IMG/VR virus record: IMGVR_UViG_3300046714_000576
Span: 1 to 33,678 of that record
From: a virus
Length of the DNA: 33,678 nt
Strand: one strand, 5' to 3'
The notes below the pieces were generated by a model, which saw only the letters and a list, made by a program, of their open reading frames with translations, was not told the origin of the DNA and made no database searches. The position numbers were made by a program, and so were the translations under genes. Of the stretch, positions 1 to 33,678 are shown piece after piece (positions within the stretch are counted from its first letter, which is position 1; the number at the start of each line of letters is the position of its first letter).

Positions 1-383
1 GGGCTTAAGGGAGTGAGCTCACCTGTCTGTTCATTGATTGAGTACTGTGAGATCTTATCTGAATTACAGTTAGTCACATACAAAAACTTCTTATTGGGGT
101 GCATGACCATCACACAAGATTTCGTTCCTGCAGTCGCGAAATTTTGACCTAAGTAATCGAGCCTACTATCGTTCGGGTCAATTCCATAGATTGCAATCAT
201 ATCGCTACTGTAAGCCCAATAGGACGTCTGGTAAGCGAAATGAGTATAGACTGTAGGTTGTGTGGGGGCATCAGGGATAATCGCGCTTGTGGCGCCTCCT
301 GATGGTCCTGAAGCTGAATCGCAATAGGATAGTCCCAGTGCGATGAATATTAAGATCAGAGCATTGATTCTACTTTTCTGCAT
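1..383 (-). CDS. Beta-propeller (lactonase/YVTN-like) lipoprotein, 3' end missing
   Basis: Only the first 127 codons are present; the gene runs off the left edge. The start ATG has a good Shine-Dalgarno (AAGGCGG) on the minus strand. The N-terminus is a lipoprotein signal: basic MQKSR, a hydrophobic stretch, then the lipobox LSYC, with Cys21 as lipidation site. After a Ser/Gly/Pro-rich linker the mature part shows blade-like repeats, with the segment HPNKKFLYVTNCNSDKISQY typical of seven-bladed lactonase/YVTN beta-propellers. Such lipoproteins are numerous in Leptospira, which is the only weak host clue here. No catalytic role can be assigned. It may be a host gene beside a prophage or a cargo gene. 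No junction or attachment site is visible between it and the phage genes. Confidence 0.75.
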   Translation of the reverse strand, partial: MQKSRINALILIFIALGLSYCDSASGPSGGATSAIIPDAPTQPTVYTHFAYQTSYWAYSSDMIAIYGIDPNDSRLDYLGQNFATAGTKSCVMVMHPNKKFLYVTNCNSDKISQYSINEQTGELTPLS

Positions 384-425
384 ACGTACCGCCTTTCATG
401 TTCTATACCTTAATAATATAGTCAA

Positions 426-821
426 TTATTCATAGAGTAAAGCAAAATCAGAATATTTGAATGTGTTATTTTTAATGGCTTCTAGCCAGCGTATGGCCTG
501 TGCAAGCGATGACACAGCGGTAGAATAGCCTCCTTTTGAATGAAATTTATCAAGGAAAGCTCTTTGATTTCTTTCCGTTTCTGTCATTTGTCTTAAGAAG
601 GATTTCATGCCTTTTGGAGTTTTCACTTCAATTGCAATGGGATGTTTATAGGCTATTGCAAGGATATCTGATGTGCCTGGAATAATAAAAGGGTTATGGT
701 TTTTTCTATAGACTCCTCGAACTTCGTCATAGACGCCTACTGTATTAATCTTGAAAGCAAAGACATCATATTGGAAGTTCATCCACCTCAGAATTTGAGA
801 TTCAATCTCTTTTTCAGTCAT
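426..821 (-). CDS. VRR-NUC domain nuclease
   Basis: A small protein built around a VRR-NUC (virus-type replication-repair nuclease) fold of the PD-(D/E)xK superfamily. Counting from the start chosen here (MTEKEIESQ), the domain fills nearly the whole protein. Visible core motifs are GTSDILA (Asp of the catalytic pair), IAIEVKTPKG (the E-x-K pair) and a following Q-T-E region, then the usual C-terminal helix before SLAQAIRWL. Stand-alone VRR-NUC proteins are frequent in phages and act on branched or flapped DNA during replication and recombination. An in-frame GTG at 872 would add 17 residues, but it abuts the divergent gene's ATG at 873 with no Shine-Dalgarno, so the internal ATG is preferred. 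It is separated from the ERF/SSB genes, its likely functional partners. Confidence 0.82.
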   Translation of the reverse strand: MTEKEIESQILRWMNFQYDVFAFKINTVGVYDEVRGVYRKNHNPFIIPGTSDILAIAYKHPIAIEVKTPKGMKSFLRQMTETERNQRAFLDKFHSKGGYSTAVSSLAQAIRWLEAIKNNTFKYSDFALLYE

Positions 822-872
822 AAAATCTAGAGATAACATTTTCAAAAGATTTGATGTAATGCATAATTCCAC

Positions 873-1391
873 ATGAAAATAATTTACTTGGTTTTGTTGC
901 TATGCGTCTTAGGTTGTCATCATCCCACCGAGCAAACGAGTCAAAAGGAAGCTCTTCAAGAGAGTGAGCTTTCAGGTATGACATTCAAAGAGACATCGAG
1001 AGATCCAAAACAAAAGAACGATGAAAAACAATCTCAAAGAATTATCTTCTCCTTCAATGACACCGCAGACGTTGTAGAATTCGCTTTAAGCTGCATTTTG
1101 AAGAAAAGAAGAGATCACCCTCAAGAAGTCTATTCTGACCGTTCTATAGGCATTATATTGCAGGACAAGGTGCCTCACCAATCTCGTATGGCTTTTCAAA
1201 TCCCAAGAGATTTCAATATCACTTTAAAAGTAGCAGAGAGCTTTACTTACTATAATGAAAAAAATGAAGATGACACGGACATCTGTACTGAGACTTTAAA
1301 GACTGGCAATTACCAGTTCTATCCAGAATCCAAGGGTTTATTTGAAGTTCAAGTGAATGGGAACTTCTATATGTATATGCAAAAGCAATGA
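873..1391 (+). CDS. Small lipoprotein of unknown function
   Basis: A 172-residue protein with a clear lipoprotein signal: MKIIYLVLLLC then VLGC, giving lipidated Cys15. The mature protein starts with about 40 polar, charged, low-complexity residues (many E, K, Q) that look like a flexible tether. A folded part of about 115 residues follows, with two further cysteines (near positions 76 and 137) and alternating beta-like segments towards the C-terminus. I recognise no family. It is divergent from the VRR-NUC gene; the gap is only about 50 bp, so their promoters must overlap. No good Shine-Dalgarno precedes the ATG. A hairpin with a T-rich tract follows at 1455-1515. It could be a lysogenic-conversion lipoprotein (for example superinfection exclusion) or a host gene. 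The sequence does not decide. Confidence 0.7.
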   Translation: MKIIYLVLLLCVLGCHHPTEQTSQKEALQESELSGMTFKETSRDPKQKNDEKQSQRIIFSFNDTADVVEFALSCILKKRRDHPQEVYSDRSIGIILQDKVPHQSRMAFQIPRDFNITLKVAESFTYYNEKNEDDTDICTETLKTGNYQFYPESKGLFEVQVNGNFYMYMQKQ

Positions 1392-1454
1392 GTACAGAAA
1401 ATCTGTATTAGAAATAACACATTTATTTTAAGTGTTAAAATAATCACATAAAAG

Positions 1455-1515
1455 AGAAGTTCATCTGCCTTTTATCTATCCGAGGGCATTTAGACTTCTT
1501 CTTTTTCTTTTTATG
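1455..1515 (+). terminator. Putative intrinsic terminator
   Basis: The stem pairs AGAAGT (1455-1460) with ACTTCT (1494-1499), and TGCC (1466-1469) with GGCA (1485-1488). A T-rich tract runs from 1496 to 1513. The stem is interrupted, so strength is uncertain, but the position 60 bp after the lipoprotein stop suits a terminator. It would isolate the structured region downstream. Confidence 0.45.
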
Positions 1516-1582
1516 GAATGCTCTGAAGAGCTGTTTGACAAACTGCATAAATACGACCTGATAGGCTTATAACATAAAAAAA

Positions 1583-2137
1583 TACCCAGACTTCATAAAA
1601 ATGTTTACTTTCTATGGGGTCTGGGTACTTTAAGCGTACACTTACGGAAAATAGGTGCGCTTACTGATAGCATCTGGTTTGACAGATACAGTCTGCGGTA
1701 TAGACGAAGCGTGATCCAATTGCAAGAGAAATTCTTGCTGGAAAGTTGAGAGACTGAAACAGGTAAAGCTGGCCGGTGAATAAGGAAGTTCATGGGTGCA
1801 CCTCGAAAACGAGTTAGGATAGGCTATCAGGAACACAACGCGAATACAGGGCTGAAATATTGCCTGGCGTGCGAACACACTGCGACGATACCCCGGATTC
1901 GCAGGGAGAAGATTGTTTCTCCACCTTTGAAGGATTCAAGGGGATTTTCCCTCAGGCGACCGACGGGCTGGCTCCATACTGAGCATATGTCAGAACCCCG
2001 ATCCTCTGTAGTTTTGAGCAGGCTTTCCTGTATTTAGGATACGTGTATCTTATCAGAGCTTAAAAGAGATAAATGTACAAAGAGATTAAAACTCATGTAT
2101 TTCAATTCTTTATATCTTTGATATAACCCCTGCTCAA
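1583..2137 (+). ncRNA. Candidate large structured non-coding RNA
   Basis: About 790 bp between stop codon 1391 and start codon 2181 contain no convincing gene. From 1621 to 2040 GC is about 48% by my count, well above the flanking genes. The region is dense in pairings. Hairpins: 1583-1597/1613-1627 (15 bp, two G-U), 1672-1676/1683-1687, 1722-1727/1733-1738, 1905-1910/1917-1922, 1924-1931/1935-1942 (one G-U), 1971-1974/1981-1984, and CTCG-AAAA-CGAG at 1802-1813. Long-range helices: 1631-1636/1658-1663, 1664-1671/1823-1830 (8 bp), 1840-1845/1897-1902, 2014-2022/2129-2137 (9 bp). 1653-1658/1798-1803 could form a pseudoknot. The G-U pairs exist only if the + strand is the RNA; on the minus strand they become A-C mismatches. 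The unpaired parts are A-rich, as in folded RNAs. Size and setting recall large ornate phage RNAs such as GOLLD or ROOL, but I cannot match a known consensus. A TTGACA at 1535-1540 could be part of its promoter. Ends are approximate. Confidence 0.6.
1987..2004 (+). repeat. 18-bp direct repeat, copy 1 (in ncRNA region)
   Basis: ATGTCAGAACCCCGATCC occurs here, near the 3' side of the structured region, and again unchanged at 2684-2701 inside the last codons of the endonuclease gene. The two copies bracket about 680 bp that hold the 3' end of the RNA and nearly all of the endonuclease gene. Confidence 0.9.
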
Positions 2138-2180
2138 GCTCTCTCAAAGCTTCACCACCTAAGCATAGCAGGAATGGAAA

Positions 2181-2732
2181 ATGCGGAAAAGAAAAGCAAG
2201 CCGATTTAAAAAGTTAAAAAGAAAGAATAGCTCAGTTCGATCTGCCTTAAAAAAAAATGAACCGGTTAACCAAAAAGATCTTTCGACTTATTTACAATTT
2301 AATCCGCCTGCGTCAGATCGATGGTTTCAAAGACGATGGAAAGAGTCGGGTATGTTACACTGGTTAGACAGATTTAATTCTTGTGAAGGACCATATATCC
2401 CTGACTGTATCAATAGAAATAAAAAATATGTGATCGAAGTGAATGGGAGTATTCATGAGACTCCTGAAATGATAAAAAAGGATTTAGAAAAAAAAAGATA
2501 CTTTGAGTCATTGAAATTTAAGTTTTTTGTTGTGAAACCTTATGACAATAAAAGTTTTAATGAATTAGTCATAGCTGTGAGAGAATTAAGAATTTCAAAG
2601 AAAAACAAATGGGATAAAGAAATTCCTCAATGTAACTCGCATCTCACACTTTCCCCTAAGTGTTTGAAACGAAAGCCGATCTCATGTCAGAACCCCGATC
2701 CGACAGGGAGTAGAATTTTTATGTTCTTGTAA
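2181..2732 (+). CDS. Vsr/DUF559-like endonuclease
   Basis: 183 residues. The first 35 are strongly basic (MRKRKASRFKKLKRK), probably for DNA or RNA binding. Residues about 43-135 match the DUF559/Vsr-type PD-(D/E)xK fold: SDRWFQRRW, then GPYIPD with Asp75, VIEVNG with Glu86, His92 six residues on (VNGSIH), Lys-Asp near 100, and FFVVKPYDNKSFNELV. Related enzymes are mismatch nickases or homing endonucleases. The last 35 or so residues lie beyond the domain and are encoded by GC-richer DNA with a hairpin (2646-2651/2658-2663) and the second copy of the 18-bp repeat, so this tail may be read through RNA-like sequence rather than evolved protein. The ATG follows an AGGA-type Shine-Dalgarno. Its place right behind the candidate RNA suggests a linked mobile unit. 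Homing endonuclease is my favoured role, unproven. Confidence 0.72.
   Translation: MRKRKASRFKKLKRKNSSVRSALKKNEPVNQKDLSTYLQFNPPASDRWFQRRWKESGMLHWLDRFNSCEGPYIPDCINRNKKYVIEVNGSIHETPEMIKKDLEKKRYFESLKFKFFVVKPYDNKSFNELVIAVRELRISKKNKWDKEIPQCNSHLTLSPKCLKRKPISCQNPDPTGSRIFMFL
2684..2701 (+). repeat. 18-bp direct repeat, copy 2 (in endonuclease 3' end)
   Basis: Identical to 1987-2004. It lies in the terminal codons of the endonuclease gene (residues around CQNPD), 31 bp before the stop. Confidence 0.9.
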
Positions 2733-2783
2733 GATAGACCTTCAAAATAGTAAATAGGAACAGTGATTCTTTTAAGCATCATA

Positions 2784-3059
2784 TTATTTACTCACAATGT
2801 CCCAGAAATGATCTCTGAATGTTTTTTCCCATGCAGGAGGTAAATCTGAAGGTTTATTGTCTTTACCTAGAAGTAAGTTTTCTTTGATTTGCATGAATAA
2901 TCCTTCAATGAATCCACGATCTGAATCACCTAAACCTAAAGTAGTATAAAGCTCATCATCATTTTTTTTCACACAACAACGTAAACAGAGACTCTCTCCT
3001 GGATCATATTCATACAGAGCTGTCTTTTTTTTGCAGTGAGCACACTCATTCTGGTTCAT
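2784..3059 (-). CDS. Small zinc-ribbon protein
   Basis: 91 residues with an N-terminal zinc ribbon: C6-x2-C9 (CAHC) and C26-x2-C29 (CLRC, with a further Cys30). The rest is mainly helical and carries no recognised motif. It is the last gene of a tightly packed minus-strand group and overlaps the 45-codon zinc-ribbon gene upstream by 14 bp, which suggests translational coupling. Function is unknown; binding nucleic acid or a host protein would be typical of such phage early proteins. Confidence 0.7.
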   Translation of the reverse strand: MNQNECAHCKKKTALYEYDPGESLCLRCCVKKNDDELYTTLGLGDSDRGFIEGLFMQIKENLLLGKDNKPSDLPPAWEKTFRDHFWDIVSK

Positions 3060-3183
3060 CTTGATCTTTCATATCATCGATTTGAGCGGTGTAACAATCG
3101 ATACAGATATACTCTCCTGACGCTGTCTCATAATCACCTATTTTTTCACCACAGTATTCACATTCATAATAATCGGGTACCAT
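3046..3183 (-). CDS. Zinc-ribbon microprotein, 45 aa
   Basis: MVPDYYECEYCGEKIGDYET is followed by a second knuckle, CIDC, so two CxxC pairs lie about 19 residues apart: a compact treble-clef or ribbon. A strong Shine-Dalgarno (AGGAGG) lies seven bases before the ATG. It overlaps both neighbours in other frames, as expected of a compact operon. Two zinc ribbons in a row could be a duplicated or split function. No specific role can be given. Confidence 0.75.
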   Translation of the reverse strand: MVPDYYECEYCGEKIGDYETASGEYICIDCYTAQIDDMKDQDEPE

Positions 3184-3337
3184 AAATGTCCTCCTGATAG
3201 GTTCTGTGAAAATCCTTATCGATTCGTATCAACTCTTTTTCTAACTCTTCGTCTGTGAGAGATCTAGATTTTTTGTGTAGAGGTATCTTTTGAATGATGT
3301 CTCTCATGATAAGATTCATTTTTTCAATGAGATCCAT
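3164..3337 (-). CDS. Hypothetical small charged protein, 57 aa
   Basis: MDLIEKMNLIMRDIIQKIPL, then a Lys/Glu-rich helix (SLTDEELEKELIRIDKDF). Not recognised. The ATG overlaps the stop of the ribbon-helix-helix gene in a TAATG arrangement, so translation is probably coupled. Its 3' end overlaps the zinc-ribbon microprotein by 20 bp and contains that gene's Shine-Dalgarno. It probably forms a helical hairpin. Confidence 0.6.
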   Translation of the reverse strand: MDLIEKMNLIMRDIIQKIPLHKKSRSLTDEELEKELIRIDKDFHRTYQEDIYGTRLL

Positions 3338-3534
3338 TAGTTCTTATTCTCAAGCTTTTTCATCTCTTCTGAGAACTGAGTGAGACAAGCTGTAATGAGC
3401 TCATTCCAACTGAATTCTTTCATGATCCTAAAGCTATTGACCTCATTAAAAAGATCGTGAGGGACTCTCGCGGATAGAACTGTATAGTCTGGTCTTTGTG
3501 GTATGAATTCTAATATTGTTTTTCTTTTTTTCAT
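3337..3534 (-). CDS. Ribbon-helix-helix (CopG/Arc-like) DNA-binding protein
   Basis: 65 residues. After a basic N-terminus, the segment TVLSARVPHDLFNEVNSF gives a beta strand followed by a helix. A turn and second helix (FSWNELITACLTQFSEEM) complete the RHH pattern. RHH proteins bind DNA as dimers through the strand and act as repressors or antitoxins. No toxin-like partner is adjacent, so a transcription regulator of this operon is more likely. The repeated TATAG half-sites at 5128-5185 are a candidate target. The start overlaps the upstream gene's stop by 4 bp. Confidence 0.68.
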   Translation of the reverse strand: MKKRKTILEFIPQRPDYTVLSARVPHDLFNEVNSFRIMKEFSWNELITACLTQFSEEMKKLENKN

Positions 3535-3734
3535 AAATCCTCTTTTTCTTCTAGTGTCAGTTCAACGATAAAATCTAAAACATCAAATTTTGGATTCAGT
3601 AATCTTTGAGCGATAAAATGTCTAATATACATCTCTTGCCAGAGTCTAAGTCTCTTTGGATTTTGACTTCCCCAGCCCTCGTATTCTTTTTGAGCTAAAT
3701 CTAAAGCATGAGAAATTGATTTTATATTATCCAT
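3531..3734 (-). CDS. Hypothetical helical protein, 67 aa
   Basis: MDNIKSISHALDLAQKEYEG, then a Trp/Arg-rich helix (RLRLWQEMYIRHFIAQRLL) and an acidic C-terminus. Not recognised. The ATG at 3734 is chosen over an upstream TTG because AAAGGA lies just before it. It is the first gene of the 3734-to-2784 group and is coupled to the ribbon-helix-helix gene by a 4-bp overlap. Confidence 0.6.
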   Translation of the reverse strand: MDNIKSISHALDLAQKEYEGWGSQNPKRLRLWQEMYIRHFIAQRLLNPKFDVLDFIVELTLEEKEDL

Positions 3735-3748
3735 ATATCCTTTCAAAT

Positions 3749-3779
3749 ACCCAAGAAGAGAAGAGCTCTCTCCTTGGGT
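3749..3779 (-). terminator. Inverted repeat, possible weak terminator
   Basis: ACCCAAG (3749-3755) pairs with CTTGGGT (3773-3779), and an inner GAGAGCTCTC palindrome can extend the fold. It sits after the exported-protein gene on the minus strand, but no real T tract follows, so it may be a partial terminator or an RNA-processing structure. Confidence 0.35.
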
Positions 3780-3799
3780 TATGAGTTTCTGTTAGCTCG

Positions 3800-4369
3800 T
3801 TATTTCGCGCTATCCGAATTTGACTGATGATCTTGGGCATCAGAACTTACAGATTTTGATCCAGAGATCACTTTCTTCTGATTCTCTGAAATTCGATCTC
3901 GTTCTTCATGGTCTGACCAATGTTTTTGAAACCATTCCCAACGTATAAATTCTTTCATTGGTTTTTTTCTTTGGATAACTTTACCGTTTTCCCTAAATAG
4001 GATATTATGACTAGGCGTACGACCATTCAACACTTCTACCAAAGCATAAGCTCTTTTCTGAATTCTATAGAGCTCGAATTCCTCTTCATTCACAATGAAG
4101 TCACCTGCTTGAGCGATATCGGGTGTTGAAACAATTGTTTCCTCCGCACTCCCTCTTTCACTGAGATCTTCAAAATGTCGACGAAGTCTTTTTTGAAAAT
4201 CTTCATATTTTTTAATCCCCATTTTTTCCTTAAGCTTGTGAATCGATTGAAAGAGCTCTATGTGAGCCGCGCTGAACTGACGATTATTGTCATGAGCTTT
4301 TGAAGCTGATGCATCCTGTGATAAAGTAAAAAGCATAACTACAGTTAACATTTTTATTACATTTTTCAT
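3800..4369 (-). CDS. Exported protein of unknown function
   Basis: 189 residues with a classical Sec signal peptide: MKNVIKMLTVVMLFTLSQDA and a probable cleavage after ASA (ASA-SKAHD). The mature part is charged and mostly helical (KLKEKMGIKKYEDFQKRLRR), with a middle segment around GRTPSHNILFRENG and an acidic Ser/Asp-rich C-terminus. No catalytic motif or family is recognised. It lies between a strong terminator (4398-4434) and a weaker repeat (3749-3779), so it is probably its own transcription unit. A secreted protein among phage microprotein genes could be a lysis, exclusion or surface-modifying factor. Confidence 0.6.
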   Translation of the reverse strand: MKNVIKMLTVVMLFTLSQDASASKAHDNNRQFSAAHIELFQSIHKLKEKMGIKKYEDFQKRLRRHFEDLSERGSAEETIVSTPDIAQAGDFIVNEEEFELYRIQKRAYALVEVLNGRTPSHNILFRENGKVIQRKKPMKEFIRWEWFQKHWSDHEERDRISENQKKVISGSKSVSSDAQDHQSNSDSAK

Positions 4370-4397
4370 AATTCCTCTTTCCTTAGTTTTAAAAAAA

Positions 4398-4434
4398 CCA
4401 CGTGAGTCTAAGTCAAGTTTATAGACTCACGTGG
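4398..4434 (-). terminator. Strong intrinsic terminator (minus strand)
   Basis: A perfect 13-bp stem (4398-4410 with 4422-4434) and an 11-base loop, followed on the minus strand by TTTTTTT. It ends the minus-strand unit of genes between 5081 and 4454. Confidence 0.88.
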
Positions 4435-4453
4435 CATGCTTGGTTCAAGCAAC

Positions 4454-4534
4454 TTATAAAGTACCTGCAAACATCAGTGCAAATAACGCTATAAAAAATA
4501 CTAAGACACTTAAAATGAGTAAAAAATTAATCAT
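4454..4534 (-). CDS. Membrane microprotein, 26 aa
   Basis: MINFLLILSVLVFFIALFAL and six more residues: essentially one transmembrane helix with no charged residue. The ATG overlaps the stop of the upstream membrane protein (ATGA), and AAGGAAA precedes it, so it looks translated. It is the last gene before the strong terminator. A small pure-helix protein paired with a single-pass membrane protein suggests a lysis, holin-like or membrane-regulator role, but that is inference. Confidence 0.6.
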   Translation of the reverse strand: MINFLLILSVLVFFIALFALMFAGTL

Positions 4535-4809
4535 ATCAATTTCCTTCCGATTCCGTATTTCTTTTGAATGACTTGTTCTGCTTGAATCAGTGCATTTAAA
4601 TGAGCTTGAAGCTTTCTGTCTCTCATGATTTGTTGACAGAGCTCATCTTTAGCTTCAGCTTCTTTTTTCATCTCAGCTTCGTGAGCACGAACTCCTAAAT
4701 ACATCGTAATAATAAGAGTTAAGAGCATAGTGATTGTAAAGATCGCAATCGGCCAACCGTTAGGTTCTTGATAAACACCAGGCGTAATCATATAATCATA
4801 TGGATTCAT
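4531..4809 (-). CDS. Single-pass membrane protein with charged C-terminal helix
   Basis: 92 residues. A short polar N-terminus, a transmembrane helix at about 20-41 (PIAIFTITMLLTLIITMYLG), then an Ala/Glu/Lys-rich helical domain likely to form a coiled coil (AHEAEMKKEAEAKDELCQQI) and a basic end. The layout resembles spanin-like or holin-accessory proteins but no family is recognised. It is coupled to the 26-residue microprotein by an ATGA overlap; a 9-bp gap separates it from the 28-residue one upstream. A GGAG-type Shine-Dalgarno precedes the ATG. Confidence 0.65.
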   Translation of the reverse strand: MNPYDYMITPGVYQEPNGWPIAIFTITMLLTLIITMYLGVRAHEAEMKKEAEAKDELCQQIMRDRKLQAHLNALIQAEQVIQKKYGIGRKLI

Positions 4810-4818
4810 ACTTACTCC

Positions 4819-4905
4819 TTATTTTGAAATCAAACGAATGATCATGATGAAGCAAATTAATTCGGGTAGAGCTACAACTAGAATTGCATTGATATCGGTA
4901 TTCAT
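4819..4905 (-). CDS. Membrane microprotein, 28 aa
   Basis: MNTDINAILVVALPELICFI plus MIIRLISK: one short hydrophobic helix interrupted by Pro-Glu, with a basic C-terminus (positive-inside). A strong Shine-Dalgarno (AAAGGAG) precedes the ATG by seven bases, which argues for real translation despite the size. It is the second gene of the minus-strand unit starting at 5081. Function unknown. Confidence 0.55.
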   Translation of the reverse strand: MNTDINAILVVALPELICFIMIIRLISK

Positions 4906-4919
4906 ATAGATCTCCTTTA

Positions 4920-5081
4920 TTAAAGAAACATGCTAACGAAATCAGATTCAATTTCTTTACATGTTTTTAAAATTTGCTCTAACATTCCTCGAACTCTTTC
5001 ATCGCTTAGGCTTAAATCTTTATTCTTTTCCTCAAGTAGTCTCTCAACCGCTTCACTTATCGTAATTTTATCGTTATTCAT
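4920..5081 (-). CDS. Hypothetical acidic helical protein, 53 aa
   Basis: MNNDKITISEAVERLLEEKN continues into an amphipathic helix (SLSDERVRGMLEQIL) and ends in VSMFL. A good Shine-Dalgarno (GGGAGG) lies seven bases before the ATG. It is the first gene of the minus-strand unit, so it is expected to be the first product from the 5.1-kb control region. Not recognised. Confidence 0.6.
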   Translation of the reverse strand: MNNDKITISEAVERLLEEKNKDLSLSDERVRGMLEQILKTCKEIESDFVSMFL

Positions 5082-5127
5082 ATCAATCCCTCCCATATTT
5101 AAATCATATCAATACCTGACTAAAAAG

Positions 5128-5185
5128 TATAGTAAAAAGATACTATAAAATATAGAGTAATAAAACACTATACATATCATATAGA
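5128..5185. promoter_or_regulatory. Divergent control region with repeated TATAG half-sites
   Basis: Between divergent starts at 5081 and 5279 the motif TATAG[T/A] or its complement occurs five times: TATAGTA 5128-5134, TACTATA 5141-5147, TATAGA 5151-5156, ACTATA 5167-5172 and TATAGA 5180-5185. The first two form an inverted repeat with a six-base spacer. This looks like a repressor operator array overlapping AT-rich promoters for both directions. A ribbon-helix-helix protein encoded at 3337-3534 is one candidate binder. Promoter boxes cannot be fixed with confidence in such AT-rich sequence. Confidence 0.5.
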
Positions 5186-5204
5186 ATAGGGTAGGGTGTG
5201 TCAT

Positions 5205-5266
5205 GAGAGAAGCGGTGTGAACGGAATTTAGCAGAAGCTACGTTAGCCGCTGCCGCCTCTCTTTTT
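5205..5266 (+). terminator. Intrinsic terminator/attenuator in the early leader
   Basis: GAGAG (5205-5209) plus GCGG (5212-5215) pair with CCGC (5253-5256) plus CTCTC (5257-5261), with an AA bulge, and TTTTT follows at 5262-5266. Inside, GCAG/CTGC (5231-5234/5250-5253) and GCTA/TAGC (5237-5240/5244-5247) make a second hairpin. It lies 12 bp before the first + strand early gene, so transcription must pass it. A five-codon ORF (MREAV, 5203-5220) sits in the rising arm. It could be an attenuator, an antitermination target or a short terminated RNA. Confidence 0.6.
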
Positions 5267-5278
5267 GAAGGAGTAATC

Positions 5279-5632
5279 ATGCAAAGTGAAGATTTAGATA
5301 TTAAAAAAGCTGCATCCGAGATTAAAAAAATCTTAGAAAAATATAATTGTGGTGGATTTATTTCTTTAGTTACAGAAAGAAAAGGGGAATTTTTTTTACA
5401 TCTACCTCAATGGTCATCTATGCAATTTGAAAAAGATGAATCAGGATATGCAAGATTACGATTTAAATCAAAAAAAGAAGAACTCAGCAGGATGGCTTCT
5501 ACTGTTCATATGATCCAATGTTTTCTTAAAACAACTCGTTCAACTTCTAATATGATGGATTCTATTTTAGAAAAACTAGAAAGTGTGATGTTTATTACAG
5601 GAGAGCCAATTCGAGAAGATAATATTCTATAG
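5279..5632 (+). CDS. Conserved-looking phage early protein, unknown function
   Basis: 117 residues: an N-terminal helix (IKKAASEIKKILEKYNC), a short beta-rich middle (GGFISLVTERKGEFFLHLPQ) and a long C-terminal helix pair (MASTVHMIQCFL onward). No family is assigned. Shine-Dalgarno AAGGAG precedes the ATG. It is the first gene after the leader terminator and precedes ERF and SSB, so it probably belongs to the replication/recombination group. It starts with the shared MQSE sequence. Confidence 0.6.
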   Translation: MQSEDLDIKKAASEIKKILEKYNCGGFISLVTERKGEFFLHLPQWSSMQFEKDESGYARLRFKSKKEELSRMASTVHMIQCFLKTTRSTSNMMDSILEKLESVMFITGEPIREDNIL

Positions 5633-5646
5633 TTATGAGGTAAATC

Positions 5647-5841
5647 ATGCAAAGTGAAACAAATTGTATCTATAAAAATCATGAACCTGAATATAAAGTG
5701 AGTGAAATCGGTTATTATATCATATATAATCAAGGCGACATTCTTGAATGTAAAGATAGAGAAGAGCACGTTATTCGTTCCGCAGAAGATCAATGTCATG
5801 TTTGCGGGTTATGGGTGAGAGGATTAAATTATGCAAAGTGA
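5647..5841 (+). CDS. Hypothetical small protein, 64 aa
   Basis: MQSETNCIYKNHEPEYKVSE, then GYYIIYNQGDILECKDREEH and a C-terminal CHVCG pair; Cys7, His12, Cys35 and the CxxC near residue 52 could bind zinc. The stop TGA lies inside the ATGCAAAGTGA start sequence of the ERF gene, an 11-bp overlap that couples the two genes. Not recognised. Confidence 0.6.
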   Translation: MQSETNCIYKNHEPEYKVSEIGYYIIYNQGDILECKDREEHVIRSAEDQCHVCGLWVRGLNYAK

Positions 5842-6481
5842 AAAAGATGGTCTGATTTATCAAAAAATACCTGCTATTATGACTGATATCAGTGCAATTT
5901 CTAAAAGTAGAAATAATACGGTACAGAATTTTAAATTTAGAGGGATAGATGATATCTATAATGAATTGCATCCTCTGTTAGCAAAGCATGAAGTATTCAC
6001 AGTTCCTGAGATTCTCTCTAGAGAATATAAAGAAAGAACGACGAAAAATGGATCTTTAATGACTGAGCGTGTATTAACGATTCGATATACATTTTATGCT
6101 GTAGATGGTTCATTTATTCAAGCTACGGTCGATGGTGAAGCAATGGATACTGGGGATAAAGCAACGAATAAATGTATGAGCATTGCTCATAAATATGCAC
6201 TGTTACAAATCTTCTGTATTCCTACTGAAGACAGTGGTGATGATAAAAAAGATCCTGATTTTATTTCTCATGAGAAGATTCAACCAAGAAAGTCTTCATT
6301 CAAAATCGGTCCAGAAGAAACACAGCGTATCAAAGAGCTCTGTGAGGACAAGAAAATGACAGGAACTGAGCTCGCTGAACATGTTTTAAAAGAATATGGG
6401 TGTAAATTTAATTATCTCTCAGAAATCGAATATATTCATTTGAGAGATTATTTGATGAAAAAAGAAAGTAATAAAATATGA
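5831..6481 (+). CDS. erf: ERF-family single-strand annealing protein
   Basis: 216 residues. Two ERF superfamily signatures are clear: VQNFKFRGIDDIYNELHPLL (about residues 31-50) and GEAMDTGDKATNKCMSIAHK followed by YALLQIFCIPTE (about 103-134). A charged linker (GDDKKDPDF) and a separate C-terminal helical segment (ETQRIKELCEDKKMTGTELA) follow, as in many phage ERF/Rad52-like annealases. The protein anneals complementary single strands in phage recombination and in replication restart or circularisation. It works with the SSB encoded immediately downstream (4-bp ATGA overlap). The start lies in the shared ATGCAAAGTGAA context. No exonuclease gene is adjacent; VRR-NUC at 426-821 might substitute. 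Confidence 0.9.
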   Translation: MQSEKDGLIYQKIPAIMTDISAISKSRNNTVQNFKFRGIDDIYNELHPLLAKHEVFTVPEILSREYKERTTKNGSLMTERVLTIRYTFYAVDGSFIQATVDGEAMDTGDKATNKCMSIAHKYALLQIFCIPTEDSGDDKKDPDFISHEKIQPRKSSFKIGPEETQRIKELCEDKKMTGTELAEHVLKEYGCKFNYLSEIEYIHLRDYLMKKESNKI

Positions 6482-6885
6482 ATATTAATCACGTGATTGT
6501 ATCCGGTCGAGTGGGTGCAGATCCAGAACTCAGATATACTCCAAATAAGTTAGCGATCTTAACCATGAGTATCGCTCAGCCCGATTATCAAAAAGATAAA
6601 GAATCAAAACCCATGTGGTTTGATGTGATTATTTTTGATAAGTATGCTGAAGCTCTTCACCATACGATTAAAAAAGGAGATGAGGTCATTGCTTCGGGTA
6701 AGATTAAAATATCGTCTTATCAAGATAAATCTGGCAATGAGAGAAAGAATGTACAGATCGTAGCCAATGCGATACGGCTGCTGACTTACAGGAAGAAAGC
6801 TGAGTTACCAGAAATGAGTACAAGTGAACCAGCGCCTAGATCAAAACAGAATCTTTCATTTTCAGATGAGGATATTCCGTTTTAA
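6478..6885 (+). CDS. ssb: Single-stranded DNA-binding protein
   Basis: 135 residues with a typical OB-fold: MNINHVIVSGRVGADPELRY, then MWFDVIIFDKYAEAL, IKKGDEVIASGKI and NVQIVANAIRLL. A Ser/Pro-rich linker leads to the acidic tip SDEDIPF, the conserved tail by which bacterial-type SSBs dock partner proteins. Length is near that of short phage SSBs. Coupled to ERF through ATGA. It coats single strands during replication and ERF-mediated annealing. Confidence 0.95.
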   Translation: MNINHVIVSGRVGADPELRYTPNKLAILTMSIAQPDYQKDKESKPMWFDVIIFDKYAEALHHTIKKGDEVIASGKIKISSYQDKSGNERKNVQIVANAIRLLTYRKKAELPEMSTSEPAPRSKQNLSFSDEDIPF

Positions 6886-6931
6886 TCAAAAAACTTAAAA
6901 AAATGTAACCTATACTTTACAAAGGAGTGCT

Positions 6932-7045
6932 ATGGATACTTTTATACTCGGTATGTTCTTTATTCCTGTAGGGCTACTTGCTTTAGTTTTATGTCTGATT
7001 CAGCTCATTAAGTACTTAAGACGGGGATTAAAAGATCGGAAATGA
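6932..7045 (+). CDS. Membrane microprotein, 37 aa
   Basis: MDTFILGMFFIPVGLLALVL, a few more hydrophobic residues, then a strongly basic tail (KYLRRGLKDRK), so a single helix with the C-terminus inside. AAAGGAG precedes the ATG by five bases, and a TATACT box lies at 6911-6916, so it may have its own promoter. Its end overlaps the converging minus-strand gene by 38 bp. A small-holin or membrane-regulator role is possible but unsupported. Confidence 0.6.
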   Translation: MDTFILGMFFIPVGLLALVLCLIQLIKYLRRGLKDRK

Positions 7046-8297
7046 GAGCTTGGTCCTGGTCAGGGATTTGAACAGGATAAAATAAAACCTCTCTGAATAT
7101 ACCATCTAACGTATATTGCATTTTAAATTGAACGACCTGCCCTGTAGTGATCGTTTCTCTTAAAGGCACATCTAAATATCCAGATGCGGGTTGTACTGCT
7201 GATGCTGGAACGACTCCTGTAGGACCTACTACGCGTGGATAGAATGATTTAAAGCCTACCAGTACATTAGCAGAGCCATTATAATAAGGGATAACAGGAG
7301 ATGCTTTTAAAACAAAATCAGGTGGGATAGTCCCTATGATATTCTCAACATAACCTACTAAATGACATAAAGTAGGCTCAGCAGGCTTAGGTAAGAAAGA
7401 CATGACCTCCATAGTTTGACTCATCACAATCGGAGTATTCTCACCATCGCTTGTCAGATAAGTTTTGAAACTCACAGTATGGCCTGATGAAAAATCAAAT
7501 GAAGACAGATTGCTATTGATTTCAGTTTCTGTATTGGACTGACCTAAAGTTCCATTAGAAATAACCCAAGCCGATCCATTCCAATAATATAAAAAACCAT
7601 CGATAATCAAATTCCATGAAACCGATGTGTTCATAGGAATAGTTGCTTGGACTGTAAAAGAAGTGAAAGCCGTCAGATAAAGCAGAGAGGTTCGAATGAC
7701 TGAAGGAGAGGTTGTTGGATAAGGAGTGAGTTCATTGGATATGACACAATTTTTGATGATCGCGTTTGATGTAAATAATGAGCAATCTAAAAATAAAGGT
7801 AAAGTAGGTGTTACGAGTGACGTATAAAGTGTGATTCCATTTTTATGATAAATGATCTGTCCACTGATGACCATCACATGAAAAATATCATTGATCGTGT
7901 ATGTGCCAAAAGCTCCAATGAGTACTCCACTTTCATAGATTTGGAGGTTCCCATTTGCTTGAAAGAGAAGCCCGTATTGAACATCGAGATAACTCGGACT
8001 AGGATTAGTATTCGATAGACCGCATATGAATCCGCAATTCGTCTGACCTGCCATGAACTCTAAAAAACCTTCACTGGTAATGGTCTGAATGCTGATACAG
8101 CCGGCATCCCAGTCGTCATTGACTCCACCTGTTTTTTGGATCATCCCATTTGAGGCAGTCACATTCACAAGATCTGTAAATGTCGCTTGGATCTCAGAAT
8201 TCACGAGAGATAAAGCATCTAAACTAAATGAGATCTCTTGTGGATTGAAAGGTTGAAAATCGGCTGAGTTATCAAAATATAAGATTTTTGTAGACAT
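7008..8297 (-). CDS. Phage surface protein with lectin-like (ConA/LamG-type) domain
   Basis: 429 residues, the only long minus-strand gene in the window. Residues about 55-170 resemble the jelly-roll domain often found on phage tail or baseplate adhesins: DDWDAGCISIQTITSEGFLE, YGLLFQANGNLQIYESGVLI, then FHVMVISGQIIYHKNGITLY. The rest consists of beta-rich stretches with Ser/Thr/Asn-rich repeats and an aromatic patch (GFLYYWNGSAWV), like fibre shaft or beta-sandwich domains. There is no signal peptide. A receptor-binding or head/tail decoration protein is the best guess. Its orientation and position away from the tail module suggest independent transcription. It converges on the microprotein gene at 6932-7045 and diverges from the sugar cassette. 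Confidence 0.6.
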   Translation of the reverse strand: MSTKILYFDNSADFQPFNPQEISFSLDALSLVNSEIQATFTDLVNVTASNGMIQKTGGVNDDWDAGCISIQTITSEGFLEFMAGQTNCGFICGLSNTNPSPSYLDVQYGLLFQANGNLQIYESGVLIGAFGTYTINDIFHVMVISGQIIYHKNGITLYTSLVTPTLPLFLDCSLFTSNAIIKNCVISNELTPYPTTSPSVIRTSLLYLTAFTSFTVQATIPMNTSVSWNLIIDGFLYYWNGSAWVISNGTLGQSNTETEINSNLSSFDFSSGHTVSFKTYLTSDGENTPIVMSQTMEVMSFLPKPAEPTLCHLVGYVENIIGTIPPDFVLKASPVIPYYNGSANVLVGFKSFYPRVVGPTGVVPASAVQPASGYLDVPLRETITTGQVVQFKMQYTLDGIFREVLFYPVQIPDQDQALISDLLIPVLST

Positions 8298-8317
8298 AGT
8301 GATTGAAATGTTATGAT
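8288..8317 (+). promoter_or_regulatory. Possible promoter of the sugar cassette
   Basis: TATGAT (8312-8317), one mismatch from the -10 consensus, lies 18 bp after TTGTAG (8288-8293). This sits in the 56-bp gap between the minus-strand lectin gene and the dehydratase gene, which begins 37 bp after the -10 box. The -35 box matches only in TTG. Confidence 0.35.
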
Positions 8318-8353
8318 CTCTGATTGAACTTTACAAATGGGGGAGCACTAAAA

Positions 8354-9373
8354 ATGCAAAAGAAGATCCTAGTGACAGGTTCTGCGGGCTTTGTTGGTTC
8401 TCATTTCGTTACACATCTTTTAAAAAATACAGACTGGCAAATTATTGGCCTCGACTCTTTTAAACACAGAGGCGATAGTCTGAGGATCTACCAAGACTCA
8501 GAGCGTTACAAAATATACACTTGTGATTTAAGTACGCCTATATCTTACAGGCTTTTAGAACAGATCGGTGCCTTAGATTATATCGTCAATATTGCATCAG
8601 ACTCTCATGTGGATCGTTCCATTACAGATCCAGTCCCATTTGTTCAAAATAATGTGAACCTGATTTTATACATGCTTGAGTTCGTACGAGTGCATAATCA
8701 ACAGTTCTCTGATTTTTCCATAGAAAAGTTCATTCAAATCTCAACTGACGAAGTCTATGGCGCAGCATTAGAAGGAATGAGTCATGCGGAATGGTCACCG
8801 ATACTCCCAAGTAACCCTTATAGTGCATCAAAGGCAGCTCAGGAGGCCATAGCGATCTCTTATTGGCGTACTTATGGAATACCTCTCATCATTACAAACA
8901 CCATGAATATGTTTGGAGAGAGACAGGATAAAGAAAAATATATCCCGATGCTGATTTCAAAGATTCAAAAAGGTGAGAAAGTCACGATCCACGGTTCAGA
9001 GAGTTATATCGGTAAGCGTCATTATTTACATGCTAGAAACTTTGCAGACTCTTTACTCTTCTTACTGAATCAAGAAAAAAAGCCAACTCAATATGAGGAC
9101 AAAGATTCTATTGTTTTTCCGGATCGATATAATATCGTAGGTGAAGTGGAGCTAGATAATTTGAAATTAGCTCAAATTGTAGCAGAAATGCTTCAGAAGA
9201 ATCTGAACTATGAGCTCGTCGACTTTCATCGTGCTCGTCCTGGTCATGATCGTCGTTATGCTCTGGACGGACGCAAAATAGAAAACCTAGGTTGGAAGCA
9301 ACCTTTTGATTTTATAACATCACTGAGAAAAACAGTGGACTGGACACTAGAAAATCCTATTTGGATGATTTGA
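8354..9373 (+). CDS. dTDP-glucose 4,6-dehydratase-like SDR (RmlB type)
   Basis: 339 residues, an extended short-chain dehydrogenase. The Rossmann motif GSAGFVGS (G9-x2-G12-x2-G15) binds NAD. STDEVYG at 130-136 carries the Thr-Asp-Glu triad that marks sugar-nucleotide 4,6-dehydratases, and Tyr156-x3-Lys160 (YSASK) is the catalytic pair. Later segments such as RHYLHARNFADSLLFLL and YNIVGEVELDNLKLAQI agree with RmlB-like enzymes, as does the length. The likely reaction makes an NDP-4-keto-6-deoxy sugar, the branch point to many unusual surface sugars. The ATG at 8354 follows GGGGGAG; an upstream TTG would add ten residues without support. It is the first gene of the accessory cassette. The exact nucleotide and sugar cannot be read from sequence alone. 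Confidence 0.85.
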   Translation: MQKKILVTGSAGFVGSHFVTHLLKNTDWQIIGLDSFKHRGDSLRIYQDSERYKIYTCDLSTPISYRLLEQIGALDYIVNIASDSHVDRSITDPVPFVQNNVNLILYMLEFVRVHNQQFSDFSIEKFIQISTDEVYGAALEGMSHAEWSPILPSNPYSASKAAQEAIAISYWRTYGIPLIITNTMNMFGERQDKEKYIPMLISKIQKGEKVTIHGSESYIGKRHYLHARNFADSLLFLLNQEKKPTQYEDKDSIVFPDRYNIVGEVELDNLKLAQIVAEMLQKNLNYELVDFHRARPGHDRRYALDGRKIENLGWKQPFDFITSLRKTVDWTLENPIWMI

Positions 9374-9374
9374 T

Positions 9375-10151
9375 ATGAATTTTATCAGTCACAATCAATA
9401 CTCAGATCTCTATTCGAAAATAGAAGGTCTCAATCTCAAATACCTTCACGCAAAGCCCTTTTCTCACATCATCTTGGATGATATCTTTGATCCAGTCTTA
9501 CTCAATAGTGTCTTATTTAATTTCCCTAAACCATCGGGCATGGACTGGAAGTATGATAACGCACTTGAGAAAAAGCTAGCTAAAGATCATCTGAGAGATT
9601 TCCCAGCAGTGATCAAGCATTTCATTCATGAACTCATGGAGAAAGAGTTTGTTGATTTTCTAGAAGCTTTAACCAGCATCCATGGACTTACTGTGGATCA
9701 TCATTTGAATGGCGCAGGCCTTCACCAGTCAGTCAGAGGCGGAAAGCTGGATATCCATGCTGACTACAATTACCATCCTAAAACGAAACTCGACCGTAGA
9801 ATCAACGTACTCATCTATCTCAATCAAAATTGGGATAGGGAGTGGAAGGGTAATCTCGAGTTTTGGGATGAGTCCATGTCCTCTTGCGTTACTTCGATTG
9901 AACCTATCTTTAATCGTATGGTCATCTTTTCAACAACAGATACTGCTTACCATGGATTTCCCGATCCTTTGGAATGCCCAGAGAGTATGAGTAGAAAATC
10001 CATTGCCATGTATTATTATACTAACGGTAGGCCCGATCATGAAAGATCTAGTCCCCATTCGACTCTCTATCAGAAGCGTCCACAAGATCCTGATGATCAA
10101 GCTCTCAGTGATCTGAGACTGAAGAGATCCATTCGGAGGATTGATCCATGA
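9375..10151 (+). CDS. 2-oxoglutarate/Fe(II)-dependent oxygenase
   Basis: 258 residues in the prolyl-4-hydroxylase-like 2OG-Fe(II) family. The iron ligands are visible: H128-A-D130 in GGKLDIHADYNYHP, and H193 in AYHGFPDPL. Arg207 in RKSIAMYYYT is placed to bind 2-oxoglutarate. The strand NVLIYLNQNWDREWKGNLEF is typical of the family's double-stranded beta-helix. Known relatives sit in sugar or phage clusters and hydroxylate small molecules, sugars or proteins; the substrate here is unknown. The gene starts one base after the dehydratase stop and overlaps the MazG-like gene by 4 bp, so they form one operon. Confidence 0.88.
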   Translation: MNFISHNQYSDLYSKIEGLNLKYLHAKPFSHIILDDIFDPVLLNSVLFNFPKPSGMDWKYDNALEKKLAKDHLRDFPAVIKHFIHELMEKEFVDFLEALTSIHGLTVDHHLNGAGLHQSVRGGKLDIHADYNYHPKTKLDRRINVLIYLNQNWDREWKGNLEFWDESMSSCVTSIEPIFNRMVIFSTTDTAYHGFPDPLECPESMSRKSIAMYYYTNGRPDHERSSPHSTLYQKRPQDPDDQALSDLRLKRSIRRIDP

Positions 10152-10435
10152 CATCCGAATTTGGGAAATTGATGGTCGCTCATTATGGCAAAGAGTTTCA
10201 GATCGAAAGAATCATCGAAGAATGCTCAGAGCTCATTACCGCACTGCTTCATTATAAAAGAGAAAAATGTACTGATTTAGATGTGATTGCAGAGATTGCA
10301 GATGTTTATGTGACACTTGAGTCCGCAAGAGAAATATTCGATTCTAAAACAAAAGAATCTTATATTGACTCTTTCATTCGAAAGAAAGTTAAAAAATGTG
10401 AAAAGGAACTGCATGATCACACGATCTACCATTAG
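10148..10435 (+). CDS. MazG-like nucleotide pyrophosphohydrolase
   Basis: 95 residues. The metal-binding pattern E-E-x2-E then E-x2-D is present: E24-E25-C-S-E28 (IIEECSELITALLHYKREK) and E49-I-A-D52 (EIADVYVTL). This single-domain form is common in phages. It hydrolyses NTPs or dNTPs to monophosphates and may adjust nucleotide or alarmone pools. In this cassette it could also act on a nucleotide by-product of sugar metabolism, but that is guesswork. It overlaps both neighbours: ATGA with the oxygenase and 23 bp with the methyltransferase. Confidence 0.82.
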   Translation: MTSEFGKLMVAHYGKEFQIERIIEECSELITALLHYKREKCTDLDVIAEIADVYVTLESAREIFDSKTKESYIDSFIRKKVKKCEKELHDHTIYH

Positions 10436-11132
10436 CCAACACTACATCAAAGGACATGGAGTTGAAATTGGAGCATTTCATAATCCATTCCCCATTCATT
10501 TTAACAAATGTACCATTGATTATGTCGATACAAAAACAAAAGAAGAATTGAGATTAAATTTCCCAGAGATTAACTTCAATACGACATTTGTTGTAGAAAC
10601 AAATATGATTGATGATGGTGAAGTTTTATCGAAAATCAAAAATGAAACTTATGACTTTCTCATTTCTTCTCATCAGCTTGAGCATTGCATGTCGCCTATC
10701 ACAGCCATTGAAAATCAACTCAGAGTTGTGAAAAAAGGCGGAACTCTCTTTTACGCAATCCCAAATAAATATAAAACATTTGATAAAAATAGACCTGTCA
10801 CTTGTTTTGAAAAACTAGAAGATCATTACGCGCATGATATTCGAATGAAAGAATCTTATTCTCAAGAGGAACAGGCCTATTGGGAGACTCTCATTATCGA
10901 TTGTTACGACGAATATCTTCTCAATGTCGATCACATGAAAGATCAATCAGAAAGAAGAAAAATAGGGAAAGATCGAATGGATAAAAAACTCGATATCCAT
11001 TTTCATACTTTCACTCCAAAATCGACCTATGATTTTTTTTATCGGCTGAGTATCATCTACCTATTCGAAATTGAGCTTTTTTTTAATTCAGATCATGAAA
11101 TATTTTTAGTTCTTAAAAAGGAAAACTTATGA
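10413..11132 (+). CDS. SAM-dependent methyltransferase (class I)
   Basis: 240 residues from the chosen ATG, which follows AAGGA inside the MazG-like gene; a longer reading from 10317 would run entirely within that gene and is rejected. Motif I is a degenerate GVEIGA (16-21). An acidic strand end (TIDYVDTK) follows, then FLISSHQLEHC (82-92) and LRVVKKGGTLFYAIPNKY, which are the post-motif strands of Methyltransf_11-like enzymes. The H-x2-E-H pattern and the gap between blocks match methyltransferases found in polysaccharide clusters. The substrate is probably a sugar or lipid-linked glycan, judging by neighbours. ATGA overlap with the next gene. Confidence 0.75.
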   Translation: MITRSTISQHYIKGHGVEIGAFHNPFPIHFNKCTIDYVDTKTKEELRLNFPEINFNTTFVVETNMIDDGEVLSKIKNETYDFLISSHQLEHCMSPITAIENQLRVVKKGGTLFYAIPNKYKTFDKNRPVTCFEKLEDHYAHDIRMKESYSQEEQAYWETLIIDCYDEYLLNVDHMKDQSERRKIGKDRMDKKLDIHFHTFTPKSTYDFFYRLSIIYLFEIELFFNSDHEIFLVLKKENL

Positions 11133-11341
11133 ATCAAGAATCCAGATCTCCAAAAGAAATATTAGAGAAAGTTTCAAGTCAAGAAAAAATAGATGCTGTC
11201 ATAGTGGTTAGCCTTTCTCAAGGTCAAATTGATATCGACACTTCTGCAATCAATATTCGAGATTTAACTTTAATGGCTAAGTTTTTTAATTATAGAATTG
11301 ATCAATCTTTTAAAGATTCTTTAGAGAAAAGATATGAGTAA
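11129..11341 (+). CDS. Hypothetical small protein, 70 aa
   Basis: Starts MNQESRSPKEILEKVSSQEK, then a beta-strand segment (DAVIVVSLSQGQIDIDTS) and a final helix (TLMAKFFNYRIDQSFKDSLE). Not recognised as a specific family. The layout resembles small phage proteins that accompany MazG or nucleotide enzymes. It overlaps the genes on both sides (4 and 8 bp), so it is cotranslated in the cassette. Confidence 0.6.
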   Translation: MNQESRSPKEILEKVSSQEKIDAVIVVSLSQGQIDIDTSAINIRDLTLMAKFFNYRIDQSFKDSLEKRYE

Positions 11342-12452
11342 AAAAATACTGATTATTACACCTTACGAACGAGATCCAAACTCCTTTTGGAGATGCATGG
11401 GTCCTATGAATTATCTAGCAAAGAACTCAAACGATGAAATCCAAATTATATGCAAACTCACCTCACAAGGATTATCATGGACCGACATTATGGGCGTCGA
11501 TATGGTCTTCCTTCATAGACCTTGTCGGCAAGATGATTTGGTTATTATGCAGATTGCTTATAATTGTGGCGTTCCTACCTGGGTCGATTATGATGACTGG
11601 TTGTTTGATTTACCTGGTTGGAACCCTAATGCTGGTTATTACCATGCTACAAGCACTCAGAACATTGTGGCTCAATGCCTCTCATGCGCTGACGTGGTCT
11701 CATGCTCGACTGAAGCATTGGCTCAAAGCTTAAGGTTAGTGAACGACAATGTCGTCATTCTCCCTAATGCCTATAGATCCGATCTATTCACCTACCGTAA
11801 GAAAGAAATCGAGCCGAGACAACCCATTGTCTACTGGAGAGGATCCAATACTCACGATGGTGATCTCTTATCTGTCAAAGAAGGATTTAAAAATATCAAC
11901 GCAGTGACTCATTTTATAGGTGGAGCGTCATGGTTACTTCTAGCATCCATGGATGAGAAAAAATATAAGATCCAAGGCTCTCAAGATTTTCTTATCTTCA
12001 ACAGGTTCATCTATGATCTAAGACCTAAAGTGATGGTTTTCCCACTGGTCGATTGTTACTTCAATCGATGTAAATCCAATATCGCCTATATCGAAGCCAT
12101 TCATTCTGGAGCTTTATGCGTAGCGCCAGACATGCCTGAATGGAGAAAAGCAGGGGTAGTCACTTACAAAGCTCATGACTCTTTAAACTTTCAAGAGACA
12201 GTGAATAACATTCTGGAATGGCCTGACACACAGTACAAAAACTTTTTAATCGAGTCATTTGATTCTATGAAACAAGAATATGATATCAAAATCATCAATG
12301 AGAAAAGAAAAGCTGTAGTGAAAAAATTAGAAAATAAACTCAATCCAAGATCTCCCTTTGATCAACCTCTAGGAATGAATGCTTTAGCTTTACTTAAAAA
12401 TAGGAATAAACCCATTGAAAACAATCTATCAGACCAACAAGCGCATCTATGA
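11334..12452 (+). CDS. GT-B glycosyltransferase (GT4-like)
   Basis: 372 residues. The N-terminal Rossmann domain starts KKILIITPYERDPNSFWRC; the middle has VDYDDWLFDLPGW and an S-x-S-T-E-A-L acceptor-side helix (VVSCSTEALAQSL), then VILPNAYRSDLF, a typical hinge. The C-terminal domain carries IVYWRGSNTHDGDL and the donor-binding block SNIAYIEAIHSGALCVAPD (about 248-266), where Glu254 matches the GT4 glutamate. Such enzymes transfer an NDP-activated sugar. The product of the dehydratase at 8354 is a plausible donor. Acceptor and linkage cannot be predicted. Confidence 0.8.
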   Translation: MSKKILIITPYERDPNSFWRCMGPMNYLAKNSNDEIQIICKLTSQGLSWTDIMGVDMVFLHRPCRQDDLVIMQIAYNCGVPTWVDYDDWLFDLPGWNPNAGYYHATSTQNIVAQCLSCADVVSCSTEALAQSLRLVNDNVVILPNAYRSDLFTYRKKEIEPRQPIVYWRGSNTHDGDLLSVKEGFKNINAVTHFIGGASWLLLASMDEKKYKIQGSQDFLIFNRFIYDLRPKVMVFPLVDCYFNRCKSNIAYIEAIHSGALCVAPDMPEWRKAGVVTYKAHDSLNFQETVNNILEWPDTQYKNFLIESFDSMKQEYDIKIINEKRKAVVKKLENKLNPRSPFDQPLGMNALALLKNRNKPIENNLSDQQAHL

Positions 12453-12654
12453 TCCTTGTTTGAATGAAAAATGTACTCAGATGACTCAACATAAATCAGG
12501 ACTCTGTGAGTCATGTAGAACTCATGAATGTATTCGATGTAAAATAAAATTCACTTCTTCTAAAAATCTAGAAGGCATGAATAAAATCTGCTCCAATTGT
12601 TTTAGAATGAAAAAAAATAGAGGTCAGAGTAGAGTGGATTATATACCAGAATAA
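12415..12654 (+). CDS. Cysteine-rich zinc-ribbon protein
   Basis: 79 residues with cysteines at 15, 20, 31, 34, 39, 42, 58 and 61: CESC, CIRC and CSNC knuckles, enough for two zinc sites, and a basic C-terminus. It starts at TTG, with AGGA upstream. The next ATG (residue 23) would remove two cysteines, so the TTG start is favoured. It overlaps the glycosyltransferase gene by 38 bp in another frame. It may bind DNA or serve as a late regulator, since it sits just before the packaging genes. Confidence 0.6.
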   Translation: MKTIYQTNKRIYDPCLNEKCTQMTQHKSGLCESCRTHECIRCKIKFTSSKNLEGMNKICSNCFRMKKNRGQSRVDYIPE

Positions 12655-12666
12655 AGAGATATTAAT

Positions 12667-13893
12667 ATGAAATCTCAGATAAAAATTGATCCAAAAAATT
12701 TACTCATTATACCTATTACTGAAATTAAAATTAATCCTAAAAATAGAAATAAACATTCAAAAGAACAGATTGATAGACTGTGTCTCATGATTGAAGAGGG
12801 ATTTAGAGATCCTTTGATTATTTCAAATCGAACTGGGCTTTTAGTCTGCGGCCATGGTAGAATTGAAGCCGCTCAGAAATTAGGTATGAGTCACCTTCCT
12901 GTTATTTATCAGGACTTTGAATCAGAAGAAGAAGAATATACTTTCGCTGTAGGACATAACGCCATCGCTCGATGGGCAGAGCTTGATCTACCAGCTATAC
13001 GCGATGACTTAAAAAATCTACCGAATATTGTGATTGATTTACTTGGGATCGAAAATTTTCAAATAGAACCAGAAAAAATAGAGCCACAATGTGATGAGGA
13101 CGATGTTCCAGGAGTTCAAGAATCATTTGTTAAGCTAGGTGATATTTGGAAGCTTGGGAATCACAGGCTCATGTGCGGGGATAGTACGAGCATTGATGCA
13201 GTTGAGAAGCTGATGAATGGTGAGAAGCCTATTCTTATGGTCACTGATCCTCCCTATGGTGTGAAATTAGATCAATCCTGGAGGGATCAAGCTTTAGGAG
13301 ATAAAGCATTAGGTCAAGGGAATAGTAATTTAGTGATGAATGATGATCGTTCTGACTGGTATGATGTTTGGGCTATCGCTCCTGCACAGATTGCTTATGT
13401 TTGGCATGCGAGCTCATTCACTGATGTTGTTATGGAGTCTCTGAGAAAATCCAACTTCGAGGTAAGGCAACAAATCATTTGGAATAAATCAGTCATGGTT
13501 ATGGGAAGATCCGCTTATCATTTTAAGCACGAACCATGTTGGTATGCAGTTAAAAAAGGATGTGATGCGAATTGGAAAGGAGATCGTAAGCAAACGACTG
13601 TATGGGATGCCGCTCCTCCTAACCATATCATGGGTGGATCCAAAGAAGATAAGACAGGACATCCTACTCAAAAACCTGTAATCCTTTATGAAGTACCTAT
13701 TCAAAATCATACAGAAATCAATGATTCTCTTTATGAACCCTTCGGTGGCTCAGGTACTGCTATCATAGCCTGCGAAAAAACAAATCGAAAATGTTTCATG
13801 ATGGAGCTCGATCCTCATTATTGCGCTGTCATTATCGAACGATGGCAGAAGTACACAGGAAAGAAAGCTGAGAGAATCCATGGCGAGACCTAA
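12667..13893 (+). CDS. ParB-domain DNA methyltransferase (beta-class, N6-adenine or N4-cytosine)
   Basis: 408 residues with two parts. Residues about 12-100 are a ParB/Srx-like domain: ITEIKINPKNRNKHSKEQID and the GHGR box at 62-65. Residues about 155-400 are a DNA methylase of the N4/N6 family (PF01555 type): MVTDPPYGVK (catalytic DPPYG 194-198), then a target-recognition region, then the SAM-binding block EPFGGSGTAIIACE (357-370). DPPY coming before FxGxG defines the beta class. This fusion is common just ahead of terminase genes in phages. It would modify phage DNA to avoid restriction or to influence packaging. It overlaps the small-terminase gene by 14 bp. The recognition site is not predictable. 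Confidence 0.92.
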   Translation: MKSQIKIDPKNLLIIPITEIKINPKNRNKHSKEQIDRLCLMIEEGFRDPLIISNRTGLLVCGHGRIEAAQKLGMSHLPVIYQDFESEEEEYTFAVGHNAIARWAELDLPAIRDDLKNLPNIVIDLLGIENFQIEPEKIEPQCDEDDVPGVQESFVKLGDIWKLGNHRLMCGDSTSIDAVEKLMNGEKPILMVTDPPYGVKLDQSWRDQALGDKALGQGNSNLVMNDDRSDWYDVWAIAPAQIAYVWHASSFTDVVMESLRKSNFEVRQQIIWNKSVMVMGRSAYHFKHEPCWYAVKKGCDANWKGDRKQTTVWDAAPPNHIMGGSKEDKTGHPTQKPVILYEVPIQNHTEINDSLYEPFGGSGTAIIACEKTNRKCFMMELDPHYCAVIIERWQKYTGKKAERIHGET

Positions 13894-14257
13894 GCTTCAA
13901 ATCGATGAAACTCAAGTCGAATCTCTCGCTGCGATTAATTGCACTGTCGATGAAATTGCCTCTGTTTTAGGATGCTCTAAAGACACGCTTGAGCGACGTT
14001 ATGCGGCAGTTATAAAAAGGGGGAAAGAAAACGGCAGATCTTCTCTAAGGCGTATGATGTGGGCTAAGTGTAAAGAGGGTAACATCACCATGATGATTTG
14101 GCTCTCTAAACAAATTTTGGGTTATGCAGATAAAATAGAAGAAAAAACTATAATAAAATCTAATATAAAAAGAATTGTAGAGATTCAATGGGGAGATGAG
14201 ATTGCACCTACAACTCAAAATGAGACGAAGGACCTTACCTCAGAAACGAATCAGTGA
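13880..14257 (+). CDS. terS: Putative terminase small subunit
   Basis: 125 residues with an N-terminal helix-turn-helix: LAAINCTVDEIASVLGCSKD then TLERRY. A helical stretch (RSSLRRMMWAKCKEGNITMM, IWLSKQILGY) follows, the usual pattern of phage small terminases and of HTH proteins placed before terL. The polar C-terminal tail overlaps terL by about 60 bp in another frame. It should recognise the packaging site and load the large subunit. Assignment rests on the HTH and position. Confidence 0.78.
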   Translation: MARPKLQIDETQVESLAAINCTVDEIASVLGCSKDTLERRYAAVIKRGKENGRSSLRRMMWAKCKEGNITMMIWLSKQILGYADKIEEKTIIKSNIKRIVEIQWGDEIAPTTQNETKDLTSETNQ

Positions 14258-15503
14258 ATCTAAATCTCGTTTCAATGTCGCTTGTTGGGGTAGGCAATCA
14301 GGTAAGACTACATTTGGATTAGATAAGATGATCTATCGTCCTTTGCAAGGCAGGGATGATGGTATTTACTGGTATGTGCTACAGACCTACTCTGCCGCCG
14401 AAGTTGCATTCAATCGATATATAGACCTCATTCGAAAAACAGAAATATTCTTAGATAAGAATGAATCTGAAAGGTGGGTTAGGCTTTTAAATGGATCTAC
14501 TCTTTTTTTTAAATCAGGGCAGAACTATGAAGACTTAAGAACTGAGACTTTAGATGGTTGCATCATCGATGAGGTCAGGCAACAAGATCCAGACTTATGG
14601 ACTAAAGTCATTAGACCTATGCTTGCCCGTCGTCAGGGATGGTGTGACTTTTTTAGCACACCAAATGGTTTTGATCACTTCAAAGATCTTTATGATTTCG
14701 CTCTTGAGCATCCTGATGAATGGTCTACCTTTCATGCACCATCGAGCGAATCTTGGTGGTGGACTGAAGCAGAACTAACAAGCGCAAAAGCATCCATGAG
14801 TGAGGATGAATATGCTCAAGAGATCCTAGCTGAGTTTAGAGAAATGGGAGCGGGTAAGACCTATAAGAACCATGGAATGCATAACCAGACTTTAGAGAAT
14901 CCATTCGCTATCCGAGGTCAACATTGGTCACCTTATCTTCCTATTGTTGTAGGTCTTGATTTTAACGTAGGTCTCATGTGTTGGGAGTTAGCTCAGAATC
15001 GAGGGTCTGACTTCTATTTCGGAGATGAGATCGCTGTCATGAATACAGATACAGAAGAATGTACTAAGGTGCTTATATCGAAGGTCAAGGACCACAAGCC
15101 TGGTGTTATTCTTATAGGAGATGCAAGTGGTAATTCCAGAAAGACTTCTGCTGCAGGAAAGACAGATTATAGCATTATCAAGCAGGCTTTATCTTCACAT
15201 GGCATTAAATATGAGGATCGGACTCCAGAGTCAAATCCTTTAGTTAAAGATCGCGTGAATTGTGTGAATGGAAGGCTGAAAGCAGCTGACGGCACGCCTC
15301 ATTTATGGTACCATCCTTTCAACTGTAAATACCTCAAAAGGGACTTTGAGAGGGTCAAATGGAAGGAAGGCGCAGATGGTGCGGTGCTAGATAAATCAGA
15401 TCCTTTAGCAACACATGCGACCGATGCTTTAGGCTATCCCATAACCTATTATTCTGATTTACTCAAACAACAAGTAGGAATGATGCGAGTGATTGTCAGA
15501 TGA
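14196..15503 (+). CDS. terL: Terminase large subunit
   Basis: 435 residues as numbered here. ATPase: Walker A GRQSGKT (32-38), Walker B CIIDEV (122-127), coupling motif FFSTPNG (152-158). Nuclease (RNase H-like): GLDFNVG (253-259), IGDASGN (307-313) and HATDALGY (407-414) supply the acidic metal ligands. Length and motif order are normal for the packaging motor, which cuts concatemers and pumps DNA through the portal. The start is uncertain: ATG 14196 gives the longest form and ATG 14220 is eight codons later; neither has a well-spaced Shine-Dalgarno. Unusually, about 2.4 kb of accessory genes separate it from the head genes. Confidence 0.96.
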   Translation: MRLHLQLKMRRRTLPQKRISESKSRFNVACWGRQSGKTTFGLDKMIYRPLQGRDDGIYWYVLQTYSAAEVAFNRYIDLIRKTEIFLDKNESERWVRLLNGSTLFFKSGQNYEDLRTETLDGCIIDEVRQQDPDLWTKVIRPMLARRQGWCDFFSTPNGFDHFKDLYDFALEHPDEWSTFHAPSSESWWWTEAELTSAKASMSEDEYAQEILAEFREMGAGKTYKNHGMHNQTLENPFAIRGQHWSPYLPIVVGLDFNVGLMCWELAQNRGSDFYFGDEIAVMNTDTEECTKVLISKVKDHKPGVILIGDASGNSRKTSAAGKTDYSIIKQALSSHGIKYEDRTPESNPLVKDRVNCVNGRLKAADGTPHLWYHPFNCKYLKRDFERVKWKEGADGAVLDKSDPLATHATDALGYPITYYSDLLKQQVGMMRVIVR

Positions 15504-15730
15504 AAAATGATAAACTTATATTAAAGGATTGGGACAATCCTTCTAAATTAATTCTTAAATTTATTTTTTATAAATATAAAAGTATTTCTAAAAGACACAT
15601 TAAGTCCTATATTTATAGAACAAAATATCATTTAACTTATAAAGAAATTGGGAAAAAGTTTAATGTAGGCCAAGAAGCAATAAGAAGAGATCTTAATATG
15701 ATAAATAGGCTTATAGAAAAGAACAGATGA
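15500..15730 (+). CDS. Small HTH protein (sigma region 4-like)
   Basis: 76 residues, rich in Lys and Tyr. The second half, LTYKEIGKKFNVGQEAIRRD followed by LNMINRLIEK, is a helix-turn-helix resembling sigma-factor region 4 or small phage transcription activators. The N-terminus is basic and aromatic. It overlaps terL by ATGA and the next gene by 4 bp. A late-gene regulator is plausible given its position ahead of the head genes. Local AT content is higher than in terL, which fits acquisition with the insert. Confidence 0.6.
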   Translation: MKNDKLILKDWDNPSKLILKFIFYKYKSISKRHIKSYIYRTKYHLTYKEIGKKFNVGQEAIRRDLNMINRLIEKNR

Positions 15731-15912
15731 ATTTTATTAGAATTCCTAAAAAAATATGGATACCTTCTTTAATAGGATTTTTCTTATTATGCTGGATTAT
15801 TTCTTATTCGTTTGATGATCTGAGATGTCCAGACGGGTCAAGACCAGTAGTTAAACTGCCACGAAGCTTTTCTTTAAGTAATGGAGTCTATTGTGAAAAG
15901 AAGGGGAACTAA
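15727..15912 (+). CDS. Single-pass membrane/exported microprotein, 61 aa
   Basis: MNFIRIPKKIWIPSLIGFFL continues to a hydrophobic anchor ending near residue 28 (LLCWIISYSF). An external part follows with Cys36 and Cys57, which could form a disulfide (RCPDG and VYCEKKG). Not recognised. It joins its neighbours by a 4-bp overlap on one side and a TAATG on the other. In phages, such signal-anchor proteins near terminase can be lysis regulators or exclusion factors. Confidence 0.55.
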   Translation: MNFIRIPKKIWIPSLIGFFLLCWIISYSFDDLRCPDGSRPVVKLPRSFSLSNGVYCEKKGN

Positions 15913-16052
15913 TGAGAGCTGGAGCTGGATATATTTCGAGTTATGCTGGACCTAGGCCTGGACTAGGTGCATTACTGCTCACTTTGGGTGTAATGATTAT
16001 ACTATTTATTATTGGATTTCATTTTGGTTTGATTAAATTAAATAAGGAGTGA
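15912..16052 (+). CDS. Membrane microprotein, 46 aa
   Basis: MRAGAGYISSYAGPRPGLGA, then one hydrophobic helix (LLLTLGVMIILFIIGFHFGL) and a short basic tail (IKLNKE). The ATG overlaps the previous stop as TAATG. The N-terminus is Gly/Ala-rich and probably outside. Its stop lies one base before the ATG of the GT2 glycosyltransferase, and its last codons provide that gene's GGAG Shine-Dalgarno. It could anchor a glycan enzyme or act in lysis; no evidence decides. Confidence 0.55.
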   Translation: MRAGAGYISSYAGPRPGLGALLLTLGVMIILFIIGFHFGLIKLNKE

Positions 16053-16053
16053 G

Positions 16054-16842
16054 ATGAAAATATCTTGGGTTATTCTGACGCATAATCGTTTTGATATAGT
16101 AGATCAAGCATTAGCTCATAATTACAAAGTATGCGGAGATAAGAAGTCGTTATTGAATGAAATTATTTGGGTAGATAATGGAACACAAAATGTGCATTTG
16201 AATGATCTTTCTTTCATCAATTCTCTAGCAGATATTAAAATACTCAATCAATCGAATCTAGGTGTTGCAAAAGGATACAATCGTGGGATTTCAATCGCGA
16301 CTGGCGATTATATTGTAATCACTGGATGTGATCGATTGATGCCAGAAAATTGGTTAAAGACTTGGATTGACCATATTGAATTCATTCATAATACAGGAAT
16401 CATTTCTTGTTATTCAAAACCTATCGAGCATGTTCCAGAAAGATATCGAGGGAGAAAACCAGATTTAGAAGGAACTCAAGAGTGTGAGATTCATGAGGAT
16501 CGATTTATCGTTCAAGCGATGCCTATAGAAGCTAAGATATTTTCTCGTGCTCTACATCATCAAATCGGATATTTGAGAGAAGATTTTGGTTTATATGGCT
16601 GGGAAGATGTAGAGTGGGGATTAAGAGCTGAACGAGTGACGAAAGAATTGGGTCTGATTAATTATATCATTCCAGGAATGATAGCTCAGCATTTAGGAAC
16701 TGAAGGGACTCAAGAATGGGATGGTAAAGAAGATAAAGCCTATCATGAGTTTAAGAAGATTCAATGTGAGGATCCAAATAAAAAAGAACTCATGGAGAAA
16801 TGTAGAAAAGAAAATTATCCTTATTATAATCCATACATTTGA
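16054..16842 (+). CDS. Family-2 glycosyltransferase
   Basis: 262 residues with a GT-A fold. The start, MKISWVILTHNRFDIVDQAL, is the typical first strand and nucleotide loop. EIIWVDNGT (36-44), NQSNLGVAKGYNRGI (65-79) and GDYIVITGCDRLMP (84-97) follow. The last block takes the place of the metal-binding DxD and keeps only one clear Asp (C-D-R). YGWEDVEWGLRAE (181-193) matches the ED motif carrying the catalytic base. The enzyme should transfer a sugar from an NDP donor to a glycan or lipid acceptor. No transmembrane helices are present. It opens the second accessory insert's enzymatic part, followed by a methyltransferase and a deacetylase. Confidence 0.85.
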   Translation: MKISWVILTHNRFDIVDQALAHNYKVCGDKKSLLNEIIWVDNGTQNVHLNDLSFINSLADIKILNQSNLGVAKGYNRGISIATGDYIVITGCDRLMPENWLKTWIDHIEFIHNTGIISCYSKPIEHVPERYRGRKPDLEGTQECEIHEDRFIVQAMPIEAKIFSRALHHQIGYLREDFGLYGWEDVEWGLRAERVTKELGLINYIIPGMIAQHLGTEGTQEWDGKEDKAYHEFKKIQCEDPNKKELMEKCRKENYPYYNPYI

Positions 16843-16850
16843 GGTGGTTC

Positions 16851-17360
16851 ATGCAGTCTGTAGAAGAAATTGAAAAACCATATTCTGTTCCAGATCCATG
16901 GGGATTTAAAAAGAATCCGGACGATCTGAAAAGGAAAAACAAGATTCTAGACATATGCACGAATTACATTTTATATGAAAATGCATTCGGTAGTTTTAAG
17001 TATAAAAATGCTTTAGATATTGGATGCGGTGAAGCATGGATTACAGAGAGTTTGCCCTCTCAAAATAAATATGGATATGAGTTATCTTCTCAAGCTCGAT
17101 CGAGGTGGAGATCTTGGGTAGAGAATTATAATCCAGTCTTAAAATATGATCTCATACTTGCAACAGGTATTCTGTATTACCATTATGATTACCCTTTATT
17201 TATAAAAATGATCAATGATCATTCATCTCGGATCATCGTCACTTGCAATATCAAAGACTGGGAAGTGAAAGAGATCAATCAGATCAAAGCAGCTCAGATT
17301 CATGAAGAGGAATTTTCTTATCGTGAATACACACAGAAGCTTAGGGTATTTAAAAAATGA
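16851..17360 (+). CDS. SAM-dependent methyltransferase (small, NodS-like layout)
   Basis: 169-170 residues from the ATG at 16851, which follows GAGGTGG; an upstream TTG at 16839 is not favoured. SAM motif I is clear: ALDIGCGEAW (54-63). YGYELSS follows at the second strand, then YDLILATGILYYHYDYPLFI, a motif IV-like strand, and RIIVTCNIKDWEV. The first 45 residues form a helical cap. Size and motifs resemble NodS-type N-methyltransferases, and a NodB-like deacetylase follows at once with a 4-bp overlap. In rhizobial Nod factor synthesis NodB and NodS act one after the other on the same amino sugar. That analogy is suggestive only. Confidence 0.78.
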   Translation: MQSVEEIEKPYSVPDPWGFKKNPDDLKRKNKILDICTNYILYENAFGSFKYKNALDIGCGEAWITESLPSQNKYGYELSSQARSRWRSWVENYNPVLKYDLILATGILYYHYDYPLFIKMINDHSSRIIVTCNIKDWEVKEINQIKAAQIHEEEFSYREYTQKLRVFKK

Positions 17361-17863
17361 TACTCCTTCATAATGTAGGCACGCATCAACACTCGAATTA
17401 CAATACACGTGACCAGATTAAAAACTGCAAAGAGCAATTATCGTTTGACGGTGTTTATTTGAATGTTTGGGAGAATCGAGATTTGTTACTCAATCGATCC
17501 ATGCCTACGATTCTTTTTGTTATGGGCGATCATGTAGGCGGTGACAATACGTTTGATCGAGTCAATGGAGTGCCTTATGAGCGGTATTGCACATGGGATC
17601 AAATTATGGATCTTAAGATCAATTTCGATTGTGAACTCGGTTGGCATACTTGGTCTCATAGAAATCTAACGAACCTTTCTTATGACGAAATTGTAAGAGA
17701 GTGCATGCCTCCTTTTCCTATGGATTATTTTTCTTACCCTTATGGGGATTTGAATGAGAACGTAGAGCGCAGTGTGAAATCTGTAGGATATAAAAAGGCT
17801 TACAGCGTGCATCAAGGGAATGGGACTCAGTTTCAGAAGAAAAGATACTATTTAAATCACTGA
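17357..17863 (+). CDS. NodB-like polysaccharide deacetylase, unusual active site
   Basis: 168 residues in the carbohydrate esterase 4 fold. Visible motifs: LSFDGVYLN (28-36) where families have TFDDG, TILFVMGDHVGG, the zinc motif HTWSH (H97 and H101) in ELGWHTWSHRNLTNLSYDEI, and FSYPYGDLNENV (125-136). One of the two conserved Asp residues of motif 1 is absent (FDG instead of FDDG), so metal binding or catalysis may be altered. It is short for the family. The usual role is to remove N-acetyl groups from amino sugars in peptidoglycan, chitin-like or surface polymers. No signal peptide is present, so it would act in the cytoplasm, on a precursor. Confidence 0.78.
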   Translation: MILLHNVGTHQHSNYNTRDQIKNCKEQLSFDGVYLNVWENRDLLLNRSMPTILFVMGDHVGGDNTFDRVNGVPYERYCTWDQIMDLKINFDCELGWHTWSHRNLTNLSYDEIVRECMPPFPMDYFSYPYGDLNENVERSVKSVGYKKAYSVHQGNGTQFQKKRYYLNH

Positions 17864-17906
17864 GCCTCATTTGTAAAAATCAGAAATCTTATTTACGCTA
17901 TCATGA

Positions 17907-19004
17907 ATGAAAAAGGGGACACTTTTTGATTCATCTCGATATGTGAGATTTATTTCAGATCGTGACAAGGTTTTAGAAAGAATCAATCACAATACTCAAA
18001 CTGATGTGAGTCGGATTCTTTTTGAAGCTTTAAGTCAGATTGAGGGTGTCGTATCTTATATTGCTCTCAATAGTGAAAAAAACTTCTTAGCTGCCATATC
18101 GTCCGCTCAAGAACTCGAATCAAGAACTTTAAACATTTTCTCTCATATCATTTATCCGATCGTAAAAAGAATTCAGAAGATGAGAAGAGCAAGTTTTATT
18201 TTGAGTGCTCTTGCAGAGTTAGAAGCAATCGGCCAGGCAACAAAAAAAAGACTCAACTCATCTGAGAACCATTTAAAAGACTTCAAAGATAAGATCACAC
18301 AAGTTGAGCATAAGACAACTCTCTCAGATGAGGATCTCACTGAAAGAGTTTGGTTAAGCCTCATGCGTTTAAGATCGAAGATCTTAGATCATTACCGACT
18401 CGCCGTGATACAAAAGAAAACTCCTAAAGAAATTGTAACTCAAGTTCAAAAGGCTTTCCCCAATATCGTTGCTTACAGTAGACCGCCACGCGAGTTGCCT
18501 AAACTCAAAGAGGCAGCACAGCCTTTGACTGACAAAGAAGAAATAAGTCTTGATTTTATTGATCAAGCAGACTGGGACTTAGTTCAAAGTGCCTATAAAG
18601 AAACAGAACTTCCAGTATCTCGATTTGATGAACAAGGTCCGACCTTTGACGAAGAAAAAGGTTACATGGCTTACGACTGGGAGATGACTCAAGAGATGAC
18701 AGATGACTTCGTTAAACAAGTGAGAGACGGACAGATTGACGCGGCTGAGAGCTTAGGGATTGAAGAGTTTGTTTGGGTAGCGATCTTAGATGACAGAACA
18801 GACGATTGTTGTGCTGAGCGCAATGGACTGACGACAAGTGAGATCGAAGAAAAATTAGAGAGTGGAGAGCTGGATGCGGATGAGTGTGACGCAACTTCTG
18901 CTCCAGCACATAGAAATTGTCGTTGCCAAATGGCTCCAGTGGCTTCAACAGACGAAGTCGAAGGACCTGATTGGAAGTCATTCGGTGAATGGTTGGATTC
19001 ATGA
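17907..19004 (+). CDS. MuF/SPP1 gp7-like head morphogenesis protein
   Basis: 365 residues. The long N-terminal half is helical and charged (coiled-coil-like, around 90-150). The C-terminal part is the MuF (Mu F / SPP1 gp7, PF04233) domain: WVAILDDRTDDCCAERNG near 290-307 and APAHRNCRCQM near 333-343, giving the family's D-x-R-T...C and H-x2-C-R-C signature. These minor head proteins associate with the portal and capsid and may enter the host with DNA. The gene precedes the portal gene, whereas in SPP1/Mu-type genomes it usually follows it. No good Shine-Dalgarno is seen; the ATG at 17907 is the first in frame. Confidence 0.88.
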   Translation: MKKGTLFDSSRYVRFISDRDKVLERINHNTQTDVSRILFEALSQIEGVVSYIALNSEKNFLAAISSAQELESRTLNIFSHIIYPIVKRIQKMRRASFILSALAELEAIGQATKKRLNSSENHLKDFKDKITQVEHKTTLSDEDLTERVWLSLMRLRSKILDHYRLAVIQKKTPKEIVTQVQKAFPNIVAYSRPPRELPKLKEAAQPLTDKEEISLDFIDQADWDLVQSAYKETELPVSRFDEQGPTFDEEKGYMAYDWEMTQEMTDDFVKQVRDGQIDAAESLGIEEFVWVAILDDRTDDCCAERNGLTTSEIEEKLESGELDADECDATSAPAHRNCRCQMAPVASTDEVEGPDWKSFGEWLDS

Positions 19005-19015
19005 AAGGAATAGAA

Positions 19016-20809
19016 ATGTTAACAGATGAATATGGAATGCCCTTAAGTTCAACCCAAAATCCGACGCCAGATCAAATCAAAAGATCAAAGCTACTCACAT
19101 CCCAATGCTTTGATGAATCAAAGTATGAATATGATTTTTCTTATAAGCCTGCCGATCCAACTCAGCATTATGAAGCAAGAAGTACTATGGAGATGCTTTC
19201 TTGCTTAGAAGCAAATCCAAGCATTGAACTCGATGCTAGAATTTTAGGGATATCTCAAGATGGTTTAAAGTCGAGACGATATGATGCTCAAAACTTCAAA
19301 GAAGCATTTGATCAAGGATCTCAAAAGGATTTCAATTTTAGAGAACTCGATGTTTTTGCAAGAAGTGATTTCAATAGTGAGTTTGGAGGAGGATTCTTAG
19401 GTCAAGATTTTACACCACTACTGGGCGGTCCATTTTATAAAAACCTCTATTACTATCAAGACTACATCCGAATGCATTCGGAATGCTTCTATGCCTACCA
19501 CTATGATCCGATAGCTAAAGCGATTGTCAGTATCACCAGAGATTTTGTGATCGGCAAAGGATTTGAAGTCGAGTGTGATACTTCAGATCGAAACGGAAAA
19601 TTAGCAATGGCTACCTGGAAGTCATTTGAAGAGGTGAATGATCTTCAAAAACAAATTGAAGACTGTTGCACTGAGTTATCTATCTATGGAGAAAATCTAT
19701 TCTGGTGGTTACCTAACAATCAAACAAAGATTGTCTATCAACTGAATGCTGGGGATAAAGTCCCAGTAGGGATCATTCCACGCGTAAGACTCCTTGATCC
19801 TTCTAACATGATTGAGATCATTACCTATCCAGAAGATATTACAAGAAAGCTGTTCTATGTTTGGCTGACTCCAACTCAGTATCAGATTTATACGACTTCT
19901 ACTCCTAACCCAACGAATCCATTATCAGGTGTTCAGCCTACTTTGAAATTTATCTATCAGCAGATCCCAGCAGATCAAATTTTGCACTTTGCCATCAACA
20001 AAGTATCTAATGAAAAAAGAGGACGATCCGATCTATTCCCTGTTCTGTCTTATCTGAAACGCCTCAGAGATTCAGTGAACTACTCTCTTGTTGCACTTCA
20101 GAAAGTATCAGCATGGTCTATGGATACAACGATTGAAGGAAATCAAGCTGACATTGACGCATACGTTCAAAATCAAGCGGCATTGGGGACTATTCCTTTT
20201 GCAGGATCTGAGTTCGTTCATTCAAAAGCAATTAGTAGGCAGTACTTAGGTAATAGCAACGTAGGTGGAGGAATGAGTGATGCGTTTCTCTATTGTTTAT
20301 CACTCATCTGTGCTGGAACTCAAATCCCTTTTAACTATTTAGGAACTCACTTATCGAGTGGAACTACACGTGCGAGCGCGCTTGTAGCAACTGAGCCTGT
20401 AGCGAAAAAAATGGAGATGAGAAGAGAAGTGATTAAGCGAGTCATTAAAAATCTCTGGTCAAGGCTGATGAAAGAAGCGGGCATTCCTATCATGGATTGT
20501 AACGTGATTTTCCCAGAAATCATCACTCAAGATCGTTCTCAAAAACTTCAAGATCTTGCAATGGGTCAACAACAAGGATGGTGGAGTGAAGAGCGAGCTG
20601 CAAAAATGGCAGCGAAAGAACTGGGGATTACTGATTACGATTATAATTCTGAGAAAGAAAAAGCTTCAACAAATGCAGCTCCCGATCCAGAAAATTCTTC
20701 ACCTCTGACTTCGCAACCTAAAGTACCACCTTTACCTTCATTGCCCAAGCCAGGTCAGATGAACTCACAAGATAAAAAGGAGATTAAGACCAATGACAGA
20801 AACCAATGA
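19016..20809 (+). CDS. Portal protein
   Basis: 597 residues from the ATG at 19016, which follows AAAGGAA; ATGs at 18989 and 19001 are alternatives without a Shine-Dalgarno. The body carries portal-type features: YYYQDYIRMHSECFYAYHYD, DPIAKAIVSITRDFVIGKGF, QIEDCCTELSIYGENLFWWL, DQILHFAINKVSNEKRGRSD, and the helix-rich stem and clip part (KRLRDSVNYSLVALQKVSAW). The C-terminal 70 residues are Pro/Ser/Asn-rich and probably disordered. It forms the dodecameric ring at the head vertex through which terminase packages DNA. It overlaps the next gene by 17 bp. Confidence 0.88.
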   Translation: MLTDEYGMPLSSTQNPTPDQIKRSKLLTSQCFDESKYEYDFSYKPADPTQHYEARSTMEMLSCLEANPSIELDARILGISQDGLKSRRYDAQNFKEAFDQGSQKDFNFRELDVFARSDFNSEFGGGFLGQDFTPLLGGPFYKNLYYYQDYIRMHSECFYAYHYDPIAKAIVSITRDFVIGKGFEVECDTSDRNGKLAMATWKSFEEVNDLQKQIEDCCTELSIYGENLFWWLPNNQTKIVYQLNAGDKVPVGIIPRVRLLDPSNMIEIITYPEDITRKLFYVWLTPTQYQIYTTSTPNPTNPLSGVQPTLKFIYQQIPADQILHFAINKVSNEKRGRSDLFPVLSYLKRLRDSVNYSLVALQKVSAWSMDTTIEGNQADIDAYVQNQAALGTIPFAGSEFVHSKAISRQYLGNSNVGGGMSDAFLYCLSLICAGTQIPFNYLGTHLSSGTTRASALVATEPVAKKMEMRREVIKRVIKNLWSRLMKEAGIPIMDCNVIFPEIITQDRSQKLQDLAMGQQQGWWSEERAAKMAAKELGITDYDYNSEKEKASTNAAPDPENSSPLTSQPKVPPLPSLPKPGQMNSQDKKEIKTNDRNQ

Positions 20810-21188
20810 CGAAGGACTAGACGAAGGATTGCACTTCATTATTCAAAACTGTGGATTTCCGACATTTGACGAATTCAGAAAGAACCCTGATAAATGGAGA
20901 AGAAAGAATGATGACCTTTTAGAAAGCGCAGATCAATCGTCTATCGCTTTTAGAAAGAACATTCAAAAGACTAAATATATGTGGAAAAATTCTTTCGAAT
21001 GCAAGTCACTCGAGCAAATCGAGCGGATTGCAAAGGAAGAGGGATATAAGATTCACGATCTAGCGATGTGTCCTCAAAAGAAGGCAATCTCTGGATCCAA
21101 TGAACAGGCTGGAGTGGAAGTAGTGATTCAGTTCTGGCCTAAACTTGAGTTTGAACTTTTGGGAGGAAAAACAGTTCATGAAGCATGA
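20793..21188 (+). CDS. Hypothetical head-module protein, 131 aa
   Basis: Acidic N-terminus (MTETNDEGLDEGLHFIIQNC), a charged helical middle (FRKNPDKWRRKNDDLLESAD), then SLEQIERIAKEEGYKIHDLA and a beta-like end (VEVVIQFWPKLEFELLGG). Not recognised. It lies between the portal and the protease/scaffold gene and overlaps both neighbours, so it is translated with the head genes. Confidence 0.6.
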   Translation: MTETNDEGLDEGLHFIIQNCGFPTFDEFRKNPDKWRRKNDDLLESADQSSIAFRKNIQKTKYMWKNSFECKSLEQIERIAKEEGYKIHDLAMCPQKKAISGSNEQAGVEVVIQFWPKLEFELLGGKTVHEA

Positions 21189-21762
21189 AAGTTCATGGCC
21201 GATTAGTGGACCTACTCATATTTCAACTTATCCTATTCTCAGAGGAGGATCTTTATTTCCTCATGCAGATCTGGATGAATCCAAAGAAGGTGGACCTGGT
21301 TCTGGAAGACATCCAGGTGGAGGCATGATCGGATCATCGGATGATAAAAAAACACCGACTTATACAGGTGGCATGGGAGCACGCCTCAAAGTAGGCAGTG
21401 ACATTGCAAAAATTCATAATGATGCTTTTTTCGATAAGAGACCTCTTGCAGATGATGAAAAGAAAAAATTGAATGATCTTGAGCTTAAACGAAGACAAAT
21501 TTTGATGTACCAATCGAATGAAGCAGATCATTCTAAAAAATGGCAAGATTGTGTGCATGACGTGCAGGATAAAGGTGAAGACGTTGATCCATTTGCTGTG
21601 TGTACTACCAGCTTGGGTCATCAATCTGAGACTCAATCTTCACCTTTATCTTTACTCTCAAAAGGTGGGAAAATTAAACCAATGATCGGTTTGAAGTCAG
21701 AAGCAGACTCGAGCTCATCCAATACGCAAGTCCTTCGAGGTAAAAAAAATGAAGGATATTAA
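21178..21762 (+). CDS. Hypothetical head-module protein with GGPGSGRHPGGG motif
   Basis: 194 residues from the ATG at 21178, which follows GGGAGG at about 11 bases and overlaps the previous stop. Near residue 36 it has ESKEGGPGSGRHPGGGMIGS, a glycine-rich motif seen in several phage head or scaffold-associated proteins. A helical segment (LADDEKKKLNDLELKRRQIL) and a Ser-rich tail follow. It probably accompanies the protease/scaffold protein, whose gene it overlaps by 14 bp. Specific role unknown. Confidence 0.55.
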   Translation: MKHESSWPISGPTHISTYPILRGGSLFPHADLDESKEGGPGSGRHPGGGMIGSSDDKKTPTYTGGMGARLKVGSDIAKIHNDAFFDKRPLADDEKKKLNDLELKRRQILMYQSNEADHSKKWQDCVHDVQDKGEDVDPFAVCTTSLGHQSETQSSPLSLLSKGGKIKPMIGLKSEADSSSSNTQVLRGKKNEGY

Positions 21763-23167
21763 GATTGGTAAAATCAGGACCAGACTGAAAGAAGCTCAAG
21801 CAAGCTTTGGCTTAGGAAGTAAGTTCCAAGTAGTTCTCATTCAAGAGGGCTTAGGGAATTTGAAAGATTGTTTTTTTTATACAAAGCAAGCGTTAGAATC
21901 GAGCCCTTCTTTATTTGAAGGAAAGAAATGTTTTGTTGATCATCCCACAACGATTGAAGAAAATACCAGGCCAGAAAGATCAACCCGAGATATTTTAGGT
22001 CATTTTGAAAATGTGAAATATCAAGAGGGATCTGATGGTCGAGGGATGTTAGTTGCAGATCTTGTTACGCTGACCGATCCTTCTTTTGGGTGGGCTCAGT
22101 CTGTTTTAAAAAACTCTTTAGAATACTCTAATAAATTTCCTGACTCTGAATTCGTAGGTCTATCCATTAATGCAAGTGGAGAGGCGAACGAAGTTTCCTT
22201 ACAAGAATTTATGTCATCACAAGCAAATATTCCGCCTTCTGTTATGCCAAAAATTCAAAAAGCTCAAGAGGAGGGAATTGATCAAATTCGAGTGGTCAAT
22301 CAATTGAAGGATGCAGTTTCAGTTGATCTTGTGACAGAGGCAGGTGCAGGTGGAAAAATATTACAAATGATTGAAATGGAGAAAAGGCCTATGAAAAAAG
22401 AAATGGAAAAGTGCGAAAAGAAGGAAATGGAAAAAAAAGAAATGGAGAAAAAGGAATCTCAAGAAGAACCTACTCCAGCTGATAAAAAAGATGGTGATCC
22501 ATCTGATGGTGCGACAGAAGATCATGCAGATGCTGACCAAGATAAGGCACTTTTTGCTAAAATGATCAAGCAATACTTAGGTGATGATCATGCTGATAAT
22601 GCTGAAGCTATGGAGATGGGTAAACATGCTTATGAACATCATACTTCAGAAGGTATGGAGCATGAAGCTGCTTATGAAGCGGCAGGTAAACATTTACAGA
22701 CAGCTATGGCTATCGGAAAGAAGATGTCTCAACATGAAAAAGAAACCACTGAGTCTACAGAAAAGAATGAAGAAGCTACTGAAAAAAGCGAAGAAGCTCA
22801 GTCACTCCCTCCAGGTTTGGATGGTAAAAAGAAAATGGAGAGCAAAAGGAACTTCGAGCGTGAACTCATCAAAGCCAATGGAGACATTGCAAAGCTAAGA
22901 GAAGATTTAAAAAAATATGAAATGAGAGATTACTTAGATAAGAAACTCTCAGAATCAAAAAAACCTGTTCAAGCAACGAAGAAATTCCGAGAAGCACTTG
23001 GAGCTCCACGTTCTAAGGAACATATTGATTCAGCATATAAAATATTCATGGCAGCGTATGAGGCAGGATCGGAAGGATCTACTGATTCGTATTATGCTTT
23101 CACAGAAAAAACACAGATTAAAGAATCAGAAAAATCGTCAGGATCTTATTCTGATTGTTTGATCTAA
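21749..23167 (+). CDS. Prohead protease fused to scaffold-like domain
   Basis: 472 residues. Residues 1-205 look like a herpes/HK97-type assembly protease: FVDHP (62-66) supplies the candidate catalytic His, VGLSINASGEA (136-146) the Ser in a G-x-S context, and KDAVSVDLVTEAGAGGKI (187-204) closes the domain. Residues 210-240 form a Lys/Glu/Met repeat (KEMEKKEMEKKE). The rest is very acidic and helical, ending in a coiled coil (KANGDIAKLREDLKKYEMRD), as expected of an internal scaffold that is digested during maturation. Protease and scaffold in one polypeptide, directly before decoration and capsid genes, is a known arrangement. Catalytic residues are inferred from pattern only. Confidence 0.78.
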   Translation: MKDIKIGKIRTRLKEAQASFGLGSKFQVVLIQEGLGNLKDCFFYTKQALESSPSLFEGKKCFVDHPTTIEENTRPERSTRDILGHFENVKYQEGSDGRGMLVADLVTLTDPSFGWAQSVLKNSLEYSNKFPDSEFVGLSINASGEANEVSLQEFMSSQANIPPSVMPKIQKAQEEGIDQIRVVNQLKDAVSVDLVTEAGAGGKILQMIEMEKRPMKKEMEKCEKKEMEKKEMEKKESQEEPTPADKKDGDPSDGATEDHADADQDKALFAKMIKQYLGDDHADNAEAMEMGKHAYEHHTSEGMEHEAAYEAAGKHLQTAMAIGKKMSQHEKETTESTEKNEEATEKSEEAQSLPPGLDGKKKMESKRNFERELIKANGDIAKLREDLKKYEMRDYLDKKLSESKKPVQATKKFREALGAPRSKEHIDSAYKIFMAAYEAGSEGSTDSYYAFTEKTQIKESEKSSGSYSDCLI

Positions 23168-23193
23168 AACTTATTTGAAGGAAGGAATAAAAA

Positions 23194-23697
23194 ATGGCAA
23201 CTACACCGATTAATAATATTGTCAGAGAGGTAGCACCGAAGTCATTGTTTGCAAGTGCTCTACCTGTTTTAAGCACAGCTGTGACTTATAATCAGGGGGA
23301 TTTACTCTCTTTTGACGCAACTAATAATATCTTAAAACCAGTTACAGGTAACGGAGATTCTACTTTCATTTTAGGAGTAGCCGTACAAACTGTTGTAAGT
23401 GGAATTGCAAAGTCTCCTTATATTGGAACAGCAGTAGACGCCTCACAAGGTTTCTCTGATTTCGCTGGTCCTCAATATGGAGTTGTCGCATCACTTAAAC
23501 TTGCTTCTGGACAGAATTATACTCCAGGCGCTCCAGTTTATCTGACTTCAACTGATGCTCAAACAGTCACATCAGCTGCAGGAGGAAGTTCAATTGGTTT
23601 ATTCCAAGGCCGAACGATTACTTCAGCTGCAACAGGTCTAAGCGGTGATGTACTAGTTGGCGCTCGATATAACCTAGGCAGTGATTTACACGTCTAA
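23194..23697 (+). CDS. Capsid decoration protein (DUF2190-like)
   Basis: 167 residues, mostly beta: VLSTAVTYNQGDLLSFDATN, then FILGVAVQTVVSG, YGVVASLKLASGQNYTPGAP, VYLTSTDAQTV and GDVLVGARYNLG. This pattern of a small beta-barrel with G-D-L and PGAPVYL segments fits head decoration or stabilisation proteins placed between scaffold and major capsid genes. It has a strong Shine-Dalgarno (GAAGGAAGG). The product should sit on the outer capsid surface. Confidence 0.75.
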   Translation: MATTPINNIVREVAPKSLFASALPVLSTAVTYNQGDLLSFDATNNILKPVTGNGDSTFILGVAVQTVVSGIAKSPYIGTAVDASQGFSDFAGPQYGVVASLKLASGQNYTPGAPVYLTSTDAQTVTSAAGGSSIGLFQGRTITSAATGLSGDVLVGARYNLGSDLHV

Positions 23698-23712
23698 AGG
23701 AAAGGTAAAAAT

Positions 23713-25017
23713 ATGTTAACATTAAACGAAATAGATAAGATGTCTGAGTCAGCATCTATTCCGAATACATCCGGGAAAACGGTTGCATTCGTGGATAGAA
23801 AATCAGGAGTTCATGCCATTCCAAAGAACGTACAGGCTTTGAAAGAAGCGACTTGGGATAATGAATTCATGCGTGGGTTTAGAAAAACATTTGAGAAAAA
23901 ACATGGTTTTGACTTTGCAGATTCAAAGGCATTTCCTGTCATGGAATCTAAATTCAGTTGGAAAAAAGTAGCCGAAAAGTGTGGATTTAGTTCAGTTGAA
24001 GTAGCGATGCGTGAGGCAGATTCAGCTTCTACTTTCACTCAAGTGTTACGTGCAGGTGTTCAAAATATTGTTAACAGTATGTATATGACTGTTCCAACAA
24101 CTTTTGAATCCTGGACTAAGACTGTGGCTTCTACAAGAGATACAGAACTCTATGCGCCTTTGCATGGGGTGAGTTTCATGAGAGAAGTCGGTAAGCAAGA
24201 GATTTATAGTGAGTCTCGTGCTGCTGGTCTAGATATTAAGCTTGTGAATCGTAAGTATGGAACCATCTTTGCAGTTGAAAAAGAATTGCTAGAAGATGAC
24301 CAGACTGGACAGTTTGCTCAACAGGCAGGCTTACTCGGTGAATATTGCAGACTAGCCATGGAAGTGATCGTCATGGCAAAAGTAGCTGGAGTATTTACTG
24401 GTGGAGCTTTGGCAAACTATGCAGGCTTAATTGTACCGAATACTGAAACTAAGCCAAGTTATGAATCGAACTATCCATTCACAACCAGTGCAGCTCCATT
24501 TTTAGGTGGTGGATCTAACAGACCGATTTCTTATGGAACTCTGACTCAGCCTAATATTCAGAACGGTTTCATTGGTTTGATGAATCAGTTGAACCTACTT
24601 GGATTAAAAATGCAGGTTGATCCTGATACGATTTTAGTCGGACCAAAATATCGATTTGATATTGCAGTGCTTCTAAACTCTTCATTCTATCCAAGTCAGC
24701 CAGGCAGCACTCAAGGTGATACTGGGAATACTTTTGCGATCAACCCTATTGAGTCAATCGCAAAGGCAGTTGTGACTCGTTTCATGTTTGATAACACTGG
24801 ATCGGTCAATAACAACTCAAGTGCTTGGTACATCTTAGATGGTAAGAAGCCATTCTTTGTTGTGCAAACACGTGAGAGTGCTTCTGTCGTACAAGAAACT
24901 CCTACCTCTGGCGAATCTTTTGATCGAGACATCATTCGATTCAAATGTTCAATGAGAGGAAACGCCGACTACATCGATCCACGTTTCATCTGGCAGGGTT
25001 CTGACGGTACTGTATAA
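23713..25017 (+). CDS. Major capsid protein
   Basis: 434 residues, assigned by position and layout. The N-terminal 100 residues are charged and helical, possibly a delta-like region removed by the protease. Then FTQVLRAGVQNIVNSMYMTV, an N-arm-like segment, and IKLVNRKYGTIFAVEKELLE-DD, an E-loop-like stretch, are followed by NPIESIAKAVVTRFMFDN, which resembles the P-domain strand of HK97-fold capsid proteins. The C-terminus holds DRDIIRFKCSMRGNADYIDP. A strong terminator follows directly, as expected for the most abundant product. Confidence 0.85.
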   Translation: MLTLNEIDKMSESASIPNTSGKTVAFVDRKSGVHAIPKNVQALKEATWDNEFMRGFRKTFEKKHGFDFADSKAFPVMESKFSWKKVAEKCGFSSVEVAMREADSASTFTQVLRAGVQNIVNSMYMTVPTTFESWTKTVASTRDTELYAPLHGVSFMREVGKQEIYSESRAAGLDIKLVNRKYGTIFAVEKELLEDDQTGQFAQQAGLLGEYCRLAMEVIVMAKVAGVFTGGALANYAGLIVPNTETKPSYESNYPFTTSAAPFLGGGSNRPISYGTLTQPNIQNGFIGLMNQLNLLGLKMQVDPDTILVGPKYRFDIAVLLNSSFYPSQPGSTQGDTGNTFAINPIESIAKAVVTRFMFDNTGSVNNNSSAWYILDGKKPFFVVQTRESASVVQETPTSGESFDRDIIRFKCSMRGNADYIDPRFIWQGSDGTV

Positions 25018-25034
25018 ACTGTTCTCCCCAAAAT

Positions 25035-25070
25035 ACGTTAGGCTTTCAGTGACAATTGAAAGCCTAACGT
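25035..25070 (+). terminator. Strong intrinsic terminator after the capsid gene
   Basis: A perfect 14-bp stem (25035-25048 with 25057-25070) and an 8-base loop, followed by TTATATT. It separates head genes from connector and tail genes. The short, mixed T tract implies partial read-through, which would set capsid above tail expression. Confidence 0.85.
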
Positions 25071-25098
25071 TTATATTCAACTCAAGGAGAATAAAAAT

Positions 25099-25518
25099 AT
25101 GGGGAAAAGAACAGTGATCGCTCAAGGATCCGGAAAAAAAGTAGAAGTAGAAACGACAGAAGTTCAAAATGAAATGGACTCTTCGCATGACAATCGAGTG
25201 AATCGATTTGAATCGAAAAAGCAATTTACAAGTCTCGCAGATCGAATTGCAGAGAGTCATCTTTTCATTCGAAATTATAAGTTTAAAGAAGCAGACAAGC
25301 TCTATGCAAGAAATACTCATATCGATTATCGATTTGTGAGTAAGATTTATCCTCATGCAAAAGGAGGACCTCTTTTAGTCGATGAGCCACGATCTGAACA
25401 TCAATCGATTGTAGCCTATGAGAAACAAAAAGAGCTGAAGAAACTCGGTTATAGGCATATTGTCATTGAAGAAAATAGTACTCTTTATGATTGTTTGAAA
25501 CAACTAGGAGAATTATAA
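25099..25518 (+). CDS. Hypothetical protein, 139 aa
   Basis: Basic start (MGKRTVIAQGSGKKVEVETT), a helical section (LADRIAESHLFIRNYKFKEA) and a C-terminal alpha/beta part (ELKKLGYRHIVIEENSTLYD). Not recognised. First gene after the capsid terminator, with an AAGGAG Shine-Dalgarno, and joined to the connector gene by TAATG. It is probably a structural or assembly protein at the head-tail interface. Confidence 0.55.
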   Translation: MGKRTVIAQGSGKKVEVETTEVQNEMDSSHDNRVNRFESKKQFTSLADRIAESHLFIRNYKFKEADKLYARNTHIDYRFVSKIYPHAKGGPLLVDEPRSEHQSIVAYEKQKELKKLGYRHIVIEENSTLYDCLKQLGEL

Positions 25519-26165
25519 TGGCATGGTTAACTGCAAAACAGGATTTAAGAATACTCTTAAGTGATGGTCCCACCGATCGGTTTTGTTTTAGAAAGCAAGT
25601 CTTTGGAGAATTGAATGGCTCTAATACTCGTTTTAAAACATTTGATTTTCGTCGAGTCACAAACTTCTTGCAAACTCCTGGTGTATTTCTTAACGGAAAT
25701 TTATTGGCAACTTCAGCGGTATCAGCTGATAATCCGTATAATGGTGAATTTATATTACAAACTCCTCCCATAGACGGAGATTTGTTAGAAGCCAATTATT
25801 ATATCCAATGGTTTTTAGATTCAGAACTCGATGATTTCTTGCAACAGGCAGCACTCTGGACTCTAGGTACTTTTGATGTCACTCAAGTTTCAAATGGACT
25901 TATCCCTGCGTGTAAGAAGTATGCAGCAGCTGAAGCTTATTTGAAAATGGCTATGAAGTGGAGAGATTATTTATCTTCTGGATTCAAAGTGGAAGATGCT
26001 CCGAATCCTGATGCAGCTGCAAAGACTAATGAATTCTTAGAGATGTCAAAGACATTTAGAAAAGAAGCACTCGACGCGAGAACTGAATTTTATCAAACAC
26101 GTCAAGGTCAAGCGCTTCAACCTTTATTTGGCAATGTCATTGGGAGTGTGAGATCGATGCCATGA
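25518..26165 (+). CDS. Putative head-tail connector/adaptor protein
   Basis: 215 residues from the ATG at 25518 (Shine-Dalgarno AGGAG). The N-terminal part is beta-rich (RFCFRKQVFGELNG, FLQTPGVFLNGNLLATSAVS, GEFILQTPPIDGDLLEANYY). The C-terminal part is helical (DDFLQQAALWTLGTFDVTQV, KKYAAAEAYLKMAMKWRDYL), as in gp6-like adaptors that bind under the portal. Position between capsid and tail-completion genes supports this. No direct family match is claimed. Confidence 0.6.
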   Translation: MAWLTAKQDLRILLSDGPTDRFCFRKQVFGELNGSNTRFKTFDFRRVTNFLQTPGVFLNGNLLATSAVSADNPYNGEFILQTPPIDGDLLEANYYIQWFLDSELDDFLQQAALWTLGTFDVTQVSNGLIPACKKYAAAEAYLKMAMKWRDYLSSGFKVEDAPNPDAAAKTNEFLEMSKTFRKEALDARTEFYQTRQGQALQPLFGNVIGSVRSMP

Positions 26166-26698
26166 GTAATGGATTAAAAAAAGTCAAAGATGACTTTTCA
26201 GATACGATCAAACAAATGCTTGATCGCACTCGTGCTCCACAAGCTGGATTTGCACGTATTCATAAAGTCTATCAAAGATTACAAACGATCCGATTTCAAA
26301 CAGAGAACGCATCTGAAGGAGGCAAATGGGAGCCTTTACAAGATGTTTATAGGAAATATAAGCTCAAGCGTTACGGGGGTGGTGAAAAAAGAGATGGTGA
26401 TCGTTGGAAGAGTTGGCCTGGTTCAGGTACTAAGACTTTAATTGGGACTGGAACTTTAGCAGGCGCTGTCATCGGTCCTGGAGCTCCATTTGATAGTGCA
26501 GGGACGTCCGCTCATCGAGCGCTTTTCACTCCAACATCCATGCAGATTTTTATTGCAGAAGGTGCATCGAATGCTGAAGGAAAACCTTTTGATTATGCTG
26601 CATTTGTGAATGAAGAAAGACCTTTTATGGAGTTTGGAGATGCATCTTTAAATGAAATGAAACAAGAGCTAGTGAAGTTTATTTTTGGAGATCATTAA
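26162..26698 (+). CDS. Putative virion morphogenesis/tail-completion protein
   Basis: 178 residues. Starts with a helix (KVKDDFSDTIKQMLDRTRAP), then GFARIHKVYQRLQTIRFQTE, a W-E-P-L segment (GKWEPLQDVYRKYKLKRYGG) and TKTLIGTGTLAGAVIG. The C-terminus (FVNEERPFMEFGDASLNEMK) is typical of Mu gpG/HK97 gp10-like neck proteins: R-P-F-x2-F followed by a helix. It probably helps join tail to head. ATGA overlap with the connector gene. Confidence 0.72.
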   Translation: MSNGLKKVKDDFSDTIKQMLDRTRAPQAGFARIHKVYQRLQTIRFQTENASEGGKWEPLQDVYRKYKLKRYGGGEKRDGDRWKSWPGSGTKTLIGTGTLAGAVIGPGAPFDSAGTSAHRALFTPTSMQIFIAEGASNAEGKPFDYAAFVNEERPFMEFGDASLNEMKQELVKFIFGDH

Positions 26699-26700
26699 TT

Positions 26701-27222
26701 ATGGGTAATGCCTATTGGCTAGCTGAAACGACAGTGAGTCTGATTGAAGATACAATCCGAGCAAATATCGCTCAGACTTTGGCTGACGTGAGGCAAGAAA
26801 GAAATGATCCGATTGTAACGACCTATCCTCCTCAAGAATATTTTCAATATGAAAAGGCTCATGGATATCGTGCGCCTGCCGTATTTACGATCATTAAAAA
26901 TTTCGATATGCGAGATCAAACTATGGGAGCGAACCATATTAACGCAATGTGCGAGGTGATTGTAGCAGTTGTTGTTGAGGATCGGATTGAAGCACGCATT
27001 GTGAAAAAGGCATGGAGATATCAAGCAGCTCTTGCACAAATATTACATCAGAGCTCTTTGACAAATTCTGACGGTTCGGTGAGACTCTTTACCAGAGTTC
27101 AAAACTGCCAGTTTAGTGGTGTGATTAACATCAAAGATGAGAAAGCATCAGACGCAGTTTTTAGAAAAGAAGTGAGCTTAAGGTTACAAGTAGAGCATAT
27201 AGAAAATTTACAACCGCTTTGA
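26701..27222 (+). CDS. Putative tail terminator protein
   Basis: 173 residues. Alpha/beta pattern: LIEDTIRANIAQTLADVRQE, then PAVFTIIKNFDMRD, AMCEVIVAVVVEDRIEARIV, KKAWRYQAALAQILHQSSLT and a final beta strand (RKEVSLRLQVEHIENLQPL). Size, fold pattern and place directly before the tail-tube gene fit the tail terminator that caps the tube (lambda gpU-like role). Assigned mainly by synteny. Confidence 0.6.
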   Translation: MGNAYWLAETTVSLIEDTIRANIAQTLADVRQERNDPIVTTYPPQEYFQYEKAHGYRAPAVFTIIKNFDMRDQTMGANHINAMCEVIVAVVVEDRIEARIVKKAWRYQAALAQILHQSSLTNSDGSVRLFTRVQNCQFSGVINIKDEKASDAVFRKEVSLRLQVEHIENLQPL

Positions 27223-27239
27223 TCAAAGGGGACTAAAAC

Positions 27240-28079
27240 ATGAGTGCAAGCAATTCAACGATTAACCCAAGTCAGTTTGAACTTTCACCTTGTCGGGTGA
27301 CTTATAAAGGTGTTGACGTAGGCGCAACACTGGGCAACGTCGTTGTCAAAAATGAAACAGGGCTTGCAGAGCTGAAATCAGACCAGCTGGGGACGACACC
27401 GATTGATCATCGTGTATCAGGCCATAAGTTCACCATTGTCACAAGCTTTGCAGAAGTGAAGTTTAAAGAAAATTGGAAAATTATATTCCCCATGCATAAG
27501 CTTGTTACTCAAGGTCCTAACACTTTATTTTATTTCGACTCTCAAGTGGGTTACTCACAAGTCTCTCAAGCAGGATTACTTCAGTTACATCCTCTCTCTT
27601 TACCTGATTCTGATTTATCTGAAGATTTTAACGTTTATCTAGCGGCAGCTGACGGTAAGGCTGAATATACTTTTTCTCCAACAGAGCAAGTAAAGCTCAC
27701 TTGTAACTGGAACGTTTATCCTGATTTCACAACGATACCTCCAAGGTTCTATAGCTTTGGTGATCCTTCTATTGGTTTAGTCAATGCATCAGCAGGTGCT
27801 GCAACAGCAGGAACAGGTAACGTAGGCGATGGTACAGTAACATCAATCGCTGTGTTCAATGGTTACACAGTGACTGAAGTTGTATCTCTGAACTGCGTGA
27901 CTCCAGGTACAGCAGGCGCGTTCTTTGTGAGTGGAACTTTAAGTGGAGCATTAGGATTAGCTCTGAATGGTGTGACTTTCAATAGCTCACAGATTTCATT
28001 CATTGTGAATAATGGATCTACACCGTTTGCTCTGAATGATAGTTTCACGATCGCAACGACAGCATCGAATTATAACTAG
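27240..28079 (+). CDS. Major tail tube protein with C-terminal surface domain
   Basis: 279 residues. The first 180 residues match a tail-tube fold: FELSPCRVTYKGVDVGATLG, LAELKSDQLGTTPIDHRVSG, KFTIVTSFAEVKFKENW and AEYTFSPTEQVKLTCNW. A Gly/Ala/Thr linker leads to a roughly 90-residue beta domain (TVTSIAVFNGYTVTEVVSLN, AFFVSGTLSGALGLALNG, QISFIVNNGSTPFALNDSFT) of a kind seen as an add-on in phage tail and fibre proteins. By analogy with lambda gpV it would project from the tail surface. Followed by the frameshifted chaperone genes, the canonical order. Confidence 0.82.
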   Translation: MSASNSTINPSQFELSPCRVTYKGVDVGATLGNVVVKNETGLAELKSDQLGTTPIDHRVSGHKFTIVTSFAEVKFKENWKIIFPMHKLVTQGPNTLFYFDSQVGYSQVSQAGLLQLHPLSLPDSDLSEDFNVYLAAADGKAEYTFSPTEQVKLTCNWNVYPDFTTIPPRFYSFGDPSIGLVNASAGAATAGTGNVGDGTVTSIAVFNGYTVTEVVSLNCVTPGTAGAFFVSGTLSGALGLALNGVTFNSSQISFIVNNGSTPFALNDSFTIATTASNYN

Positions 28080-28087
28080 GAGAACTC

Positions 28088-28579
28088 ATGGGAGTTTTGC
28101 ATAAACTCATGCCGAGTAGAGATGAAAAAAGAAGGGTCAATCTCATTGCAGATTTGGATGACCTCATCTCTCAGCCTATTGGTTTTAAATATCTAGGTAA
28201 GGAATATATCATAGAGCCTATGACGACTCATAATTTTATGATCGTCTCACGGGCTCTACAAGATTTAGAAAATGTACTCAAAGATAAAAATAATGAAGAC
28301 TTCAATGAGGATGATATTTATCAGGCTTACTATGATTTTATATCGACTCTGTGTCCTAGGATATCGATATCAGATATTCGAAAAGCAAAGATCGCTCAGC
28401 TCCATGCGTTACTGAATCTCATGATCCGTCATATTACGGGTCAGACAGCTCCAGACATGGTAGCAGTCGATGATACTGAAAAAAAAAAGATTTTGAATCA
28501 AATCAACTCCCGCAGTTCTATTTTCTCCCGATCTTTGCATTCCTTTCTCGGTTCTATTCGTTTAGCTTCGAACAAATAA
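28088..28579 (+). CDS. Tail assembly chaperone, short form (G-like)
   Basis: 163 residues, the zero-frame product upstream of the tape measure gene. Start MGVLHKLMPSRDEKRRVNLI; helical body FNEDDIYQAYYDFISTLCPR and KAKIAQLHALLNLMIRHITG. The A-run slippery site lies at codon 134 or so, and the zero-frame tail after it (IFSRSLHSFLGSIRLASNK) is a low-meaning run-out to the stop. Role by synteny and family logic: it holds the tape measure protein before tube assembly. Confidence 0.72.
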   Translation: MGVLHKLMPSRDEKRRVNLIADLDDLISQPIGFKYLGKEYIIEPMTTHNFMIVSRALQDLENVLKDKNNEDFNEDDIYQAYYDFISTLCPRISISDIRKAKIAQLHALLNLMIRHITGQTAPDMVAVDDTEKKKILNQINSRSSIFSRSLHSFLGSIRLASNK

Positions 28580-28890
28580 AAGAACTCCCGATCAAAGCAT
28601 TTTTTGCATTTTATCAGCAGGGTTTGAAACTTCAGGCTCAAGAATATCGTGAGACTTTAAGAATCAACGCTGCAAATGGGATATCGAGCCTAGATTATTA
28701 TAAAGCTGTAGAGAGTTTTTATAGTGAGATCATTGATCCGAAACTCAAACAAATGCCTCAAAAACCTCAAGGACCTACTGTTGATTTAAAATCTCAAGAA
28801 GCTAAAATGATCTTAGGTCGTATGATGAGTAACTTAAAACGCTCTCAAGGGTATAGTCCAAAAAGGATAAATAACAATGGCAGCGGATAA
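28088..28890 (+). CDS. Tail assembly chaperone, -1 frameshift long form (GT-like)
   Basis: Predicted 267-residue fusion: about 134 codons in the first frame, then a -1 shift at A-AAA-AAG (28483-28489) and 133 residues in the new frame to the stop at 28888-28890. I read the -1 frame base by base from 28489 to 28624: there is no stop, and it joins the downstream open frame that begins LKLQAQEYRETLRINAANG. That frame has no ATG or Shine-Dalgarno of its own near its start (its only start option is TTG 28624). The order tail tube, frameshift pair, tape measure is the lambda G/GT arrangement. The long form normally recruits tail tube subunits through its T part. Confidence 0.82.
28483..28489 (+). 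other. Programmed -1 ribosomal frameshift site
   Basis: Ten consecutive A residues (28479-28488) followed by G put the heptamer A-AAA-AAG exactly in the zero frame of the chaperone gene. This is the classic bacterial -1 slippery sequence. I did not find a convincing downstream stem-loop. Confidence 0.8.
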
Positions 28891-30907
28891 AGAAGTCAAA
28901 TTTGTACTCGATTTAGATGTCAAAGATTTCACTGATGCTGGACTCAAAGCACAAGGAGTGATCTCTAAGATCGGAAGTGCTGATGGAATTAAAGGACTCG
29001 TTGATAATTTAAAAGGTGCAACTCTCGCTTTAGGTACTTTAGGTGCTGCTGCTTATGCTTTTAAATCAGCCATTGATTTAAGTATCGAAGCTGACCATCT
29101 GAAGCAAATCGATTCTCAATTTAAAGAGCTCACAAGTTCAGCTGGTATTAGTACAAGTGCCTTAAAAGAAGGATTAGATAGGTCGTCCGCAGGACTGATT
29201 GATAATAATGACTTACTTGAGATCGCCAATAAAGCCATTGTTAAAATGGGAAAATCAGCCGAAAAACTCCCAGAAATCATGGAGCTTGCAAGAAAATCAA
29301 CTCAAGTCTTTGGGGGTGATTTACAGTCTAATTTTGAAAATATTACAACAGCCATAGCCAATGGGAATGCCAGGATGCTGAAGCATTATGGAATTACCGT
29401 TGATGCTAAAAAAGCAGTTGAAGAATTTGCTAAAGCCAATGGAATAGCTGCCAATGAAATCAGTGAGGCAGGAAAAAGACAAGCGATACTCAATGCAACA
29501 CTTGCACAAGGCTCTGAGCGATTCAAAGGAGTGAGTGGAGATCTAGATCAAACAAAATCCATCCTAGCTGTGACTAAAAATGCAATGTCAGAGATCGGTG
29601 ATATTTTCATTTTAGTCTTTGATAAAACAATAGGTCCAGGACTCAAGCGATTTCTCATTGGAGTAAGAGATGCTGCGGTTTCTTTAAAGACTTATTTTCA
29701 AGCCAATTTCGCTGAAGGCATGGATCAATCCAATGCTCAGCTGACTCGTTCTGAAAATAAATTGAAAGATCTTCAAAAACAAATTGATCTATTTAATCAG
29801 ACTAAGCCTGACATGAGAAATGAAGATAACATTGCTTATCTGAATTCTCTGAATCTAGCGCTTGCAGAACAACAAAAGCAAGTTGATGCCATCCGAGCTA
29901 AGAATCAAGCCCTACATAATGAGGAGAGAGAGGGTGAAAAGCAAAGACAAGGACGTGGAGGTGAGGGAGGTCGAAGTGATGATGACATCGTTAATCATGA
30001 GGCTAAGAAGAAAAATGAAGAGAAATTCCAAAAAGATCTTTTAGATATTAGAAAAAGATACCTCGATCAAAGAGCTGAGAATGTTCAATCTTTTGAGCAA
30101 ATGGAAACTAATATTCGTGAACAAAACGAAATACAAGAAGAGATGTATCAGCAGAAGATTCAGCAGATTAAAGAAAATAATAATCTAACCGAGAGTCAAA
30201 AAGATGAAATGCTTTTCGAAGAGAAGAAAGTTCATGAAGAGGAACTCCTTCGTTTACAAATGAATAATGACCAGCAAAGAAATCAAATGCTGGATAATTA
30301 TGTTAGAAACTCTGAAAATGCAGCTGAAGGAGTGGGCAGAGCATTTGCAGCTCAATCCATGCGTAGCAGAAAAGATTTACAAGATTTTGGGAAAATGGGT
30401 CAAGCAGTCATGCAATCTTTTCAAAGGCATTCTACTTATGCTTTTGAAAAAATGGGAGCTGAAATTGCAAATGGAGCAAACATTGCAAAATCAGCTGCCG
30501 CAGCGATTAAAGGTATTATCTTAAACGTGATCGCAGATGAGGCTATTGCAAAAGGATCGATGTTTATGTTAGCAGGTTTATGGCCACCTAACCCAATTCA
30601 AATCGGTGCTGGTGTTGGTTTAATTGCACTCGGTGGAGCTTTAAGGTCGATGTCAGGGGGCAGCTCATCGGGCGCTATTCCAGCAGGAGGAATGGGGGGA
30701 GGGTTGGGAAGTGAAACTGGGGTGGCCATGCCTGTAGATCAAAGTCAGGCATCTAATGTTTCTAAAAATATTTTGCCTCAAAAAACAGTTTCAGTCAATA
30801 TTGCAGGAAATCTCTTTAATACTTCAGAAACTCAACGAACGTTAATGGAGATGGTGAGACAAGAAACCGATGCAACCGATTTTAACTACAATAAGATAGG
30901 GGTTTAA
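28877..30907 (+). CDS. Tape measure protein
   Basis: 676 residues. N-terminal DLDVKDFTDAGLKAQGVISK, then a hydrophobic Ala/Gly segment near 45-65 (LGTLGAAAYAFKSAIDLS), a long helical region with repeated Gln/Glu/Lys (DLQKQIDLFNQ, QKQVDAIRAKNQALHNEERE, KIQQIKENNNLTESQKDEML) and a second hydrophobic Gly/Ala stretch near 555-590 (MFMLAGLWPPNPIQIGAGVG). The C-terminus is Gly/Ser-rich, then basic. This is the standard tape measure pattern. At about 1.5 angstrom per residue it predicts a tail near 100 nm. It overlaps the long-form chaperone end by 14 bp. Confidence 0.9.
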   Translation: MAADKEVKFVLDLDVKDFTDAGLKAQGVISKIGSADGIKGLVDNLKGATLALGTLGAAAYAFKSAIDLSIEADHLKQIDSQFKELTSSAGISTSALKEGLDRSSAGLIDNNDLLEIANKAIVKMGKSAEKLPEIMELARKSTQVFGGDLQSNFENITTAIANGNARMLKHYGITVDAKKAVEEFAKANGIAANEISEAGKRQAILNATLAQGSERFKGVSGDLDQTKSILAVTKNAMSEIGDIFILVFDKTIGPGLKRFLIGVRDAAVSLKTYFQANFAEGMDQSNAQLTRSENKLKDLQKQIDLFNQTKPDMRNEDNIAYLNSLNLALAEQQKQVDAIRAKNQALHNEEREGEKQRQGRGGEGGRSDDDIVNHEAKKKNEEKFQKDLLDIRKRYLDQRAENVQSFEQMETNIREQNEIQEEMYQQKIQQIKENNNLTESQKDEMLFEEKKVHEEELLRLQMNNDQQRNQMLDNYVRNSENAAEGVGRAFAAQSMRSRKDLQDFGKMGQAVMQSFQRHSTYAFEKMGAEIANGANIAKSAAAAIKGIILNVIADEAIAKGSMFMLAGLWPPNPIQIGAGVGLIALGGALRSMSGGSSSGAIPAGGMGGGLGSETGVAMPVDQSQASNVSKNILPQKTVSVNIAGNLFNTSETQRTLMEMVRQETDATDFNYNKIGV

Positions 30908-30910
30908 GAC

Positions 30911-31696
30911 ATGGCTTTAACATCACGAAGCCTCATGAATTACGGAATACAGATTACAACTCTTAATGGGAGTTTAGATTTTCGAGCTGAAATGGGTGGA
31001 CCTGAGCTTCATGCGCAACTGGATCCTGGTTTTTATTCTTTAACAAGCCTTGCAGTAGAAGTTGCTAATGCGATGCAAGCAGTGGATGCAGTGAATAGTT
31101 ACTCTTGTACTGTCAATCGAAACATATTAGGTGGGATTCAAAATCGATTAGCCATTACAACTACAGGAACTTATTTAGATCTTTTATTTTTAACAGGTCT
31201 CAATATCAATACAAGTGTATCCAGTGTCATTGGATTTTTACCACTGGATTATACAGGATCTACTTCTTATATAGGGGCATCTACTGTTGGAACAGCTCTT
31301 ATCCCAGAGTTTATAGCTTATAATTATTTATCAGATTTACATCAAGGAAAAGTATTTGGAGCGGTCAACGTAAGTGCATCAGGACTGAAAGAATCTGTTG
31401 TCTTTGCAATTCAAAAATTTATTGATTTAGAATTTAAATATGAACCTTCTATCAATTTACCCGCATGGGTTAATTTCTTCACATGGTCGATTCAACAAAG
31501 ACCTTTTGATTTTATTCCAGAGATTACAAATACAGATGTTGTTTATGAGGTGACTTTAGAAAAAACAGTCTATGAATCAAAAGGATTAGGATTTCAGATG
31601 AAAGAGATGTTACCCAATTTCCCAAATTTATATCAAACAGGGGCTTTGAATTTTAGAATTATATTGCAGAATCAGGCTTTTGCACAGCCAAGTTAG
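30911..31696 (+). CDS. Putative tail-tip protein (distal-tail position)
   Basis: 261 residues with a beta-rich composition: MNYGIQITTLNGSLDFRAEM, YSLTSLAVEVANAMQAVDAV, RLAITTTGTYLDLLFLTGLN, then AWVNFFTWSIQQRPFDFIPE and TNTDVVYEVTLEKTVYESKG. It follows the tape measure gene immediately, where distal tail proteins usually lie, but I see no firm family signature. Role inferred from position. Confidence 0.55.
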   Translation: MALTSRSLMNYGIQITTLNGSLDFRAEMGGPELHAQLDPGFYSLTSLAVEVANAMQAVDAVNSYSCTVNRNILGGIQNRLAITTTGTYLDLLFLTGLNINTSVSSVIGFLPLDYTGSTSYIGASTVGTALIPEFIAYNYLSDLHQGKVFGAVNVSASGLKESVVFAIQKFIDLEFKYEPSINLPAWVNFFTWSIQQRPFDFIPEITNTDVVYEVTLEKTVYESKGLGFQMKEMLPNFPNLYQTGALNFRIILQNQAFAQPS

Positions 31697-31705
31697 GAGA
31701 ATCTT

Positions 31706-33283
31706 ATGGGCGTCAGTGATGGTCAAGCAGTCAGTCAAGCGATTACTAATCCAGCTTTCATCAATAAAAATGTCAATGATACGATGCCAAATACTTTAGG
31801 TTTCAATCATCCTTTATCAGGTCCTTCGATTGCAGACATCCAACAGGCTGTAAATAATATTTATAACGCAACTGGAGTATCTGAATCGACATCAGGAACA
31901 GTTTATAATGCGACTCCAAATACGATTTCAAATGGGGATTCTTATGAAGTTGCTTTAGCGATTCTTGCTAATAAGTTCGCAGGCGCTACAGGACATAATC
32001 ATGACGGAACCGATGGTCAAGGGCCACCTATTGCATCCGCAGTTGGATCCATTGCAGCTAGTGGTTATGCACCGCTCACTGGAGCTGTACTCATTGCAGG
32101 TGCGTCAGGTGCCCAAGCAAGTCAATCAGGTCAGATCATTATTATATCAGCGACAGGGCATGTCGATTCGATTTCAGCTCAAGGAAATCCAGCTCTGACA
32201 GGAGATGTTGTTTTAGTTGCGGGTGCGAGTGTGAGCTTATCTCAAGTGGGTCAACAAATTACTATCGCAGCATCAGGCGGCGGAGGCAGTGGAGCTTCTG
32301 GTACTTTTAGTGAAGAGCTTTATAATTTAGGATTAGCAAGCTCTGTTGCAGCGAGCGCGCTCACATTAAATCTCACTCAAATGGACGGAGTCACAACTCC
32401 TGCAACAGGTGCAGGTTCAGTGGAAGTAGGATATAGGCAAGTTCCTGTTACAGGCGGTGGATTTGATGTCATTTCAACAACTTCTTCTTTAAGTTTAACA
32501 GTTCCAAGCGGAGCGACACTAGGAACAGCGAGCGGAGTGAATGCTTATCTTTATGTTTATCTTTTAAATAATGTTGGAGCAAATGAGATTGCAATTTCTG
32601 GATCTAGGAAATGGGATGAGGGAGTATTACAAAATACCACGGTTTTAAATACTTCTTCTGATTCGGGAGATGTTCTTTATTCTACAACTGCAAGAACCGG
32701 AGTTCCGGTTCGTTTGATTCGGCGATTACTCACTAACCAGGCCACTGCTGGAACATGGAATACAAATATAGCAAATATCTCTCCTATCCCTTGGTTACTT
32801 GAATCGGCAAGTTGGTTCGGCAATCATGGATCCGATAGCTCATGGGCTAGAACCAATACTGCATTAGGAGATCCAACTGCGGATTCTACTTCTACTTTCA
32901 CAACGACTTTTTCAAGAAACTTTGGAACGGTCACATCAGCGCTGTCTGGGTCTGATAAACTTCCTGGAATTGTATTTAATCCTCCTTATTTAGGAGGATA
33001 TGAAATTAGTGCAAGATTTACTTTAGCTGAAAGTTCCAATGGAGGTTTTGCAACAGCTGCTTTTTTTGATGGTACAAGTAATTTAGATACAGCGGCAATC
33101 AGAGCATCTCAAGCCAATGATAGCGCAAGTGTCACTTTAATTGGATATTATAATGCGATTAGTTACGCAGCTTTCACCATTAAAATACAAACATCTGCAT
33201 CTGCTGGTACTGTGACGATTGATGCAGAGTCTGCCAATGTGAGCATTGTGGTTGCATGGTCAGTGAAATATTTAGGTCCTTGA
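31706..33283 (+). CDS. Putative tail fibre/adhesin
   Basis: 525 residues, low in Cys and Lys and rich in Ala, Ser, Thr and Gly. Near residue 93 the motif GATGHNHDGTDGQGPP resembles the H-x-H-D-G boxes of trimeric phage fibres. It is followed by alternating GASGAQASQSGQIIIISATG-type repeats (residues about 110-195), likely a beta-helical shaft, and a Gly/Ser hinge. The C-terminal 180 residues (SWFGNHGSDSSWARTN, YEISARFTLAESSNGG, then TVTIDAESANVSIVVAWSVK) look like a jelly-roll head domain. It is probably the host-recognition protein or its base. Confidence 0.68.
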   Translation: MGVSDGQAVSQAITNPAFINKNVNDTMPNTLGFNHPLSGPSIADIQQAVNNIYNATGVSESTSGTVYNATPNTISNGDSYEVALAILANKFAGATGHNHDGTDGQGPPIASAVGSIAASGYAPLTGAVLIAGASGAQASQSGQIIIISATGHVDSISAQGNPALTGDVVLVAGASVSLSQVGQQITIAASGGGGSGASGTFSEELYNLGLASSVAASALTLNLTQMDGVTTPATGAGSVEVGYRQVPVTGGGFDVISTTSSLSLTVPSGATLGTASGVNAYLYVYLLNNVGANEIAISGSRKWDEGVLQNTTVLNTSSDSGDVLYSTTARTGVPVRLIRRLLTNQATAGTWNTNIANISPIPWLLESASWFGNHGSDSSWARTNTALGDPTADSTSTFTTTFSRNFGTVTSALSGSDKLPGIVFNPPYLGGYEISARFTLAESSNGGFATAAFFDGTSNLDTAAIRASQANDSASVTLIGYYNAISYAAFTIKIQTSASAGTVTIDAESANVSIVVAWSVKYLGP

Positions 33284-33293
33284 GAGGAAAATA

Positions 33294-33678
33294 ATGCCTA
33301 ACTTATCAGGATATCCAGAAAAATATCTGATTTATAATCAGTTGAATTCTAAAAATCTTGCTATTGTCATGCAGATTGAGGGGTTAGATGAAATATTTGG
33401 AATATCGCAAACATTTACTCTGGTACGCTATGGAGATCCTGGGCTTGTGTATGGCTTACCTGGGCTTGTGTATGGCGGATTAAGAGGTTTAGATTCAATC
33501 AAGCCCTATATTATTTTAGATTCATCGATGTCTATTTCTCAGCGTATTGAACCCGAACAGGGAAAAGGAAGCGTTGGAAATTTGACGATGAACCTGATTG
33601 ATTATCAAGGTCAAGTTTCTAGAATTATTGCTCCAGGAATTGTCATTCCAGAAATTGTTTTAAAACCAGAGTTTAAAA
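33294..33678 (+). CDS. Tail-tip/baseplate protein, 3' end missing
   Basis: The first 128 codons of a gene cut by the right edge. Shine-Dalgarno GAGAGGAAA precedes the ATG. The start MPNLSGYPEKYLIYNQLNSK leads to beta segments (AIVMQIEGLDEIFGISQTFT) and SISQRIEPEQGKGSVGNLTM, a layout similar to baseplate or hub proteins that follow the distal tail gene. It contains a short in-frame tandem repeat (PGLVYG twice). Function is inferred from location. Confidence 0.6.
   Translation, partial: MPNLSGYPEKYLIYNQLNSKNLAIVMQIEGLDEIFGISQTFTLVRYGDPGLVYGLPGLVYGGLRGLDSIKPYIILDSSMSISQRIEPEQGKGSVGNLTMNLIDYQGQVSRIIAPGIVIPEIVLKPEFK
33438..33476 (+). repeat. In-frame tandem repeat
   Basis: CCTGGGCTTGTGTATGGC occurs at 33438-33455 and again at 33459-33476, a 21-bp period that encodes PGLVYG-L-PGLVYG-G. 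The two copies are identical at DNA level, so the duplication is recent or kept by conversion. Confidence 0.9.

Follow-up and report, generated by a model that had tools for sequence, protein, structure and literature searches.

Structured phage RNAs that occur together with homing endonucleases of the EDxHD/Vsr-like type are known, among them group II and group I introns (PMC12350094). Two other kinds of phage RNA, GOLLD and ROOL, are often found near tRNA islands, although this neighborhood is not obligatory (PMC12286853). The locus described here resembles the phage introns in that a partly structured non-coding stretch is followed by a small Vsr/DUF559-like ORF, and differs from them in having no detected intron core, domain V or interrupted gene and in carrying an 18-bp repeat that brackets the ORF. 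It also resembles free-standing phage homing endonuclease genes, with a small intergenic nuclease ORF preceded by its own ribosome-binding-like site, but is unlike them in being bracketed by an exact direct repeat and in adjoining a G+C-rich non-coding block. With GOLLD and ROOL it shares a non-coding stretch of phage DNA, several hundred nucleotides long, that is predicted to fold; unlike them, it has no model match, no tRNA neighborhood and no relatives, and its folding signal is weaker.

The explanation that we favor, tentatively, is that a homing-type nuclease cassette invaded an orphan structured RNA at its 3' end. The window, by which we mean the whole stretch of DNA analyzed, is a single linear record from a virus, 33,678 bases long and 38% G+C; its genes include those for terminase, portal, head, Erf, SSB and methyltransferase. 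The features of the locus are as follows, with the basis of each in parentheses where one applies.

873-1391, lipoprotein-like ORF that ends at 1391 and forms the left flank of the gap
1451-1513, plus strand, terminator-like hairpin with a U-rich tail, behind the lipoprotein-like ORF (fold; tail read from the sequence)
1535-1540, plus strand, TTGACA, a possible -35 box (sequence only)
1576-1631, minus strand, strong hairpin with a run of seven U after it on that strand (fold)
1632-2004, plus strand, G+C-rich, purine-rich non-coding block, the core of the candidate RNA (composition, codon scores)
1664-1830, plus strand, branched domain closed by CTGATAGC/GCTATCAG (predicted folds, shuffle test)
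1987-2004, plus strand, first copy of the 18-bp direct repeat, with G+C dropping right after it
2014-2137, plus strand, long A+T-rich stem with imperfect pairing, closed by TTGAGCAGG/CCTGCTCAA and lying outside the G+C-rich block (fold)
2170-2173, plus strand, AGGA, which resembles a ribosome-binding site and lies 7 nt upstream of the nuclease ORF's ATG (sequence)
2181-2732, plus strand, ORF of 183 aa, DUF559/Vsr-like nuclease (below-cut-off profile match, motif, codon score)
2684-2701, plus strand, second copy of the 18-bp direct repeat

A sequence-only reading of this DNA had proposed that about 790 bp lack a gene and that G+C rises there to about 48%, and both points were borne out. The gap between the lipoprotein-like and nuclease ORFs (1392-2180) is 789 bp long, and by the codon usage of this phage the ORFs contained in it score between -0.24 and -0.26, whereas the flanking ORFs score positive with their own frame best, the nuclease ORF weakly so. 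The non-coding status of 1392-2180 is thus supported. G+C reaches 49% over 1632-2004, and the best 200-bp window, at 53%, ties for the highest of 3348; the plus strand of the block is 57% purine against a mean of 53%. At the left side of the gap, the hairpin at 1451-1513 (-16.2 kcal/mol on the plus strand, z -3.15, equaled by 1 of 300 shuffles) sets the lipoprotein-like ORF apart from the non-coding region. The TTGACA at 1535-1540 has no good -10 at the usual spacing, and the promoter scan did not list the site.

The left end of the window also encodes, on the minus strand, the beginning of a lipoprotein that has a beta-propeller/lactonase-like part (1-381), relatives of which were found in 15 of 296 spirochaete-phylum genomes; this sequence similarity hints at a spirochaete host for the phage but does not show it. 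Next to it lies a small minus-strand protein that matches the phage endonuclease family phrog_93 (426-872). Further into the window, the plus strand encodes a ParB-like N-terminal domain fused to an N6/N4 DNA methyltransferase (12667-13893).

The folding of the region proved less elaborate than had been proposed. Watson-Crick pairing is exact at 1664-1671/1823-1830, 2014-2022/2129-2137 and 1653-1658/1798-1803, and the G-U sites claimed at 1592-1593/1617-1618 and 1926/1940 are present, but the description as an ornate fold was overstated, since helices of 6-7 bp are just as frequent in shuffles. Helices of at least 6 bp number 30, compared with 28.2 in dinucleotide shuffles, and those of at least 7 bp number 9, compared with 6.9. 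Only the longer helices are somewhat in excess, with 4 of at least 8 bp (1.6 in shuffles, maximum 4) and 2 of at least 9 bp (0.3 in shuffles, maximum 2). The possible pseudoknot at 1653-1658/1798-1803 carries no weight by itself, being a match of 6 bp, a length at which helices are shuffle-like.

The folding energy of 1576-2180 corresponds to z -3.3 on the plus strand and -5.0 on the minus strand, and most of this signal comes from the hairpin at 1576-1631. When that hairpin is left out the values for the two strands fall to -2.1 and -2.3, and for 1632-2004 alone they are -1.5/-1.4. On the minus strand the hairpin itself folds at -25.0 kcal/mol (z -7.9), against -22.1 kcal/mol (z -5.9) on the plus strand, and it is a probable intrinsic terminator of leftward transcription as judged from the predicted fold. 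The G-U pairs had been taken to hold only for the plus strand; with the hairpin stronger on the minus strand and followed there by seven U, those within it do not fix the plus sense. An RNA on the minus strand is accordingly one of the alternatives, in which a leftward transcript, perhaps the tail of an operon at 4809-2784, would end at the 1576-1631 terminator. The better fit of that terminator and of the whole-region z value to the minus strand favors such a transcript, as do the leftward genes at 2784-4809, with no other leftward terminator found in between. We nevertheless judge it improbable, because the domain at 1658-1835 folds better on the plus strand, the purine-rich strand is the plus strand, and the nuclease ORF would be convergent to the transcript.

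Two parts of the region are unusual on the plus strand, and to this extent the proposal of a structured RNA stood, at moderate strength; for the block 1632-2004 as a whole it did not. The branched domain at 1664-1830 includes a hairpin at 1672-1687, a helix at 1688-1693/1748-1753 around a further hairpin, and the hairpins CAG-GTAAAG-CTG, GTGAAT-AAGGAA-GTTCAT and CTCG-AAAA-CGAG. Folding of 1658-1835 gave z -3.3 with none of 300 shuffles as stable on the plus strand, compared with -2.1 and 11 of 300 on the minus strand; these scores are inflated by the choice of the domain borders after folding, and about 4% of this phage's 178-nt windows reach z -3. The second part is the 2014-2137 stem, nearly symmetric between the strands, for which 2013-2138 gave z -4.0 and 1 of 300 shuffles on the plus strand. 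Elsewhere in the window, the strongest local folding signals, on both strands, lie at 4351-4500 and 24976-25125 and are probably terminators.

These same results bear on a second alternative, a serious rival although we consider it somewhat unlikely, that a foreign fragment of higher G+C fills the gap as idle or decayed DNA, its helices reflecting chance plus the terminator hairpin. Consistent with it are the shuffle-like counts of 6-7 bp helices, the z of only -1.5 for 1632-2004 and the lack of conservation in any collection searched. The domain at 1658-1835, which exceeds all 300 shuffles, argues against it, and no gene remnant was recognized among the ORFs scanned. Phages also seldom retain idle DNA of 0.8 kb in length.

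A feature that the sequence-only reading had missed is the exact 18-bp direct repeat ATGTCAGAACCCCGATCC at 1987-2004 and 2684-2701, where a search of the whole window that tolerates up to 3 mismatches would be expected to yield only 0.01 matches. Directly past the first copy G+C falls from 49% to 35%. The two copies bracket most of the nuclease ORF, the final codons of which cross the second copy. Because its two copies are read in different frames, the repeat is not one at the protein level but a feature of the DNA or RNA. The ORF matches PF04480 with an E value of 0.0038 and 17.5 bits, under the cut-off of 20.6, and contains the DUF559/Vsr-like nuclease motif sequence GPYIPDCI...YVIEVNGSIHE; it had no match in NCBIfam or among PDB sequences, and its single-sequence fold (pLDDT 42) was too poor for use. 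From its sequence the encoded nuclease is probably of the homing type.

In our preferred reading, 1632-2004 (perhaps from about 1577) would be transcribed rightward as a functional non-coding RNA with the branched domain at 1664-1830, and a cassette (2005-2701, about 0.7 kb) with the DUF559/Vsr-like endonuclease would have been inserted at the RNA 3' end, its arrival leaving the 18-bp direct repeat. The nuclease, if active, would make its cut near the 18-bp sequence in DNA lacking the cassette, and the cassette would then be copied in by repair; free-standing or intron-borne homing endonucleases provide the model for such spread. We favor an insertion because the repeat brackets the nuclease ORF and G+C falls after the first copy, and the RNA is more likely a gene that was invaded than the RNA component of an intron-like element that escaped recognition. 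Several observations count against this reading. Homing genes normally leave no direct repeat, the modest z value of 1632-2004 and the sub-cut-off DUF559 match have been given above, and the only clear terminator at the border, that at 1576-1631, serves the minus strand. Furthermore, neither a homologue nor a cassette-free site turned up in the collections searched.

The proximity of structured RNA to a Vsr/DUF559-like ORF could also be explained by a self-splicing intron of group I or group II that has diverged or decayed, with the ORF as its homing endonuclease; indeed, two of the phage group II introns with EDxHD/Vsr-like nucleases are intergenic (PMC12350094). Rfam models for group I introns and for group II introns (domain V, D1-D4) were unmatched at E values up to 10, RF01998 gave no hit, and our own descriptor of the group I P3-P7-P8 core gave fewer and weaker hits than in shuffles. 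There was no similarity to 30 loci picked by their maturase domain, and an approximate query for the O. iheyensis IIC intron scored under the shuffle mean. No interrupted gene was visible on the plus strand and no domain V was seen, and we regard an intron as quite improbable.

Kinship with GOLLD and ROOL, which had been suggested on the strength of size, ornate folding and phage setting, was not supported, and membership of the candidate in GOLLD, ROOL, HEARO or OLE, for which only size, phage setting and lack of coding speak, is very improbable. Searches of 1350-2850 and 1632-2150 against Rfam, including these four models, gave no match at gathering and none convincing at E values up to 10, and there is no tRNA in the 33,678 bases.

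HDV-like ribozymes behind phage tRNAs have been described as theta ribozymes (PMC10879173), and two IMG/VR hits of a 17-mer from the window proved to be tRNA-linked HDV-like ribozymes. Their architecture, a nested double pseudoknot with a J4/2 catalytic C, is absent from the window at the shared 17-mer; the descriptor recovers 2 of 3 control ribozymes, and its remaining hits are low-complexity and U-rich. Such ribozymes lie directly 3' of phage tRNAs at L198:7200-7266 and at L204:4163-4230 and 4673-4740, and are unlisted by Rfam at gathering. A link to a diversity-generating retroelement was likewise rejected: self-comparison of the window found no repeat joining the RNA region and the tail protein, and no retroelement repeat. 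The tail-type protein (31706-33283, plus strand), which had prompted the idea, matches over residues 266-353, at 45%, a protein of Pseudomonas phage AH02 named major tropism determinant.

Relatives were sought by DNA, protein, pattern and single-sequence covariance searches in GenBank phages, plasmids, IMG/VR, GTDB contigs (for the nuclease) and 134 loci with an Erf relative. The genomes covered were 393 of one spirochaete phylum, for which the query was the core alone, 199 of the phylum of a Neomarinimicrobiota locus and 46 of one class; the phylum searches scored the two or three best candidates from each genome, and the protein scans of the collections reach close relatives only. No homologue emerged from the phage, plasmid, IMG/VR or sampled GTDB sequences, only short matches at chance level. 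Blastn matches to phages S-SRM01 and RB69 are short and lie within annotated coding genes, four IMG/VR scans with exact 17-18-mers gave nothing or unrelated hits at about chance level, and degenerate patterns from the translated RNA region found nothing. The candidate RNA is known from a single orphan sequence, and it may, but need not, represent a new class.

At present the locus is a lead from one sequence, with a moderate folding signal and no relatives. There is a slim chance that a new class of structured phage RNA and the Vsr/DUF559-like nuclease next to it act together as a single mobile RNA-nuclease element, distinct from group I/II introns and from OMEGA/HEARO systems. If the preferred reading is true, the locus would add a large phage RNA that is as yet unclassified, and it would pair a structured RNA, in an unusual way, with a nuclease of the homing type inserted at the RNA 3' end.
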